Part shown: positions 1-64,000 of the stretch, piece by piece
Layout: the number at the start of each line of letters is the position of its first letter
Numbering within the stretch: the stretch's first letter is position 1
Assembly: GCF_037076345.1 (NCBI RefSeq)
Contig: NZ_AP024702.1
Coordinates: forward strand, 3,162,001 to 3,226,000
From: Haloferula helveola
Lineage (GTDB): Bacteria; Verrucomicrobiota; Verrucomicrobiia; Verrucomicrobiales; Akkermansiaceae
Direction: 5' to 3'
Length of the DNA: 64,000 bases
Notes under the pieces: model-generated
The model's input: only the letters and a program-made list of their open reading frames with translations
What the model was told of the DNA's origin: nothing
The model's database searches: none
Position numbers and translations under genes: made by a program

Positions 1-3000
1 TTCAGCTTCGGGGGGGACGTGACCCTCGAGAGTGTTTCTTCAGGCGCATCCGGCATCACCAACGCCTACCGCTTCACTGGTGGGGCGGGGGCATCCGGAA
101 CATCGCTGGACAGCTACACGGGCGGGCCGACCGGCCAGCCAGTGACCTTCGAGCTTTGGGTCAAGCCGGCCGACACCGCCTCGGGAAATCCTGACCAGGT
201 CATCTACGAGACGGGTGCGAACGGTGACGGCTGCGCGATCTTTTATTCGGTAGGCACTCCGGGAGACGGCATGGGCACGATTCGGTGGCTCACCAAGGAC
301 GGAGAATACGTGACCGTCAGTGCCGACATCAGCACCGCAGATTTCAGTCACATCGTTTGCATTCTGAACCAGAATATCTCCGGGGCCTTCGATCTTCAGG
401 AGATCTATGTGAACGGGGCGCTCGTTGATGACAACGACTCGACCACCGTTGGCGATGACGCGGCCAATGACCTGGATCACGAGACCCAAGACGACTGGGC
501 TGGCAGTGACTCGGCGAGCATGGGCATCGGTGGCTCCGGAACGGCCAACTCCGGCCTCTCGCCGGGCAATTTCGAAGGCGACCTCTCGGTCTTACGTGCC
601 TACTTCAGCCAAGCCCTGACCCCTGCCGAAATCCTTGCCAACTACAATGAGGACGCGGGTCCGGACACCACCGCTCCGATGCTCACCACGACCGACCCGT
701 TGGACGACTCGACCGGGATCTATCCTGGCACGGCACTCGTCGCCACCTTTGACGAGGACATCGAATTGACGACCTCCGGCAGCATCACGGTGACCGACAC
801 CACCGATGGCAGCGGAACATTCTCCATCGATCTCTCCAGCCTGCCTGATCCGGACGCGGATATCTCGGTTTCCGGAACCGATCTCACCATCATCCCGGCT
901 GCCAGTCTTGAATTCGGGACTGCCTACGAGGTTTCAATCGATGCCTCGTCGATCGTGGATCTCGCAGGTTCTCCGAATGCCTATGCGGGCACGGACGCCG
1001 GTGAATGGACGTTCGTGACGGCTGCTGCCGACGGCACCGCGCCGACGGTGACCGCTTTCGACCCGCTCGACGGTGCGACGGATTTCCCTGCCGCCAACCC
1101 TCTCTCGGTCACCTTTGACGATCCGATCCTTCTTGAAGCCTCGACGCCCACGACCGTGCTCGATGAGGACTTCGAATCGGATGCCGGCGGTTTCACGACC
1201 AACGGCACGCCGAACGACTGGGCTTGGGGCACGCCGAATTCCGACAACGCCGCCGGCCTTACCATCACCGCCGGCAATAGCGGTTCGAACTGCTGGGCCA
1301 CCAACCTCGGAGCTGGAGGCAGTCCTTCCGGCACCATCGACCCCTTGGCGGTCTCCGTTCTCCAAGGACCTGACGCGGCGGGCAGCGGGCTCGACCTGAC
1401 AGGTCTGGCATCCGCCCAGGTCCAGTTCGCCGCAGCCTCGGATACCGTGACCGGTGACGTGGTCGAAGTGCTGGTGAAGGAGGTCGGGACCAACACGACG
1501 CTGGTGACTGTGCCTGCGACCGCCTTGGCGCCGCCGCTGACGGAAGACTGGGCCACCTACGGCCCGTTTGATATTTCGGATGCCGTCGGCCACAACGTGT
1601 ATCTCGAGTTCCGCTACGAAGGTTCCAACAATACCTACATCGGTCTCTACATCGACGATCTTCTGGTGACCGGCAACAGTGCCGCCGCTGCTGTTACCTT
1701 GCGCAACCTGACGACCGGCAACGATCTGGTCATCCCTACCAGCGACAGCTCCCAACTGAGTGTTTCCGGAAACACGCTGACCATCACCCCGACTGGCGGA
1801 CTGGTTGTCGGCGATGACTACGCCGTTCGGATCGGCTCCCAAGTGGTGAAGAACTACAGCGATCTTTTCTTCGCGGGCATTGCCGACGACACGACTTGGA
1901 ACTTCACCACGTCATTCACCGACGGCGACTGGATTGCGGATGCCGATGGCAACTGGAGCGACGGTGCCAACTGGGATCTCGGGATCGTTGCGGACGGCCC
2001 CGGTGCGACCGCGAGCTTCGTGCTCGACCTGAGCGGCTCTCGAACCGTGACCCTGGATTCCGACCGGACGATCGGGAACCTCACCAAACAGGATACGCTG
2101 GGGAACAATGACAGTCTCACCATCAGCGGCAGCAGCACGCTCACGCTGGATGCCCTTGGCGGCACCCCGGTCATCACCAACGACAACACCGGCTTCGGTC
2201 CGGGTTTCGCGATCAGCGCCCCGATCACAGGCACCTCGGGTTTCATCAAGGACGGACCCGGACAGGTCCAGGTGACCAACGGTTCGACCAACTACACGGG
2301 CGACACCGTGATCAATGACGGCATGCTGTTCCTCGGTTCGATCGCTGTCGCAAACATCGGTGGCGGCAGTGGCCGGAACATCACCGTGGCCGACGGGGCC
2401 ATCGTTCAGCGGAACTGGCCGGCGATGGACAACGCCTTCCTCAATCGCTTGGTCGAGACCACCGACGAGATCGGAATCTTCCTCACCGCAACGGGCGGAA
2501 GCTATAACACGAACGATCTCGACTTCAGCAGCGGTGGCGCGGGAGCGGACCTGCCTAATGCCTTCCTCGGGACTTGGGCCGGCAACGGCGCGAAGAGCCA
2601 GTACGACGGAACGATCACGCCTGCAGCGGACAATTACCGCTTGGGACATCCCCAGCAGGGTGGATCCCTGCACATCCGGTCGGCACTGCCCGACGTCGGC
2701 GGTACGCCCCGCGGGCTCATCGTCGGCGGTGGGGCTGTCATCCTCGGAGCCGAGAACACGTTCACCGGTGACACCGTGCTCCGCGGCGGCCGCTTGTTCC
2801 TCGGTCGGCAACTCGCGATCCAAAACAGCGCGCTCAACGTCGGGAATGGCGATGGCGACGGCATCACCGGCCAGATCTGCTTCCTTAACAGTGGTGGTGG
2901 CGGTCTTCCCGAGATCGAGGTGACCGACCAACCGACCATTGGCGGTCTCATCGGTGCCCGTAATCTGGCGTCGATCTACAACTCGGGTAACCAGAACAAC

Positions 3001-3864
3001 ACGGCGCGTCTCGCCATCGGCTCGGTTCTGGGAATGACCCTCGACGTCGATGCGGGCAAGAGCTTCGAGTATTCGGGCAATGCCCGTCTGTCGTCGACGA
3101 TGTTCCTGAACAAGACCGGCGACGGAACACAGGCCCTGTCGGGCAACAACGACTACACCGGTGCGACCACGGTCAGCGGAGGAACGCTCGGTCTGGTGGG
3201 CGGCAGCCATGCCTCGCCGATCACGGTGGGCGCGGGTGCTGCGCTCGGGTTTACTCTGGGTTCTCCGACGACCTCGACCTCGACGGTCGATCTGACCAAC
3301 GGCACGGTGAAGATCACCGGAGCGGTCGACAACGCGTCGGACTACCTGCTGATGACCGCTTCGGGCATCACCGGTGTCCCGACCCTCGACACTCCGATCG
3401 CTGGCTATGAACTCCAGAAGCTGGCCGGCGATACCGAGCTGACCTTGGTCTTCGTCGGAGTCGGTGGAACCCCGTATGAGAGCTGGGCCGGTGGCTCGCT
3501 CTTCGAGGACGACGACAACGGCGACGGCGTCGATAATGGACTCGCCTTCATTCTCGGTGCGGCAGATCCGAATGCGAACGCGGTCGGTCTGCTCCCGGCT
3601 CCTGCCACCGAGCCCGGCTTCCTGACGCTGACCTTCGAGCGCCTTGACGGCATCGCGCCGGCGGTTCTGAGCGTCGAGTATGGTCCTGACCTTTCCTTCG
3701 GGAACACGGACGTGATTCCGCTGACCAGCCAGACGCTCGGCAGCGGTGTCGAGGTGGTCGTGGTCGACGGCAGCCCGACCGACACTGTCACCATCAAGAT
3801 CCCCGATACGTTCGAGTCCGCCTCCGGCACCCTGTTCGGTCGCCTGAGCGCCAGCGAGAACTGA
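1..3864 (+). CDS. Large secreted LamG / Ig-like / beta-strand-repeat protein (5' end outside window)
   Basis: The frame is open from base 1, so the true start and any signal peptide lie upstream; an in-frame GTG at 19 is probably internal. Visible order: a LamG/concanavalin-like sandwich (about residues 20-215); an SbsA-type Ig-like module (about 220-340); a second such module that seems to be split by an inserted jelly-roll-like domain (about 390-555, beginning near DEDFESDAGGF); then autotransporter-associated beta-strand repeats (ADGNWSDGANWD, GDGTQALSGNNDYTG). The C-terminus carries an acidic hinge (EDDDNGDGVDNGLAFILGA) and a ~90-residue beta-rich module ending LFGRLSASEN. The last ~487 residues are nearly the same as those of the next gene. 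No catalytic motif is visible. Probably a cell-surface or extracellular binding protein; role inferred from domains only. Confidence 0.85.
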   Translation, partial: FSFGGDVTLESVSSGASGITNAYRFTGGAGASGTSLDSYTGGPTGQPVTFELWVKPADTASGNPDQVIYETGANGDGCAIFYSVGTPGDGMGTIRWLTKDGEYVTVSADISTADFSHIVCILNQNISGAFDLQEIYVNGALVDDNDSTTVGDDAANDLDHETQDDWAGSDSASMGIGGSGTANSGLSPGNFEGDLSVLRAYFSQALTPAEILANYNEDAGPDTTAPMLTTTDPLDDSTGIYPGTALVATFDEDIELTTSGSITVTDTTDGSGTFSIDLSSLPDPDADISVSGTDLTIIPAASLEFGTAYEVSIDASSIVDLAGSPNAYAGTDAGEWTFVTAAADGTAPTVTAFDPLDGATDFPAANPLSVTFDDPILLEASTPTTVLDEDFESDAGGFTTNGTPNDWAWGTPNSDNAAGLTITAGNSGSNCWATNLGAGGSPSGTIDPLAVSVLQGPDAAGSGLDLTGLASAQVQFAAASDTVTGDVVEVLVKEVGTNTTLVTVPATALAPPLTEDWATYGPFDISDAVGHNVYLEFRYEGSNNTYIGLYIDDLLVTGNSAAAAVTLRNLTTGNDLVIPTSDSSQLSVSGNTLTITPTGGLVVGDDYAVRIGSQVVKNYSDLFFAGIADDTTWNFTTSFTDGDWIADADGNWSDGANWDLGIVADGPGATASFVLDLSGSRTVTLDSDRTIGNLTKQDTLGNNDSLTISGSSTLTLDALGGTPVITNDNTGFGPGFAISAPITGTSGFIKDGPGQVQVTNGSTNYTGDTVINDGMLFLGSIAVANIGGGSGRNITVADGAIVQRNWPAMDNAFLNRLVETTDEIGIFLTATGGSYNTNDLDFSSGGAGADLPNAFLGTWAGNGAKSQYDGTITPAADNYRLGHPQQGGSLHIRSALPDVGGTPRGLIVGGGAVILGAENTFTGDTVLRGGRLFLGRQLAIQNSALNVGNGDGDGITGQICFLNSGGGGLPEIEVTDQPTIGGLIGARNLASIYNSGNQNNTARLAIGSVLGMTLDVDAGKSFEYSGNARLSSTMFLNKTGDGTQALSGNNDYTGATTVSGGTLGLVGGSHASPITVGAGAALGFTLGSPTTSTSTVDLTNGTVKITGAVDNASDYLLMTASGITGVPTLDTPIAGYELQKLAGDTELTLVFVGVGGTPYESWAGGSLFEDDDNGDGVDNGLAFILGAADPNANAVGLLPAPATEPGFLTLTFERLDGIAPAVLSVEYGPDLSFGNTDVIPLTSQTLGSGVEVVVVDGSPTDTVTIKIPDTFESASGTLFGRLSASEN

Positions 3865-4006
3865 TCCGATCCCGAACTCTCCGCTACGGTTGCGGAGGGC
3901 GCATCACAACCAATCCAAGCACCCGTTGCGGCGGCCGCCTTTTTAAGGGCGGTCGGCGCTGTTTCAGCACCGGCCGTCCGACGAGGATGGTCCACGACTT
4001 CCATCC

Positions 4007-7000
4007 ATGAGAATCCCATCCGTTCGCAAACTTTCCTGCCTGCTTCCACTGGCTTCGGCGGCGACCCTCGCCATGTCTTCCGCTTCCGCCCAGCAGGCGG
4101 GTGCCAGTCCTGTCCGGATCTTCATCATGGCGGGGCAGTCGAACATGCTCGGCAAGGGCAAGGTCACCGGTGTCACGACACCCGGCACCCTCGACTACAC
4201 CGTGGCGAATGATCCCGACGGCCGATACCAGTTCCTCCAGAGTGGCGGCAGCTGGGTGGTGCGGGACGACGTTTGGATCCGGGATCAGGATCCGGTCACC
4301 GGAGGACTGACGGTCGGCTTCGGCGGTGAAGCGGCGGATCTGATCGGCCCGGAGTTGGGCTTCGGCCACAAGATCGGAGACTTCAACGACAGCCAGGTGC
4401 TGATCGTCAAGTGCGCTTGGGGCGGCAAGGACCTCGACTTCAATTTCTGCCCGCCCAGCCGACGGGTCGGTGAGCCGGCGCCCGTGACATCGAGCGACAA
4501 GGGATTCTACTACGAGGAAATCCTGCGGCTGGTGAGCGAGGCCACCACCAACCTCGGAACCTATTTCACTGACTACGACGGAGGCGGCTACGAGATCGCC
4601 GGCTTCTGTTGGCACCAGGGTTGGAACGACCGAATCAACGCAGCACGTAGCGCGGCCTACGAAACGAACATGGCCGCCTTCATTGAAGACATCCGCACCG
4701 ACCTCGCCACTCCCGGCCTGCCGTTCGTCATCGCCACCACCGGCATGGATGGGCTCGATGGCTACGGCTACACGCAGGTCGAGCAGGCGCAGCTCGCGAT
4801 GGCCGATCCGGTCGCCTATCCGGCGTTCGACGGCAACGTGGCCGTGGTCGATGCGCGCGGAACCTACAAGGGGCTCGACTTCTGGCAAACCGTCGCCAAT
4901 TCACCGAACGACGAGGGCTACCACTGGAACCGGAATGCGAAGACCTACCTGCACCTCGGCCTCGCGATGGGCGATGCCATGTCCCTGCTTTCGCCGGGCC
5001 GCTGTCCGTATCGCCTCGAGGCCGATGGTGGATCGGGCGGAGTCACCCTGAGCTGGCAGAACGGAACCGAGACGCCGACGAGCGTCCGCGTTCTTCGCGG
5101 CGGAGTCGAGATTGCCGCGGCTGCTCCGGCGGATCCTCCGGTCTTCGTCGATGCCGGCGCCACGTTGGGAGTCAATGACTACGAACTTCAGTTCACGATG
5201 CCGGGGGATGCGTGCGACCCGTTGACCCTGAGCTTCGACACCGGCATCTCCGGACTGGAGGCCAGGCGCCGGTTGAATGGCGTCAACCTTTCGTGGGACA
5301 ACAACCTCTCCTACACCGCGGTCAAGGTGAGCCGTAACGGCGCGGTGATCGCCGCCTCGCTTCCGCCCAACACGACGAGCTATGTCGACAACTCGCCACC
5401 TGCCGGGCTGCTGACCTACGAGGTCGAACCGACCGACCCCGGAACCACCGCAGCCGAAGTGCAGATCGAAGTCAGCGCCGCGCCGTCGGGCACGGCGGTG
5501 ATCTACGAGCCGTTCGACATGACCGCGGGCGCCGGTCTCGACGGAAATCCGGGCGGTCTCGGGATCGACGGCGAATGGGTCGCCGGCTCGACGCTGGTCG
5601 TTGATTCCACGGGCATGACCTTCGGTACGCTGCCGACCTTCGGCAACTCGATCATCCGGACGTCCGGCAACGGGTCGTGCTCGATCAACCTCGGCTCCGC
5701 CCTCGGCGATGCCGGCCTGCTCGATGATGGAGCCGAACTGTGGTTCAGCTTCCTTTGCCCGAACCCGGACAACATCAACGTCAGCCCGACCTTCGCGCTC
5801 GGAAACGAATCTCTCAGCAACGCCACCACCGTCGCCAATTCCGGCAGCGGCATCGGCGCGAGGATCCAGCAGGGCAGGTATCCGCAGGGGATGATCTACA
5901 GCAGCGGCGGTGTCGCGGGCACCACGCCCGACCAGACGACCCTCGGATCCGGCGAGCTCGCTCTGGTCGTCGGTCACATCACCTGGGGTGCCGACGCGGT
6001 CTCGCTCGACACGATCGAGATCTACACCCCCGGCACCGATCTCGTCCTCGATACTCCGCAATCGATCTCCGCGATTGTCGATCAGTCGACCTTCCAAGTG
6101 TTGTCCATGTGGGGGAATGTCACCGCTCCGAACTTCGACGAGATCCGCTTCGGCGCGACCTACGACGATGTGGTGGGGCAGGGGGTCGACACCTCGGACG
6201 ACTTCACGCCGCCGACGCCGGGCACGATGTCCTTCAGTAGCCCGCCGGCGGCGGTGTCGGACACGACCATCACCATGACCGCCACCGCGGCCAGCGACAC
6301 CAACGGCGTCGAGTACTACTTCGCCTGCACCGCCGGTGGCGGAAACGACAGCGGCTGGCAGGACAGCCCGGTCTACACCGACACCGGGCTTTCCGCGAGC
6401 ACGCTGTATTCCTACACCGTCCAGGCTCGCGACAAGTCGATCAACCAGAATCCGAACAACGCATCCCCCGCCGCATCCGCGACCACGTTGGCGCCCGATA
6501 CAAACCCGCCGCCCGTTCCGTCCTTCGCTTCGGCGCCGGCGGCTGTGTCGTTTAGCGAGATCACCATGACGGCATCTGCCGTCATCGATCCGGAGGGCAA
6601 CGATGTGGAGTACTACTTCACCTGTACTTCGGTTGGTGGAAATGACAGCGGATGGCAATCGGGCACGACCTATGTCGATTCCGGGCTCACTCCCGACACC
6701 GAGTATACCTATACCGTGAAGGCGCGCGACACGGCATCGGTTCCCAACGAAACCGCGGAGTCAGCGCCTGCCTCGGCCACCACCGACCCCTACACCGCCA
6801 CCGATGGAACGTGGGGCTTCGATGCCGACGGCAACTGGGAAGACGACACGAAGTGGTTGGCCAACACCGTCGCCGAGGGGCCGGGCGCGACCGCGTTCCT
6901 CACCCAGGATATTACCAATGACCGCACCATCTACCTCGCGCTCGACCGCACCATCGGCAGCATCGTCTTCACCGACTCGCCGTCCAGTTCGAGCAACCTT

Positions 7001-8728
7001 TCGCTCGCGGGCACCGGCAATCTGATCCTTGAAGCCTTGTCCGGCACACCGGTCATCGATGTCACGCAGAACGGCCGGCAGCTGACGATCAACAATGTGA
7101 TCGAAGGCACGCAGGGTCTTCAGAAGAACGGGCCGGGCCGTCTTTTCCTGAGTGCGAACAACACTTATTCGGGTCCGACGCTCGTGACGGACGGCTTCCT
7201 CAGCTTCCTCAACATCAGCCTCGCCGGCTTCGGCGGCGGCCGCGACATCGAGGTTTCGGAAGGCGCCATTGTCCAGCGCAACTGGCCGAACATGGACAAC
7301 GCGTTCCTCAACCGTTTGGTCGAGACCAGCGACGAGATCGGGATTTTCCTCACCGCGACCGGTGGCAGCTACAACGGCAACGACCTCGACTTCAGCAGCG
7401 GTGGAGCGGGGGCGGACCTGCCTAATGCCTTCCTCGGAACGTGGGCGGGCAACGGCGCGAAGAGCCAGTACGACGGGACCATCACGCCGGCCAGCGACAA
7501 CTACCGGCTGGGCTTCCCGGGGCAGAGTGGATCGCTCCACATCCGGCCGGCACTGCCCGATGTCGGCGGCACTCCCCGCGGACTCATCGTCGGTGGCGGC
7601 GCGGTGATCATCGCCGGCGACAACACCTTCACCGGCGACACCGTGCTCCGCGATGGCCGCCTGTTCCTCGGTCGCCAGCTCTGCCTTCAGAACAGCGCGC
7701 TGAATGTCGGCAACGGTGCCGGCGACGGCATCACCGGACAGATGTGCTTCCTCGCGAGCGGCAGCGGTGGCGTTTCGACCGCCCAGCTTACCGACCAGCC
7801 GACTCTCGGAGGCCTCATCGGTGCCCGGAACCTCGCGTCGATCTACAATTCCTCGAATCAGAACAACACCTCGCGGCTGGGTATCGGCTCGGTGCTGGGC
7901 ATCACCCTCGATGTCGATGCGGGCAAGAGCTTCGGGTATTCGGGCAATGCCCGTTTGTCCTCGACGATGTTCCTGACCAAGACCGGCGACGGCACGCAGG
8001 TGCTCTCGGGCAATAACGATTACACCGGCGCGACCACGGTGAGCGGCGGAACACTCGCCCTTGTGGGTGGCAGCCACACTTCACCGATCACGGTGGGTGT
8101 GGGTGCTGCGCTCGGGTTTACTCTCGGTTCTCCGACGACCTCGACCTCGACGGTCGATCTGACCAGCGGCACGGTGAAGATCACCGGTGCGGTCGACAAC
8201 GCGTCGGACTACCTGCTGATGACCGCTTCGGGTATCACCGGTGTCCCGACCCTCGACTCGGCGATCCCGGGCTACGAGCTCCAGAAGCTGGCGGGCGATA
8301 CCGAGCTGACGCTTGTCTTTGTCGGCGGCGGGACGCCTTACGCAACGTGGTCGGGCGGCGCGTTGTTCGAAGACGACGACAATGGCGACGGTGTCGACAA
8401 CGGGATGGCGTTCATTCTGGGCGCCTCGGATCCGAATGCGAGTGCGGTCGGCTTGCTTCCGCAAACGGGCAGCGAGCCTGGCTTCCTAACGCTGACCTTC
8501 CAACGTCTCGACGGCATCGCGCCGGCGGTGCTGAGTGTCGAATACGGTCCGGACCTTTCCTTCGGAAACACGGATGTGATTCCGCTGGCCAGCCAGACGC
8601 TCGGCAGTGGTGTTGAAGTGGTCGTCGTTGACGGGAGCCCGACCGACACCGTCACGATCAAGATTCCGGACACCTTCGAGTCCGGCGCGGGCACGCTCTT
8701 CGCCCGACTGAGCGCGACGGAGAACTGA
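4007..8728 (+). CDS. Secreted SASA-type acetylesterase fused to beta-strand repeats
   Basis: 1573 residues. A signal peptide (about 1-27, ending ASAQQ) precedes a sialate-O-acetylesterase-like (SASA/DUF303) domain at about 35-330. The nucleophile block MAGQSNM, the block CWHQGWND and the catalytic-His block EGYHWNRNAKTY are all visible. Next come Ig/Fn3-like segments, a beta sandwich (about 500-725), two similar Fn3-like repeats (about 745-925, each with EYYF and DSGW), then autotransporter-associated beta-strand repeats. The C-terminal hinge and beta module match the preceding gene. Known SASA enzymes deacetylate decorated carbohydrates such as xylan or sialic acids, so this is probably an extracellular polysaccharide deacetylase. 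The substrate cannot be read from sequence. It lies 142 bp behind its paralogue. Confidence 0.88.
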   Translation: MRIPSVRKLSCLLPLASAATLAMSSASAQQAGASPVRIFIMAGQSNMLGKGKVTGVTTPGTLDYTVANDPDGRYQFLQSGGSWVVRDDVWIRDQDPVTGGLTVGFGGEAADLIGPELGFGHKIGDFNDSQVLIVKCAWGGKDLDFNFCPPSRRVGEPAPVTSSDKGFYYEEILRLVSEATTNLGTYFTDYDGGGYEIAGFCWHQGWNDRINAARSAAYETNMAAFIEDIRTDLATPGLPFVIATTGMDGLDGYGYTQVEQAQLAMADPVAYPAFDGNVAVVDARGTYKGLDFWQTVANSPNDEGYHWNRNAKTYLHLGLAMGDAMSLLSPGRCPYRLEADGGSGGVTLSWQNGTETPTSVRVLRGGVEIAAAAPADPPVFVDAGATLGVNDYELQFTMPGDACDPLTLSFDTGISGLEARRRLNGVNLSWDNNLSYTAVKVSRNGAVIAASLPPNTTSYVDNSPPAGLLTYEVEPTDPGTTAAEVQIEVSAAPSGTAVIYEPFDMTAGAGLDGNPGGLGIDGEWVAGSTLVVDSTGMTFGTLPTFGNSIIRTSGNGSCSINLGSALGDAGLLDDGAELWFSFLCPNPDNINVSPTFALGNESLSNATTVANSGSGIGARIQQGRYPQGMIYSSGGVAGTTPDQTTLGSGELALVVGHITWGADAVSLDTIEIYTPGTDLVLDTPQSISAIVDQSTFQVLSMWGNVTAPNFDEIRFGATYDDVVGQGVDTSDDFTPPTPGTMSFSSPPAAVSDTTITMTATAASDTNGVEYYFACTAGGGNDSGWQDSPVYTDTGLSASTLYSYTVQARDKSINQNPNNASPAASATTLAPDTNPPPVPSFASAPAAVSFSEITMTASAVIDPEGNDVEYYFTCTSVGGNDSGWQSGTTYVDSGLTPDTEYTYTVKARDTASVPNETAESAPASATTDPYTATDGTWGFDADGNWEDDTKWLANTVAEGPGATAFLTQDITNDRTIYLALDRTIGSIVFTDSPSSSSNLSLAGTGNLILEALSGTPVIDVTQNGRQLTINNVIEGTQGLQKNGPGRLFLSANNTYSGPTLVTDGFLSFLNISLAGFGGGRDIEVSEGAIVQRNWPNMDNAFLNRLVETSDEIGIFLTATGGSYNGNDLDFSSGGAGADLPNAFLGTWAGNGAKSQYDGTITPASDNYRLGFPGQSGSLHIRPALPDVGGTPRGLIVGGGAVIIAGDNTFTGDTVLRDGRLFLGRQLCLQNSALNVGNGAGDGITGQMCFLASGSGGVSTAQLTDQPTLGGLIGARNLASIYNSSNQNNTSRLGIGSVLGITLDVDAGKSFGYSGNARLSSTMFLTKTGDGTQVLSGNNDYTGATTVSGGTLALVGGSHTSPITVGVGAALGFTLGSPTTSTSTVDLTSGTVKITGAVDNASDYLLMTASGITGVPTLDSAIPGYELQKLAGDTELTLVFVGGGTPYATWSGGALFEDDDNGDGVDNGMAFILGASDPNASAVGLLPQTGSEPGFLTLTFQRLDGIAPAVLSVEYGPDLSFGNTDVIPLASQTLGSGVEVVVVDGSPTDTVTIKIPDTFESGAGTLFARLSATEN

Positions 8729-8876
8729 TCCCGTTCGTGAAACGGACCGCGCGAGCCCACTCGCGCACCGAATGATTTTGGGGATCCGCTTCCCGGAAAT
8801 CGGGTCGATGGATTCAACAGGCCGTGCGGCACAGGCACCTGATCGACGGGGCGGGAGTGGGCTCCCGCGGTCCTTC

Positions 8877-8912
8877 GAAAAGAAACCGGCCGTCCCGATT
8901 GGAGACGGCCGG
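8877..8912 (-). terminator. Rho-independent terminator of the Lys/Ala/Glu-rich gene
   Basis: A perfect 9-bp stem (CCGGCCGTC / GACGGCCGG) with a 9-nt loop lies 17 bp past the stop of the leftward gene. Read leftward it is followed by a T-rich run (GTTTCTTTTCG). Confidence 0.7.
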
Positions 8913-8928
8913 CTTTGAGGGGGTCCGG

Positions 8929-9738
8929 TCAGTTCTTGACCTGATTGGAACGGCCGGCGGGCTTTGACTCATCGAGCTGCTGGATCAGTTCGTCGAGCTT
9001 CCGGTTCATCGCGTCGATGTCGCTGCGCATCTTGATCACGGCGGCCTTCTCACGCATCTCGGCCTCGCGCTTGCGCTGCTCCTTGGCGAACTGCTCCTTG
9101 CGGCGCTCGGTGGCGGCACGCGCTTCGAGTTCCATCTCGATCCGCTTCATCTCCTGATCGATGTCATTCACCTTGCGGTCGGCCTCCTTGAGGACCTCGG
9201 CGGCCTTGCGGCGCTCGGCTTCGGCTTGGTCGCGCTTGCCGTGAAGTTGCTTGCGCTGCTCGATCAGTTCCTTGCCGCGCTTCTCGTATTCGGCCTTCTT
9301 CTTGGCGATCGCCTCGGCAGCTTTCTTCTCTTCGTCGGCTTTCTTTTTGGCAGCAGCCTCGGCGGCACGCTTGGCCTCTTCCTGCTTCTTGCGGGCGGCG
9401 ACCTCGGCGGCCTTCTTTTCATCCTCCGCCTTCTTCTTGGCGGCCGCTTGTTTCGCCTCTTCGGCCTTTTTCTCGGCCTCGGCCTTCTTCTTGGCAGCGG
9501 CCTGCTTCGCTTCCTCGGCCTTCTTCTTGGCGGCGGCTTCTTCGGCCCGCTTTGCGGTGGCCTTCTGATCCTTTTGCTTCTTCTCGGCTTCGGGCCTGGC
9601 CTTTTTGGCGTGCTCGGCCTTCTTCTCCGCGGCTTTGGCGGCGGCTTCCTTCTTCGGCTGCGGCTTGTCCTTCGGCGCTGCGGCGGCGACGCCGACGAGG
9701 CAAAGGCTGGCAATGAGGGAGGTAAGGATGGATTTCAT
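8929..9738 (-). CDS. Exported Lys/Ala/Glu-rich coiled-coil protein (TolA-like composition)
   Basis: 269 residues. A signal peptide (MKSILTSLIASLCLVGVAAA) is followed by about 150 residues made of near-repeats such as AAAKKKAEEAKQ and KAEEEKKAAE. A more mixed helical C-terminal part (about 160-269) ends in NQVKN. The pattern predicts a very long, highly charged alpha-helix, like the middle domain of TolA. No TolA C-terminal domain, enzyme motif or membrane segment beyond the signal is visible. It stands alone with its own terminator. It may span or line the periplasm; this is inference, and low-complexity composition makes homology unreliable. Confidence 0.75.
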   Translation of the reverse strand: MKSILTSLIASLCLVGVAAAAPKDKPQPKKEAAAKAAEKKAEHAKKARPEAEKKQKDQKATAKRAEEAAAKKKAEEAKQAAAKKKAEAEKKAEEAKQAAAKKKAEDEKKAAEVAARKKQEEAKRAAEAAAKKKADEEKKAAEAIAKKKAEYEKRGKELIEQRKQLHGKRDQAEAERRKAAEVLKEADRKVNDIDQEMKRIEMELEARAATERRKEQFAKEQRKREAEMREKAAVIKMRSDIDAMNRKLDELIQQLDESKPAGRSNQVKN

Positions 9739-9909
9739 GGTTCGGTGGTTGGAGGTGGGATTTGTCGGGAGCGGCTATTCCTGGTCATGCCCGATGCTTG
9801 AATACCTGCTGATTCAGGCGTTTCTCTCAGTCCGGATCCAAGTCGCTTCCAACGATTCAGGAAACCGGAATTGCGGAGGGTTCCGCTTTGCTGCTAAGCG
9901 GATTCGTCC

Positions 9910-10398
9910 ATGCATTCTCCGTTTTACCGATCACGCCTCCTCTGGCTCGGGATGATCCCTGTGATGGTCATTCTCTGGGCGTGGCAGACCTCTCGTGAAA
10001 GCAAGACGAGCACCGTGGTGTTCACCGAACGTGTTACCTTGATGGCAATGAGCGGCAGGGGTGTTTTGGTGATCCGTGTGATGGTGCCTGTCGGCTTCCG
10101 ATTCACCGACACCGACGTCAAGTTCAGCAAGGCGCCGATTGGGCCCGGGACGAGGGGGGCTGCATTCGTCTGGGGAGCACCGATTTCCGAGCATCCGTTG
10201 GGGATCGACACGGTTGAGGTGAACTACAACCCGGCCCTCGGTCACCAGATCAAGGAGACCTCCTGTTGGGTAAGGTTTTCCTGGTTGTTGTGGGTTTACC
10301 TGATCTTGCTGACTGGCCTTCTTGTTTGGTGGCAACATCGCAAGAGACGGGCGACCGGGGGTTTGGAATCCGAAGTCGAAGGTTGCGTAGACAAATAG
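9910..10398 (+). CDS. Unknown membrane-anchored protein with two transmembrane segments
   Basis: 162 residues with an N-terminal hydrophobic segment (about 9-25, WLGMIPVMVILWAW) and a second near the C-terminus (about 120-138, FSWLLWVYLILLTGLLVWW). The ~90 residues between them are probably extracytoplasmic and contain no Cys or enzyme motif. A basic tail (HRKRR) follows the second segment, favouring a cytoplasmic end. I do not recognise the family. It is divergent from the coiled-coil gene and 111 bp ahead of the metal-efflux genes. Confidence 0.6.
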   Translation: MHSPFYRSRLLWLGMIPVMVILWAWQTSRESKTSTVVFTERVTLMAMSGRGVLVIRVMVPVGFRFTDTDVKFSKAPIGPGTRGAAFVWGAPISEHPLGIDTVEVNYNPALGHQIKETSCWVRFSWLLWVYLILLTGLLVWWQHRKRRATGGLESEVEGCVDK

Positions 10399-10509
10399 GT
10401 TAAGGCCGCCATCTGGCACGGTGACCGAAGGTTTTCCCTTGAGAGAGAGGGATCGGTGGCTAGGGTTCTGGCGCGCGCGGGCAGGCCCCGACGAGTCCGC
10501 CGCTGCCGG

Positions 10510-10932
10510 ATGATCCGCTTCATGTGTCGTCTTCTCCATAGCTTCCTGGCCCTTGTGATCGCGTTTTCTTACGCCGCGGGCTCCCGGGTCGTGGTCGGAA
10601 TGGAGCACTGCCACGACACCCACGGCAGCGACCACCAAGTGCAGACGGAGCCCGTTCACGACTGCCATTCGCACGTCGGTGATCACGATCATTCTCACGA
10701 CCACGCTCCGGACTCCCCGTCAGACAGCGAGCCCGATGAGGGTGGCCACGGCAGCGAGCACCACCACCATTTTCATGTGATCGCGATGGGTCTTGATGCG
10801 CCTGTCGGAAATGCCGCCTCGGGACTCATCCGGGGGGCACCCTGGACGACTCTCCGGTCCTTCTTGCCGGACGGGGAGAGTGCCCCGGACGGACCGAGCT
10901 TCGATTTGATCAAGCCTCCCCAGTTGGGTTGA
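10510..10932 (+). CDS. Exported histidine-rich protein, putative metal binder
   Basis: 140 residues from ATG 10510. An in-frame GTG at 10456 would add 18 Arg-rich residues and hide the signal peptide (MIRFMCRLLHSFLALVIAFS), so the ATG is preferred. The mature part is packed with His and Asp, for example HDCHSHVGDHDHSHDH and GSEHHHHFHV, typical of Zn/Ni/Cu-binding stretches. There is no enzyme domain. It opens the rightward run that continues with TolC, adaptor and RND genes after about 200 bp. It may act as a periplasmic metal buffer or donor to the pump; that job is inferred from composition and position. Confidence 0.7.
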   Translation: MIRFMCRLLHSFLALVIAFSYAAGSRVVVGMEHCHDTHGSDHQVQTEPVHDCHSHVGDHDHSHDHAPDSPSDSEPDEGGHGSEHHHHFHVIAMGLDAPVGNAASGLIRGAPWTTLRSFLPDGESAPDGPSFDLIKPPQLG

Positions 10933-11134
10933 GGCCAAAGGCGTGACGGCCAACTGATCTTGGTCGATAGCCGTTGCCTCCGGGCATTCCGTCACGCCGT
11001 TGCTGTGACCCGCGTTTGGGTCAGCCACGCCCGATCCGGGCACCCACCCGCCGTACTACGGACCCTCGCATTCTTGCGACGCGATCCATCCGAACGGCAC
11101 CCGCATTTGTTCACTTCGTTGCCCTCAAGGCACC

Positions 11135-12535
11135 ATGCATTCCTTATCCATCCATTCATCATCACGATCCGTCCGCCCGTCGAAACGAGCGCGCCGCTGG
11201 ATCGTCCCTGCCGCTTCCCTGATCACCCTGTCCGGGTGCCAGCTCTATGAAGCGATGCCACTCGACCCGTCCGGCCATGCCGCGGCGTGGGAAGGACGGA
11301 GCCCGTCCGATGAGAAAGTCCGCGACTTCGCCCGGCGCATCGAAACCTCCGCACCGCGCTCGGTGTCGTTCGATCCGTCCGACGGCCTCACCCTCGCCGA
11401 GGGCGAGATCGTTGCGTTGGTTTACAACCACGATCTGCGCGTCGCCCGCCTCAAGGCCGGTGTCGCCAAGGCCACCGCCGAGCATGCCGGTCGCTGGGAC
11501 GATCCCGAGCTGAGCTTCGACGTGCTCAAGGTGACCGAAGGCGTCCCAAATCCATGGGTCGTCGGCTCGGCATTGTCCGTCACGCTGCCAATCTCCGGTC
11601 GGCTTGCGGTGGAGAAGGCGCGTGCCGATGCCGCGGAGCAGTCGGAACTCGCCCGGGTGGCCGAGGAGGAGTGGGAAACGCTGCGCGATTTGCGCAAGGC
11701 ATGGCTGGAGTGGTCGGCCGACCGGCTGAGGCTTCAGGAAACCGAGAGCATCGTCGGCTCGCTCGACTCGGCGGTCGAAACCACCGGCAAGCTGACGGAG
11801 GCTGGCGAGCTTCCGCGCACCGAATCGACGCTCTTCAAGCTCGAGCAGGAAAGCCGCAAGGCGGACATCGCCCGGCTTCGCGGGAAGGTGAAGGAAGGCG
11901 AGCAGGAGATCCGCTCGCTCATGGGAATTTCACCCGGTGCTCCGGCAAAGCTGGTGCCGACGCTCGCGTCGGGAAGCGGCAAGGACCGTGGCAAGCTCGC
12001 GGACACCAACCCGACACTCATCCGACTCCAAGGCGAGTATGCCGAGGCAGAGCTGGTGCTCGTGCGCGAAATCCGCAAGCAGTTCCCCGACCTCCAACTC
12101 GGTCCGGCTTTTGAAGAGGACCAGGGCCAGTCGAAGATCGGGATCACGGGCGGGATTCCGATTCCCATCCTGAACTCGAACAAGGGCGGGATCGCCACCG
12201 CCAAGGCGCAACGCGAAGTCGCCCGGGCCGCATTCGAAACCGAACTCGAACGGACCGAAGGACGGCTCGCGTCGATGCGCGCCCGGCTTTCCGGCGCGCA
12301 GTCCAGACGCCAGTCGATCGACTCGAATGTCGTGCCGCTCGTCGATCGCCAGGTCGAGGACGCGCGAAGCCTGCTCGAGATCGGCGAAGGCGGCAGCCTC
12401 GTGCTGCTCGAAAGCCTGGTCCGTGCCTACGAGGCGAAACTCGATCTCATCGAAGCGCGCCTCGAGGAGAGCGTCGCCGGAAACGATATCCGCCACCTGC
12501 TCGGCCCCGACCGGCTGACGGCGAAAACCAAATGA
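11135..12535 (+). CDS. TolC/CusC-type outer-membrane efflux lipoprotein
   Basis: 466 residues. A basic n-region and hydrophobic stretch lead to a lipobox-like LSGC (Cys near residue 35), so the protein is probably lipid-anchored. The body is helical with the outer-membrane-efflux repeat pattern (LVYNHDLRVARLKAGVAKA; VARAAFETELERTEGRL) of CzcC/CusC proteins. It would form the outer-membrane channel of the tripartite pump encoded by the next two genes, which begins 7 bp downstream. Metal specificity is not readable here. Confidence 0.88.
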   Translation: MHSLSIHSSSRSVRPSKRARRWIVPAASLITLSGCQLYEAMPLDPSGHAAAWEGRSPSDEKVRDFARRIETSAPRSVSFDPSDGLTLAEGEIVALVYNHDLRVARLKAGVAKATAEHAGRWDDPELSFDVLKVTEGVPNPWVVGSALSVTLPISGRLAVEKARADAAEQSELARVAEEEWETLRDLRKAWLEWSADRLRLQETESIVGSLDSAVETTGKLTEAGELPRTESTLFKLEQESRKADIARLRGKVKEGEQEIRSLMGISPGAPAKLVPTLASGSGKDRGKLADTNPTLIRLQGEYAEAELVLVREIRKQFPDLQLGPAFEEDQGQSKIGITGGIPIPILNSNKGGIATAKAQREVARAAFETELERTEGRLASMRARLSGAQSRRQSIDSNVVPLVDRQVEDARSLLEIGEGGSLVLLESLVRAYEAKLDLIEARLEESVAGNDIRHLLGPDRLTAKTK

Positions 12536-12542
12536 TCACCCG

Positions 12543-13847
12543 ATGAACCTTTTCAAATTCCAATGGATCCCGCTCGCCGTGCTGACGCTGGCATCCGTGT
12601 CGTGCGACCACAGCGAGCACGCCGAGAACGAACATGCGCAGGAGGAAGCCAAGGCTCCCACCAACCGCATCGACATCCCCGCCACCGTGCGCAGCAACCT
12701 CGGCATCACCTTTGCCAAGGTCGAACGCCGCAACGTCGCCGACACGCTCCGCGTTCCCGGCTCGTTCGAGCTCAAGCCGCGTGCCAAACACGAGTATCGC
12801 CTCGTCCTGCCGGCCCAGGTGAGCTTCGAAGTCGACCAGTTCCAGAAGGTCGAACCGGGCACGGTGCTTTACCGGTTCCAGTCGCCGCAGTGGCTTGAGT
12901 TCCAGTCGCGCATCGACCTCGCCGTGGCGAGCTACGAGCAGGCGACGCTGAAATACGAGACTCTGGCCGCACGCATCGAGGCGCTGACCAAGGCCGACTT
13001 CAAACGGGCCGACCTTGAGCTCGAGGCTGCCAGCCTGCAGGCCGAGCTGGCCCGCCAGAAGGCGGAGCTCAATGCCGCCCTCGCCGCCGCCACCAGCATC
13101 CTCAACCCGCACGGCGGTGCGAAGGAGCACACGTGGAGCCCCGACGATCTGCTCACGCCGGTCGATGTCGATGGCCGCACGATGCCCCGCTACCAGAGCA
13201 TCCACTGGATCGAGGCCAAGGCGATCGAGCCGGGCGTGGTCGAGTCGCTGGCGGTCACCGACGGCAGCTTTGTCGACCAGACGACCCTCGTGCTGACGAC
13301 GATCGACCCGACCCAGATCCGCTTCCGGGCGCTCGGCCTGCAAAGTGATCTCGCGAAGTTCGAAGCCGCGCCGGAAGCGCGCATCGTGCCGCACCAGGGC
13401 GGTGGGGAAGATCTCAACGACGCCGTTCCCGCCAAGCTGGTGCTCGGGCTCGATGCGGATCCTCTCCAGCGCACGATCGCGCTCTTCGCGGACCCGACCG
13501 AGAATCCCGCATGGGCGCGCCCCGGTGTTTCAGCTTTCCTCGAAGTGGTTGCCAAGTCGACCGGCGGGCCGGCGCTGGCGATCCCGCGCTCGGCGGTGGT
13601 GAAGGATGGGATCACCCACGTCTTCTTCAAGCGCGACCCCGCCAACCCGAACAAGGCGATCCGGGTCGAGGCCGACCTCGGCATCGATGACGGACGCTGG
13701 GTCGAGGTGAAGAGCGAGGTCGGCCCGAACGACGAGGTCGTGTTGGAGGGTGCCTACGAACTCAAGCTGGCGTCCGAGCAAAGCGGGACGAGCCAGAAGG
13801 GCGGACACTTCCACGCCGACGGAACCTTTCACGCCTCCGATCACTGA
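12543..13847 (+). CDS. CzcB/CusB-type periplasmic adaptor of the RND metal efflux pump
   Basis: 434 residues. Lipoprotein signal MNLFKFQWIPLAVLTLASVSC, followed by a His/Glu-rich segment (HSEHAENEHAQEE). The fold order is that of a membrane-fusion protein: beta-barrel/lipoyl halves around an alpha-hairpin (about 120-180), then the C-terminal domain (VVLEGAYELKLASEQ). The protein ends in a His-rich tail (GHFHADGTFHASDH), suggesting metal binding at both ends. It links the RND protein to the TolC protein. Its stop overlaps the RND start in TGATG, indicating translational coupling. Confidence 0.92.
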   Translation: MNLFKFQWIPLAVLTLASVSCDHSEHAENEHAQEEAKAPTNRIDIPATVRSNLGITFAKVERRNVADTLRVPGSFELKPRAKHEYRLVLPAQVSFEVDQFQKVEPGTVLYRFQSPQWLEFQSRIDLAVASYEQATLKYETLAARIEALTKADFKRADLELEAASLQAELARQKAELNAALAAATSILNPHGGAKEHTWSPDDLLTPVDVDGRTMPRYQSIHWIEAKAIEPGVVESLAVTDGSFVDQTTLVLTTIDPTQIRFRALGLQSDLAKFEAAPEARIVPHQGGGEDLNDAVPAKLVLGLDADPLQRTIALFADPTENPAWARPGVSAFLEVVAKSTGGPALAIPRSAVVKDGITHVFFKRDPANPNKAIRVEADLGIDDGRWVEVKSEVGPNDEVVLEGAYELKLASEQSGTSQKGGHFHADGTFHASDH

Positions 13848-16800
13848 TGCTCTCGCGACTCATCCGATTTTCGCTGACCCACGCCTCGCTGGTGCTGCTC
13901 GCTGCCGGGCTGCTGCTGGCGGTCGTGGCACTGCGTTTGTCGAAGACACCCGTCGATGTGTTCCCGGAGCTCAATGCTCCGACTGTGGTCATCATGACCG
14001 AGTCCCCGGGACTCGCCGCCGACGAGGTCGAGCAGTACGTCACCTTCCCGATCGAGAGTGCGGTCAACGGCATGCAGGGCGTGCGCCGGGTCCGTACGTC
14101 GAGCGCCATCGGCCTGTCGATCGCCTACGTCGAGTTCGACTGGGGAATGGACATCCTCGCGGCCCGCCAGCTCGTGTCGGAACGGCTCGATACGGTCCGG
14201 GAAGACCTGCCTCCAGGCGCCCATGCCGAGATGGCGCCGATTTCCTCGATCACCGGCGAGATCATGCTGCTGGCGGTCTCCTCGCCCGGTGGTGAGCTGA
14301 GCGATATGGAGCTGCGTTCGTATGCCGAATACGACCTGCGCAACAAGCTGCTCGCCATCCCCGGAGTGTCGCAGATCGCCGTGATCGGCGGCGAGTTGCC
14401 GGAATACCAGGTGCTGGTCCGGCAGGATGACCTCCGGCTCCACGGGCTGACGGTCGCGGACGTCGCGGAGGCGGCGGGCGAGGCTCACAGCACGCTCAGC
14501 GCGGGGTATCTGCCGAATGTCGACTCGCTCGAACTGCCGGTCCGCCAGAGCGGCCGCGTCCGCTCGGTCGAGGACATCGCGGGCACGGTGATCGAGTATC
14601 ATGACCAGTTCCCGATCACGATCGGCGACGTCGCCGAAGTCCGCATGGGTCCGGCTCTCAAGCGAGGCACAGGCGCCGATGGCGGTTCGCCGGCGGTGGT
14701 TCTGACGGTCAAGAAGGCGCCCGGCACCAACACGCTGGCGATTACCGAGCGGATCGATGCAATGCTCGACGACCTCGAGCCGACGCTTCCGGTCGGCCTA
14801 AAGGTGAACCGGCAGATCTTCCGCCAGTCGGACTTCATCAACCTGTCGGTCAACAACGTGGTCCACGCGCTGCGCGATGCCGCGATCATCGTCGCGGTCA
14901 TCCTCGTGTTGTTCCTGCTGAACGTCCGCACGACGGTGATCACGCTCACCGCGATTCCGCTGTCGCTCGCGACCGGCCTGCTGGTTCTCGACTGGCTCGG
15001 TCAGTCGGTCAATGTCATGACCCTCGGAGGTCTGGCGATTGCTGTCGGGAGCCTGGTCGACGACGCGATCATCGACGTCGAGAACGTCTTCCGGCGACTC
15101 AACGAGAATGCCGCGAAGCCCGAGGCGCAGCGCCGCCGCCGTCTCGATGTCATCCTCGATGCCAGCAACGAGATCCGCCCGGCGATGGTTTTCGCTACGG
15201 TGATCATCGTACTGGTGTTTCTGCCGCTGATGTTCCTCGAGGGGATCGAGGGCCGGTTCTTCCGGCCGCTCGGGATCGCCTTCGGCATCTCCATCCTGGC
15301 GTCGTTGCTGGTCGCGCTGACCGTGACGCCTGCGATGTGCCGGTTCCTGATGAAGGAGAAAGCCGGCGAATCCGGGGAGAAGGACACTCCGGTGGTCCGG
15401 TGGCTGAAGGGCGTCTATGAACCGACGGTCCGGCGCGCTGTGAAATACCGGAAGACCGTCATGGGCGGAGCGCTGGCAGCGACGCTGCTGGCGCTCGGCC
15501 TCGCATCGACCTTTGGAAGATCATTCCTGCCGGAGTTCAACGAAGGGACGTTTACGGTCATGCTTTTCGCTCCGCCGGGGACCTCGCTCGAGGCCAGCGA
15601 CCGGATGGCGGGTGCGTTCGAGAAGCAGTTGCTCGAAGTCGATGGCGTCCGAAGCGTAACCCGCCGGACGGGCCGGGCCGAACGTGACGAACACGCGGAG
15701 CCCGTCAGCAACTCGGAAATCGAGATCACCATCAAGCCGGGCTTCCGGAAGGAGGAAGTTCGTCGGGAGGTCAGCGCGATCCTCGAGAAGGTGCCCGGCA
15801 TCACGACCAATATCGGTCAACCGATCGAACACCGGCTCAGCCACATCCTGTCAGGCACGCCGGCGGCGATCGCGATCAATGTTTACGGCGATGATCTCGC
15901 GAAGCTGCGCGTGATCGCGAAGCGGATCGAAGGCGTGCTGAAGCCCTTGCCGGGAGCCCGCGATGTCGCGGCCAACCGTGAGGTGATGATCCAGTCCCTT
16001 CCGGTCGAATACCGTCCGGCCGATCTCGCGGCTTTCGGGCTGACTCCACGATCCGCCGCCCAGCAGGTCCGCGATGCGGTTTACGGAGTTACGGTGACCG
16101 AGATCAATGAAGGGGTTCGACGCTACGAGCTGGCGGTACGCCTTGCCGACGACGAACGCGACGAGGTGCGTGATCTCGACAACCTGATCCTCCGCGGTAA
16201 GGGCGGGGCGATGGTCCGTCTGAACGAAGTTGCGGACATCGGTCCTGAAATGACCTCCAATCTGATCGCCCGCGAGAACTCGCAGCGGAAGGCGGTCGTC
16301 ACGCTCAACGTCGACGAAGGTTACAATCTCGGTGACATGGTCGCCGAGGTGCGCCAGCTCGTGGATCCGATCGTTCAGGAATACGGCTACGTTGTGAACT
16401 ACGGCGGCCAGTTCGAGGCCCAGCAGGCGGCGAGCAGGACGATTCTGCTCTTCAGCGGACTGGTGGTGCTGATCATGTTGATCCTGCTTCAACTCGCCAT
16501 CGGTTCGATCCGGGTGGCGCTGCTGGTGCTGGTCAACCTGCCACTCTCGCTGATCGGCGGCATCGTCGCGATCTACATCGCCGAGTCACCCGGGATCTTC
16601 AGCAACACGCTCGCGCTCTTCGGTCTCGGCGGGCACTACACCGCGCCGGTCATCTCGATCGCCAGCATGGTCGGCTTCATCACGTTGTTCGGCATCGCGG
16701 TGCGCAACGGCATCCTGCTGGTGAATCACTACCAGCACCTGGTGGAGCACGAGGGCCGAACGATGTTCGAAGCGATCATTCAAGGCTCTTCGGAGCGGTT

Positions 16801-17041
16801 GGTGCCAATCCTGATGACCGCATTGACCGCCGCACTGGCGGTCGTGCCGATCGTCCTGCGCGGTCAGGAGCCGGGCAACGAAATCCTCGCGCCGCTGTCG
16901 GTCGTCATTCTCGGCGGCCTGCTTTCCTCGACCTTCCTCAATCTTGTCGTGGTCCCTGCGGGCTACGCCGCCCTGCATCGCGTCACAGCCGATCAACCGA
17001 ATCCCCAATCCAAACCAACAACCAAGCAACCAACACCATGA
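13847..17041 (+). CDS. CzcA/CusA-family heavy-metal RND efflux transporter
   Basis: 1064 residues, the usual length for heavy-metal-efflux RND pumps. The N-terminus ends helix 1 with the family motif DVFPELNAPTVVIMTESPGL. Helix 4 carries the proton-relay signature GSLVDDAIIDVENVFRRL with paired Asp and a Glu. The later motif NGILLVNHYQHL is also typical. It would export metal cations by proton antiport. The helix-4 motif is neither the classical CzcA nor the CusA version, so Zn, Cu, Ag, Ni and Co all remain possible. The start overlaps the adaptor stop by 1 bp, and the stop overlaps the next start (ATGA). Confidence 0.94.
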   Translation: MLSRLIRFSLTHASLVLLAAGLLLAVVALRLSKTPVDVFPELNAPTVVIMTESPGLAADEVEQYVTFPIESAVNGMQGVRRVRTSSAIGLSIAYVEFDWGMDILAARQLVSERLDTVREDLPPGAHAEMAPISSITGEIMLLAVSSPGGELSDMELRSYAEYDLRNKLLAIPGVSQIAVIGGELPEYQVLVRQDDLRLHGLTVADVAEAAGEAHSTLSAGYLPNVDSLELPVRQSGRVRSVEDIAGTVIEYHDQFPITIGDVAEVRMGPALKRGTGADGGSPAVVLTVKKAPGTNTLAITERIDAMLDDLEPTLPVGLKVNRQIFRQSDFINLSVNNVVHALRDAAIIVAVILVLFLLNVRTTVITLTAIPLSLATGLLVLDWLGQSVNVMTLGGLAIAVGSLVDDAIIDVENVFRRLNENAAKPEAQRRRRLDVILDASNEIRPAMVFATVIIVLVFLPLMFLEGIEGRFFRPLGIAFGISILASLLVALTVTPAMCRFLMKEKAGESGEKDTPVVRWLKGVYEPTVRRAVKYRKTVMGGALAATLLALGLASTFGRSFLPEFNEGTFTVMLFAPPGTSLEASDRMAGAFEKQLLEVDGVRSVTRRTGRAERDEHAEPVSNSEIEITIKPGFRKEEVRREVSAILEKVPGITTNIGQPIEHRLSHILSGTPAAIAINVYGDDLAKLRVIAKRIEGVLKPLPGARDVAANREVMIQSLPVEYRPADLAAFGLTPRSAAQQVRDAVYGVTVTEINEGVRRYELAVRLADDERDEVRDLDNLILRGKGGAMVRLNEVADIGPEMTSNLIARENSQRKAVVTLNVDEGYNLGDMVAEVRQLVDPIVQEYGYVVNYGGQFEAQQAASRTILLFSGLVVLIMLILLQLAIGSIRVALLVLVNLPLSLIGGIVAIYIAESPGIFSNTLALFGLGGHYTAPVISIASMVGFITLFGIAVRNGILLVNHYQHLVEHEGRTMFEAIIQGSSERLVPILMTALTAALAVVPIVLRGQEPGNEILAPLSVVILGGLLSSTFLNLVVVPAGYAALHRVTADQPNPQSKPTTKQPTP

Positions 17042-17508
17042 AACCAAAATTGTTCATTCCCGTCTTCGCCATGTCCGCTGTTCTCATCGGATGCGAAAAG
17101 AACGAGTCGGCTCCTGCCGGCGCTCCGGAAGAGGTCCACAAGCATACCCCGGAAAGCGGCGGTGGTCTCGACCACGGTCATGCCGAAGTCCCGCTTGGAA
17201 CCCTCAAGGCCGGTGAGCTCGAACTCGAAGCCACGCAGGGCGTGGACGTGGTGGAAGCCGGCAAGGAAGGAATCATCGTCATCAAGCTGCCGTACAAGGA
17301 CGACGGCGCGACGGTCGTCCGGGCCTGGATCGGCACCGAGGATCGGACCCTGTCCACCGTGGGCAAGGGGAACTACATGGCTGAGCACGGCGACTACGAC
17401 ATCCACGCCACCGCCCCCGATCCGCTTCCCGAGGGAGCCATGTGGTGGATCGAGGTCGAGAAGCCCGACGGCACCAAGCTCGTCGGCTCGATCACGCCGA
17501 AGCTGTGA
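17038..17508 (+). CDS. Small His-containing lipoprotein, last gene of the RND operon
   Basis: 156 residues. Lipoprotein signal MKPKLFIPVFAMSAVLIGC, then a short His-rich linker (EEVHKHTPESGGGLDHGHAE), then a ~110-residue beta-rich domain without Cys (ends GSITPKL). The ATGA overlap with the RND gene shows it belongs to the operon. The family is not one I can name. Position and His content suggest an accessory metal-binding or sensing protein in the periplasm; this is inference. Confidence 0.75.
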   Translation: MKPKLFIPVFAMSAVLIGCEKNESAPAGAPEEVHKHTPESGGGLDHGHAEVPLGTLKAGELELEATQGVDVVEAGKEGIIVIKLPYKDDGATVVRAWIGTEDRTLSTVGKGNYMAEHGDYDIHATAPDPLPEGAMWWIEVEKPDGTKLVGSITPKL

Positions 17509-17546
17509 GGTAGCGCGGCTTTCCGCCGCATCCCAATCACAATTGC

Positions 17547-17585
17547 GTGCCTCGGGGAATGCTCCCCGGGGCACGTTTGCTTTTC
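17547..17585 (+). terminator. Terminator between the converging efflux operons
   Basis: A 12-bp stem (GTGCCTCGGGGA / TCCCCGGGGCAC, one wobble pair) is followed by GTTTGCTTTT. It lies 39 bp past the RND-operon stop and about 30 bp before the end of the opposing operon. Confidence 0.65.
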
Positions 17586-17616
17586 GTCCGCCATCAGGCG
17601 ATGGCGGGTCACTTCA

Positions 17617-18162
17617 TCAAGGTGCCACATCGATCGCGGTGGCGTTGATCACGAGAAGTTCCGGAGTCGATCCTTCCGCGACGGTTCCGGCAATGGTAAG
17701 CGTCGCCAGCTTCTCAATGCCGCCGACGCCTTCGATGCCTTCTTTGAGCACGCGACCGTCGGCATCGACCACCTGGATGGTCGCGGTGCCGCGCTTCTTG
17801 TCCTTGGCGCTGTCGCAGCAGACATCCCAAGGCGTCTCGCATTCGTCGTCCGGGTTCTCGTTGCACGGGGTCAGCACTTCGGGGTCGCCGAGGATGAAGG
17901 CCGATCTCCCTTCGACAAAGGGGCTCACATTACCCATCACCCGGCCGCTGACCGTGATAACGTCTCCGGGTTTGGCGGTCTCGCGGATCACGTGGATGGC
18001 TTTCGGTTCCCCCGAGGGCGCCGCGTCGATGACAGTCATCAGGGCTGCGCTGGGGGCAGCGGGAGCGGAGTCGCCCGGCGGCGCGGCCGCCTGATCGTTT
18101 TTCTGGCAATGGGCGAGCAGCACGACGGCGGCGGTGGCGAGGCAGGTGTGTTTCAGTTTCAT
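17617..18162 (-). CDS. Exported lipoprotein with a Cys-rich insert, last gene of the ABC operon
   Basis: 181 residues. The lipobox ends at LLAHC (about residue 19). After an Ala/Pro linker the domain looks beta-rich and OB-fold-like (GDVITVSGRVMGNVSPF, IQVVDADGRVL, LTIAGTVAEG). It contains a loop with four cysteines and several acids (TPCNENPDDECETP, WDVCCDSAKDKK) that could bind a metal or form disulfides. It lies 25 bp behind the second ABC permease on the same strand. I cannot assign a known family; a role with the ABC exporter is inferred from the operon. Confidence 0.72.
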   Translation of the reverse strand: MKLKHTCLATAAVVLLAHCQKNDQAAAPPGDSAPAAPSAALMTVIDAAPSGEPKAIHVIRETAKPGDVITVSGRVMGNVSPFVEGRSAFILGDPEVLTPCNENPDDECETPWDVCCDSAKDKKRGTATIQVVDADGRVLKEGIEGVGGIEKLATLTIAGTVAEGSTPELLVINATAIDVAP

Positions 18163-18187
18163 GATTGTTGGTTCGGGTGTTCGGGAT

Positions 18188-19339
18188 TCAGGACATGCGT
18201 AGAGCGACGGGAAGGGGCGGCTTGAGGCAGCGGATGGCGGGAGGCAGGGCGCCGAGCAAACCGAGAAACAGGCCGGTGGCGATTCCGGTCAGCGCCACGC
18301 CCGGGCCGATCTCCACGGTGAAGGCTCCGATCGAGAACGGAACCGTCCGTCCGTCGAGGAAGAGCAGGGCGATGACCGACGCCGCCAGCGTGCCGGTCAG
18401 GCAGGCAAGCGTGCTTTCCTGGACGAGGCTCAGCACCAATGCGGTCCGGCTGAAGCCGATCGCTTGCAGCGTTCCCATCTCGCGCACCCGCGAGGCGAAG
18501 GCGGCGTAAAGCGTGTTGACGCCACCGAACAGGGCGCCGGCACCGATCAGGCCGGCAGTGATCCAGATCATCGTCCGCAGTGGCCCGAAGAAGTTACTAA
18601 GGCGGCCGTAGTAGTCGCTTTCGCGCAAGGCGGTGAGTTCGAGATCGAGCCGCTGCTTGGCGAACAGGTCGGCCTCCGCGAAGTCCGCAGGATCGTCGAG
18701 CCGCAGGACCACGCAGGAAAGGGTGTCGCGTTGCGAAAGCACCCGGATGTCGCCGAGTGTCGCCCACACTTCGGACTCAAGCACGGTTCCCGGGGCGGCG
18801 AATCTGCCTGAAATCGTCAGTTCCTGTCCGCTGAGCCTCACCTTGCGGCCGATCCGCAGGCTGTTCTCGGGCACGCCGAGCTTCCGCCATGCGAGGCGGC
18901 CGATCATGACTTCGCCCGCGCGCGGGAACCGGCCTTCGAGCATGCGGACTTCGGAGTGCACCCGCAGCGCTTCCGGCGAGACGCCCCGGACCAAGGCCTG
19001 CGTGCGTTCGTGTCCCGGGAGGTCGAGGTAGTTCATGTAGTGGATCTCGCCTGACACGGCACGTATTCCAAGGGCTTCCGAAATCCCGGGGATACTGGCG
19101 GTGGCGATTCCGGCCGCCCGCTCGGGAACCTCGCTGCGCTGCACGCTTTCCTCGGATCCGGTGCCGACGAGGATCACGTTGTGGGGCGATCCGGATGCCG
19201 AGAGGACTTGGTTCATGCCTTGGTTGATCGCGACGGCCGACATCACCAACAGCACGACCAGAGCGCTGCCGCCGATCGTCTGGAGCAGGCGCGCCTTCGA
19301 GCGGAACAGGTTTCGGGTGGCGTAGCTGAAGGGAAGCAT
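18188..19339 (-). CDS. ABC transporter permease, FtsX/MacB type (second permease)
   Basis: 383 residues. One N-terminal helix (about 18-40), a ~200-residue periplasmic MacB-like domain, then three C-terminal helices forming the FtsX core (WITAGLIGAGALFGGVNTLY; REMGTLQAIGFSRTALVLSLVQES; TGIATGLFLGLLGALPP). This is the mechanotransmission-type permease of MacB/LolCE systems, which move lipoproteins, peptides or periplasmic substrates rather than importing small solutes. It starts 3 bp after the first permease ends, consistent with a heterodimer. Confidence 0.88.
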   Translation of the reverse strand: MLPFSYATRNLFRSKARLLQTIGGSALVVLLVMSAVAINQGMNQVLSASGSPHNVILVGTGSEESVQRSEVPERAAGIATASIPGISEALGIRAVSGEIHYMNYLDLPGHERTQALVRGVSPEALRVHSEVRMLEGRFPRAGEVMIGRLAWRKLGVPENSLRIGRKVRLSGQELTISGRFAAPGTVLESEVWATLGDIRVLSQRDTLSCVVLRLDDPADFAEADLFAKQRLDLELTALRESDYYGRLSNFFGPLRTMIWITAGLIGAGALFGGVNTLYAAFASRVREMGTLQAIGFSRTALVLSLVQESTLACLTGTLAASVIALLFLDGRTVPFSIGAFTVEIGPGVALTGIATGLFLGLLGALPPAIRCLKPPLPVALRMS

Positions 19340-19342
19340 CGG

Positions 19343-20491
19343 TCAGTGGCGCAGGCTGTGGACGATCGGTTGGCGGATCGCCTGGAAGGCGGGCCAGAGG
19401 GAGGCGAAGATTCCGAGCAGGAGCCCGGCGGCAATGCCGACGCCGACCACCGTCAGGTCCGGCCGGATCGCGAGTGTCTGGCCTTCGTTGCCCATGGTGA
19501 AGCTCTGCCAGCGCAGGAAAGCCGTGGCGAGACCGACGCCTACCGCGCCGCCGGCGAGGCCGAGCATGCCGCCTTCACCGACCACCAGCGTGGCGATCGC
19601 CTTCCCCGGGTAACCGAGCGTGCGAAGTACCGCGTTTTCCTTCACCCGGCCGCGGACCACCAGCAGCAGGGCATTGGCGACGAGAGCCGCAACCGCGATC
19701 ACCGCGCCGACACCAAGCCAACGGGTGAAGCCGATCAGTTCGACCAACTCGGAGGCGGTTTCGGCGAAGAAGGCCTTCTCGGGGCGGGTGTCGGTCGGTT
19801 CCTGGCCGGAACGGAATTGGTCGTCGATCGCTTCGGAGACGCGCCCGAGATCATCGGCCGATCGGACACGGACATTGAACTGCGTGACCACGCCGAGTCC
19901 TGCGCGCGATGCCTGCTGGAGGAAGGGTAGCTTGACGTAGGCGACGTTATTGTCCTGCGCATTGGGCGATCGCAGGATACCGGAGACCGTCACCGTGACC
20001 CCAGCGGCGTCGAAGCGGTCGCCGGGCGAAAGCCGGCGTCGCTGGGCGAAGACCTCACCAAGCAGTGCACCGTCGTCACGTTTGAGCCACTCCTGTTCGC
20101 TGCCTTCGATGATCTCGATCTCCGGCGCGAAACGGGTGAGCTTATCGGCAGGGACACCGCGGAAGGTGACGACGTCGAGTGAGGCGCCGCAGTTGTTCAC
20201 CACAACCTGCACCGGGATCACCTCGCGGACGCCGTTGATGCGGCGGATCTCTTCGGCGTAGTGCTCGGGCAGACGGCTGGTCGATGGGCAGAAACGGTTC
20301 TCCCGGTAAACCACCAGCGTGGTATCGGCCGCCGTCGCCTCGGTGGCGCGGGCCAGCGAGCGTTGCAGCGTTTCCACCGCGGTGAAGAGGAACATGCCGG
20401 AGGCCACGCCCAGCACCGTAAGCAGCGACCGCACGCGATGCCGGACAAGCTGGAGCCACGAGAGACGTAGTAGATTGAGAAGCCGGTTCAT
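19343..20491 (-). CDS. ABC transporter permease, FtsX/MacB type (first permease)
   Basis: 382 residues with the same topology as its partner: helix near 22-45, periplasmic domain, three C-terminal helices. The coupling-helix region ENAVLRTLGYPGKAIATLVVGEG is typical of FtsX permeases. The periplasmic domain holds two cysteines (NRFCPSTS and VNNCGAS), which could pair or contact metal; that is speculative. The start overlaps the ATPase stop by 4 bp (ATGA). Confidence 0.88.
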   Translation of the reverse strand: MNRLLNLLRLSWLQLVRHRVRSLLTVLGVASGMFLFTAVETLQRSLARATEATAADTTLVVYRENRFCPSTSRLPEHYAEEIRRINGVREVIPVQVVVNNCGASLDVVTFRGVPADKLTRFAPEIEIIEGSEQEWLKRDDGALLGEVFAQRRRLSPGDRFDAAGVTVTVSGILRSPNAQDNNVAYVKLPFLQQASRAGLGVVTQFNVRVRSADDLGRVSEAIDDQFRSGQEPTDTRPEKAFFAETASELVELIGFTRWLGVGAVIAVAALVANALLLVVRGRVKENAVLRTLGYPGKAIATLVVGEGGMLGLAGGAVGVGLATAFLRWQSFTMGNEGQTLAIRPDLTVVGVGIAAGLLLGIFASLWPAFQAIRQPIVHSLRH

Positions 20492-21171
20492 GCGTTCTCG
20501 AGCAGCTGGCCTTTCTCAAGATGCAGCGTGCGGTCGGCGGCCGCCGCGGCCTTGGCGTCGTGGGTGACCATCACGATCGTCTTTCCGTAGTCCCGCGTCA
20601 GGTCGCGGAGCAGTTCGAGGATGCGAGTGGCCGACTCACGGTCGAGGTCGCCGGTCGGTTCGTCCGCCACCAGCAGCGGCGGATCCGCGACGATCGCGCG
20701 GGCGATGGCGACCCGCTGTTCCTGGCCGCCAGAGAGTTCCGTCGGCGTGTGATGGACCCGGTCGCCGAGGCCGACGAGTTCGAGCGCCGTGGCGACCCGG
20801 TCGTGGCGCTCTTTCTTCGACATGTCGGAGAGCAGCAGGGGCAGCTCGACATTTTCGAAGGCTGTCAGCACCGGAACGAGGTGGTAGAGCTGGAAGATGT
20901 AGCCGACGTGCTTGGCCCGCCATGCGGTGAGCTGTCGGCGCGGGAGTTCGGCGATGTCCTGCCCGGCGATGACGAGCGATCCCTGGGTCGGGGAGTCGAT
21001 CCCGGAAAGCAGGTTGAGAAGCGTCGTCTTCCCCGAACCGGATGGTCCCATCAGGGCGAGGAATTCACCCTTCGGAACCCGGAGGTCGAGAGCTTCGAGC
21101 GGTGTCACCACGGTGGAGCCCTTGCGGTAGCTCTTCGAGACGCCGCGGCATTCGATCATCAGGTCGCTCAT
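20488..21171 (-). CDS. ABC transporter ATPase, MacB/LolD family
   Basis: 227 residues from ATG 21171, chosen because it makes the usual ATGA overlap with the adaptor stop; a longer frame reaches 21237 but adds a non-family Arg-rich stretch. Walker [10 protein letters not shown], signature LSGGQEQR, Walker [13 protein letters not shown] and switch His (MVTHDAKAA) are intact. The N-terminus ([15 protein letters not shown]) and length are those of LolD/MacB ATPases. It should energise the two FtsX permeases encoded downstream. Confidence 0.92.
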
Positions 21172-22565
21172 CTTTGGATCAGGTTGGGTTTCACGCGCTG
21201 CCCGTCCTCCAGATCTCCCGGTCCGACGACGACCCACTCTCCTGGCTGAAGTCCTTCATCGATGCGCAGGTAGCCGTCCTCGTGCTGGCCGACGCTTAGC
21301 ACCGTCCGTGCTTCGACCCGTTTGCTCTCCGGATCGCAAACCCAGACCGTGTCGCCGGCGAGCGCCGCCTCGGGGATCCAAACCGTCAACGATCCGGTCC
21401 CGCCCGTCGCGGCGGAAGTGTCGCGCGCCGTCGCTTCGAGAAACTCGACACGGCACAGCATCTCCGGGCGGAGCTGGTCGCTGGGCTTCTCGATGCGAAC
21501 CTTCGCCTGCAGCGTGTTGCGCTGGAGATCGGCTTCACCGGTGATACGTGTGACCTCACCCGGAAACACCGTATCCGGAAGCAGGCTGCAGCGGATCCTC
21601 GTTCGTTGACCGATCTGCAGGCCCGCCGCATCCGCGAGTGGTACATCGACCCGGACCTGGAGGTGCTCGGGATCAAACAGGATCGCCACGGTCGCACTGT
21701 CAGGGTCATCCATCGCCAGCATCTTCTTCTGTCCCGGGGCTCCGAGGAGTCGCAGCACCCGGCCGTCCGCCGGGGCGCTGATTTTGGTGCGCGACAGCGC
21801 CAGCTGGGCGGTCTCGACTTCAACCTTGGCCGACCCGATGGCGGCATCGAGGACCGACACATTTGCCTCGAGTTGTTTCACCTCGGCTTCGGCCTTTCCG
21901 ACCGCGGCCGAAGCCGCAGCTTCCACGGCCTTGGCCCGGCGGTGGGCGCTCCGGATCGAGACCAGTTCGGCCTCGGAGATCGAGCCGCTGGAAAGTCCTT
22001 CGACCCGGTCGACCCGGTCGCGGGTTTCCTCGACCTGGGCTGCGGCCGCCTCGGCCTGGGCCCGGGCGGCGATGACGCTGCGACGGCCTGCTTCGATCGA
22101 CTCGAGCTGAGCCGCGCGCTCCGCCTCCCGCGTGCGAAGCATCTGCTCGGCGGATCGGAGGGCGAGTTCGAAGTCCTCGCGGATAAGGGTCGCGAGGGGT
22201 TGGCCCTGCTCGACGTTCTGTCCTTCGAGCACGTGCACCTCGTCGATCACGCCGTTGACCAGGGCGGTCGCCTTGATGGGAAGAGGGTCGGGTTCGATCC
22301 ACCCGCTTGCTTGAAAGGCTGTGGGTCCATCTGACCGGAGCAGTCCCGCAGCAGCGGCATCGCGTGGCGCGGTCGACTCGGCCGGAGTGGCGAGAACGAT
22401 GGCCACGTCGACCTGCTTCGCCGGCAGGATACGGTCGCGGAACAGCGTGAGGAACAGGAGGCCGAAGCCGAGTACGATGGTTGCCGGAATTCCCCATGCG
22501 GGGAAGCGGGTTCGCCCTGTGGACGGGTCGGGGTTTCGGCTGAGGGATTGGAGAGAAGGTTTCAT
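21168..22565 (-). CDS. HlyD/MacA-type periplasmic adaptor of the ABC exporter
   Basis: 465 residues from ATG 22565 (MKPSLQSLSRNPDP); the open frame extends to 22898, but that part lacks family features and overlaps the upstream gene. A single anchor helix (IPATIVLGFGLLFLTLF) is followed by a lipoyl half (GVIDEVHVLEGQNVEQGQPL), a long coiled-coil hairpin (about 130-250), the second lipoyl half (SAPADGRVLRLLGAPGQ) and beta-barrel domains. It would connect the ABC permeases to an outer-membrane channel. No TolC gene is in this operon, so the TolC protein of the facing operon is a possible partner (inference). Confidence 0.88.
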   Translation of the reverse strand: MKPSLQSLSRNPDPSTGRTRFPAWGIPATIVLGFGLLFLTLFRDRILPAKQVDVAIVLATPAESTAPRDAAAAGLLRSDGPTAFQASGWIEPDPLPIKATALVNGVIDEVHVLEGQNVEQGQPLATLIREDFELALRSAEQMLRTREAERAAQLESIEAGRRSVIAARAQAEAAAAQVEETRDRVDRVEGLSSGSISEAELVSIRSAHRRAKAVEAAASAAVGKAEAEVKQLEANVSVLDAAIGSAKVEVETAQLALSRTKISAPADGRVLRLLGAPGQKKMLAMDDPDSATVAILFDPEHLQVRVDVPLADAAGLQIGQRTRIRCSLLPDTVFPGEVTRITGEADLQRNTLQAKVRIEKPSDQLRPEMLCRVEFLEATARDTSAATGGTGSLTVWIPEAALAGDTVWVCDPESKRVEARTVLSVGQHEDGYLRIDEGLQPGEWVVVGPGDLEDGQRVKPNLIQR

Positions 22566-22656
22566 GGAAGGCGGATCGGTGGAGACAAGGCATCCGTGGG
22601 GATGCACGGCGTCGCGCGACAAAGGCACGACGGAGCGAGGCGGAATGCGCTTCGCT

Positions 22657-23043
22657 TCAGAGTCTCCAGATCGCCAACAGGGCGCGTCGGAAGGAACTTG
22701 GGGTCGGTCCGCGAATCGACGGAACCAACGTGGTGTGGCTAGCCGAGCTTCGCACCGGGGGTGCGACCAGCGCAGGCTGCCAGCCGAGATCATTCTCCGG
22801 CGTTTCGGGGACCTCGGGTGCGGGCGTGGGTGACGAGGCATCCGGCAACTTCTCCAAGTCCACGCAGCATGGCGTTCGGTCATCGTCGGTGGCGCCACAG
22901 CAATGATGGCAGCAGTCCGAGGCGTTGACCGACATGGGAAGCATCGTCTTCAGGCAGAGACGCACAGGTCCTCCCACCGCCGGGGAAGAAATCCCGGTGA
23001 GGATCAGGAGAAAGACTGCGATCGCCTGACGCATGCTAATCAT
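22657..23043 (-). CDS. Small exported Cys-rich protein heading the ABC operon
   Basis: 128 residues (125 if ATG 23034 is used). A signal peptide (MRQAIAVFLLILTGISSPAVG) precedes a dense Cys/His cluster: CLKTM, DCCHHCCGATDD and TPCCVDLEK, about eight cysteines within 45 residues. The rest is Pro-rich and probably disordered. The cluster resembles a metal-thiolate site or a disulfide knot. It lies 92 bp ahead of the adaptor on the same strand. It is not a family I can name. Metal capture for the exporter is a plausible but unproven role. Confidence 0.68.
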   Translation of the reverse strand: MISMRQAIAVFLLILTGISSPAVGGPVRLCLKTMLPMSVNASDCCHHCCGATDDDRTPCCVDLEKLPDASSPTPAPEVPETPENDLGWQPALVAPPVRSSASHTTLVPSIRGPTPSSFRRALLAIWRL

Positions 23044-23122
23044 AAATGTCGCTCCGCTGGTTCCATGGTCAAGGAGGCAATTGAAGGTGTGCCTCCCCGG
23101 GTCGGCGACCCGCGTGTAGAAA

Positions 23123-23199
23123 TGGCGCGCCCGGCTGGATTCGAACCAGCGACCATCCGCTTAGAAGGCGGGTGCTCTATCCAACTGAGCTACGGGCGC
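23123..23199 (-). tRNA. tRNA-Arg (anticodon TCT)
   Basis: Read leftward, a 7-bp acceptor stem (GCGCCCG / CGGGCGC), D-arm AGCTCAGTTGGATAGAGC, anticodon loop CTTCTAA and T-arm GCTGGTTCGAATCCAGC fold as a standard cloverleaf. Discriminator G and an encoded CCA complete 77 nt. The anticodon TCT reads AGA. Confidence 0.97.
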
Positions 23200-23269
23200 T
23201 TCGGGGATGGGAGATACCTTGCGAAGCTCTCGGAGACAAGGCCTGAGGGTGAGCGGGCGGCAGCCGAAG

Positions 23270-23640
23270 CCGACATTTGATGTCGCTCCTACGGAGCTTG
23301 GATCGTGGGGATGGGCGGGGGCTAGAGAGATGTCGGTCCTAACGGACCTTGAGAGGCGGAGATCGGATCAGGGATCAGGGATCAGGTGGCAGGTGGCAGG
23401 TGGCAGGTGGCAGGTGGCAGGTGGGCAGAATGGAGCGCCGGTTATGAAACCGGCATCTTTGGTGATGTGAAGTCGATGGCAGGTGGTCGGATGGCGGATG
23501 GCGGATGTGGCGGTGGGAAGTCTTAGCTCCGAAGGAGCGACATCTTTGTAGAATCGGAGGGGCGCGAGATGTCCGAGCTCCGTAGGAGCGGCATCGGATG
23601 CCGAGCGAGGAACCCGGAAGTGAAACCCATAGTCAGGGCT
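23270..23640. repeat. Repeat-rich intergenic DNA with scattered short palindromes
   Basis: No gene is seen here. Several copies of a short hairpin of the form GCTCCTACGGAGC or its complement occur near 23284, 23526 and 23577, most next to GACAT/ATGTC, and a related one occurs near 24769. A related CGGTCCTAACGGACC-type hairpin is near 23334. They look like dispersed REP-type units, and a direct-repeat tract lies between them. Confidence 0.6.
23366..23424. repeat. 7-bp tandem repeat tract
   Basis: About three GGATCAG units run directly into five or six TGGCAGG units, all in head-to-tail order with period 7. The tract is non-coding and lies inside the palindrome-rich gap. Confidence 0.85.
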
Positions 23641-23680
23641 GGAGGAATGATCGGGGCTTTGCTGTACTAATGGTGTGGAA

Positions 23681-24157
23681 ATGCCGCCCGCCCAGCCCCC
23701 CGCGCCGAACCCCCAGGCGATCCAGGATGCCGAGCACATCAAGTTGCTGGCGATCTTCCATTACGTTTACGCCGGGTTGGTCGCGCTGGGAGCGTCGATT
23801 CCGATCATCCATGTGGCGATGGGTTTCGCAATGGTGAGCGGGGCGATTCCGATGTCGTCGGGCACGCCGCCGTCTTCGGGAGGAGCTGTGCCGCCCGATG
23901 CGAGCTGGATGGGCTGGTTCTTCGTGATCATCGGAGGCTCGGTCATCATTGTCGGTTGGACTTTCGCCGTCCTCGTCTTTTTTGCCGGGAAATTCCTGTC
24001 GGAGCGAAGGCGCTACACCTTCGTGTTCGTGATTGCCTGCATCAACTGCATCAACGTTCCGATGGGGACGGCACTGGGGATCTTCACGATCCTCGTGATG
24101 CAGCGGCCGAGCGTGAAGGAGTTGTTCGATGGTCCCGCGCTGGGCAGTGGCTCGTAG
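23681..24157 (+). CDS. Unknown integral membrane protein (three or four helices)
   Basis: 158 residues from ATG 23681; a GTG six bases upstream is also in frame. A Pro-rich start (MPPAQPPAPNPQAIQDAEH) is followed by hydrophobic segments at about 25-50, 85-110 and 115-145, with a Gly/Ser/Pro loop between the first two. The cytoplasmic basic loop KFLSERRRYT sets orientation. No catalytic or transport motif is visible, and I do not recognise the family with confidence. It ends 29 bp before the HEAT-like gene and may share its transcript. Confidence 0.65.
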   Translation: MPPAQPPAPNPQAIQDAEHIKLLAIFHYVYAGLVALGASIPIIHVAMGFAMVSGAIPMSSGTPPSSGGAVPPDASWMGWFFVIIGGSVIIVGWTFAVLVFFAGKFLSERRRYTFVFVIACINCINVPMGTALGIFTILVMQRPSVKELFDGPALGSGS

Positions 24158-24186
24158 ACGGGGGCTGTTCCGAAACCGAAGCGATC

Positions 24187-24733
24187 ATGGACGAGAAGAC
24201 GAGAGAGCGGGTCGATCAACTGCAGGACTCCAAAGCGAAGAAGCGGGAGTTGGCCGCGAAAGCGCTGCGAAAGATGGGGAATCCTGAAGCCGGGCCTTTC
24301 CTCCAGGCAGCACTGGAAAAGGAACGGAAGGACCGTCGGACCTGGTCGAGTCAGTATCACATGATCCTGGCGCTCGGGTTCTGCGAGGCTCGCCAGGCGC
24401 TGCCGCTGCTCCGCGAGATGGCTGGGGAAGACCACCCCGCCACGATTCTTTATTCGGGATTGGGCGATGGCGATGACCCGCTCGGTTCCGAGTCCTGAAG
24501 TGGCGGCTGAAATCATCACGATGGCGCGGGATCCGCAGGTGCCGCTCAAGGTGCGGGGGTATCCGGGCGACATGACGGGGTTTCGGAAGTGGGTCGCGGT
24601 CGCCGCGGCCGACTGGGATCCGGAGATCAAGGATGAGTTTCTGAGGGAGTGCCTCGTGTTCGATCACCAGCACCTGACCACCGCGGCGACCGCATCGTTG
24701 CAGGGCAAGTATACGAAGTGGCAGCCGTATTGA
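24187..24733 (+). pseudogene. HEAT-like repeat protein split by an apparent frameshift
   Basis: The first frame (24187-24498) encodes a charged helical protein (MDEKTRERVDQLQDSKAKKR; ALRKMGNPEAGPFLQAALEKE) with HEAT/armadillo-like pairs, then runs off in GDGDDPLGSES. A second frame (open from 24467 to 24733) continues with the missing kind of sequence (AMTRSVPSPEVAAEIITMARD; VPLKVRGYPGD). Dropping one G near 24470 joins them as SGLGDAMTRS, giving about 181 residues. So this is either a real +1 frameshift, programmed frameshifting, or a sequencing error. HEAT-type proteins mediate protein contacts; no specific role can be given. Confidence 0.6.
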
Positions 24734-24741
24734 ATCCCGCG

Positions 24742-25006
24742 TTGGTTGCGCCGAGTCCGCCTGCGCTCCTTCGGAGCTTGATCATGTTTCTATTGAGCTG
24801 ACCACGGGGTGAACCCCGTGGCTAACGGCCGTCGCCCCTTCGGGGCTGGTGGGAGGAGGGATGAGCCTACGATGTCAGGTGGCGTGTTGCCCGATAGATC
24901 TGGCGGTGTGGCAAATGATGGAACCGCAAAGACGCCAAGACGCGAAGGTTGGATCGGGAGAATTCTGAATCTGCTCTTCTTCGCGCCTTGGCGTCTTTGC
25001 GGTTCA
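24742..25006. repeat. Dispersed palindromic repeats, including a paired 28-bp inverted repeat
   Basis: This 320-bp gap holds no convincing gene. Seen in order: a CGCTCCTTCGGAGC hairpin (near 24766), the hairpin CCACGGGGTGAACCCCGTGG (24802-24821), a GCCCCTTCGGGGC hairpin, and then a pair of nearly perfect 28-bp inverted arms at 24921-24948 and 24978-25005. The left arm begins GAACCGCAAAGACGCC. The same paired element recurs at 27692-27779. Confidence 0.75.
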
Positions 25007-25053
25007 ACTACCTGGCGACCCGTGACGCGGCCGATTGTTGCTCGGGTGGCTCT

Positions 25054-25827
25054 TCACTCGAAGACGTATCGCCCGTTCCTGACTTTGGTGTCGGGAGGAA
25101 CGTGTTTCCGTTCGAACCAGTCGTAGCCCTGTTTGAGGTTGCGCCAGAAGTCGATCCACTTGCTGTCGGCGGCTCTGGCCATGCGGGGGGCGGTCATGCG
25201 GAAGGGAAAGATGTGGATGCGGATGATCCGCTGGCCGTTCCTCAGGGCGGCGTCACAGAGCGTGTAGATCTCCTCGATTTTGGTATCGGTCATGGCAAGG
25301 CAGCCGATCGAGACCTGGTTTCCGTGCACCATGATGAAGGTGCCGGTGCGTTCATGGTGCCGGTCGTAGGCGTTCGGGTAGCCGATGTTGAAGGCAAGGT
25401 GGAAGGTCGAGTCGGGCTTCATGCCCGAGCGATGAAAAAAATACATCCCTTCCGGAACCTGCCGGTCGCCCTCTTCGAGCTTGGAACCGAGTCCGCCTGA
25501 AGCTGCGGCGACGTCGTAAGTACGAAAGAGCTCGTATTTCTCGCTGCCGCGGTGGCGAACCCAGACTTCGAGGACATTTTCCTCCTTGAAGGCGCGGAGG
25601 AAGACCGGGTCGCCGAAGTGCAGGCCTTTCTTTTCGAGATCGCGGGTGAGGGCGGGCCGGACGCGGTTGGCGGCGGCCTTGGCGCGTTCGGGGCCGGGGA
25701 GCGATGAGTCGACAGCGGTCTCGCTGGCTTCGGGCGGTCGGGTTTCCACGGTGAGTTCGTCGTCGGTTTCCTCCTGGCTGCGGCAGCAGGTGAACGCGAG
25801 CGGGAGGATCAGGAAAAGGACTTTCAT
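25054..25827 (-). CDS. YafK-type L,D-transpeptidase family lipoprotein
   Basis: 257 residues. A short lipoprotein-like signal ends LAFTCC, and an acidic linker follows. The YkuD-type catalytic block HGNQVSIGCLAMTD supplies the conserved His, Ser-x-Gly and nucleophilic Cys; GTFIMVH precedes it. Family members cut or form links at the meso-diaminopimelate of peptidoglycan; E. coli YafK/DpaA releases Braun lipoprotein. The start lies inside the stop of the VanW-glycosyltransferase gene (ATGA), so the two products are made together and may act on the same envelope polymer. Confidence 0.85.
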   Translation of the reverse strand: MKVLFLILPLAFTCCRSQEETDDELTVETRPPEASETAVDSSLPGPERAKAAANRVRPALTRDLEKKGLHFGDPVFLRAFKEENVLEVWVRHRGSEKYELFRTYDVAAASGGLGSKLEEGDRQVPEGMYFFHRSGMKPDSTFHLAFNIGYPNAYDRHHERTGTFIMVHGNQVSIGCLAMTDTKIEEIYTLCDAALRNGQRIIRIHIFPFRMTAPRMARAADSKWIDFWRNLKQGYDWFERKHVPPDTKVRNGRYVFE

Positions 25828-27599
25828 GCGATCGCGACTTCGCGGGGAGCGGCCAGCGAACCGATCGCGCCTGCGAGCGCCTCGGCATCGGGTCGCGGAA
25901 GGGTCTGCAGGAGCGGATGGTCGGGAAGCCCGCAGGCTTCGGTGGCGATGACCGGGATGCCCAGCGCGAGCGCCCTGAGGGCGAGCCGTGGCTGGTGCTC
26001 GACCCAGGCTGGAAGGACGAGTGCGTCGGCGTTTGGCAGCTCATCGAGGGAAGTCTGACGCCAGTTGATGTCCGCCAGCGGGTCCTTCGACGCATCCTCG
26101 CGGGCACGTCCGAGGATCAGGAGTTCGTGGTCGGTTCCTTCGAGGGCTACGGCGAGCTCATGGATGCCCTTGCGGCCGAGCGCGGAGCAGGGGAGGAAGA
26201 GGCGAAGGCTCGTTGGAGGCGTGGCAGTGCCGCGCGGTCCTTCCGCTTTGGGCATGTCCCATTCGAGTTGCCATGCCCGGTGTCCGAAGTGCCGGGCAAG
26301 GGCGCGGTGCGGGGTAATCAGGCGGGCGGCGCGGTCGAGGGCCACGGACTCGTCGCGCACGAGGTCGGGGTCGGCGCGGAAGTCACCCAAAGTTGGTGAG
26401 CCGGGCTGGGCCTTGGCGGCGGTGTCGAGATGACGGTGGAGATCGGCGATCGGCCAACGCGAGACGAGAACGTCGAAGGTTCGCCCGCCGAACGCGCCGA
26501 GCCGCCAGAGGTGGGGAAGCAGGTTCTGGGACACCACGATGTGCCGGCACTCGGGTGAAATACGATCAGCGTAGTATTTCGCGAGGGCGGCGTCGGCATC
26601 GAGCAGCGCCGCCTGGCGGACGGCGCCCTGGGCGGGGAGCCGGCGTTGGCGGAACGAGCGGGTCAGGGTGGGCAGGGTGGCGTGTTGGACCGGGGTGCCG
26701 CCCGGTGGCGACCACGCGTAGTTCGGCTTTTTCCAACGGTGCCCGTCGAGCGGCAGGAACCAACGGTCTCCCTCGCGCGAGTGGCCCGAGCACCAGCGGT
26801 CGAACTCGGGCCATCGGGCATCGAGGAGAAAGGCCGAGTGGCCGAGCGACGGGGCATGGGCGGAGGTGGCGGCCGGGTGGCGGAAGCATTCAGTCTGGCC
26901 GCAGGTAAGGCAGTCGCCGGTCGCGGCGGGGCGGGGTGGATCGGCGGGGCGGAGCGCCGGCTGCTTGGTGCCGGTCGGGACCGCGGCACGGATGCGCACG
27001 ACCAGATGGGTGGCGTCGAGCTCGACCTCGAGCCGCCAGTCGAAGGCGGCGCGGAAGCGCAGGTCAACGTAGTTCCAGAACACAGTGGCGTCGCGATCCC
27101 GTTCGGCGTCCGAGCCGGGAACGGTCCTTGAGTGGGCGTGGCGTTCGACCACCTCGAGATTCGATTCCAGCGCCGCCTGGTAGAGCAGGCCGGAAAGCTG
27201 GCACAACCCGCCGCCGGTCGACGGAACGAGGCAGCCTTCGCGCAGTTCGCGTCCGGTGGTGAATCCCTTGGAGCGGGTCGTGCGTCCGAGTTGACACCAG
27301 AAGCTGAACACCTGTCCGGCGGGAATTTCGAGGCCGTCGAGAGCCAGCGCCGCGAGCCGGAGGTTCTGGATCTTGCCGGCGGTCAGCGGGAATTCGGCCG
27401 GCGAGGTCTGCGTCCACAGCGGCGAGCGGGATTCACCCGCCACCGGTGCGTCCTGCAAAGCCCGGCGGTAGGGATGCCTCGGTGGCCGTGTTTTGAACTC
27501 GAGGGCGGTCCGACGGACTTGGAACACCCGGGTTTTCAGCCCGAATGCCAGCGCTTGGAGGCGGGACGGCAGTTCGCGGGCTGGTGGTTCGGGAGGCAT
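25824..27599 (-). CDS. VanW-domain protein fused to a glycosyltransferase-like C-terminal half
   Basis: 591 residues from ATG 27599 (MPPEPPAREL). The open frame continues to 28769, but that part is antisense to mtnP and is rejected. The N-terminal ~240 residues form a VanW domain: IPAGQVFSFW, LREGCLVPSTGGGLCQLS and the HSRTVPGSD block are the family core. The middle has a Cys/His group (CLTCGQTECFRHP) that may bind zinc. The C-terminal ~250 residues resemble a GT-B glycosyltransferase acceptor/donor pair (LFLPCSALGRKGIHELAVAL; DALVLPAWVEHQPRLALRAL; GIPVIATEACGLPD). VanW was found in vancomycin-resistance clusters and its activity is unknown. A role in envelope glycan assembly is inferred from the fusion and the coupled transpeptidase. 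Confidence 0.8.
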   Translation of the reverse strand: MPPEPPARELPSRLQALAFGLKTRVFQVRRTALEFKTRPPRHPYRRALQDAPVAGESRSPLWTQTSPAEFPLTAGKIQNLRLAALALDGLEIPAGQVFSFWCQLGRTTRSKGFTTGRELREGCLVPSTGGGLCQLSGLLYQAALESNLEVVERHAHSRTVPGSDAERDRDATVFWNYVDLRFRAAFDWRLEVELDATHLVVRIRAAVPTGTKQPALRPADPPRPAATGDCLTCGQTECFRHPAATSAHAPSLGHSAFLLDARWPEFDRWCSGHSREGDRWFLPLDGHRWKKPNYAWSPPGGTPVQHATLPTLTRSFRQRRLPAQGAVRQAALLDADAALAKYYADRISPECRHIVVSQNLLPHLWRLGAFGGRTFDVLVSRWPIADLHRHLDTAAKAQPGSPTLGDFRADPDLVRDESVALDRAARLITPHRALARHFGHRAWQLEWDMPKAEGPRGTATPPTSLRLFLPCSALGRKGIHELAVALEGTDHELLILGRAREDASKDPLADINWRQTSLDELPNADALVLPAWVEHQPRLALRALALGIPVIATEACGLPDHPLLQTLPRPDAEALAGAIGSLAAPREVAIA

Positions 27600-27691
27600 G
27601 GTTGCTAGGGAATTAGCGCCGCGGTCGGTGAGTTCTATTTGAAGCGGGGGTGAAGACGGCGGGAGGGGCCGGATCGTCGGATAGGATGATT

Positions 27692-27779
27692 GAACCGCAA
27701 AGACGCCAAGGCGCGAAGGCCGGACCGGCGCGGGTTTGGAAATGATTCTTTCCTTGGCGCCTTCGCGTCTTGGCGGTTC
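27692..27779. repeat. Second copy of the GAACCGCAAAGACGCC paired inverted repeat
   Basis: Arms at 27692-27719 and 27752-27779 are inverted with about four mismatches and a 32-nt spacer. The left arm matches the 24921-24948 arm at almost every base. It lies between the VanW gene start and the mtnP start. Confidence 0.8.
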
Positions 27780-27851
27780 AGGAATCTTCATGAACCCCGC
27801 GAAACCGCATTTGGGGTTGGTCGGCGGGAGGAATTCGTGCGAGGGGCTGGT

Positions 27852-28712
27852 ATGGCAGCGGCGATCGGCATCATCGGAGGGAGCGGGCTCTACGAAATCG
27901 AAGGATTCGAGAAGGCGGAGGAGCGGGTGGTCGAGACGCCCTTCGGCGAACCGTCGGATGCGCTGGTCGGCGGGATGCTTGCCGGCCGCCAGGTGTGGTT
28001 TCTGCCGCGGCACGGTCGCGGCCACCGGATCCTGCCGCACGAGATCAACCACCGCGCCAACCTCTGGGCGCTCCGCAGTCTCGACGTCCGTTTCCTGATC
28101 TGCGTGACGGCGGTGGGCAGCCTGCGCGAGCAGTATGCGCCGCGTGACGTGGTCCTGCCCGACCAGTATTTCGACCGCACCAGTCGTCGCGAGCACCACA
28201 CCTTTTTTGGCGACGGCATCGCGGGGCATGTGTCGTTCGGCGACCCGGTGAGCGCCGGCATGCGCGGCCTGCTTCATGAAGCGGCGAAGGCCGAGGGCGC
28301 GCGGGTCCACGATGGCGGCACCTACGTCAACATGGACGGCCCGGCATTCTCGACCCGCGCCGAGAGCGAGGCGAACCGCCAGCTCGGCTTCGACGTGATC
28401 GGCATGACCAACCTCCCCGAGGCGAAGCTGGCGCGCGAGGCGGAGATCGCATCGGCCACGCTGGCGATGATCACCGACTACGATTGCTGGAAAGTCGAGG
28501 AGGCGGCGGTCACGGCCGAGGCGGTCATCGGCCACCTGACGGCCAACGTCGCCTTGGCGAAACGGATCCTCGCGCGGGCGATCCCGGCGGTTCCCGAGCA
28601 GCCCGAATGGCCGGAGCACAAGGCCCTCGACGGCGCGATCATGACGCCGCGCTCGTACTGGCCCGAGGTCACCGTCGAGCGCCTCAAACCCTTGCTGGGA
28701 CGCTTTTTGTGA
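27852..28712 (+). CDS. mtnP: S-methyl-5'-thioadenosine phosphorylase
   Basis: 286 residues from ATG 27852 (MAAAIGIIGGSGLYEIEGF), the normal MTAP start; the frame is open further upstream, but only through the repeat. The phosphate loop IGGSGLYE, RHGRGHRILPHEINHRAN, TYVNMDGPAFSTRAES and the adenine-binding TDYDCW are all family hallmarks. It cleaves methylthioadenosine to adenine and methylthioribose-1-phosphate in the methionine salvage pathway, in the cytoplasm. No other salvage gene is adjacent. Purine-nucleoside phosphorylase activity is the main alternative. Confidence 0.93.
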   Translation: MAAAIGIIGGSGLYEIEGFEKAEERVVETPFGEPSDALVGGMLAGRQVWFLPRHGRGHRILPHEINHRANLWALRSLDVRFLICVTAVGSLREQYAPRDVVLPDQYFDRTSRREHHTFFGDGIAGHVSFGDPVSAGMRGLLHEAAKAEGARVHDGGTYVNMDGPAFSTRAESEANRQLGFDVIGMTNLPEAKLAREAEIASATLAMITDYDCWKVEEAAVTAEAVIGHLTANVALAKRILARAIPAVPEQPEWPEHKALDGAIMTPRSYWPEVTVERLKPLLGRFL

Positions 28713-28801
28713 CGTTTCCCGCCCAAATGCGGACGTGACATTGCCGATGATGGCGGCATAGTCATCCAATCACGATGACGCGCCCTATTTCGGAGATTCT
28801 C

Positions 28802-29632
28802 ATGAAGACCGCCCTCCACGTTTTCTGCCTCACCCTTCTCGGCATCTCGCTGGGGAGCTGCAAGAATACCGACCCGGAGGCCGCGGCGAACGAGGTCAAG
28901 CCGGTCAAGAGCGCGCCGAACGGAGCCTACGAGGCGCCGACGACCCGGGGGCCGGTTCCGCGGAATCCGAGCATGAATCTGCCGTCGAACTTCGACAAAA
29001 GCAGCGTCACGGTTTCCCGCGTTTCGGTGGGCCAGCCGTACATCGCGATGACCTTCGATGACGGCCCGCACCCGCAGAACACGCCGCGGCTTCTCGACAT
29101 GCTGCGCGAGCGCAACATCAAGGCGACCTTCTACGTGATCGGCCGCAACGTGGATCTCTACCCGGCACTCACTCGCCGGATCGTGGCCGAGGGCCACGAG
29201 ATCGGGAACCACACCTACACCCACGGCAACCTCACCAAGATGAGCAACGACAAGGTGCGGGGTGAACTCAACAAGTGCCGCGACTCGATCGCCAAGGCGA
29301 CCGGCGTGCAGCCGCGGACTCTCCGCCCGCCCTACGGCGCGCTGCTCCAGACCCAGCGCCAGTGGATCCACAGCGAGTACAACTACCCGACGATCCTGTG
29401 GTCGGTCGACCCGCGCGACTGGCAACGTCCGGGTCCCTCGGTGGTGACTTCCCGCATTCTCGCCGGCACCACGCCGGGAGCGATCGTCCTCGCTCACGAC
29501 CTCCACGCTCCGACCGTCACCGCCATGCCGGCGACCCTCGATGGCCTGCTGCGTAAGGGATACAAGTTCGTGACCGTCTCGCAGCTTCTGGCGATGAAGC
29601 CCGACGAGTCGACGGCTTCGACCGCTCCCTGA
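28802..29632 (+). CDS. Polysaccharide deacetylase (NodB family) lipoprotein
   Basis: 276 residues from ATG 28802, which follows a GGAG box by 8 nt; an in-frame ATG at 28775 is less likely. The lipobox LGSC places the anchor at Cys20. NodB motifs are intact: TFDDGPHPQNT (general-base and metal Asp, 86-87), HEIGNHTYTHG (metal His pair), RPPYGAL and the late SVDPRDW and VLAHDLH. Such enzymes remove N- or O-acetyl groups from peptidoglycan, chitin-like or exopolysaccharides, with a divalent metal. Lipid anchoring suggests action on envelope polymers. Confidence 0.92.
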   Translation: MKTALHVFCLTLLGISLGSCKNTDPEAAANEVKPVKSAPNGAYEAPTTRGPVPRNPSMNLPSNFDKSSVTVSRVSVGQPYIAMTFDDGPHPQNTPRLLDMLRERNIKATFYVIGRNVDLYPALTRRIVAEGHEIGNHTYTHGNLTKMSNDKVRGELNKCRDSIAKATGVQPRTLRPPYGALLQTQRQWIHSEYNYPTILWSVDPRDWQRPGPSVVTSRILAGTTPGAIVLAHDLHAPTVTAMPATLDGLLRKGYKFVTVSQLLAMKPDESTASTAP

Positions 29633-29656
29633 CATCGGCGACGACTTTCCGCCGCC

Positions 29657-31369
29657 ATGCTCGGTGAGCGATATTTTCAATCACGGGACCGACTGTTAGG
29701 CTGCTGCAGGCGAATCGACGAACTCGCGGAGGCGAGCGGGATCGAGACGCGCGACACGGGGGACGAGGCCCGCAGGGAGCTGTCGCGTCCGCTGCGGATC
29801 GTCGCCTTGGGTGAGGTCAATGCCGGCAAGTCGACCCTGCTCAACGCGCTCGCCGGAGCCGAGCTCTGCCCGGCCGGGCCATTGCCGACGACCCAGCGGA
29901 CGGGCTACTACCGCTATTCGTCAACCGAGCGCGAGGTCGAACGGGACAACGGCTGGGTGGTCGTGGGGCGGGACCTCGACTTCCTGCGCCACTTCGAGCT
30001 GATCGATACGCCGGGCACCAACTCCGGCTGGCGCGACTCGGTGTTTGCTGATTCCGGCAAGTATGAGGCGGTCGACTTGCTGTTGGTTGTTTTCCCCTCC
30101 GGCAACACCTGGACCGCCGCGACGTGGGAGCTGATCTCGCAGCTTTCCGAGGAGGCTTTGGACAAGACGGCTTTGGTCGTCCAGCAGGCCGACCTGAAGG
30201 GACCCGAGGATCTGCAGGTGATCGACGGCCACATGCGCGAGCTTTGCCAAAAGAAGATCGGTCGTGATCTTCCGATCCTGGCCGTGGCGGCGGGACTGGC
30301 GCTGGAGGCGAAGCTCGATCCGGAGTCGTCGCGCAAGTCATGGTCGGCGAGCCGCTTTTCGGTATTCGAGGAGTTCGTCACCTCGCGGCTGTGTGAGTCG
30401 GAGCGGCGTCGCTACCTGCTCGACCGGACCAGCCAGGAGGCGGCGAACCACCTGCGTGAGATCGAGGCAGGGCTTGACCGGCAGAAGCGGGGAATGGATG
30501 ACGACGGTTGGTTCCTCGCGGGCATCGAGCGCGAGGCGAACCAGCTGCGCGACCTGATTCTCGAGAGTTCGCCGAAGACTTTGGCCGGTGCGCGGGGGCG
30601 CTATGAGAACGAGGTCGGAAAGCTGGCGCGACGGCTCGGGAGCATGCTCGGCGCCGCGCCGACCTCCTGGCGGTTGTTCTTCGGTGACTCGACCGCGGCG
30701 AAGGCGGAGGCCCGCTTGGCGGATGGTTTGCGCGAGGCGATCCGGGATTTCGCGGCGGCGGATGCCGAGCGGCTCCTGGAGGAATGCGAAGGCCACTGGA
30801 ATGACGTCCGGCCGAGGGTGGTCGAGCGGATGGGGCTGGACCCGGGGGAGCCGGTGGTTTCCGGAGAAGCCCGCGAGGGAGTGGTCGCGCGATTTACCGA
30901 GACGGTCGGCAAGTCGGTCACCGGCGTGCTCAGCCAACTGCGGGTGAGGGCCTCGCTGGATGCTCCGCTCCGGTCGCGCAACGGGCGCCTGAAGTTTGTC
31001 GCCGCCCTCACCTTGGCCCTCCTCGCCGCGGCCGGTATTTGCGGCACGCTGGGGTTGGATCACTGGCCGCACTGGCTCCTGCTCGGGGCTGCTGGCATGG
31101 CGGGGATCTACATCCTTATGGCTTGGACCAGCAGGATCCGGATCGCGGGCGAGACCCGGCAGCGACTGCGGGATGCGTCGGGTCGTTTCGAGTCGGCGAT
31201 GCGCGGCGACTACGCCGAGGCGGTTCGCGGACTTTTCGTCGAGTACTCGAACGGCCTGATCGGCGTCCGCCGACAGCTCGCGGAACGGCAGGCGACGCTC
31301 AAGCCGCGCAGCGAGCAGTGGGACCGGCTCTATCTCGAGCTCAAGTCGATCGAGCAGGAGATGGGGTGA
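29657..31369 (+). CDS. Dynamin-like GTPase with membrane hairpin
   Basis: 570 residues. G1 loop GEVNAGKSTLLNALAG (52-67), G2-like TTQRTG, G3 DTPGT (117-121) and a G4-like VVQQADL are present. A helical middle (about 230-430) follows, then a paired hydrophobic segment at about 435-485 (LTLALLAAAGICGTLGL; WLLLGAAGMAGIYILMAW) and a C-terminal coiled coil. This is the layout of bacterial dynamin-like proteins, which bind and remodel the inner membrane on GTP hydrolysis. The start lies 25 bp after the deacetylase, so the two may share a transcript. Confidence 0.82.
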   Translation: MLGERYFQSRDRLLGCCRRIDELAEASGIETRDTGDEARRELSRPLRIVALGEVNAGKSTLLNALAGAELCPAGPLPTTQRTGYYRYSSTEREVERDNGWVVVGRDLDFLRHFELIDTPGTNSGWRDSVFADSGKYEAVDLLLVVFPSGNTWTAATWELISQLSEEALDKTALVVQQADLKGPEDLQVIDGHMRELCQKKIGRDLPILAVAAGLALEAKLDPESSRKSWSASRFSVFEEFVTSRLCESERRRYLLDRTSQEAANHLREIEAGLDRQKRGMDDDGWFLAGIEREANQLRDLILESSPKTLAGARGRYENEVGKLARRLGSMLGAAPTSWRLFFGDSTAAKAEARLADGLREAIRDFAAADAERLLEECEGHWNDVRPRVVERMGLDPGEPVVSGEAREGVVARFTETVGKSVTGVLSQLRVRASLDAPLRSRNGRLKFVAALTLALLAAAGICGTLGLDHWPHWLLLGAAGMAGIYILMAWTSRIRIAGETRQRLRDASGRFESAMRGDYAEAVRGLFVEYSNGLIGVRRQLAERQATLKPRSEQWDRLYLELKSIEQEMG

Positions 31370-31370
31370 G

Positions 31371-31566
31371 AATATCCAATATCCAACAAGGAATTCTCAA
31401 TTTTCAATGATGGGAGGCGGCCACTCACGGCGATGCCGACCGTTCGCAACAAGAGCGCCATCACCTTTCCAGAAAGGAACACTCAACAAGGATTGCCCAA
31501 CGACCAACGGGTCGAGTGTTCGGATCCCGCCCGATTGGACCTCTGCATTGGATATTGGATATTCCT
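31371..31566. repeat. Composite AATATCCAATATCCAACAAGG repeat, copy 1
   Basis: This 283-bp gap carries AATATCCAATATCCAACAAG at 31371, a partial internal copy (AACACTCAACAAGGATT, near 31479) and an inverted GCATTGGATATTGGATATTC near 31545-31564. A close relative sits at 49781-49917. No gene is seen. Confidence 0.8.
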
Positions 31567-31591
31567 CTTGGTCGGCTTTTGGCGAGTACCA

Positions 31592-31622
31592 CAAAAAACG
31601 GCCCGGAGTCTCCCCCGGACCG
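31592..31622 (-). terminator. Terminator of the EF-hand gene
   Basis: Read leftward: stem CGGTCCGG / CCGGGCCG (one G-U pair), 8-nt loop, then TTTTTT. It is about 30 bp past the stop. Confidence 0.8.
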
Positions 31623-31652
31623 TGATTGAGATTTGATCGGTCGAGCCGTGGA

Positions 31653-32186
31653 TCAGGCGTCGCCGCCTTCCGGGCGCTTGCGCGGTCCTTTCGGGGCGTC
31701 CTTGCCAGGCTTGCCGTCCTTGCCCGGCTTCTTGGCACCCGGGCGATCCTTGCCGCCGGGGCCACCCGGTCCGCGCATCGGAGGAAGCTTCTCACCGGCA
31801 TCGATGGCTGCCTTGCGCTCTTCGGCGCTCAGCTTGCCGTCCTTGTCGGCGTCATACTTGGCAAGAAGGGCCTCGTGCTTGGCCTTCATGTCGGCCTTGA
31901 CCGCTTCGCGCTCTTCCTCGCTCAGCTTGCCGTCGCCGTCCTTGTCATACTTCTCGAGCATCTCCTTGCGGCGTGCCTCGGCTTGCCCCTTGCGGGCTTC
32001 CATGGCGGCCTTGCGCTCTTCCTCGTTGAGTTTGCCGTCGCCGTCCTTGTCGAACTTCTCAAGGATCTGGGGCGGCAGCTGGCGGTCGCCGCGCGGTCCC
32101 TTGGGCTTGTCGCCGTCCTGGGCGCTGGCGGTGATGGATCCCGCCACAAGAAGGGCGAGGGTGCTGCAGATGACTGTTGTCTTCAT
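31653..32186 (-). CDS. Exported EF-hand calcium-binding protein
   Basis: 177 residues from ATG 32186; the open frame extends upstream, but only this start gives the signal peptide MKTTVICSTLALLVAGSITASA. Three EF-hand loops follow: DKDGDGKLNEEE, DKDGDGKLSEEE and DADKDGKLSAEE, each flanked by charged helices. The C-terminal tail is Gly/Pro/Lys-rich (RGPGGPGGKDRPGAKKPGKD). Proteins of this design are common in Verrucomicrobia and Planctomycetes and probably bind Ca2+ outside the cytoplasm; the function is unknown. It has its own terminator. Confidence 0.85.
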   Translation of the reverse strand: MKTTVICSTLALLVAGSITASAQDGDKPKGPRGDRQLPPQILEKFDKDGDGKLNEEERKAAMEARKGQAEARRKEMLEKYDKDGDGKLSEEEREAVKADMKAKHEALLAKYDADKDGKLSAEERKAAIDAGEKLPPMRGPGGPGGKDRPGAKKPGKDGKPGKDAPKGPRKRPEGGDA

Positions 32187-32344
32187 GGTTTCGGTTGGTT
32201 GATTGATTTGCGGTTTGCGTGATTGGAAACGGTAGGCCTCCCGTGTCTGGGAATTGGAACACGGGCTCGGGACAAAGGTTGCGCGACGGTTTGATTTGCT
32301 ACTTCCGGCGAGGACCGTTTGGATGCCGCGCAGTTTCCCTGCCG

Positions 32345-33343
32345 ATGACCGCCGAAGCACCATCCACCTCCAAGCGCGCCGTGTTCCTCCGCCGGACCGC
32401 GAGCACGCTCGGGTTGTGGGGATTGGTGGCAGCCGGTTTCTGGAGCCGGATGGCCTGGGCCTACGTGACCGTCATCGGCCTGCTCGCGCTGCTGGCGACG
32501 ATCGAGTACTTCCGCATGCTGAAGGCAGGCGGGGTCAAGTGCTTCCCGCGTTTCGGTACGCTGTTCGCGATCGTCTATTCGATCGGACTCTACTGGTTGC
32601 TGGTGAACGGCGGGCCGCCGGAAGTGGTAGAGATGTCCGGGGCCTCGGTGGTTTCCGATAAGGCGATCCAGTCGTCGGAGACCGTGATTACGGCGGTGTC
32701 GAGCCTGCCCGACTGGTTCGATGGCGCGGCGGTTTTCCTGATGATCGCGGGCTCCTTCTTCCTCCAGCTGCGTTATCCGATCCGTGGCCTTGAAGCGATG
32801 CAGGCGGTGGCCAGCAACCTGCTCGGGTTTGTTTACCTGGCCTTCCTGTTCAATTTCGCCGCCCGCCTTCTGTTCGCGGTGCCGGGCCCGGGAGAAGTGC
32901 CGGGTGCGATGGTGCTGCTCTGGTTGATCGCGGTAACGAAGTTCACCGACATGGGCGCCTACATCGTCGGATCGGCGATCGGACGCCACAAGATGATCCC
33001 CCACGTGAGCCCCGGGAAGACCTGGCAGGGGTTCGGTGGCGCGATCTTCTTCGCCCTGTTGGCCGGCTGCGGTCTCTACGCCCTGTTCTCCGAAGACATG
33101 CCGAGCTTTGCCACGGGCCTCCACGTGCTGGGCGGTTGGGGTGCTGTGATCGTGCTGAGCATCGTGATCGCGCTGCTCGCCGTTGTCGGCGACCTTGCGG
33201 AGAGCGTCGTCAAGAGGAGCCTCAACGCCAAGGACTCCGGCCACATGCTGCCGGGCATCGGCGGCGCGCTCGACCTGATCGACTCGCTCTGCTTCACCGC
33301 GCCGGTCCTCTACTTCTATCTGAAATGGGTGACGATCGGGTGA
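32345..33343 (+). CDS. cdsA: Phosphatidate cytidylyltransferase
   Basis: 332 residues from ATG 32345 (MTAEAPSTSKRAV); earlier in-frame starts add unrelated sequence. About eight membrane helices end in the CDP-diglyceride synthase signature: KFTDMGAYIVGSAIGRHKM, SPGKTWQGFGGA, VVGDLAESVVKRSLNAKDSG and LPGIGGALDLIDSL. It converts phosphatidic acid and CTP to CDP-diacylglycerol in the inner membrane. The stop overlaps the dxr start by 4 bp (GTGA). The cdsA-dxr order is common in bacteria. Confidence 0.95.
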   Translation: MTAEAPSTSKRAVFLRRTASTLGLWGLVAAGFWSRMAWAYVTVIGLLALLATIEYFRMLKAGGVKCFPRFGTLFAIVYSIGLYWLLVNGGPPEVVEMSGASVVSDKAIQSSETVITAVSSLPDWFDGAAVFLMIAGSFFLQLRYPIRGLEAMQAVASNLLGFVYLAFLFNFAARLLFAVPGPGEVPGAMVLLWLIAVTKFTDMGAYIVGSAIGRHKMIPHVSPGKTWQGFGGAIFFALLAGCGLYALFSEDMPSFATGLHVLGGWGAVIVLSIVIALLAVVGDLAESVVKRSLNAKDSGHMLPGIGGALDLIDSLCFTAPVLYFYLKWVTIG

Positions 33344-34536
33344 GGCGCAAGAAGGTCGTGCTGCTCGGGTCGACGGGGTCGATCGGGTGCTCGACGCTTG
33401 AGGTCGCCCGGCAATTGCCGGACCGGATCGAGCTGGTCGGACTGGCCGCCAACTCAAGTGTCGAAAAGCTCGCCGAGCAGGTGAGGGAGACCGGCGTCAG
33501 GCAGGTCGCGATTTCCGAGGCCTCGAAAGAGCCCGAGCTCCGCGCCCTGTTGCCGGAAGATGTGAAGGTCCACGTCGGACCGGAAGGGATGGCCGAGCTG
33601 GCGACGTTGGAGGATGCCGACATGGTGCTGGTCGCGATCGTTGGCACGGCGGGCTTGCAACCTGCCTTGGCGGCGATCGAGGCGGGCAAGGACCTGGCGG
33701 TCGCTTCCAAGGAAATCCTGGTGATGGCCGGCGAGGTGGTCACCGCCGCGGCGGAGAAGCACGGTGTGCGACTGCTTCCCGTCGACAGCGAGCACAACGC
33801 GATTTTCCAGTGCCTCGACGGCCACCGCGGTGGTGAGAGCGAGGTGTCCCGGCTGATCCTGACCGCCTCGGGCGGACCGTTCCGCCGGACGCCGACCGGG
33901 GAGCTGAAACAGGTAACCGTCGAGCAGGCGCTCAAGCATCCGACTTGGAAGATGGGCCGGAAGATCACCATCGACTCGGCGACGATGTTCAACAAGGGGC
34001 TTGAGATGATCGAGGCCCGCTGGCTTTTCGGCATCGGAATGGAGCGCATCGACGTGGTCGTGCATCCGCAGAGCATCGTCCACTCGATGGTCGAGTTCGT
34101 CGATGGCTCGGTGCTGGCCCAGCTCAGCCGCACCGACATGTGTTTTCCGATCCAGTACGCGCTGACCTGGCCGGAGCGGGTGAAAGGCGGTCTGCAGCCG
34201 TTGGACTTCGGTGAACTGGCCAAACTCGACTTCGAGGAACCTCGCCACGATGCCTTCCCCTCATTGGGGCTGGCGCGTCGGGCGGGGCTGGCGGGAGGCA
34301 CGCTGCCGGCGGTGTTCAATGCCGCGAACGAGGTGGCGGTGGACGCGTTCGTCGACCGCCGGATCGGCTTCACGGACATCTGGCGGGTGGTTGAAGAGAC
34401 GATGGACGCCCATCAGCAGGGCGACGCCGGTTCGCTTGAGGGCCTGATCGCTGCCGACGCCTGGGCCCGCGGGCGGGCGGAGGAGTCGGTCGGCGCTCCG
34501 GGTGCCGCTGCGGATGCAATCCGCCGCCACGGTTGA
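33340..34536 (+). CDS. dxr: 1-deoxy-D-xylulose-5-phosphate reductoisomerase
   Basis: 398 residues from GTG 33340, preferred because it makes a GTGA overlap with cdsA and starts VRRKKVVLLGSTGSIG; ATG 33325 would add five residues. NADPH loop GSTGSIG, catalytic blocks PVDSEHNAIFQ and LTASGGPFR, HPTWKMGRKITIDSATMFNKG split across the active site, and HPQSIVHSMVEF are all present. It makes 2-C-methyl-D-erythritol 4-phosphate in the MEP isoprenoid pathway. Length is normal. Confidence 0.96.
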   Translation: MRRKKVVLLGSTGSIGCSTLEVARQLPDRIELVGLAANSSVEKLAEQVRETGVRQVAISEASKEPELRALLPEDVKVHVGPEGMAELATLEDADMVLVAIVGTAGLQPALAAIEAGKDLAVASKEILVMAGEVVTAAAEKHGVRLLPVDSEHNAIFQCLDGHRGGESEVSRLILTASGGPFRRTPTGELKQVTVEQALKHPTWKMGRKITIDSATMFNKGLEMIEARWLFGIGMERIDVVVHPQSIVHSMVEFVDGSVLAQLSRTDMCFPIQYALTWPERVKGGLQPLDFGELAKLDFEEPRHDAFPSLGLARRAGLAGGTLPAVFNAANEVAVDAFVDRRIGFTDIWRVVEETMDAHQQGDAGSLEGLIAADAWARGRAEESVGAPGAAADAIRRHG

Positions 34537-34568
34537 CGCGGGCAGGGGGATGGTCTCCCATCCCCGGG

Positions 34569-36335
34569 ATGTCGAAGGAAGGGAAAGCGAGGCCGGGCGC
34601 GGCGCTTGGTTGGTTGTGGAAATACCTGCGCCCGCATCGCGCGATCTTCATTCCCTCGCTGATGGCCCTCTTCGTAACGGCGGGGCTCGCCTTGGTGTTC
34701 CCCCTGCTGCTGAAGGACCTGATCGGCGATCCGGCCGACGCGTGGCGCAACGGTGTGGATCCGTCCGCCGTGATGGACGGCCTCAACCGCAACCTCAAGT
34801 GGATGCTGGCCGCGCTCAGTCTGCAGGCCTTCATCGGCTTTTGGCGGGTTCTCGGATTCATCAAGTCGGGTGAGGCGGCGCTGAACGAATTGCGTCGCGA
34901 GCTCTTCAGCCACCTGCTTCGACTACCGGTGCCGTACTTCGAGGAGCAACGATCCGGAGCGCTGAGCACCCGTGTGGCCGCCGATCTTTCGGTCGTCCGC
35001 GAGACGCTGATGAGCACGGTTCCGCAGGCAGTGCGTCAGATGGTGATCCTGGTCGGTGGCCTGATCGCCGTGTTCTATTTCTCTCCACGACTCGCACTGG
35101 TGATGCTGGCCAGTGTGCCACTGGTGGTGCTGGCGGTGGCGATCTTCGGACGCAAGGTCCGCGGCCGTTCGCGCGAAGCGCAGGATGCGCTGGCCGACGC
35201 GGGCACGGTGATCGAGGAGAGCGTGCAGAGCATTCGCGACGTGAAGGCCTTCGGAAATGAGGACTTCGAGAACCGGCGCTACTCCCACGCCCTCGACCGT
35301 TTCATCGGTGTGACGATGAAGGGTGCCTTGGCGCGGGCGGGATTCCTCTCGTTCATCATCCTTGTGATGTTCGGAACCATCGCGGGCGTGGCGTGGTATG
35401 GCGCGCGCCTGCTGGTGACCGGCGGCATCGACAATGAGGACTTCGTCGCCTTCCTGCTGTTCAGCGTGTTCGTGGCGGCCTCACTCGGATCGTTTCCCGA
35501 GATCGTTTCCCAATTCCAGGCGATGAGTGGCGCGACCGACCGCATCCGCGAGATCCTCGCCGATACACCGGAGAGCGGTGGCAGTGATGATGCGGAGGGG
35601 CTCGAAGGACGGGTCGAACTCGACAAGGTCAGCTTCCGTTATCCTTCGCGGCCCGATCGCGTGGTGCTGGACGGCTTGTCATTCCATGTCGCGCCCGGCA
35701 GCCGGGTTGCCTTGGTCGGACCGTCGGGTGCAGGAAAATCGACGGTGTTTTCGCTGATGCTCGGCTTCCATCGCCCTGAGGAAGGGGAGGTCCGGTTCGA
35801 TGGAAAGTCGGCCGCCGACTTCTCGCTGAAGTCGCTGCGCTCCAGCATGGCGATGGTTCCGCAGGAGGTGCTACTTTTTGGCGGAACGATCCGCGAGAAC
35901 ATCGAGTACGGCCGGCCCGGCGCGACACCCGAGGAAATTGAAGCAGCGGCCAAGGAGGCGAATGCCCACGGTTTCATCGAGGACCTCCCGGACGGCTACG
36001 ACACGGTGGTCGGTCCGCGCGGCGTGAAGGTCTCGGGAGGTCAGCGGCAGCGGATCGCGATCGCCCGGGCGATTCTGGCGAATCCGAAGATCCTGCTGCT
36101 CGACGAAGCGACGAGTGCGCTCGATGCCGAGAGCGAGCGACTGGTGAACGAAGCTCTGGAACGCCTGATGAAGGACCGGACGAGCCTGGTGATCGCGCAT
36201 CGCCTGTCGACCGTCCGCGATGCTGACCGGATCGTGGTGATCAACTGCGGACGGGTCGCCGAGTCGGGAACCCACGACGAACTGATGGCAGGCTCCGGCA
36301 CCTACCGGCTGCTGGTCGAGACGCAGCTCAGTTGA
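34569..36335 (+). CDS. MsbA-like ABC exporter (permease-ATPase fusion)
   Basis: 588 residues from ATG 34569 (MSKEGKARPGAALGWLWKYL); a TTG 36 bp upstream is an alternative. Six membrane helices (about 30-330) are followed by an ATPase domain with Walker A GPSGAGKST, signature VSGGQRQR, Walker B ILLLDEATSALD and the switch His (IAHRLSTV). The ATPase starts about residue 355 (VELDKVSFRYPSRPD). Half-transporters of this kind act as homodimers and often flip lipids; MsbA flips lipid A. Placement after cdsA-dxr fits envelope lipid work, but multidrug export is equally possible. Confidence 0.9.
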   Translation: MSKEGKARPGAALGWLWKYLRPHRAIFIPSLMALFVTAGLALVFPLLLKDLIGDPADAWRNGVDPSAVMDGLNRNLKWMLAALSLQAFIGFWRVLGFIKSGEAALNELRRELFSHLLRLPVPYFEEQRSGALSTRVAADLSVVRETLMSTVPQAVRQMVILVGGLIAVFYFSPRLALVMLASVPLVVLAVAIFGRKVRGRSREAQDALADAGTVIEESVQSIRDVKAFGNEDFENRRYSHALDRFIGVTMKGALARAGFLSFIILVMFGTIAGVAWYGARLLVTGGIDNEDFVAFLLFSVFVAASLGSFPEIVSQFQAMSGATDRIREILADTPESGGSDDAEGLEGRVELDKVSFRYPSRPDRVVLDGLSFHVAPGSRVALVGPSGAGKSTVFSLMLGFHRPEEGEVRFDGKSAADFSLKSLRSSMAMVPQEVLLFGGTIRENIEYGRPGATPEEIEAAAKEANAHGFIEDLPDGYDTVVGPRGVKVSGGQRQRIAIARAILANPKILLLDEATSALDAESERLVNEALERLMKDRTSLVIAHRLSTVRDADRIVVINCGRVAESGTHDELMAGSGTYRLLVETQLS

Positions 36336-37902
36336 ATTCCCCGGCGCCGACCTCAAGGCGGAGGAAGACGGCCGGCGCGTTGCGGTTGACGGTGATCGTA
36401 ACCAGCCGCGTTCCGTTTTCCGCGGGTCCGAAGATCACGGTGCCCGAGGCGTCCTGCCAATTCGTCAGGTCGGTGGAGCGGGCGAGACGCCATGGAGTGC
36501 CGTCGATGAGTTCGTAGGGATTCGCGGGATCGAAGAGTGAATCCGAAATCCGGAACGAGGCATCGATGGAGGTGGCTGCCACCGTAAGCATGACGGGATC
36601 CGGCCGGCTTGCCGGGTCGGCGGGCGAGGTGCCGTGAAAGGTTTCCAGCAGGTCGTCGAACCCGTCGCCGTCGGTGTCCGCCGGAGTTCCCGAGCCGCCG
36701 GCGCTTCCCGATCCTTCGGGGGCCAGTTGCACGATCGTGCCAGCATAGGCGGAGGCGATCAGGAGGCTCTCGGTATCGGTAGGACTGAGACCGGCATTGA
36801 GCGACAGTTCGACGAGGGCGGCGGCACTGGCGAAGGCGGCCGAGACGCTGGTGCCGTTCACTTCATCGTAGATGCCCGGCTGCGGGTCGTCGAAGCGCAG
36901 GGTGCGCACGGTATCGCCCGGTGCGGAGAGATCGAGCGCGCTGCCGTGGTTGGAAATCGCGGTGAGTTGATTGTCGAAGCCGCTGGCGCCGACGCAGATG
37001 ATGCCGGACTCGGTGCCGAAGGCGGAAGGGACGTAGTCTTCCGCGAGGCTGCCTTCGTTTCCGGCGGAGACGACGACCGTGATGCCGGCATCGACGGCGT
37101 CTGCCAGCGCGTATTCCAAGAGCGAGCTGCCCGAAGCGGTCGAACTGCCCAGCGCGAGGCACATGACGGCCGGGAGTCCGTCGTTCTGCTCCAGGTGGTG
37201 GTCGATCGCCATGTAGATGCCATTGGCGACCAGGCCCGAGGTGGTGGCGGGGCCGTTCGGGTAGACATCGATGCTGACCAGCCGCACAGGCGTGCCGCGG
37301 GCGGCTCCGCACTCGGGGCCGGAGATTGCGGAAAGCATTCGCGTGCCGTGTTCGAAGATCGAGGAGCTTGTCGGATCGCCTTCGCCGCGGCTCAGGAAGT
37401 TCGCTTCGAGAAGGAGCTTCGGGTTGGCGTCGAACCAGTTGTTCGGATTCGAGACCGCGGTGTCGATCAGGTAGAGGCGTGTCTCGCCGCTGGTCTCGGC
37501 ATAGGCGAAGTCGACCACGTCCGGCGGTGTCGTGGTGCTTGAACCATCCTCAAGACGGGCAAGGGCCCAGCCGGCATCGGAATCGACGGTGTTGGGACGC
37601 AGTTGGACTTCGGGTTCGGCGATGACGCCGCCGAGTGAGAGGACCGAGGCGACATCGAGAATGTTGGCCTTTCCGATCACCGCCCGACGGCTGTCGGTGC
37701 CGCGGTCGATCTCAAGGTAAACCTGAACCCCGAGGTCGTTGAGCTCGTCCGTGATGGCGTCTACCGTTCGAGGAATCAGAGCGTTTGGATCGGGTCGGAA
37801 GATCCAAGGATCGCGGCGCAAGAGATCCTGACCGCTGGCTGCGGGAAGGAGGAGTGGGAGGGCGATCAGCCAAAGCCTTTTGAGGCGGGACAGGGGGAAC
37901 AT
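36328..37902 (-). CDS. Secreted subtilisin-like serine protease with C-terminal beta module
   Basis: 524 residues from ATG 37902, which gives the signal peptide MFPLSRLKRLWLIALPLLLP; the frame runs further upstream into repeats. A propeptide-like segment (about 40-125) precedes the S8 domain: Asp147 (LYLIDTAVS), His185 (FEHGTRM), oxyanion Asn282 (VSAGNEGS) and Ser352 (NGTSVSAAFASAAA). After the catalytic domain come a Gly/Ser linker, an acidic hinge (DTDGDGFDDLLETFHG) and a ~100-residue beta module ending VFLRLEVGAGEFN, much like the two giant proteins at the window start. It converges on the ABC exporter, their ends overlapping by 8 bp. Confidence 0.92.
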   Translation of the reverse strand: MFPLSRLKRLWLIALPLLLPAASGQDLLRRDPWIFRPDPNALIPRTVDAITDELNDLGVQVYLEIDRGTDSRRAVIGKANILDVASVLSLGGVIAEPEVQLRPNTVDSDAGWALARLEDGSSTTTPPDVVDFAYAETSGETRLYLIDTAVSNPNNWFDANPKLLLEANFLSRGEGDPTSSSIFEHGTRMLSAISGPECGAARGTPVRLVSIDVYPNGPATTSGLVANGIYMAIDHHLEQNDGLPAVMCLALGSSTASGSSLLEYALADAVDAGITVVVSAGNEGSLAEDYVPSAFGTESGIICVGASGFDNQLTAISNHGSALDLSAPGDTVRTLRFDDPQPGIYDEVNGTSVSAAFASAAALVELSLNAGLSPTDTESLLIASAYAGTIVQLAPEGSGSAGGSGTPADTDGDGFDDLLETFHGTSPADPASRPDPVMLTVAATSIDASFRISDSLFDPANPYELIDGTPWRLARSTDLTNWQDASGTVIFGPAENGTRLVTITVNRNAPAVFLRLEVGAGEFN

Positions 37903-38130
37903 GAGCGAGGGGGATGCCCGGGACGGGTGGGTTGGTTCGGGCGCGCTAATGATCAGGATAACTGGAATATAAGCACTACCGTGATCGCGGGGGTCGGGAG
38001 TGCGCTGGGCTAAGGCTGAGTTCGAAGAGATGCTGGAAGAACCCAAGCGTGGTTGCTCGCACTGCTGGATGGATGAAGTCCGGTGGGGTGTTGCGTCTCG
38101 AACTACGTGCTGCGCCGCCGCTGCCAACGA

Positions 38131-38484
38131 CCGGGATTGACTCCGCTGCGCTCCGTCCATGCCAGATTGGCTCGCTGTGCTCGCGGGAGGATGCCGCCGT
38201 CAGGGACGGCTTTCCGCATTCAAACCCTTCCGGGTTCTCGTCCCGGTCCTTTCTGGAGAAAGGGTGGTTTTCGGGAGGGGTATCCCGAAGAACGGGGAAG
38301 TACGCGGACCGGGATTGACTCCGCTGCGCTCCGTCCATGCCAAGTTGGCTCGCTGCGCTCGCGGGAGGACGCCGCCGTCACGGACGGCTTTCCGCATTCA
38401 AACCCTTCCGGATTCTCGTCCCGGCCCTCTCTGGAGAAAGGGTGGATTCCGGAGGGACACTCCGAAGAAAGGGGAGTACGCGGA
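38131..38484. repeat. Two tandem ~177-bp repeats ending in copies of the tRNA-Lys 3' end
   Basis: Units start at 38131 and 38309 with CCGGGATTGACTCCGCTGCG and are nearly the same over their whole length. The boundary at 38301-38314 (TACGCGGACCGGGA) is the same 14 bases as the start of the tRNA-Lys gene on this strand (38477-38490). A third start thus coincides with the tRNA itself at 38485. There is no gene in 37903-38476; short open frames across the repeat are not convincing. Confidence 0.85.
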
Positions 38485-38549
38485 CCGGGACTCGAACCCG
38501 GGACCAATCGGTTAAAAGCCGAGTGCTCTACCAACTGAGCTATCCGCGC
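38477..38549 (-). tRNA. tRNA-Lys (anticodon TTT)
   Basis: Read leftward: acceptor GCGCGGA / TCCGCGT (one G-U pair), D-arm AGCTCAGTTGGTAGAGC, anticodon loop CTTTTAA, T-arm CCGGGTTCGAGTCCCGG, discriminator A. CCA is not encoded, giving 73 nt. Confidence 0.96.
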
Positions 38550-38602
38550 ATGGGTGCCGTTGGGCGGGGAGGGGGTAGGACCGGACCGTGGCTTTGGCAA
38601 GA

Positions 38603-39265
38603 TCATTTTCGGTTTCGCGAAACAGCGGTCTTGACGAAGTCGGCCAGCCCGAAGCGCCCGGCCTCGAGCAGGAACCCTTCGATCCCGGACGCTCGCGCGC
38701 CTTCCAGATCGGCACCGGGCGAGTCGCCAATGTGGAGAACCTGGTGGGCATCGAGCCCGAGCCGCGACAACGCTTGCCGGAAGATCTGTGGCGAGGGCTT
38801 CCGGGCCCGGGCGTCGGCCGAAGTCACGATGACTTCGAAGTGCCCCGCCAGTTTGAGATCCCGAAGGATATTGTGCAGCCGGAGGTCGAAGTTGGAGACC
38901 ACCGTAAGGCGCAGGCCCGAGTCCGCTGCCAATTCGAGAGCAGAGACGGCTTCCTTTCTGACGAGCCAAGCGGTCCCGGAGTCGTAATGACGGAACAGGG
39001 CGTCGAAGGCTTGGTCGGAGACGGGGTTGCCGACGGAGAGTTCCACGACCTTCCTCCACCACTCGCGCTCCGCCCGATCCCCATCGCGATGGGCGCCGAA
39101 GTCGGGATCACCCGCGCCGCGGAACGCCGAGCCGAAGCGGGAGCGGAGTTCGCTTTCGTCCACAGTGATGCCGTGCTCGCCGAGGATCCTCGCGTAGGTC
39201 CGCTCGACTGGTTCGGCCAGATCGATAAGAGTGCCGGCGGCATCGAAGAGCAGGGCTTGGATCAC
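38603..39265 (-). CDS. HAD-superfamily hydrolase (phosphoglycolate phosphatase-like)
   Basis: 220 residues from GTG 39265 (VIQALLFDAAGTLID). The open frame reaches 39418, but that extension overlaps the start of the opposite lipoprotein gene. HAD motif I is LFDAAGTLID: the second Asp of DxD is replaced by Ala, as in the haloacid-dehalogenase/HDHD3-type branch (DAxGT). Motif II is TVVSNFD, motif III is the Lys in RARKPSP, and motif IV is HIGDSPGADLEGA. Likely a cytosolic phosphatase or dehalogenase; substrate unknown. It lies 53 bp upstream of tRNA-Lys on the same strand. Confidence 0.85.
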   Translation of the reverse strand: MIQALLFDAAGTLIDLAEPVERTYARILGEHGITVDESELRSRFGSAFRGAGDPDFGAHRDGDRAEREWWRKVVELSVGNPVSDQAFDALFRHYDSGTAWLVRKEAVSALELAADSGLRLTVVSNFDLRLHNILRDLKLAGHFEVIVTSADARARKPSPQIFRQALSRLGLDAHQVLHIGDSPGADLEGARASGIEGFLLEAGRFGLADFVKTAVSRNRK

Positions 39266-39342
39266 CCGGACAAGTTGGGCGTTGGCTCCGGACCCCGCAA
39301 TCCCCGGCTTGATCTCGGGCCCGCCGGGGGCAGGCTCGGTGC

Positions 39343-39987
39343 ATGAGACTCTCAGCGTTTTTTGCCTCAGCCGTCGTTGCCTTTCTGATCGGCGGCTGTG
39401 AGGAAGCGCCAGTTGCACCTCAGGAAGTGCTGGAGGAGCCGTGGTTCGAACTGCACGGAGAGTGGCTCGGCGTTTCGGGAGGAGTCGCGGAGGAGAAGGA
39501 TGGGGTCCTACGGATGTCTTGGGGGGAGGCGCTTACCGCGGTTCGCTGGCAGGGTGAGGTTCCGTCGGTTCCCTTCGAACTGGAAGCCGAGGCGCGACGG
39601 ATCGACGGCACGGACTTCTTCTTCAGTGTGACCTTTCCGGGACGGACCGAGGAAGAGGCAGCCAGTCTGATTGTCGGCGGATGGGGTGGCGGAGTCGTCG
39701 GGATCTCGTCGATCGACGGCCTCGATGCCTCGGAGAACGAAACCACGCTCGTGCGCCCCTTCGAGGTCAACCGGTGGTATGAGATCCGGATGGAGGTAAC
39801 GCCGGAGCACCTGCGCGTCTGGATCGATGGAGAAGGCGTTATCGACGTGCCGATCGAGGGCAAGACACTCTCGCTCCGGTCGGGTCCGATCGAGCAATGT
39901 CTGCCGTTCGGAGTGGCCACTTGGCAGACGACCGGAGAAGCGCGCGGAATGCGCTGGCGCCCGTTGTCAGAAGGCCTTCAGCCCTAG
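39343..39987 (+). CDS. Lipoprotein with a concanavalin-like (DUF1080-like) domain
   Basis: 214 residues. Lipobox IGGC (Cys19) after MRLSAFFASAVVAFL. The mature protein is a beta sandwich with the pattern of glucanase/DUF1080-type domains: WFELHGEWLGVSGGV, FELEAEARRIDGTDFFFSV, NRWYEIRMEVTPEHLRVWIDGE and LPFGVATWQTTGEA. No certain catalytic residues can be picked; carbohydrate binding or hydrolysis is inferred from the fold. The stop codon lies inside a perfect 22-nt palindrome (39975-39996), probably another REP unit. Confidence 0.75.
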   Translation: MRLSAFFASAVVAFLIGGCEEAPVAPQEVLEEPWFELHGEWLGVSGGVAEEKDGVLRMSWGEALTAVRWQGEVPSVPFELEAEARRIDGTDFFFSVTFPGRTEEEAASLIVGGWGGGVVGISSIDGLDASENETTLVRPFEVNRWYEIRMEVTPEHLRVWIDGEGVIDVPIEGKTLSLRSGPIEQCLPFGVATWQTTGEARGMRWRPLSEGLQP

Positions 39988-40129
39988 GGCTGAAGGGGAG
40001 ATTGGACTTGCAACCCCAATCGGTCCGTTTTAAGGCCTCCGCGATCAATCTTCCGACGCAAGCACGGAGTGGGTCGAAGTACCCACTCTTTTGCGTCTCT
40101 GGACATCCCCTGCGCGCAACACGCCAGCC

Positions 40130-41575
40130 ATGACCAACGACATCGTCGCTCTCATCGATTATTACGAAAAGGAGAAAGGCATCGACCGGGACAAGGTCGT
40201 CGCCGCCTTGGAGTATGCCTTCATTTCCGCCTATCGCAAAATGGTTCCCGGCGCTGACGCGATCGAGGTGCTGCGTGCCGATGTGAACACCAAGCGGGGT
40301 GACACCCGCATCCACGCCACGCTCAAGGTGGTGGCCGACGACGACTACGTCGACAAGTTCAACGAGGTGCCCCTCAAGCTCGCGCAGAAGCGTGACCCCG
40401 AAGCACAGGTCGATGGCGACATGGAGTTCGACGTGACCCCGAAGGACTTCGGCCGGATCGCCGTGCAGACCGCCAAGCAGACGATGATGCAGCGGCTCCG
40501 CCAGGCGGAGAAGGAGATGATCTACGAGGAGTTCAAGGACCGTGCCGGCGATGTGGTGTCGGGCACGGTGCGACGCTTCGACCGTAGCGACGTGATGATC
40601 GACCTCGGCAAGTTCGAGGGCGTGATGCCGTCCCGCGAGCGTGTCCAGACCGAGGAATACAACATCGGTGACCGGATCCGCGCGTACGTGGTGGCGGTCG
40701 AGAACGAAGGCCGCGGTCCCGAAATCATCCTTTCCCGGAGTCACCCGAACTTCGTGCGTCGTCTGTTCGAGGCCGAGGTGAACGAGATTTCCGACCACAC
40801 CGTGGAGATCCGCGGCATTGCCCGCGAAGCCGGCTACCGGACGAAGGTCGCGGTCTGGAGCAATGACTCGAAGGTCGACCCGGTCGGTGCCTGCGTCGGT
40901 CTCAAGGGCGCACGGGTGAAGAACATCGTCCGTGAGCTCAACAACGAGAAGGTCGACATCATCCGTTGGAGCGAGGACCCCGACGAGTTCGTTCGCGAGG
41001 CCCTCAAGCCGGCGATCCTGCGCAGCGTCTCGATCGACGAGGAGAACCGCGTGGTCAATGTGACGGTGGACGAGGAGGATCTCAGCAAGGCGATTGGTCG
41101 CCGTGGCCAGAATGCCCGGCTTTCCTCCCGCCTGATGGGCTGGGATGTGCAGGTCCGCAAGGACGAGAGCAAGCTCGAGCAGTTCCAGGCCAAGGTGGCG
41201 GACGCCGCTCATGGCGTCGCCGAACAGCTCGGCATCGATGACGAACTGGCCGACAAGCTCTTCCACGCAGGTGGCACGTCCGCCGAGATGATCGTCGACA
41301 TGCCGGTCGAGTACATCGTTTCGGTGCTCGGAGTGGATGACGACCGTGCCCGTGACATTCTCACCCGGGCCCACGGCACCGTGGGCCGCCCGCTGCCTCC
41401 GGAACTCTCCGGTGAAGCCGCCACGGAGGAACCCGCGGCCGCCGAGGCTGAGGCTCCGGCCGCAGAGGAAACTCCTGCGGAAGCCGCTCCGGAAGCGGAA
41501 GAGCCTGCTGCGGAGGAAGCTCCTGCTGCGGAGGAAGCCGAAGAGGAACCTTCTGCCGAAAAAACCGACGCCTGA
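40130..41575 (+). CDS. nusA: Transcription termination/antitermination factor NusA
   Basis: 481 residues from ATG 40130 (MTNDIVALIDYYEKEKG). The N-terminal RNAP-binding domain (1-125), S1 domain (about 135-200, VVSGTVRRFDRSDVMIDLG), and KH1/KH2 (about 205-345, GACVGLKGARVKNIV; AIGRRGQNARLSSRL) are in order. One helix-hairpin-helix-like region follows, then a ~55-residue Ala/Glu-rich acidic tail. It modulates pausing, termination and antitermination. It heads nusA-infB-rbfA. The usual upstream rimP is absent; a lipoprotein lies there instead. Confidence 0.96.
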   Translation: MTNDIVALIDYYEKEKGIDRDKVVAALEYAFISAYRKMVPGADAIEVLRADVNTKRGDTRIHATLKVVADDDYVDKFNEVPLKLAQKRDPEAQVDGDMEFDVTPKDFGRIAVQTAKQTMMQRLRQAEKEMIYEEFKDRAGDVVSGTVRRFDRSDVMIDLGKFEGVMPSRERVQTEEYNIGDRIRAYVVAVENEGRGPEIILSRSHPNFVRRLFEAEVNEISDHTVEIRGIAREAGYRTKVAVWSNDSKVDPVGACVGLKGARVKNIVRELNNEKVDIIRWSEDPDEFVREALKPAILRSVSIDEENRVVNVTVDEEDLSKAIGRRGQNARLSSRLMGWDVQVRKDESKLEQFQAKVADAAHGVAEQLGIDDELADKLFHAGGTSAEMIVDMPVEYIVSVLGVDDDRARDILTRAHGTVGRPLPPELSGEAATEEPAAAEAEAPAAEETPAEAAPEAEEPAAEEAPAAEEAEEEPSAEKTDA

Positions 41576-41638
41576 AACCCCGGCCTTCGTGCCGCATTGA
41601 TCCCAACGCCAAACTAGAGAAAGATTCCAGCCGACCTG

Positions 41639-43771
41639 ATGCCCGACGAAAGCGACAGCAAACCGCCCAAACGCAAAGTTCTCGATCTGATCGACGAGAC
41701 GAAGGCTCCGTCGCGCCGTGAACGGCAGCGCATTGAGGCTTCGAAGAAGAAGACGGTCGAGGATGCGAAGCGGGAGGCTTACGACCCCTTTGCGGAGGAG
41801 AAGAAGCCGAAGGTTCGCAAGACCGACCAGTCGGGGAAAAAGGTACTGCCGACGATCTCGAAGGTGCTCTCGGATGAGGACCCGGCCATGGTGCCCGCTC
41901 CGGCGGCCCCGCCGTCCAAGCCGCCGACTCCTCCTCCTGCCACGCCTTCCGGCGACGGCGGTGGCGAAGAAGGAGGATCGGGTGATGACGACAAGGTCAT
42001 CAGCATCAAGCCGCCGATCATTGTCAGCGATCTCGCGGCGCGGATGGATCTCAAGCCGTTCCAACTGCTGGCCGACCTGATCAAGCTGCAGGTCTTCGTA
42101 GCACCGCACCAGGCGATCGAGCCGGACATCGCGGCGCAGGTTTGTGAACAGCACGGCTACGTCTTCGAGCGTGAGAAGCGCGAGAAGGGTGGTGGCGTCC
42201 ACAAGCAGGAGGAAGTGATCGTCGAGCCGGAGGCGCCCTCGGAGGAGCCCGAGGAGGCGCTCAAGCTTCGTCCCCCGATCATCACGATCATGGGTCACGT
42301 CGACCACGGCAAGACGACCCTTCTCGACCGCATCCGCGACTCGCGGATCACCGCCGGCGAGGCGGGTGGCATCACCCAGCACGTGGGCGCTTACAAGGTC
42401 GAGCACGAGGGCAAGCCGGTGACTTTCATCGATACCCCCGGTCACGCGATCTTCTCATCAATGCGCGCCCGCGGCGCCGACATCACCGACATCGTCGTGC
42501 TGGTGGTTGCCGCCAATGACGGCCTGATGCCGCAGACGCTTGAAGCGATCGAGCACGCCAAGAAGGCGGAGAAGACGATCATCGTCGCGATCAACAAGTG
42601 CGATCTCGAGAGCGCGAACCCGATGCACGTGAAGACCCAGCTCGCCGAGCAGGGACTGCAGACCGTCGACTTCGGTGGCGACACCGAGTGCCTCGAGATT
42701 TCCGCCCTGACCGGTCAGGGAGTGGACGATCTTCTCGAACTCCTCGCCCTGCAGGCCGAGGTTCTCGAACTGAAGGCCAATCCGAAGGGCAATGCCCGTG
42801 CCGCGATCATCGAGGCCAAATTCCAGCAAGGCCGCGGCGCGGTGGCTTCGGTCATCGTCGAGACCGGCACGCTCAAGGTCGGCAAGCCGTTCATCTGCGG
42901 TCCGTTCGCCGGCAAGGTGAAGGCGCTGATCAACGACCTCGGTGAGAGTGTGAAGGAGGCGACTCCGGGAACGCCGGTCGAGGTGATCGGCTTCGAGGAA
43001 CTGCCGCGCGTGGGCGACGAACTGGTCGAGATGGACAACGACCGGGGCGCCAAGAAGCTCGCCACCGAGCGGCAGGGAGAAATGCGCGCCGAACGCCTCA
43101 AGGTTCCGCAGAAGAGCCGGATGGAGGACCTGCTCGCTCACGCGACCGAGGGAACTTCCAAAGCCCAGCTGCGCGTGATCCTCAAGACCGACGTCCAGGG
43201 TTCGGTCGAAGCGATCCGTGACGCCGTTCTTGCCATCGAGTCCGACAAGGTCGACGTGAATTTCCTTTCCGCCGCCGCCGGACCGATCACCGAAGGTGAT
43301 GTCCAGCTCGCGAGTTCGTCCGACGCCGTGGTCATCGGTTTCAACATCAAGGTTGAGGCCAAGGCCGCGCGACTGGCGAAGTCCGAAGGTGTTCAGATCA
43401 AACTCTACTCGGTCGTTTACGAGCTGATCGACCAAGTCCGCGAAGCGATGCTCGGTCTGCTCGAGCCCGAGACCCGCGAACGCATCATCGGCCATGCCGA
43501 GGTCAAGCAGGTCTTCAAGGTGCTCAAGGGCAGGGCCGCCGGTTGCTACGTCAAGGACGGCAAGGTGCACCGCAAGGCGCACGCCCGGGTCATCCGTGAC
43601 GACGTGCCGATCTTCGACGGCAAGATGTCGACGCTGCGCCGCTTCCAGGACGAGGTCCAGGAGGTCAAGGTGGGCATCGAATGCGGTATCCGCCTCGGCG
43701 AGTTCAACGAGTACGAGGAAGGCGACATCATCGAGTGCTACGAACTCGAGAAGATCGCGCAAACGCTCTGA
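41639..43771 (+). CDS. infB: Translation initiation factor IF-2
   Basis: 710 residues, shorter than E. coli IF-2 because the N-terminal region (about 1-210, charged and Pro-rich, with one IF2_N-like stretch near 125-170) is compact. GTPase motifs G1 [10 protein letters not shown]3 DTPGHAIF, G4 NKCDLE and SALTGQG are intact, followed by domains II-IV ([47 protein letters not shown]). It brings initiator tRNA to the ribosome. It starts 63 bp after nusA. Confidence 0.97.
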
Positions 43772-43775
43772 TCCA

Positions 43776-43848
43776 ATTTCCAAATGCCAAAGCACCGATG
43801 CCAAGTGGCAGAAGGTCGTGGCACTGGAATTTGGTCATTTGGAATTCA
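43776..43848. repeat. Imperfect inverted repeat between infB and rbfA
   Basis: Left arm AATTTCCAAATGCCAAA and right arm TTTGGTCATTTGGAATT pair with one bulge, around an inner GCCAAGTGGC hairpin. It fills nearly the whole 82-bp infB-rbfA gap. Confidence 0.75.
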
Positions 43849-43853
43849 CCGCC

Positions 43854-44219
43854 ATGTCCCTTCGCATCACCCGGATCAACGAACTGCTGAAGCGCGAGAT
43901 CGGCACGGTCATCCAGCGTGACTACGAATGGGATGGCGCACTGGTGACGGTGAGCGGGGTCGAGGTGACCCAGGACCTGAAGGAAGGGAAGGTCTGGATC
44001 AGCGTGCTGGCGGGCAACCCGTCGGCGGTGATCGACAAGCTCAGCCACGATCGCGGCGCGATCCAATCGAAGGTGATGAAGCGGGTTGTCCTCAAATCGA
44101 CGCCGGTGCTGGATTTCCGTCACGACGGTTCCGCGGTCCGCGGCGTCGAGATCGTGAACCTGCTGGATGAGGTCGACAAGCTGCCGAAAGCTCCGGAAGA
44201 GCCGGAAGGGGAAGCCTGA
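43854..44219 (+). CDS. rbfA: Ribosome-binding factor A
   Basis: 121 residues from ATG 43854 (MSLRITRINELLKREIGTVI). The KH-like RbfA pattern is clear: VTVSGVEVTQDLKEGKVWIS, KLSHDRGAIQSKVMKRVVLK, TPVLDFRHDGSAVRGVEI and LLDEVDKLPK. It binds the 30S head/neck near 16S helix 1 in late maturation and cold adaptation. It is the third gene of the nusA operon. Confidence 0.94.
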   Translation: MSLRITRINELLKREIGTVIQRDYEWDGALVTVSGVEVTQDLKEGKVWISVLAGNPSAVIDKLSHDRGAIQSKVMKRVVLKSTPVLDFRHDGSAVRGVEIVNLLDEVDKLPKAPEEPEGEA

Positions 44220-44272
44220 GTCCATCGGCGATCGGATTGACTGGCCGCCGGGCGGCGGATAGTTCTCTCGGA

Positions 44273-44677
44273 GTGAGGTCCCTGTTTTTCGGTTCGGGCA
44301 TGCTGATCGCGCTGCCGATTCTGGTGGCTCAATGGATCGGAGTAATTGCCGTCGGGAAGATCCGCCGTGGCGGTGCGTTCTGGTGCATGCTGGCCGGCAC
44401 GATCCTTTCGAGCATCGGTATGGTCGCGATGCTGACGTTCTCGATCCTGATGACGGGAAGAGCGTCGGCGGGATTGGGCGGATTGGGCATGGAGTGGTGG
44501 AGCTCGGTGATTCCGATCATGTCAGCTTGTTCGACCTTCGGCTCCCTGCTGTTTGCCATCGGTTTCGCGATCCACGCGTTGAGCGTGCGCCGGATGCATG
44601 AGCGGATCAGCGAGCTGGAGTCGGTGATCGGAGCCCAGCAGGATCAGCTAGGGCGGTTGGAGTCCGGGCAATCATGA
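44273..44677 (+). CDS. Small membrane protein, four predicted helices or fewer
   Basis: 134 residues from GTG 44273; a TTG at 44237 would add 12 residues. Hydrophobic segments at about 5-25 (MLIALPILVAQWIGVIAV), 35-60 and 80-105 are followed by a charged coiled-coil tail (MHERISELESVIGAQQDQLGRLE). No family is recognised. It overlaps the chorismate-enzyme start by 4 bp (ATGA) and lies behind rbfA, so it is probably co-transcribed with both. Confidence 0.65.
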   Translation: MRSLFFGSGMLIALPILVAQWIGVIAVGKIRRGGAFWCMLAGTILSSIGMVAMLTFSILMTGRASAGLGGLGMEWWSSVIPIMSACSTFGSLLFAIGFAIHALSVRRMHERISELESVIGAQQDQLGRLESGQS

Positions 44678-45675
44678 GTCTCGCCTTTCTCGGTTGGTCG
44701 GAGGGCCGGGTGCTGGTCGGGCGGGGGCCATTCGAGACCCGTGCCGTGCCACCGGAAACCGGTGTGGCGTTCTATCGCAATGACTTCGGTCTCGACTCGT
44801 CGGAGCCGTGGCTGATTCCTTCAGAATCGGCACTCCTTTCGAAGGAGGAGGCCATGGAGTGGGCGGGTATCGAAGGGCCAGTGGATGTTTCCTGGGACAA
44901 CCTTGAGGCGTCTCCCTTCGCCGAGGTTTTCCAAGAGATCACGACCTCGATCCGCTGGGGGATTTTCGAGAAAACCGTGCCGGTGGTTGTCGAGAAGGGA
45001 CGAGTCGACGCCGGAGGCGCAGCTGCCTTGGTTTCGCGTGCCTTGTCGGCGTCCGAGCCGCTGGTGCCGTACGGAATTGTAGCCGACGGTAGGGGCTTTG
45101 CCGGGATGTCGCCGGAACACCTGCTGATCCTCGACGGCCGAACGCTGAAGACGATGGCCTTGGCCGGGACCGCACGGGCGGAAGAGCGGGAGGTGCTTGC
45201 TGTCGATGAGAAGGAGATCCGCGAGCACGAGTTCGTCGCTCAGGCGCTCGTCTCCAAGCTCGGGGATCTGGGGAATCTGAGCCGCGGAGCGCGAGTCGTC
45301 ATGGACCTCGGGCCGATCGTGCACTTCCACACGCCCATCGAGGTGGAACTGAATCAGGATGAGCCGGTGGATGCGTTGATTCGCCGGCTGCATCCGACTC
45401 CCGCGCTCGGGCCGCTGCCGCGAACCGGCGAGACGATGTCCCGTTTGATCGCATGGCGTGAGAAGCTCGGGGCACCGGATGAATTCGGTGCTCCCTTCGG
45501 CGCGGTCGTCGATGGCGCCTTCCGGGCCATCGTGGCGATCCGCGGGGTGTGGTGGAACGGGAAGGATGTGTTTCTCCCGGCCGGCTGTGGCGTCATCGAG
45601 CCGAGCCGCTTGGTGAACGAATGGCGGGAGCTGCGACTCAAGCGCGAGGCGGTCAAGGCCCGCTTCGGGATCTAA
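44674..45675 (+). CDS. Chorismate-utilising enzyme, isochorismate synthase-like
   Basis: 333 residues, shorter than the ~430 usual for MenF/EntC, mainly at the N-terminus. The chorismate-binding core is present: FAGMSPEHLLILDG, LKTMALAGTARAEE, EIREHEFVAQAL, LHPTPALGPLPR, then GCGVIEPSRLVNEWRELRLK. These supply the Mg2+ Glu residues and the catalytic His-Pro-Thr-Pro loop seen in isochorismate synthases. The product would be isochorismate for menaquinone or a siderophore. Aminodeoxychorismate synthase (PabB) is the main alternative. No men genes are nearby. Confidence 0.82.
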   Translation: MSLAFLGWSEGRVLVGRGPFETRAVPPETGVAFYRNDFGLDSSEPWLIPSESALLSKEEAMEWAGIEGPVDVSWDNLEASPFAEVFQEITTSIRWGIFEKTVPVVVEKGRVDAGGAAALVSRALSASEPLVPYGIVADGRGFAGMSPEHLLILDGRTLKTMALAGTARAEEREVLAVDEKEIREHEFVAQALVSKLGDLGNLSRGARVVMDLGPIVHFHTPIEVELNQDEPVDALIRRLHPTPALGPLPRTGETMSRLIAWREKLGAPDEFGAPFGAVVDGAFRAIVAIRGVWWNGKDVFLPAGCGVIEPSRLVNEWRELRLKREAVKARFGI

Positions 45676-45743
45676 AGTCCACTGGACCGAACGAGCCCAC
45701 TTGGAACTTCTCAGCAGCAACACCGCGCCCGTAGTCTGCGCCC

Positions 45744-46643
45744 ATGGCCGGAGGGAGTCTGCTCATGCTGTTGGACGACATCGCGTCGATCCTCGACGAC
45801 GTGTCGGTGATGACCAAGACGGCCGCGTCCAAGACGGCCGGGGTGCTGGGGGATGACCTTGCGCTCAATGCGGAGCAGGTCAGCGGGGTCGTCGCCAAGC
45901 GCGAGCTCCCGGTGGTCTGGGCCGTGGCGAAAGGCTCGGCTTTGAACAAGCTGATCCTCGTCCCGGCGGCCCTGGGCCTGAATGCGGTGGCGCCGTGGTT
46001 GGTGATGCCGCTGCTGATGCTGGGAGGCCTCTACCTTTGCTACGAGGGAGTCGAGAAGCTCGTTCACCACTTCGCTCATCGGAGAAAGAAGTCACCCGAA
46101 GAGGCCGAGGCGGAGCTGAACAAGCTCAAGGAGGGTGGGATTGATGAGAAGGCCAAGATCAAGGGTGCGGTCCGCACCGACTTCGTGCTCTCGGCGGAGA
46201 TCATCGTGATCACCTTGGGCGTGGTCGCCTCCAAGCCATTCATGACCCAGCTGCTGACCCTCTCGGCAATCGCCGTGCTGATGACGATCGGCGTTTACGG
46301 GTTGGTCGCGTGCATCGTGAAACTCGACGACCTCGGACTGTTTCTCAGCCAGAAGGCGGGCGCCGCGGCGAAGGCGATCGGGCGTGGCATCCTGTGGGCG
46401 GCTCCATTTCTGATGAAGACGCTTTCGGTGGTCGGAACGGCCGCGATGTTCCTCGTCGGGGGCCAGTTGCTGGTCCATGGCATCGGACCGGTACATCACT
46501 GGATCGAGCACCTCGCCCATTCGATCACGTTCGCCCAGCCGGTCGTCGAAGCGATCTTCAACGCGATCTTCGGAATTGCCGCCGGCGCGTTGGCGCTGGC
46601 AGTGGTTCATCCGATCGCCAAGCGTTTCGGCGCCGGGCACTGA
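45744..46643 (+). CDS. DUF808 (YedI-like) inner-membrane protein
   Basis: 299 residues. The family start MAGGSLLMLLDDIASILDDV and the block KTAGVLGDDLALNAEQVSG are diagnostic. Helices lie at about 65-100, 145-170, 175-195, 220-250 and 270-295, with a basic loop after the first (HHFAHRRKKSPEEAE). The biochemical role is unknown for the whole family. It converges on sufE. Confidence 0.92.
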   Translation: MAGGSLLMLLDDIASILDDVSVMTKTAASKTAGVLGDDLALNAEQVSGVVAKRELPVVWAVAKGSALNKLILVPAALGLNAVAPWLVMPLLMLGGLYLCYEGVEKLVHHFAHRRKKSPEEAEAELNKLKEGGIDEKAKIKGAVRTDFVLSAEIIVITLGVVASKPFMTQLLTLSAIAVLMTIGVYGLVACIVKLDDLGLFLSQKAGAAAKAIGRGILWAAPFLMKTLSVVGTAAMFLVGGQLLVHGIGPVHHWIEHLAHSITFAQPVVEAIFNAIFGIAAGALALAVVHPIAKRFGAGH

Positions 46644-46663
46644 GGGTAAGGACAGACGCTCTC

Positions 46664-47080
46664 CTAGTTCCCCGCGAATTCGAGGGCCCGCTGCTTCATC
46701 TGGGTGGCCATCAGGTTGAGCGCGTTTGCGCGGGTGGGAGCGAGATGCTCCTTGAGACCGGTTTTATCGATGAAGGAAAGGTCGGCGGTAAGGATCTGAT
46801 CGGCGGGTTGTTCATCAAGCACCCGGACGAAGAGCGCGATCATGCCTTTCGTGATGACCGAGTCGGAGTCGGCGACGTAGCGGACCTTCCCGTTCTCGGC
46901 GGACGCATCCAGCCACACCTGTGACTGGCAGCCCTTGATCAACTTGTCGTCGGTCTTCGCCTCCTCGGGCATGGCCGGCAGTTTCTTGCCGAGGCCGATC
47001 ACGTACTCGTAGCGCTCTTGCCAATCCTGGAAGAGACCGAGTTCATCGAGAACCTCCTGTTGCTTTTCGGAAATCGTCAC
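46664..47080 (-). CDS. sufE: Sulfur-acceptor protein SufE
   Basis: 138 residues. The persulfide-accepting Cys51 sits in DDKLIKGCQSQVWLDA, at the same number as in E. coli SufE. The block MIALFVRVLDEQPADQI is also typical. It takes sulfur from the cysteine desulfurase SufS (encoded upstream on the same strand) for iron-sulfur cluster assembly. It starts 70 bp after the intervening coiled-coil gene. Confidence 0.93.
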   Translation of the reverse strand: MTISEKQQEVLDELGLFQDWQERYEYVIGLGKKLPAMPEEAKTDDKLIKGCQSQVWLDASAENGKVRYVADSDSVITKGMIALFVRVLDEQPADQILTADLSFIDKTGLKEHLAPTRANALNLMATQMKQRALEFAGN

Positions 47081-47150
47081 GTCGCCGCAATGGGTAGGCG
47101 GGAAGCGACGGATTGCACGCGGAAATTGGAGGGCGACGCCGATCGAAGTG

Positions 47151-47651
47151 TCAGGACTCGCAGGAGAGCGAATTGATCTGGGACTTCAGGCTCGAGATTT
47201 CGGCCTCGAGGGAGTCGATGCGGTCGAGTTCCTCATCGAGCTTCTCGGCCAGCGCGCGCTCGGCCTCCAACTTCGCAAGCTTCGCCAGATGTTCGCGGAG
47301 GGCGAACAATCGGGCCTCGGTCTCACCGGCGGCGGCCGCGTCGCCGAGCTTGTCGTAGGCGTCGGCATTGTGGGCGAGACGGGCGAGCTGGGCTGCGGTG
47401 TCGTGCTTGCCTTCGCGGATCTGGCGGATGCGATCGAGGATCTGCTGTTCGGCGGCGACCCGGCGTTGCTGCTGCTCCGGGTGCAGGCCGTTGCCTTTGG
47501 CGGGAAGCGGCGCTCGGCAGAGCGTGTTGATCCAGTAGTTCTTCACCTCGTCGAGCGACAGCACCCTGTCGGACCGCGGGATCTCCGGCAGCGCACCACT
47601 CGCCCGCGCCAGGGGAGTAAGGCCGATCAGGAGACAGAACAGGGCATGCAT
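47151..47651 (-). CDS. Exported coiled-coil protein between sufS and sufE
   Basis: 166 residues from ATG 47651 (MHALFCLLIGLTPLARASG, a signal peptide). The rest is helical and charged, with heptad-like runs (ALREHLAKLAKLEAERALAEKLDEELDRIDSLE in pieces) and few Cys (one near 45, one at the C-terminus: SLSCES). There is no recognised domain. It lies 32 bp behind sufS and 70 bp ahead of sufE, so it is probably co-transcribed, but an export signal makes a direct Fe-S role unlikely. Confidence 0.65.
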   Translation of the reverse strand: MHALFCLLIGLTPLARASGALPEIPRSDRVLSLDEVKNYWINTLCRAPLPAKGNGLHPEQQQRRVAAEQQILDRIRQIREGKHDTAAQLARLAHNADAYDKLGDAAAAGETEARLFALREHLAKLAKLEAERALAEKLDEELDRIDSLEAEISSLKSQINSLSCES

Positions 47652-47683
47652 CGTCCATTGGACGCCCCGATGCCGAAATTCAT

Positions 47684-48898
47684 TCAACGGAGCATGGTCG
47701 CCGCCTTCCTTACGGAGGATGCGAGTGTCTCGACTTCTGACGGAGTGTTGTAGCATGCGAAGGAGGCACGGGTGGTGCCGGTAATGCCGAAGCGGGCCAT
47801 CAGCGGTTGGCAGCAGTGGTGTCCGGTACGAACCGCGACCCCCATCTGGTCGATGAGGGTTCCAAGATCGTAGTGGTGGACGCCTTCGAGTGCAAAGGAA
47901 AGCGCTCCGGCCCGGCCGTCCGGTCCGTAGAGCCGGATCCCCTCGACTTCGGAAAGCAGTTCCGCCGCCAGTCGGACGAGGTGGTCTTCGTGCCGGTGGA
48001 TCTCATCGATTCCCAGACCGTTCACGAAATCGAGCGCCGCCGCCAGTCCGATAGCTCCCTCGATGTTCGGGGTGCCGGCCTCATACTTGAACGGTAGATC
48101 GTTGTAGGTGGTCTTCTCGAAAGTTACCTCCTTGATCATCTCGCCGCCGCCACGCCACGGCGGAAGCGAGTCGAGGACTTCGCGTTTGCCCCACAGGACG
48201 CCGATGCCGGTCGGGGCGTAGACCTTGTGTCCGGAAAAGACGAGAAAGTCGGCACCGAGCGCCTGCACGTCGATGGCGAGGTGGGGGATCGCCTGTGCGG
48301 CATCGATCAGCACCTTGGCGTCTGCCGCCTTTGCGGCGGCGGTCATCTCGGCCACCGGATTCACGGTTCCGAACGCGTTGGAGACCCAGGTGATGGCGAG
48401 GATGCGCGTCCTCTCGCCAAGCAGCGACCGGAAGGCATTCTGATCAAGGACGCCGTGGTCGTCGCAGGGGATCACCTTGAGAACCGCTCCGGTGCGTTCG
48501 CAAAGCATCTGCCATGGAACGATGTTCGAGTGATGCTCAAGCGCCGAGATCAGGATCTCGTCTCCGGCGGCAACGGATGCGGTCAGGATGTTGGCGACGA
48601 GGTTGACTCCATCGGTCGTGCCCGAGGTGAAAATGATCTCGTCGGGCGAAGCCGCGTTCAGGTGTCGGGCCACCGTCTCCCGGGCCTTCTCATGCGCCTC
48701 GGTAGCGGCGCGGGCGAGATGGTGGGTGCCACGGTGGATGTTCGAATTCAGGGACTCGTAGTAGTTCCGTGATGCATCGAGCACTTGCCGCGGTTTCTGG
48801 GTGGTCGCGGCGTTGTCGAGGTACACCAGCGGACGCCCGTTGACCTCGGCGGCGAGGATCGGGAACTCGGATCGGATCGTTTCCGGATCGAAGCTCAT
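47684..48898 (-). CDS. sufS: Cysteine desulfurase, SufS/group II
   Basis: 404 residues from ATG 48898 (MSFDPETIRSEFPILA); the longer frame to 48994 only adds Ser/Thr/Pro. PLP-site features: YLDNAATTQKP, ISALEHHSNIVPWQ, DAAQAIPHLAIDV and the Schiff-base Lys in FSGHKVYAPTGIGVLWG. The catalytic Cys lies in RTGHHCCQPLM, where the usual HCAQP reads HCCQP. It removes sulfur from L-cysteine as persulfide and passes it to SufE. It starts 4 bp after the rhomboid-like gene. Confidence 0.95.
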   Translation of the reverse strand: MSFDPETIRSEFPILAAEVNGRPLVYLDNAATTQKPRQVLDASRNYYESLNSNIHRGTHHLARAATEAHEKARETVARHLNAASPDEIIFTSGTTDGVNLVANILTASVAAGDEILISALEHHSNIVPWQMLCERTGAVLKVIPCDDHGVLDQNAFRSLLGERTRILAITWVSNAFGTVNPVAEMTAAAKAADAKVLIDAAQAIPHLAIDVQALGADFLVFSGHKVYAPTGIGVLWGKREVLDSLPPWRGGGEMIKEVTFEKTTYNDLPFKYEAGTPNIEGAIGLAAALDFVNGLGIDEIHRHEDHLVRLAAELLSEVEGIRLYGPDGRAGALSFALEGVHHYDLGTLIDQMGVAVRTGHHCCQPLMARFGITGTTRASFACYNTPSEVETLASSVRKAATMLR

Positions 48899-48902
48899 CG
48901 GA

Positions 48903-49718
48903 TCAGGAAGGGCGGGCGGTGTCGGCGGGAAGGTGGTCGAGGCAGTACTCGGTGCCGTCGGGGAAGGTGCGGAACTCGAGGTCGGGGCTGTCATTCTCCG
49001 TGCGGTTGCAGGTCGCGCAGCGGTGGAATGCCTCCTCTTCGGGAATCTGCTTGGCTTCGAAGTTCTTCCGGCGGGATGAGGCGTAGGCCAGGTTCTTGCG
49101 ATTCCGCACGAAGCCCGGCAGCACCCACAGCGCGTAGGGCATCAGGGCGGGCACGATCATCAGCGCGGCAACGTAGGACGTCAGTGCGGTGTAGGCGAGG
49201 AACACGAAGCCGATCCATGCCAGCCATCGGACCTGGATCGGGATGATGAAGAAGATGTAGAACTCGACCTTCGGGAAGTACGTCGCGAAGGCGAAGAAGG
49301 TCGTGAGGTAGAGGTACAGTCCGGCGTTGGGGAAGCTGATCGGAAGGAACAGCCCGAGGATGGTCTGCCCGATGATCAGGCCGATCCAGCCTGTGAGGAT
49401 GAAAAGCGTGAGCCGCGTCGATCCCCACAGTTGCTCCAGCGAATCATTGATCAGGAAGGCGATCATGACCGCGAAGTAGAGGAACAGCGCGCCGATCGCG
49501 TTGAAGCCGAAGATGCCCTGCGGCGAGAACACGAAAGTGACGATCCGCCAGACCTCTCCGGCCATGATCTTCCGCAAATCGAACGCCAGCGCGCCGGCGA
49601 TGTCGGGATAGATCCACTGGGCCGCGAAGGTCACCACGCCCGTGAGGGCCAGAAACCGGAAAAGCCCCGGGATGGCGAGCCAGTGGAGTCGGTCCTCGAG
49701 ACGTTCGAGCCAGCGCAT
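48903..49718 (-). CDS. Rhomboid-like membrane protein with C-terminal zinc-ribbon-like tail
   Basis: 271 residues. Six hydrophobic helices in rhomboid/Derlin spacing (FLALTGVVTFAAQWIYP; EVWRIVTFVFSPQG; GALFLYFAVMIAFLINDSLEQLWGS in pieces; LTGWIGLIIGQTILGL). The W-R in EVWRIVTFVF and the following loop are rhomboid-like, but the catalytic GxSG is not seen (FPNAGLYLY at that place), so it is probably a pseudoprotease. The cytoplasmic C-terminus holds CATCNRTE and a later Cys (EYCLDHL), a possible metal site. It is the first gene of the sufS-sufE run. Confidence 0.72.
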   Translation of the reverse strand: MRWLERLEDRLHWLAIPGLFRFLALTGVVTFAAQWIYPDIAGALAFDLRKIMAGEVWRIVTFVFSPQGIFGFNAIGALFLYFAVMIAFLINDSLEQLWGSTRLTLFILTGWIGLIIGQTILGLFLPISFPNAGLYLYLTTFFAFATYFPKVEFYIFFIIPIQVRWLAWIGFVFLAYTALTSYVAALMIVPALMPYALWVLPGFVRNRKNLAYASSRRKNFEAKQIPEEEAFHRCATCNRTENDSPDLEFRTFPDGTEYCLDHLPADTARPS

Positions 49719-49780
49719 GCGGGGAGCATCCGTTCAGACTTGGGAAGGGCAAGGAAAAGCGACCGCTCCGGATCGGGAGC

Positions 49781-49917
49781 AATATCCAATATCCAACAAG
49801 GAATGCTCAATTCCCAATGGTGGAAGGCCGAGGCTCGGGGCGACTGAACGATTTGCCGAGAGGTCCTGACGGTTTCCCCATGAGGAACGCTCAACATTCC
49901 TTGTTGAATGTTGGATG
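49781..49917. repeat. Composite AATATCCAATATCCAACAAGG repeat, copy 2
   Basis: AATATCCAATATCCAACAAG at 49781 is followed by GAATGCTCAATTCCCAATGG. An inverted partner (GCTCAACATTCCTTGTTGAA, near 49886) is followed by TGTTGGATGTGC. It matches the 31371 element in order and spacing. It fills most of the 300-bp gap. Confidence 0.8.
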
Positions 49918-49973
49918 TGCCGATCTGCTTCGCCCCTGTTCGCTTTGGATTGCGTTCGCTCCTTCCATTCAAC

Positions 49974-50013
49974 AAAAACGCCGCGCTCCGGCGGGCGGAG
50001 GGCGGCGTTTTGA
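49974..50013 (-). terminator. Terminator of rpoD
   Basis: Read leftward: ACGCCGCCCTCCGC / GGAGCGCGGCGT form a strong stem followed by TTTTTG. It lies 13 bp past the stop. Confidence 0.82.
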
Positions 50014-50025
50014 AAACGGGATCGC

Positions 50026-52050
50026 TTACATCCCCGGCAGCTCGATGAAGCCTTCCAGCTTCCGGATCCGGGTGGGGTGGCGCATCTTGCGCAGCGCCTT
50101 GGCTTCGATCTGACGGATCCGTTCGCGGGTGACCTGGAACTGGCGGCCGACTTCCTCGAGGGTCCGGCTGTAGCCGTCCTTGAGGCCGAAGCGCTGCTCA
50201 AGCACCTCGCGCTCGCGCTCGGTGAGGGTGCAGAGGACGTCGCCGATCTTTTCCTTCAGCATCGCGAAGCCGGCTTCCTCCATCGGGTTCTCGGCCGCCT
50301 TGTCCTCGATGAAGTCACCGAAGGACGTGTCGTCGGAATCGCCGACCGGCGCCTGCAGCGAGATCGGCTGCTGGGCCATCTTGAGGACGGCACGGACGCG
50401 CTCGACCGGAAGGTGGATTTCCTCGGCGATTTCCTCCGGGGAAGGTTCGCGACCGTATTCCTGAACGAGCTGCTTCTGCACCCGCATCAGCTTGTTGATC
50501 GTCTCGATCATGTGGACCGGGATCCGGATCGTCCGGGCCTGGTCGGCGATCGAGCGGGTGATCGCCTGGCGGATCCACCACGTCGCGTAGGTCGAGAACT
50601 TGTAACCGCGGCGGTATTCGAATTTCTCCACCGCCTTCATCAGGCCCATGTTGCCTTCCTGGATCAGGTCGAGGAACGACAGGCCGCGGTTGGTGTACTT
50701 CTTCGCGATCGAAATCACGAGACGCAGGTTGGCCTCGACCATCTCGGTCTTCGCCTTGAGTGCCTCACGCAGCCAGTGGCGGAGGTTCTTGTTGGTCTCG
50801 TCGAAGTCGGCCGAGTCGTGCCAGGCGTGCTGCTGGATCTCGCGCAGTTTGGTCTGGAACTCCTTGTCCTTCGGATCGGTCTGCAGCTTGCGGCCGTACT
50901 TCCAGAACTTCTGCTGGTAGTCCTCGACCTGCTCGCAGAAGTCCTCGGTGACCTTCTGCTTGAAGTAGAAGCGCGAGTAGACGCGGTGCAGCGTCTGCAG
51001 GTTCTTGGCGAAGGTGTCCTGCAGCTTCTTCTTGCCGCGCGGGTTCTTGGCCGAGAGCTGGCGGAAAATCGTGTCGTTCTCCTCGTGGAGCTGGCGCAGC
51101 TGGTCGCACAGCTTCGGCAGCGTCTTCATGTAGCGCTCGCGCGACTCGATCTTCTTGTCGAGGATCACGCGGTCGAAGCGCTCCTTGCCCTTGGTCAGCT
51201 TGTCGGCGAGCTCGAGGTAGCTGTCGGCGACGAAGCCGAACAGGTGGAGTTGCTTGGCGACCTCGATTTCCGCATCCTCGATGCGCTTGGAGATCTCGAC
51301 CTCCTGCTCGCGGGTGAGCAGCGGCACCTGGCCCATCTGCTTGAGATACATCCGGACCGGGTCGTCGAGAATATCGAGCTTCTGGTCCTTCGGCTCCGGA
51401 GCGTCGTCGTCGCCGGACTCGCGCTTCTTGTCCTTGAAGCGGTCGACCTCGGAGGCGTCGATGATGTCGAACTCCATGTCGCGGAGCTGCTGCATGATCG
51501 CCTCGACGTCGGACGGCTCGACGAGATCGTTCGGCAGGATCTCGTTGATGTCGTCGTAGGTGAGGTACTCCTGCTCCTTGGCGAGCTTGATGAGCTCGCG
51601 GATCTTCTCCTGGATTTCCGGCGTGTCGATGCGGCGCTTGCCGTCCTGCTTGCCGTCGGTCGCCTTGGCATCCTTCGCCGGTGCGGCCTCGGCCTTGGCC
51701 GGTTCTTCCTTCGCCGCGGGCTCGGCCTTGGCTTTCGGTTTGGCGGCCGGCTTGCTCGCCTTCGGCTTCGTCGCGGCGGCCTTCTTGACCGTCTTCTTCG
51801 CCGCCTTCTTCACGACCTTCTTGGCCGGAGTCTTCTTCTTGGCCGGAGCCTTCTTGGCGGGCTTCTTCACCGCTTTCTTCGCGACCTTCTTCACCGTTTT
51901 CTTCGCAGCAGTCTTCTTGCCGACCTTCTTGGCAGCTTTCTTGGCCGGTGCTTTTTTCGCCGTCTTCTTGGCCGCTTTTTTGGCGGCCGGTTTGCGGGCG
52001 GTCTTGGTCGAGGCCTTGGCCTTCTTGGTGGTGGCTTTCTTCGAGGACAT
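50026..52050 (-). CDS. rpoD: Principal RNA polymerase sigma factor (sigma-70)
   Basis: 674 residues from ATG 52050 ([12 protein letters not shown]). The first ~125 residues are a Lys/Ala/Pro tail of histone-H1 type (repeats such as KKAPAKK and [10 protein letters not shown]). Region 1.1 follows ([20 protein letters not shown]), then 1.2 ([22 protein letters not shown]), a non-conserved region, region 2 ([42 protein letters not shown]), region 3 and region 4 ([35 protein letters not shown]). It directs housekeeping transcription. It follows dnaG by 89 bp, as in the classical macromolecular-synthesis operon without rpsU. Confidence 0.97.
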
Positions 52051-52150
52051 TTGCGGGACGATGGAGATGGCAGGGTAGACCTCACCCATTACTGGGCGGA
52101 CCTGCCGTGGCTGGAACGCGCGCGGAACATTTCCGGACCCGCCGTCGGGG

Positions 52151-54061
52151 TCAAGGTTTTCTTTCGTCCCGAAAATCCCCTTTCTTCCAAGGATTTTCGC
52201 TTCTTTTGCCGCGGGCGCTCGGAGCGAACCGGTCGGTGGTGAGCGCCCGACCCTGCAAGCCTCCGATCAGCTCGGCGATTTCCTTGGCCCTCTGGAGCAG
52301 TTTGATCTGCTCCTCAATGCCGAGATCCGGGTCGTTCAGGGCGGCCTTGATCTGGGCGTCCTCTTTCTCAAGGGCCAGCGCGCTGGCGTCGGCCAGCGTC
52401 TGTTCCGCGCTCGTGACCGGGTCGTCGGGCAGGTTCTCGGAAAACGACGGCTCCTGCTGCAGGGCGAGGCGCTGGCCTTCGGGCAGGCCGCTGAGGAAAC
52501 TGTTGATCGAGGCCGGCGAGGTGGGGTCGGGGCGGGCCGACAGGATCGCTCGCAGGATCGCGACGCCTTCGAGCTGCTTTTCGATCTCGTGAATGTTCTC
52601 GAACTGCTCGGCCAGCCAGTCGCGCGCCTCCGTCGAATGGAGGGCCAGCGCGCACAGGGTGCCGATGCGGCGGTCGAGCGGGACCGGTTCGACCACGGCG
52701 GCCGGCTCGGGTTCCTCCTCCCGCCGCCGTTCGAATTTCCGGCGGGTGGCGCCTTTGCGGGCCACGTCGGCGACGGCCGACCGGAGCTCGGGCACGCCGG
52801 TCCGGAGGCGGGTCGCGACGTGGTTGATCATCGCGTCGCGCGAGACCGCGTCGCTCACCACTGACAGCAGCTCGGCGCAGTCGCGGGTGAAAGCGGCCCG
52901 TTCCTGGGGTCCGGACAGCCCGCCGTTGGACTTGGCGTGCTCGATTTTGAAATCGAAGAAGTTCAGCGCCTCGCCGAGCAGGGCACGGAAGGCGTCCGTG
53001 CCGTTCTTCTGCATGAAGGAGTCCGGATCCTCGCCCGGCGGCATCCGCACCACCCGGACGGAAAAGTCCTCTCCGGCCAGTTCCCGGAAGGCCCGCTCGG
53101 CGGCGGTGTAGCCGGCGGAGTCGGCGTCGAAGCAGAGCAGCGCCTGCTTGGTGTAGCGCTTGAGGATCTTCGCGTGCTGCGGGGTGAAGGCGGTGCCGAG
53201 CGGAGCGATCGCGTTCTCGATGCCTTGTTCGTGGCAGGCGATCGCGTCGATCTGCCCTTCGCAGAGAAGCACCGCCTTTTCGTTCATGATGCCCTTGCGG
53301 GACCGATCGAGGGCGAACAACACGTTCGACTTCTTGAACAGGGTGGTCTCGGGCGAGTTGATGTATTTTCCCGATCGTGGGTCCTCGCGCAGCTGCCTGC
53401 CGGAAAATGCGATCACGTCGCCGTGGTCATTGCGGATGGGAAACATCAGCCGGTCGCGGAAGCGGATGTAGAGCCCGCCGGAGTCGCGCTGGATCGCGAG
53501 CCCGGAATTGACGAGGTCGCGGCCGCGGACGCCCTTCTCCCGGGCCCAATCGAGGAAAGTGCGGGCCGACTCCGGCGCCCAGCCGATCTCCCAGCGCTCG
53601 GCCATTTCCTTCCCGAATCCGCGCGATTTCAGGTACTCGCGGGCGTGGGCGGCATCCGGCGATTTCAGCAGCAGCGAGTGGAAGAAGCGCGAAACCTCTC
53701 GATGCAGATCGAGCAGCCGACCGCGGTCGCGGCGGGCGCGCTCTTCCTTCGGGTCGACCGCTTCCTCGACGATCGGGATCGAGGCCCGGCTGGCGAGTTT
53801 CTTGACCGCATCGATGAATGTCAGGTTCTCGTGCTCGCGGACGAAGTGGATCGCGTCGCCGCTCTTCTTGCAGCCGAAGCAGTGGAAGAACTGCCGGACC
53901 GGGTCGATCGAGAATGACGGCGACTTCTCGTTGTGGAACGGGCAGAGGGTGACGAAGCGCGAGCCGGCGCGCTTGACCGTGAAGCCGTAGGAACTGATCA
54001 GATCCACGATGTCGGTGGCGGCCAGCACCTGCTCGACGGTTTCTCGTGGGATCTGCGGCAC
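52151..54061 (-). CDS. dnaG: DNA primase
   Basis: 636 residues from GTG 54061 ([20 protein letters not shown]), the typical DnaG start; a TTG at 54103 would add 14 residues. The zinc-binding domain has [13 protein letters not shown] and [10 protein letters not shown]. The RNA polymerase domain has [11 protein letters not shown] and the TOPRIM motifs [10 protein letters not shown] and CFDADSAG. A helical DnaB-interaction domain makes up the C-terminus (about 440-636). It makes primers for lagging-strand synthesis. It is upstream of rpoD on the same strand. Confidence 0.96.
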
Positions 54062-54201
54062 GACCCCCGATGTACGCGTCGGGGGGAAAGTTCCAAGGTC
54101 CAAACGCGCCGGGCTGCCACGAAAACCGTTTGATTCTCCCCGGTCCGTGGCGAGGGAGTATTGGAGTGTCCAATCAAGGATGCCCGGAAGCCCGAAAAGC
54201 C

Positions 54202-54369
54202 ATGAAAATTGCCCGTAGATCCGCGAACGGAGAGTCTCGCGAACTGTTGCTGAAGGAGTATTTCCTCAATGCCTACCTGATCGCCCTGCTGAAAGCCGCC
54301 GGGGAGCAGGTCGGCGAATTCACCCGCCGTCCGCAGGCGCTGAAGGCGGCTCCGGTGCGGATTCGCTGA
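54202..54369 (+). CDS. Small basic protein of unknown function
   Basis: 55 residues from ATG 54202 (MKIARRSANGESRELLLKEY). It has one helix (KEYFLNAYLIALLKAAGEQV) and a basic tail (RRPQALKAAPVRIR). It starts 140 bp from, and diverges from, dnaG, and ends 26 bp before the TPR-like gene, with which it may be co-transcribed. Its shortness limits certainty that it is expressed. Confidence 0.5.
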   Translation: MKIARRSANGESRELLLKEYFLNAYLIALLKAAGEQVGEFTRRPQALKAAPVRIR

Positions 54370-54395
54370 GAAAAACGAAAGTTTGCGCCACGCGC

Positions 54396-54887
54396 ATGGA
54401 ACCTGCTAGCGTTCCATTGATGGGTTTCGTTGAGGTGCTCAGAACCGCACTCGGCTGGCTCGAACTCGGACTTCCCGAAGAAGCACTTCAGGAACTCGAG
54501 GGCCTGACCGCACGAGATCGCATGCGCCGTCAGGCACTGGAGCTCAAGCTGGTCGCCCAGATGAAAGCCGGCCGCTGGAATGCCGGGGCGGACACCGGGC
54601 GGCTGCTGTGCATGCGGGAGCCCAAGGAACCGCGCTTCTTCATCCATGCCGCCTACTGTCTGCACGAGACCGGCGACACCGTCGCGGCCCGCAACTGGCT
54701 GATGACCGGGCCGTCGGCACTGATCGAGGACCCGTTGTTCCACTACAACATTGCCTGCTACCACGCGGTCCTCGGGGAAAGGAAGCAGGCTCGCTCGCAC
54801 CTGCGGCGGGCGTTTTCGATGGACGCGTCGCTGCGTCGGCGGGCGCGGGAGGACGACGACCTCACGGTTTTGGGCGATCTTCCGTGA
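54396..54887 (+). CDS. TPR-like repeat protein
   Basis: 163 residues (155 if ATG 54420 is used). Pairs of helices fit tetratricopeptide spacing: LRTALGWLELGLPEEALQEL, FFIHAAYCLHETGDTVAARN and FHYNIACYHAVLGERKQARS, the last with the usual A-x-Y/G-x pattern. There is no signal peptide or enzyme domain. Likely a cytosolic protein-protein contact module; partner unknown. Confidence 0.72.
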   Translation: MEPASVPLMGFVEVLRTALGWLELGLPEEALQELEGLTARDRMRRQALELKLVAQMKAGRWNAGADTGRLLCMREPKEPRFFIHAAYCLHETGDTVAARNWLMTGPSALIEDPLFHYNIACYHAVLGERKQARSHLRRAFSMDASLRRRAREDDDLTVLGDLP

Positions 54888-54936
54888 GAGGACCTAAAGC
54901 GTTGCGTTTGCGGGTGGATTCTCCGAAGTAGCGCGC

Positions 54937-56067
54937 ATGGGGGTGTCGCCAGCCGGATTGGGTGCGCTGTTGGGTGCGTTTGAGGAGAATTTCCGCAGTC
55001 ACGGCGAGATCGGGGCGTCGGTCAGTGTCTGGTGGCGCGGCTCCGAAGTGCTGTCGGAAGGGCGCGGGTGGTGTGAAAAGGAAGCCAGCCAGCCATGGAC
55101 GGCCCGCACGCTGGTGCCGGTCTATTCGGCGACCAAAGGCCCGGCCTCGGCCGCGTTGTTGCTGGCGCTTGAGGAGCACGGGCTCGGGGCGGAAACGCCG
55201 GTGGGAGAAGTTTGGCCCGCATTTCCGCTACCCACGGCCAGTTTCGGTGACCTGCTCTCGCATCAGTGCGGTTTGGCAGCTTTGGACGAGGCCGCGAACA
55301 TCTGGAAGCACGAGGAAGTCGTGGCGGCGATCGAGGCGCAGTTGCCGACGTGGAGACCGGGCGAGGGCCACGGTTATCATCCGAGGACCTTCGGAGCGCT
55401 GGTGGATGAACCGGTTCGGCGTCTCACGGGCATGCCGCTCGGACGCTTTTGGAACGAGAAGGTGGCCCGGCCGCTGGCTTTGGACTTCTGGATCGGGCTG
55501 CCCGAGTCGGAGATGGGACGCGTGGCCCGGCTTTACCCGGGAAAGGCGCAGGCGGGCGACTTCGAGAAGGGCTTTTACCGGGAGTTCGGGCGTGAAGGCA
55601 GCCTGACCAGTCGGGCGTTCCGCTCGCCCCGCGGCCTGCGGTCGGTGCAGGAAATGAATGAGCCCGACGCTTGGCGGGCGGGGTTTCCGGCGATGGGCGG
55701 GATTGGCACGGCGTCGGCGTTGGCGAAGTTCTACCAAGTCGTGCAGGGAGCGATCCCGGGGCCTTTCGGAGCCGGAGTGCTGGGGGCCTTGGCGAAACGC
55801 CGCTGCGAGGGAGACGACCGGGTGCTGATCCAGCCGACCGCCTTCTCGGCGGGCTGCCAGCTGGACCCGCTGGACGATTCCGGGCGAAAGCTCCGCCAGC
55901 TCTATGGGCCGGAGATCTCGTCTTTCGGCCATCCGGGGGCGGGAGGAAGCCACGCCTTCGCAGATCCGGAGAACGGGATCAGCTTCGCCTACACGATGAA
56001 CCAGATGGAACTCAGCGTGATGCCCGGACGGCGCAGCACTCGGTTGATCGAGGCGCTTTACGGGTGA
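54937..56067 (+). CDS. Serine hydrolase of the beta-lactamase (class C / EstB) family
   Basis: 376 residues, no signal peptide. The catalytic Ser-x-x-Lys is PVYSATKGPAS (Ser near residue 68); a Tyr motif is near GHGYHPRTFGALVD; the third block reads FGHPGAGGSHAFADPENG, in place of the Lys-Thr-Gly of true beta-lactamases, as in esterases of this family. Cytosolic esterase or peptidase activity is more likely than antibiotic hydrolysis. Confidence 0.87.
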   Translation: MGVSPAGLGALLGAFEENFRSHGEIGASVSVWWRGSEVLSEGRGWCEKEASQPWTARTLVPVYSATKGPASAALLLALEEHGLGAETPVGEVWPAFPLPTASFGDLLSHQCGLAALDEAANIWKHEEVVAAIEAQLPTWRPGEGHGYHPRTFGALVDEPVRRLTGMPLGRFWNEKVARPLALDFWIGLPESEMGRVARLYPGKAQAGDFEKGFYREFGREGSLTSRAFRSPRGLRSVQEMNEPDAWRAGFPAMGGIGTASALAKFYQVVQGAIPGPFGAGVLGALAKRRCEGDDRVLIQPTAFSAGCQLDPLDDSGRKLRQLYGPEISSFGHPGAGGSHAFADPENGISFAYTMNQMELSVMPGRRSTRLIEALYG

Positions 56068-56086
56068 CGGGGTTGGGGGGCGGAGC

Positions 56087-56155
56087 GGACCGCGCGGCTC
56101 CGACCGCGCATTGGATTCGCCGGGGCTCCGGGGCGCGGTCGGAGCCGCGCGGTCC
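56087..56155. repeat. Perfect 23-bp inverted repeat between converging genes
   Basis: Arms at 56087-56109 and 56133-56155 (GGACCGCGCGGCTCCGACCG...) match over all 23 positions around a 23-nt loop. They lie in the 100-bp gap between the stops of the hydrolase and methyltransferase genes. No T-run follows, so a REP-type unit is more likely than a simple terminator. Confidence 0.85.
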
Positions 56156-56167
56156 TTTCTGGAGCGG

Positions 56168-56872
56168 TCAGAGACCGCCACTCCGGAAAAACGCCAGGCG
56201 CCGGTCGACTGACTTGCCCGGGGCGTCGCCGAGAGGTCGGGAGGCCGGGTGGAGCAAGTCGGCGATCCGCGTCGCTCCCAGCTGGGCGAGGCAGGCCGAT
56301 GCCAGTTCGTGCTCCCGGTCGAAGTAGGAAGTGATGCCGAGCACGCCGTCCGGTTTGAGCGCGGCGAGAGCATTGCGAAGCAGGCGGGTCCAGACTTCGA
56401 CCTCGCTCCAGTAGTTCTGGTGGCGGATGAAAATGAAATCGAAGGGCGGCAACTGGCGCATCCTGTCGACCCTCGAGGCATCTCCGGCCCGGAACTCAAT
56501 TTGGTGGTCGGGTTCGCGGGTCGGCAGCCAGCGGGCCTTGGCCTCCTGGATTTCCGCAGGGCGGAGGTCGATCCCGAGCAGGAAAAGCGGCCCGGAGATC
56601 GGCGCGAGGCTCTCGACCAGCACCCCGGTCTCGTCGGCCCGCCCGCAGGCGAGGTTCAGGATCGCGGGCAACGGGCGGGGCACCCAACCGGCGGTCTTCA
56701 GCCCGAGACGGAAGAGCTCGCGGAAGCGGTCGATGTCGCCATCGATGCCCGGGTAGCTGAATGGAACGGCCGGTCGCAAGGTGGCCCGAGAAAGGCCCGG
56801 GAAGCGGGGGAATTCAAGTTTGTCTCGGGCGGCGCGGTTTGGTACTTCCCGCCCTTCTTCCTGACTCGTCAT
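56168..56872 (-). CDS. Class I SAM-dependent methyltransferase-like protein
   Basis: 234 residues from ATG 56872 (MTSQEEGREVPNRAARD). SAM-fold features: motif I LNLACGRADETGVLVESL, acidic residue after beta 2 (LLGIDLRPAEIQEAKARW), motif near EFRAGDASRVDRM, and PFDFIFIRHQNYW then LKPDGVLGITSYF. Substrate unknown. Its start overlaps that of the opposite kinase gene by 2 bp, so a later start is possible. Confidence 0.78.
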   Translation of the reverse strand: MTSQEEGREVPNRAARDKLEFPRFPGLSRATLRPAVPFSYPGIDGDIDRFRELFRLGLKTAGWVPRPLPAILNLACGRADETGVLVESLAPISGPLFLLGIDLRPAEIQEAKARWLPTREPDHQIEFRAGDASRVDRMRQLPPFDFIFIRHQNYWSEVEVWTRLLRNALAALKPDGVLGITSYFDREHELASACLAQLGATRIADLLHPASRPLGDAPGKSVDRRLAFFRSGGL

Positions 56873-58022
56873 GCCGCCATCCACCTCCCCGGTCCGCCAA
56901 GTCGATGAATCCGTCCTCAAAGCCATCACCCTTATCGCCGACCAGTTCGCGATTGAGGGGGAATTCGCCGAGGGGGAGGAAGTCCACAGCGGCCACATCA
57001 ATTCGACCTACCGGGTGACCTTCGAGAGCGGCGACGGATCGCTGAACCGATACATCCTCCAGCGCATCAACGAGAAGGTCTTCAAGGACCCGCTGGCGGT
57101 GATGCGAAACGTCGAGTGCGTGACCCGCCACATCAACTGGAAGGTGCTGCGGGTGAAGAAGGACCTCGGCGGCCAGACCCTGAACCTCTACCCCGGCCGC
57201 GGCGGTCGGTTCTGGGTCGCCGGCCCGAATGGCGGCATCTGGCGATGCTACAACTGCATCGAGGGCTGCTTCACCTACGACATCGTCGAGAACACCCGTC
57301 AGGCCTACCAGGCGGCGCGTGCCTTCGGTTCGTTCCAGGATCTGGTCAGCGACCTGCCGCCGGATGAACTGGAGGAAACGATTCCCCGTTTCCATGACAC
57401 CCGGATGCGCTATGAGCGGCTGATGGAAGTCGCGGAGTCCGACCTCCACGGTCGGGCGGGCGCGGTTTCCGCCGAGCTGGAATTCGTCCGCAAGCGCGAG
57501 GCCGAGGTCGACCGGGTGCTCGACGGCTTGCGCTCCGGCGACATTCCGCAGCGGATCACCCACAACGACACCAAGATCAACAACGTGATGATCGACGGTG
57601 AGACCGACGAGGCGGTCTGCGTGATCGACCTCGACACGGTGATGCCCGGCTCGGTGCTTTACGATTTCGGCGACCTCGTGCGAACGGCGGTGAGCCCGGC
57701 GGCGGAAGACGAGCAGGACCTGTCGAAGGTCCAACTGCGGATGCCGATGTTCGAGGCGCTGGTCGAAGGCTACCTCGAAGCGGGGAAGGAGTTCCTCAAG
57801 GAAAGCGAGGTCTCGCTGCTGGCGTTCTCGGCGAAGCTGATCACTCTTGAGATCGGGATCCGTTTCCTCACCGACCACATCGAGGGCGACGTGTATTTCA
57901 AAACCCAACGCCCGGGACACAACCTCGACCGCGCGCGGACGCAGCTTCAGCTCGTCGAGGAGATCGAAGCCAACATGGACCAGATGGAGCGCTTCGTGAA
58001 GAAGGTCTGGAAGGGGCAGTAG
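56871..58022 (+). CDS. Phosphotransferase-family kinase, NahK-like (N-acetylhexosamine 1-kinase)
   Basis: 383 residues. APH-fold motifs: HSGHINSTYRVTF (Gly-rich ATP loop), QRINEKVFKDPLAVMRNVE (typical of NahK-like kinases), catalytic loop THNDTKINNVMID (Asp and Asn) and metal site VIDLDTVMPGSVLYDFGD. NahK-type enzymes phosphorylate N-acetylhexosamines at C1 for sugar salvage. The match is by motif only; other sugar or amino-alcohol substrates are possible. Confidence 0.82.
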   Translation: MPPSTSPVRQVDESVLKAITLIADQFAIEGEFAEGEEVHSGHINSTYRVTFESGDGSLNRYILQRINEKVFKDPLAVMRNVECVTRHINWKVLRVKKDLGGQTLNLYPGRGGRFWVAGPNGGIWRCYNCIEGCFTYDIVENTRQAYQAARAFGSFQDLVSDLPPDELEETIPRFHDTRMRYERLMEVAESDLHGRAGAVSAELEFVRKREAEVDRVLDGLRSGDIPQRITHNDTKINNVMIDGETDEAVCVIDLDTVMPGSVLYDFGDLVRTAVSPAAEDEQDLSKVQLRMPMFEALVEGYLEAGKEFLKESEVSLLAFSAKLITLEIGIRFLTDHIEGDVYFKTQRPGHNLDRARTQLQLVEEIEANMDQMERFVKKVWKGQ

Positions 58023-58049
58023 TGACGGGGGGCTGACCGCAAAAGGTAG

Positions 58050-58154
58050 GGCTGACCGCCCTCGGTCAGCCGTGGAGTGCGGGCAAGGCAGCGATTTCAG
58101 CCACGCGGCGGACACGGCCCGGCTTGATCGGCGGACAAGCGAGGGCGCTTGTCC
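58050..58154. repeat. Two hairpins, each a 9-bp stem with a 4-nt loop
   Basis: GGCTGACCG-CCCT-CGGTCAGCC (58050-58071) and GGACAAGCG-AGGG-CGCTTGTCC (58133-58154) lie in the gap between the converging kinase and RNA methyltransferase genes. An additional half copy (GGCTGACCGC) precedes the first at 58031. Confidence 0.8.
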
Positions 58155-58162
58155 CTACCTTG

Positions 58163-59419
58163 CTACTTCGAGAGCGTCATCACGCACTCGAGATGGCGGG
58201 TGTGGGGGAAGAGGTCGAAGGGCTGGACGGTCTCGAGCTTGAAGCCGGCGGCGAGCAGCTTTTCGAGGTCGCGGACTTGGGTCGCCGGGTTGCAGGAAAC
58301 GTAAACCACTCGCGACGGCGAGAAGGCGACGAGTTGGTCGAGGAATTCCTCGGAGCAGCCCTTGCGCGGCGGGTCGATGACGATCGCGGTTTGGTTGGGG
58401 TCGAAGGCGATGTCCTCGAAGATCGCTTCGGCGCTGGCGGCGAGGAAGGTGGTGTTTTCGATGCTGTTGCTCTTCGCATTGCGGCGGGCCCAGTCGGCGG
58501 AGGTCTCGCTGACTTCGACGCCTGCCACCTGTTCGAAGTGTCCGGCAAGGGTCAGCGCGAATAACCCCGAGCCACAGTAGGCATCGACCAGGTATCGCGC
58601 TCCGCCTGCCGCGGCTTCGCGGGCGACATGGCCGGTGAAGTCGGGGAGGATGAAGGGATTGTTCTGGAAAAAGTCGCCTGCGAGGAAGTCGAGGGACAGT
58701 TCGCCGACATGCTCGGTCACGACGGCGTTCGGGTTCGTCTCGACCCGGCCTTCGCTGGCACGGAGCAGCAGCGTCGCGCCGCGGCGGTAGTTTTTGGCGT
58801 TCTGCCGGGCTTCTTCACGGACGCCCGGAAGTGCGGCATTGATCTCATCCATCGCGATCGGGCACTTCGGCACGTCCACCAGTCCCGAGCGGCGGCCGTT
58901 GGGAAGGAAGCCGATGTCCTGGATCGTGCCGTTCTGCGGCTTGGCGAAGTGGGGCGTGATCTTCGACCGGTAGCCCCACTGCCTCGGCGATGGGTGGCAG
59001 GGCAGCACCGGGTGCTCTACGTCGGCCATGTGCCGCATCAGCTCCTCGACCTGTCGGGTTTTCCACGCGAGCTGGGCCTCGTAGCGGAGATGCTGGTACT
59101 GGCAACCGCCACACAGCCCGAACAACTCGCAACCGGGCTCGGCCCGGTCGGTCGAAGGATCGAGGACTTCGAGCAGGTCAGCCCGTGAGTGGTTCTTGTC
59201 GTTGCGGAAAATCCGCGCCCTGACCTTTTCCCCAGGGAGCGTGAAGGGGACGAACACAACCCATCCTTCGCGTGATTCGGCCGCTCCGTCGTCTTCAGGC
59301 GAAGGCACGCTGACCCGGGCGATGCCATCGCCAAGGTTGCTCAGGGCATCGATGGTCAGTTCCAGCTCCTGATGGTATTCGAAGGGAAAGGGATGGAACT
59401 TCTTCGGCGGGCGCGGCAT
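58163..59419 (-). CDS. RNA (uracil-5-)-methyltransferase, RumA/TrmA family
   Basis: 418 residues. An N-terminal TRAM domain (about 10-75, LTIDALSNLGDGIARV; FTLPGEKVRARIF) precedes an Fe-S Cys set (CELFGLCGGCQYQHL). The SAM domain follows, with DAYCGSGLFAL, VIDPPRKGCSEE and the catalytic Cys-containing VYVSCNPATQVRDL. It makes 5-methyluridine in rRNA or tRNA; RlmD/RlmCD-type action on 23S rRNA is most likely, given TRAM and Fe-S sites. The exact position cannot be read from sequence. Confidence 0.93.
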   Translation of the reverse strand: MPRPPKKFHPFPFEYHQELELTIDALSNLGDGIARVSVPSPEDDGAAESREGWVVFVPFTLPGEKVRARIFRNDKNHSRADLLEVLDPSTDRAEPGCELFGLCGGCQYQHLRYEAQLAWKTRQVEELMRHMADVEHPVLPCHPSPRQWGYRSKITPHFAKPQNGTIQDIGFLPNGRRSGLVDVPKCPIAMDEINAALPGVREEARQNAKNYRRGATLLLRASEGRVETNPNAVVTEHVGELSLDFLAGDFFQNNPFILPDFTGHVAREAAAGGARYLVDAYCGSGLFALTLAGHFEQVAGVEVSETSADWARRNAKSNSIENTTFLAASAEAIFEDIAFDPNQTAIVIDPPRKGCSEEFLDQLVAFSPSRVVYVSCNPATQVRDLEKLLAAGFKLETVQPFDLFPHTRHLECVMTLSK

Positions 59420-59508
59420 GCGCGGAGCTTCCGGCGGTGCGGGGCAAGATTCAAGAGTGCTCGCGACGGTGGCTTGAAGCCGCCGCGGATCGGTGCGAGG
59501 GTGCCCAG

Positions 59509-59886
59509 ATGAAAGCTGCGCTCTTTCTGGCTCTGGTGATGCCCTTGGCGGCTGCGGACGAGATCGAGGGAACCGTGTGGTACGACGCGGATGGCGAGGT
59601 GGTTCTGGTCGAGGGACCGGCTGCCGAAGCTGCGGACGAGCCGTTCGTTCCCGAGTGGAAAAAGCGCGAGATCGAGCGTCGTGAACGCGCCTCGAACCCG
59701 CGCAGGCGCAGTTCCTGGAGTCGCTCGCGCTGGAATCGCGGCTGGTACGGCTATCCGGGAACCGGCTACTACTACACCCCCGGCTGGAGTGTTTGCCGCC
59801 CCTCGGTGTCCGCGCCGTCCGGCGGCTTCGGGAGCTACTTCGGATCGGTCCGCGGCTCGCGGGTCTCGATCATCATTCGCCGCTAG
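59509..59886 (+). CDS. Small exported Arg- and Tyr/Gly-rich protein
   Basis: 125 residues from ATG 59509 (MKAALFLALVMPLAAADEIE, a signal peptide). A short acidic domain (GTVWYDADGEVVLVEG) is followed by Arg-rich (RRSSWSRSRWNRGW) and Tyr/Gly-rich (YGYPGTGYYYTPGW) low-complexity sequence. It is not a family I know. It ends with a 14-bp overlap with the opposite lipoprotein gene. Confidence 0.6.
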   Translation: MKAALFLALVMPLAAADEIEGTVWYDADGEVVLVEGPAAEAADEPFVPEWKKREIERRERASNPRRRSSWSRSRWNRGWYGYPGTGYYYTPGWSVCRPSVSAPSGGFGSYFGSVRGSRVSIIIRR

Positions 59887-60175
59887 GCGTCGGCGGATTC
59901 GCAATCACCGGGCGCTCCTCGCCGGTGTCGACGGTCGGCTTCATTTCCCGGTCCTCGGGCATCTTCGTGAGTCCGGAAGGATCCAGCAGCCCGAGCCCTC
60001 CGTCGCCATCGCTCGGCAAGCGTTCGTCAGGCACGCTTCCGGCGTTTACCGAATTCCCGGCCACCGAGCGCTCCGCTTTTTCCGCCGGACCGGTCGCGGT
60101 CGCTTCGCGGAGCACGATCGCCTTCGGCGCGCAAGCGGCGAACAGAAGCGGGAGAAGGTAGATGGCGGGTTTCAT
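59873..60175 (-). CDS. Small Pro/Gly-rich lipoprotein
   Basis: 100 residues from ATG 60175 (MKPAIYLLPLLFAACAPK; lipobox FAAC). The mature chain is Pro/Glu/Gly-rich and probably disordered (SDGDGGLGLLDPSGLTKMPE). No domain is recognised. It is 44 bp behind the alpha/beta-hydrolase lipoprotein on the same strand. Confidence 0.6.
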   Translation of the reverse strand: MKPAIYLLPLLFAACAPKAIVLREATATGPAEKAERSVAGNSVNAGSVPDERLPSDGDGGLGLLDPSGLTKMPEDREMKPTVDTGEERPVIANPPTPSGE

Positions 60176-60219
60176 CGGGGTGCCGAGCATGGAATGCCTC
60201 GGATGGTCTGGCAAGCGGA

Positions 60220-61197
60220 CTACTTCCGAAGTTCGCCGAGCCAGCCCGCGATGTCCGAAATCACCTTTTCCTTGCCCGTGTCATACATCAGGAGGTGGTG
60301 GCCTTCCGGGTAGAACTTGCGGGTGGAGTAGGTGGTTTCCGGGATGTGACCGACGAAGGTCTTCACGTCGTCCGCTTCGGTGAAGAAGTCCTTGCCGCCG
60401 TGCAGGACGAGCGTCGGCACGGCGAAGGATTCGGCGCACTCCGGCATTTCCTCGATCATGTCGCCCAGTGTCACCAGCAGCCGCAACGTGTGTCTCTCGA
60501 CATGCCACGAGTTCGTCTCGGACTGCTCGGAGTGGAAGCTGTCTTCGGTCATCTGCACTTCCTGACCGCCGGCGAGGGTCTCAAGCGATATCCGCTTCTT
60601 CGGGGCGACTTTCGAAAGGCCGCGGACGAGTTCCTTCTTCCATGCCGGAAAGTCGTCGCGGATCGCGACCACCGGCGAGCTGATACCGATCGCATCGCAC
60701 GGCGGCTTCAGCCCCTGCTCGATCTGTTCGCGGTAGGTGTGGGAAAGGATCAATCCGCCCATGCTCTCACCGAACCAGACGATCTTCGCGTTCGGATGCT
60801 TCTTCTCAACCAGCGAGGTGAAAGTCAGGAGATCGACCGACCAGTTCTCGGGGTCGTCAATATCGCCGCGGCGTTCCTTCTTCGGGTCGCGTCCCTGGCC
60901 ACGGACCTCGTAGGCATACACCGCGCTACTTGGCTGCTCCTTGAGGAGATGCGTCGCCAGATTCTCGTAGTCGATCGAGGCGCCGCTGAATCCGTGCAGC
61001 GCGACCACCACGGTGTCGGGATCGACGCCCTCACGGACCCACTTGCGATACTGGAAGGTCTCGTTCTTGAGGTCCTCGTCCGGAGCCGTTGTCACGAGGG
61101 TGTACGACGGCGCGCAGGACATGGTGAGTCCGGCCAGCAAGGCGACCAGCACCCGGCGTGCAAGCCGGGAGGGGCGAGGGGGTGAAGCCTCTGTCAC
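60220..61197 (-). CDS. Alpha/beta-hydrolase lipoprotein (monoacylglycerol lipase-like)
   Basis: 325 residues. Lipobox TMSC (about residue 28) after an Arg-rich n-region. The fold is evident: oxyanion VVALHGFSG, nucleophile elbow WFGESMGGLIL, acid near PTLVLHGGKDFFT and catalytic His in YPEGHHLLMYD. The lid region is like serine aminopeptidase/Hydrolase_4 proteins. It is probably an envelope-anchored esterase or lysophospholipase; substrate unknown. Confidence 0.88.
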   Translation of the reverse strand: MTEASPPRPSRLARRVLVALLAGLTMSCAPSYTLVTTAPDEDLKNETFQYRKWVREGVDPDTVVVALHGFSGASIDYENLATHLLKEQPSSAVYAYEVRGQGRDPKKERRGDIDDPENWSVDLLTFTSLVEKKHPNAKIVWFGESMGGLILSHTYREQIEQGLKPPCDAIGISSPVVAIRDDFPAWKKELVRGLSKVAPKKRISLETLAGGQEVQMTEDSFHSEQSETNSWHVERHTLRLLVTLGDMIEEMPECAESFAVPTLVLHGGKDFFTEADDVKTFVGHIPETTYSTRKFYPEGHHLLMYDTGKEKVISDIAGWLGELRK

Positions 61198-61301
61198 AGC
61201 GGCAGTCTCGCGTGGAAATCGCCGCAGGGCAATAGGTAGATTGCGGTTCGGTCAAATTACTTTTTGACACAAAGTAAAGGGATCGGTACGAGGGAGGAGT
61301 G

Positions 61302-61895
61302 ATGAGAGCCTTCTTTTGGTTGAGTCTGATGGGCCTTCTGCCGGTATCCGCGGCGGAGTTGGCGAAGGGTGACGCGATCCAGTTGACCTTGCGGGGCGTG
61401 GCGCCATCGGAGCAGTCCCAGGTGACCGGGGACTACACGGTCGACGACAGCGGCCGTGTGCGGCTGCCTTTGCTGGATGATCCGGTTGCGGCGGTCGGGC
61501 TGAGTCCTGCGGGATTCGCGCGCCGCGCCGAGGCGGCATACCGGGCGGCCGGAATCTACACGCAGCCGGCGATCGAGGTGGTCGCGCTGAAGGACAAGGA
61601 GGCGGTGGGAGCGGTCGTCAGCGTCGGCGGGTGCGTGAAGTCGGATGGAGAGGTGGCGTTCCGCCAGGGCCTGACGGTGCTGCAGGCACTGAATGCCGCC
61701 GGAGGGCTCGATCCCTTTGCCGGACGCAACGTCATGCTGATGCGCGGTGGCAAACAGTACTGCCTCGATTTCAAGCAGCTCGCGCACAAGAACATTGAGC
61801 TGGAGGCCAACGACACGTTGCAGGTCGAGCAGCGTCCGGCTCTGATCGATCGTTGGAAAGGAAGCGCTGAGCGGATCGCGATCCTGATGAAGTAG
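61302..61895 (+). CDS. Exported SLBB-domain polysaccharide-export-like protein
   Basis: 197 residues from ATG 61302, directly behind a strong AGGGAGGAG ribosome site; a GTG three bases upstream is also in frame. A signal peptide (MRAFFWLSLMGLLPVSAA) precedes a Poly_export-type domain (LAKGDAIQLTLRGV; GDYTVDDSGRVRLPLLDD) and an SLBB domain (VVSVGGCVKSDGEVAFRQGL; TVLQALNAAGGLDPFA). It resembles the periplasmic part of Wza-type exporters without the outer-membrane helix. No other exopolysaccharide genes are adjacent. Confidence 0.82.
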   Translation: MRAFFWLSLMGLLPVSAAELAKGDAIQLTLRGVAPSEQSQVTGDYTVDDSGRVRLPLLDDPVAAVGLSPAGFARRAEAAYRAAGIYTQPAIEVVALKDKEAVGAVVSVGGCVKSDGEVAFRQGLTVLQALNAAGGLDPFAGRNVMLMRGGKQYCLDFKQLAHKNIELEANDTLQVEQRPALIDRWKGSAERIAILMK

Positions 61896-61944
61896 GAGTG
61901 GCGGTCTCTTGGCCGTGCGTGCCGTCACGATTGACTCGCCCTTG

Positions 61945-62028
61945 CTCCGCAGCCCCGTAAACGGGGAACTACAAACCCCACAGGCGCTCTTCTGGGGTTG
62001 GTAGTTCCGCCTTCAGGCGGTTGCGGAG
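61945..62028. repeat. 36-bp imperfect inverted repeat with nested hairpins
   Basis: Arms 61945-61980 and 61993-62028 begin CTCCGCAGCCCCGTAAACGG and end CGCCTTCAGGCGGTTGCGGAG in pieces. Each arm carries its own small hairpin. The element lies between the converging SLBB and UPF0173 genes. Confidence 0.8.
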
Positions 62029-62031
62029 CCT

Positions 62032-62718
62032 TCAAACATCAACCGTTTCTCCGATCCCCGGAAGCAGGAGCTCGACGCCGCGCTGCGCGAATTCGCCCTT
62101 GGCCGCTTCGTGATCGATCTTGATCGGCGGGAAGGTGTCGTAGTGAACGCCGACTGCTTTCTTCAGCCCTGCCCACTCGGCGGCGAGTGCAGCGTCGGCT
62201 GGGCCCATCGTGAAATTGTCGCCAATGCAGAGCACGCCGAAGTCGAGTTGGAAACGCTCGCCGAGAATCTTCTGGTCGAAGTGCAGCGCGGTGTCGCCCG
62301 ACACATAGAACGAGCCGTCATTCGTCTCGACCACGAAGCCGCCCGGGTTGCCGCCGTAGCTGCCATCGGGGAGCGACGAGGAGTGGACGGCGTTGACGTA
62401 GGTCACGCGACCGAAGGGAAAGTCGAAGCCGCCGCCATGGTTCATCGGGTGGGCGTTCTCGATGCCCTTGCCGCCGAACCACGAAACGATCTCGAAGTTC
62501 GAGATCAGCGTGGCGCCGGTGCGCTTGAGGATGCTTTCCGCATCCGCCACGTGATCGGCATGACCGTGGGTGAGCAGCACGTAGTCGGCTTCGATCGCAT
62601 CGACATCGATCTCCTTCGCCAGCTCATTCGGCGTGATGAAGGGGTCGAAGAGAAGCTTGGTGCCGTCGGCGAGTTCGATCGAAAAACAGGCGTGTCCGTA
62701 ATAGGTCAGTCGGCTCAT
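62032..62718 (-). CDS. UPF0173 metal-dependent hydrolase (metallo-beta-lactamase fold)
   Basis: 228 residues. The family start LTYYGHACFSIE, the metal motif LTHGHADHVADAESI, AHPMNHGGGFDF, YVSGDTALHFDQKI and VHYDTFPPI are all present. Length matches UPF0173 (YtkL-like). It binds two metal ions, probably Zn or Mn. The substrate is unknown for the family. Confidence 0.93.
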   Translation of the reverse strand: MSRLTYYGHACFSIELADGTKLLFDPFITPNELAKEIDVDAIEADYVLLTHGHADHVADAESILKRTGATLISNFEIVSWFGGKGIENAHPMNHGGGFDFPFGRVTYVNAVHSSSLPDGSYGGNPGGFVVETNDGSFYVSGDTALHFDQKILGERFQLDFGVLCIGDNFTMGPADAALAAEWAGLKKAVGVHYDTFPPIKIDHEAAKGEFAQRGVELLLPGIGETVDV

Positions 62719-62760
62719 GGGATCATCCCATAGACGAGGACCCTCGCTGCGGCAACCGAC

Positions 62761-62798
62761 GAAAAAGCCCGGAGTGCGATGCAGCTCCGGGCTTTGTG
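62761..62798 (-). terminator. Terminator of the FKBP gene
   Basis: Read leftward: AAGCCCGGAG / CTCCGGGCTT stem, 10-nt loop, then TTTTTC, about 22 bp past the stop. Confidence 0.88.
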
Positions 62799-62820
62799 AA
62801 AGTCACTCAGACGCGATCGG

Positions 62821-63717
62821 TCATTCGCCCTCCGGCATTTCCGGCATCGGGAAAGGCAGTCCGCCCGGGTGGGCGGGAGCGTCCTCGATCGAGACGAGCT
62901 CGAGTTCGAAAATGAGCACGGTGTTGGGGCCGATCTCGGCGCTGCGGCGCTGGTCGGCATAGGCGAGTTCGCTCGGGATGAAGAGCTTCCACTTGGCGCC
63001 GACCGGCATCTTCTGCAGCGCTTCCTTGAAGCCGTCGATCACTTCGAGGCTCATCGGAACCGTCTCGCCTTCGGGCGATGCGTCGAACTCCGTGCCGTCC
63101 ATCAGAGTGCCCTTGTAGTTCACCATGAACTGCTTGTCGGGCTCGCCTTCCTTCGGCGCGACATAGCCCTTGTCGCCACCCTTGTTGATGACTTGGTACT
63201 GCAGACCGCTGTCGAGCGTGGTGACGCCTGCCTTCTTGCCGTTCGCTTCGAGGAACGCCTTGCCTTCCTCGAGGTTCTTGGTCGCGAGTTCCTCCTCGCG
63301 CTTCTGCAGCATGTCGCCGAGCGCCTGCATCGCGGCGCCGACCTTCTCCTCGGAGAGTTCCGGATCGTCACCCTTGAAGCCGGCGAGGAAGCCCTTGATG
63401 AAACTTTCCATGTCGAGATCGTCGGGCCCCACGCCGAAGTTGCCGTAGCGCTGGCCGAACTCACCTCCGGTGCGGAAGCCAAGGCCGTACGACGAGTCGG
63501 TCTTCACGGTCGCCGGATCGAGCGGTGCTGCCGGAGCTTCGGCTGCGCCTTCCTCGGCAGCCGGTTCGGCGGCAGGGGCGCCACCCTGGGTCGGAATCTC
63601 GACGGGCGGCGTGGTCGCGGTCGCTGCCGGCTTCCCGGAGTCCTCGTTTTGGGCCAATGCCGGGATGGATGCGGCAAGGCTCAGGGCCAGGACGCCGGGA
63701 ATGGAGTGGAGTTTCAT
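62821..63717 (-). CDS. Exported FKBP-type peptidyl-prolyl isomerase
   Basis: 298 residues. A signal peptide (to ALA-QN, about 22) is followed by an Ala/Glu/Pro linker. A helical Mip/FkpA-like dimerisation region follows (about 70-160, ESFIKGFLAGFKGDDPELSE; KNLEEGKAFLEANGKK). The FKBP domain is at about 165-280 (DKQFMVNYKGTLMDGTEFDA; VIDGFKEALQKMPVGAKWKL; FIPSELAYADQRR). It catalyses proline isomerisation and acts as a periplasmic chaperone. It has its own terminator. Confidence 0.93.
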   Translation of the reverse strand: MKLHSIPGVLALSLAASIPALAQNEDSGKPAATATTPPVEIPTQGGAPAAEPAAEEGAAEAPAAPLDPATVKTDSSYGLGFRTGGEFGQRYGNFGVGPDDLDMESFIKGFLAGFKGDDPELSEEKVGAAMQALGDMLQKREEELATKNLEEGKAFLEANGKKAGVTTLDSGLQYQVINKGGDKGYVAPKEGEPDKQFMVNYKGTLMDGTEFDASPEGETVPMSLEVIDGFKEALQKMPVGAKWKLFIPSELAYADQRRSAEIGPNTVLIFELELVSIEDAPAHPGGLPFPMPEMPEGE

Positions 63718-63820
63718 AGCAGGCGGAAGCTAGGGGAAGGCGGCGCCGATGCAAGGGCCGAAGGCGGGGCCAGACGGGAAAGGCTTGCGGTCCGGAGCCT
63801 CATCCTTCAGGCCCCGGGGC

Positions 63821-64000
63821 ATGGCAAATCGATGGAGATTCGCGGCGCTGGCGGCCATTTCGACGACGATCGCGGCCGCTGAGGAGGATCACGGCTGGGA
63901 AATGACGGGGGCTGCCGGGCTTTCCTACTCGGATGGCAATTCGGAGTCGGTGGCCTACTCGGTGCAGGTGCTGGCGTCGCATCTCGACGACAAGAACGAG
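63821..64000 (+). CDS. DUF481 (YdiY-like) outer-membrane protein, 3' end outside window
   Basis: The first 60 codons only. MANRWRFAALAAISTTIAAA is a signal peptide. EMTGAAGLSYSDGNSESVAY and the following amphipathic strand (SVQVLASHLDDKNE) match the start of DUF481 beta-barrel proteins (salt-induced outer-membrane protein family). The frame is open to the last base. Divergent from the FKBP gene. Confidence 0.75.
   Translation, partial: MANRWRFAALAAISTTIAAAEEDHGWEMTGAAGLSYSDGNSESVAYSVQVLASHLDDKNE

Follow-up and report, generated by a model that had tools for sequence, protein, structure and literature searches.

To our knowledge, it is an open question how Verrucomicrobiota bring their giant enzymes and surface proteins to the cell exterior. 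The question is raised here by a 64,000-nucleotide stretch of the Haloferula helveola chromosome (hereafter, the window) in which three genes end alike. The original prediction held that two giant proteins and a subtilase, with different N-terminal enzymes, share an acidic hinge and a C-terminal beta module that could act as an attachment or secretion signal. Hinge and module were found at or near the predicted places in all three proteins, and a profile search of the window with the tail returned exactly three matches, the two giants and the subtilase. The features concerned are as follows.

1..3864, forward strand: giant protein 1, 1350 residues, with Big_5 and PATR repeats followed by the tail; its first 189 bases precede the window
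3463..3861, forward strand: C-terminal tail module of giant 1, 133 residues, directly before the stop codon at 3862-3864
3511..3546, forward strand: Ca-binding-type loop of the giant 1 hinge, DDNGDGVDNGLA, putatively binding Ca
3598..3855, forward strand: predicted seven-stranded FnIII/Ig-like beta sandwich of giant 1, with a near-invariant F-x-R in its last strand
4007..8728, forward strand: giant protein 2, 1573 residues, with a signal-peptide-like start, a SASA carbohydrate esterase, PATR and the tail
8327..8725, forward strand: C-terminal tail module of giant 2
36328..37902, reverse strand: subtilase, 524 residues, with a signal-peptide-like start, Peptidase_S8 and the tail
36331..36684, reverse strand: C-terminal tail module of the subtilase, 118 residues, a divergent family member, from the profile and a separate AlphaFold2 model

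The predicted sharing of the tail among three proteins stands as homology, but the giants are paralogues across their last ~648 residues (77% identity) and alone count as a single observation. Different N-terminal enzymes, as claimed, are present in giant 2 (SASA) and the subtilase (S8), but giant 1, with its Big_5/PATR architecture, contains no recognised enzyme domain; a weak fn3 match in giant 2 falls below the cut-off. Pairwise BLAST between the subtilase and a giant sees only the hinge (54 residues, E 3e-4 when only the two sequences are compared, uncorrected for composition), so that full-length homology has to be sought with profiles, which were therefore used. A giant-type model, built from 30 tails all found with the tail of giant 1, matches the subtilase at E 5.9e-5 (best domain 4.4e-4) among 6,773 ORFs, and the region that it matches is the last ~120 residues. 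With a broader 26-tail model from which the subtilase tail was left out, the value improves from 5.9e-5 to 5.4e-9, which is not fully independent because 3 of the 26 rows had been brought in by the subtilase tail. Shuffled or reversed ORFs gave no match to the tail profile at E<1e-3, which rules out a composition artefact as the source of the matches. The three tails of the window are thus confirmed as members of one homologous module of about 130 residues.

Giant 1, the first giant of the window, is one of four consecutive large tail-bearing genes in a row that extends over genome positions 3154089-3170728 (L001:4089-15864 plus window 1-8728); a gene that looks sulfatase-like by eye lies upstream of this row (L001:1430-2815). 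The tails of the four genes are 80-91% identical, and front ends lack a BLAST match in three of the six pairs.

The module is abundant in the 5.68 Mb genome, where the tails of giant 1 and the subtilase alone find 38 and 41 places, respectively (up to E 10). At the 30 loci returned for the giant 1 tail, the ORF ends 0-16 residues past the match. A profile from an alignment of 30 tails (A1), the basis of the genome-wide count, gave at least 148 matches up to E 1 and at least 123 at E<1e-3, with 150 of 309 candidates scored. These 123 copies, a lower bound, are distributed over 122 ORFs, and of the 123 distinct ORFs in which a domain reaches i-E<1e-3, 122 have a single copy. The ORF ends no more than 5 residues past the modelled module end in 111 of the 122, where about 3.6 would be expected under uniform placement, and in none does it end 6-20 residues past. 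The remaining 11 comprise four partial matches, which stop before model position 100, and seven nearly full-length copies, which reach position 126 or beyond and are followed by 36, 177, 177, 247, 418, 454 and at least 997 residues (the last a lower bound set by the end of the DNA stretch taken). These seven count against a strict terminal signal, which should not allow them. Three nearly full-length non-terminal copies lie at genome positions 882497, 3418608 and 3988203; by eye, two of these carry a ~177-residue choice-of-anchor-J/MAM-like extension and the third a SASA-like domain. In L151 (genome 438067), the tail is followed by 36 more residues with a Cys-rich end.

From its N-terminal side, the module has a Trp-helix, then a D-x-D/N-x-D-G Ca-type loop, then a predicted sandwich that ends in F-x-R-L just before the stop codon. 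The consensus of 87 full-length terminal tails begins Y-d-x-W-a ... D-x-D-G-D-G-v-x-N-g-l-E-f-x-l-G-x-D-P, continues L-P ... v-E-x-S-t-D-L-x-x-W and closes with d-t-V-T-v-t-i-P ... l-F-x-R-L-x-v-t-e-P and the stop. Position 12 of the loop is Glu in 63 of these 87 tails and Ala in giant 1; judged from its motif, the loop may bind Ca. Few positions are conserved as strongly as the last-strand F-x-R (F in 86 and R in 79 of the 87), and 91 of the 111 terminal tails have an F-x-R type motif within their final 25 residues, compared with 4.3% of random 25-mers from the same proteins. Conservation extends to the very end: the final residue is Pro in 58 of the 111, against an overall Pro frequency of 5.4%, and is P, E, N, D or Q in 101.

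AlphaFold2 predicts the giant 1 tail (pLDDT 90.5, pTM 0.81) as two short helices about a loop followed by seven strands. Modelled separately from 12 sequences, the subtilase tail (pLDDT 85.5, pTM 0.73; residues 1-14 poor) shows the same strand order, here with a single helix and, counting those of at least 3 residues, six strands. Foldseek returned no match to the giant tail at E<=0.001; its best match was a CBM21 starch/glycogen-binding domain at E 2.6e-3, with TM-scores below 0.5. The best VIA match of both tails was the FnIII-containing beta common receptor (giant tail: Z 7.0, rmsd 2.9, 78 aligned; subtilase tail: Z 8.5, rmsd 2.3, 80 aligned). These matches are weak and would indicate the fold type only, FnIII/Ig-like.

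Sequence searches of Pfam, NCBIfam and PDB returned no entry that covers the tail. Searched against NCBIfam up to E 1, the 30 tails matched only Amuc_1099_fam, PRK11627.1 and throspo3_MtsD; the matches to Amuc_1099_fam, a pilus-like protein family, are weak (4 of 30 tails, best E 5e-5), and the subtilase stretch that matches this family (E 0.21) begins at the hinge. Among the matches listed in the open-licence literature, a corpus that leaves most subscription journals outside and here includes the available parts of PMC4960237, PMC3482391 and PMC9426571, none describes such a tail.

Most of the proteins that carry the module start like exported ones. By a home-made heuristic, 89 of 109 testable module ORFs have a signal-peptide-like start, against a mean of 17.9 with shuffled N-termini, and several of the 20 heuristic-negative ORFs appear exported by eye. 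The matches are therefore not mostly on cytoplasmic proteins, nor are they mostly internal, though 11 of the 122 ORFs are non-terminal; the pattern that the original prediction expected of a profile, C-terminal matches on apparently exported proteins, is what was found. The 111 terminal ORFs are long (median 1296 residues, range 113 to 3274, at least 600 in 103), and their front ends are diverse. A Pfam scan of 109 of them (46 + 50 + 13; first 1250 residues at most, E 1e-5) gave lower bounds of at least 23 with PATR, 14 with a SASA esterase, 14 with LamG_3, 6 with a sulfatase and 5 with GSDH; S8, M60 and M66 peptidases, GDSL, lipases, lectins and endonuclease/phosphatase-type domains occur singly or in a few.

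Tails exchange independently of this cargo. Among the eight closest members (28 pairs), the tails are 71-97% identical; front ends lack a BLAST match in 13 pairs, and the tails of those pairs are still 71-91% identical. The neighbors at 3161072 and 3165466 have 91% identical tails and front ends without a BLAST match. Seen from the cargo side, at least 33 ORFs have PATR repeats (150 of 233 candidates scored): 26 have the module, two have none, and five have a divergent copy (L238, L239, L242, L243 and L244, from a search of 8 ORFs), that of L242 passing by its best domain only (1e-5; whole-ORF E 8). The PATR ORF of L240 (genome 2842300-2848300) gives no profile match, and by eye its end resembles the sandwich without the Ca loop.

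Beyond this genome, the tail is present in much of the phylum. In a survey of 288 genomes, with at most 14 candidates scored per genome, a match at E 1e-5 was found in 131 and no match in 157. Fifteen chosen positive genomes gave 111, 100, 74, 120, 63, 35, 6, 34, 41, 54, 20, 8, 19, 65 and 108 matches at E 1e-3; six of these counts are lower bounds, and the richest genome thus has at least 120. A contig search with the giants' subtype found 21 relatives, in Akkermansiaceae, Akkermansia, Verrucomicrobiaceae, Haloferula, Rubritalea or Opitutae. The module is terminal in 28 of 29 new loci from the phylum search and in 25 of 26 module ORFs at the 21 named loci, all of them best matches rather than a random draw; the two non-terminal cases are one internal copy and one partial match whose frame runs off its locus. 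Another genome of the same class (G169) has a 6792-residue open frame with the tail at its end (L114). Plasmid records gave no match for the two tails searched. Phylum-level profiling covered Verrucomicrobiota alone; C-terminal modules with an S-x-D-L-x-x-W ... F-x-R-like pattern occur in other PVC bacteria.

What could such a tail do? A module that stands at the terminus, occurs once per protein, has a conserved free end, is joined to unrelated exported cargo and exchanges independently of it fits a targeting or attachment tail and is hard to reconcile with a plain spacer. We consider it somewhat probable that the tail folds into a C-terminal module for targeting, serving either as an export signal or as an anchor once another route has exported the protein. 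We posit that an N-terminal Sec-type signal would carry the large proteins across the inner membrane, and that the Trp-bearing short helix, the Ca-type loop and the FnIII/Ig-like sandwich would then fold at the extreme C-terminus. A putative receptor or secretion apparatus could read the free C-terminal edge of the tail, formed by the last strand with its F-x-R-L and the handful of residues behind it (the final one commonly Pro, Glu or Asn), and either take the cargo to the outer surface or hold it there. A bolder extension, which we offer only tentatively, is that the richest genomes possess an uncatalogued outer-membrane export or surface-attachment route beside the exosortase, addressed by this tail and used by at least 100 mostly very large proteins. 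The idea of an attachment or secretion signal, as originally predicted, thus gains from the export-type starts, the C-terminal placement, the diverse cargo and the 131 positive genomes, but loses from the 11 non-terminal ORFs and from the failure to find dedicated machinery. The non-terminal copies and the lack of an identified receptor are the main points against targeting; the 157 surveyed genomes without a match, the very common FnIII/Ig fold, which is used for mere spacing or binding too, and a single cohesin in the genome are counted against it as well. SprA_N (PF14349) had no match in the genome, but none in the control genomes either.

In a plainer reading, rather unlikely in our estimate, the tail simply caps the C-terminus: a FnIII/Ig-like domain, stabilised by Ca, would protect or stiffen the end of long secreted proteins or make them generally sticky, without being read by a receptor or serving transport. 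A common fold with generic structural matches only, the nearly full-length copies that are not terminal and a hinge weakly like bacterial TSP3 repeats speak for a cap; yet a cap does not obviously need to be present once per protein, to end within 5 residues of the stop or to have a biased last residue. Alternatively, the tail could bind carbohydrate or exopolysaccharide and tether proteins to the capsule of the cell itself or to their substrates. That CBM21 is the best Foldseek match and that sugar esterases, sulfatases and lectin-like proteins are frequent among the cargo would suit such a module, but the CBM21 TM-scores are low, and peptidases, an endonuclease/phosphatase-type protein and PATR proteins are among the cargo too. 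CBMs are often present in multiple copies and at either terminus of a protein, unlike this single, C-terminal tail, and we regard glycan binding as improbable.

The targeting reading can also be set against systems in which a C-terminal tail is known to direct export. The closest functional analogue is the C-terminal domain (CTD) of RgpB, described in the available part of PMC4804311 as a type IX export signal that forms a C-terminal seven-stranded Ig-like sandwich and has its targeting signal within the last 22 residues. The Verrucomicrobiota tail, too, closes exported proteins with a seven-stranded Ig-like sandwich, here predicted, so that the likeness is one of shared fold type only, and its conserved last-strand F-x-R recalls a signal near the end. 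It differs in adding the Trp-helix and the Ca-type loop and in its ending, where F-x-R-L is followed by a short stretch, often with Pro as its final residue. In sequence terms it is not a CTD: none of the 30 tails matches TIGR04183 or TIGR04131, which we take to be the curated type IX CTD models present in NCBIfam, up to E 1, and no type IX CTD was recognised among the structural matches listed for the tails. That the tail is itself a divergent type IX CTD, with a type IX system in the same genome, is thus very improbable; the genome has no SprA_N match, though the control genomes gave none either.

Autotransporters with a PATR passenger are a second point of reference, since many tail-bearing ORFs hold PATR repeats; the module, however, seems to occupy the place where the beta barrel would be. 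The autotransporter beta barrel (PF03797) was found in this genome only at 1379439-1381413, 3734273-3734917 and 235543-235725, none of them at a module ORF, and an autotransporter (type Va) reading was set aside. The Ca-type loop resembles those of TSP3 and dockerin in its D-x-D/N-x-D-G pattern and frequent Glu at position 12, but the tail has a single loop, joined to a sandwich and below Pfam cut-offs. Only 3 of the 30 tails match the bacterial TSP3 repeat (PF18884), weakly (best E 0.015, below the Pfam cut-off), and the subtilase scores 13.8 bits against a cut-off of 25. Dockerin is absent from the 11 Pfam families listed for the 30 tails, and cohesin has one match in the whole genome (L245, genome 1095048); attachment through dockerin and cohesin was set aside on these two grounds. 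Towards its C-terminus, the L245 cohesin ORF has a stretch that looks dockerin-like by eye.

PEP-CTERM offers a further parallel. It was first met in a verrucomicrobium as a C-terminal homology tail on many exported proteins, as the available part of PMC1569441 relates, and both PEP-CTERM and the module are such tails and occur in this genome, which also has two EpsH-like exosortase frames (L062 and L063), one over the cut-off. The module is a predicted folded domain, whereas PEP-CTERM consists of a PEP motif, a membrane helix and a basic cluster, and none of the 30 tails matches PF07589. The module's cargo is long and that of PEP-CTERM short: the 29 PEP-CTERM ORFs over the cut-off have 211-395 residues (median 297, against 1296 for module ORFs), and none of them is a module ORF. 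The two classes of C-terminal tail thus split exported proteins largely by cargo size. With at least 111 ORFs in one genome, the tail marks out candidates for surface or secreted proteins and offers a handle for annotating uncharacterised giant proteins. As a query for phylogenetic profiling, it could reveal a new secretion or anchoring machine, much as PEP-CTERM, on the account in the available part of PMC1569441, led to EpsH.
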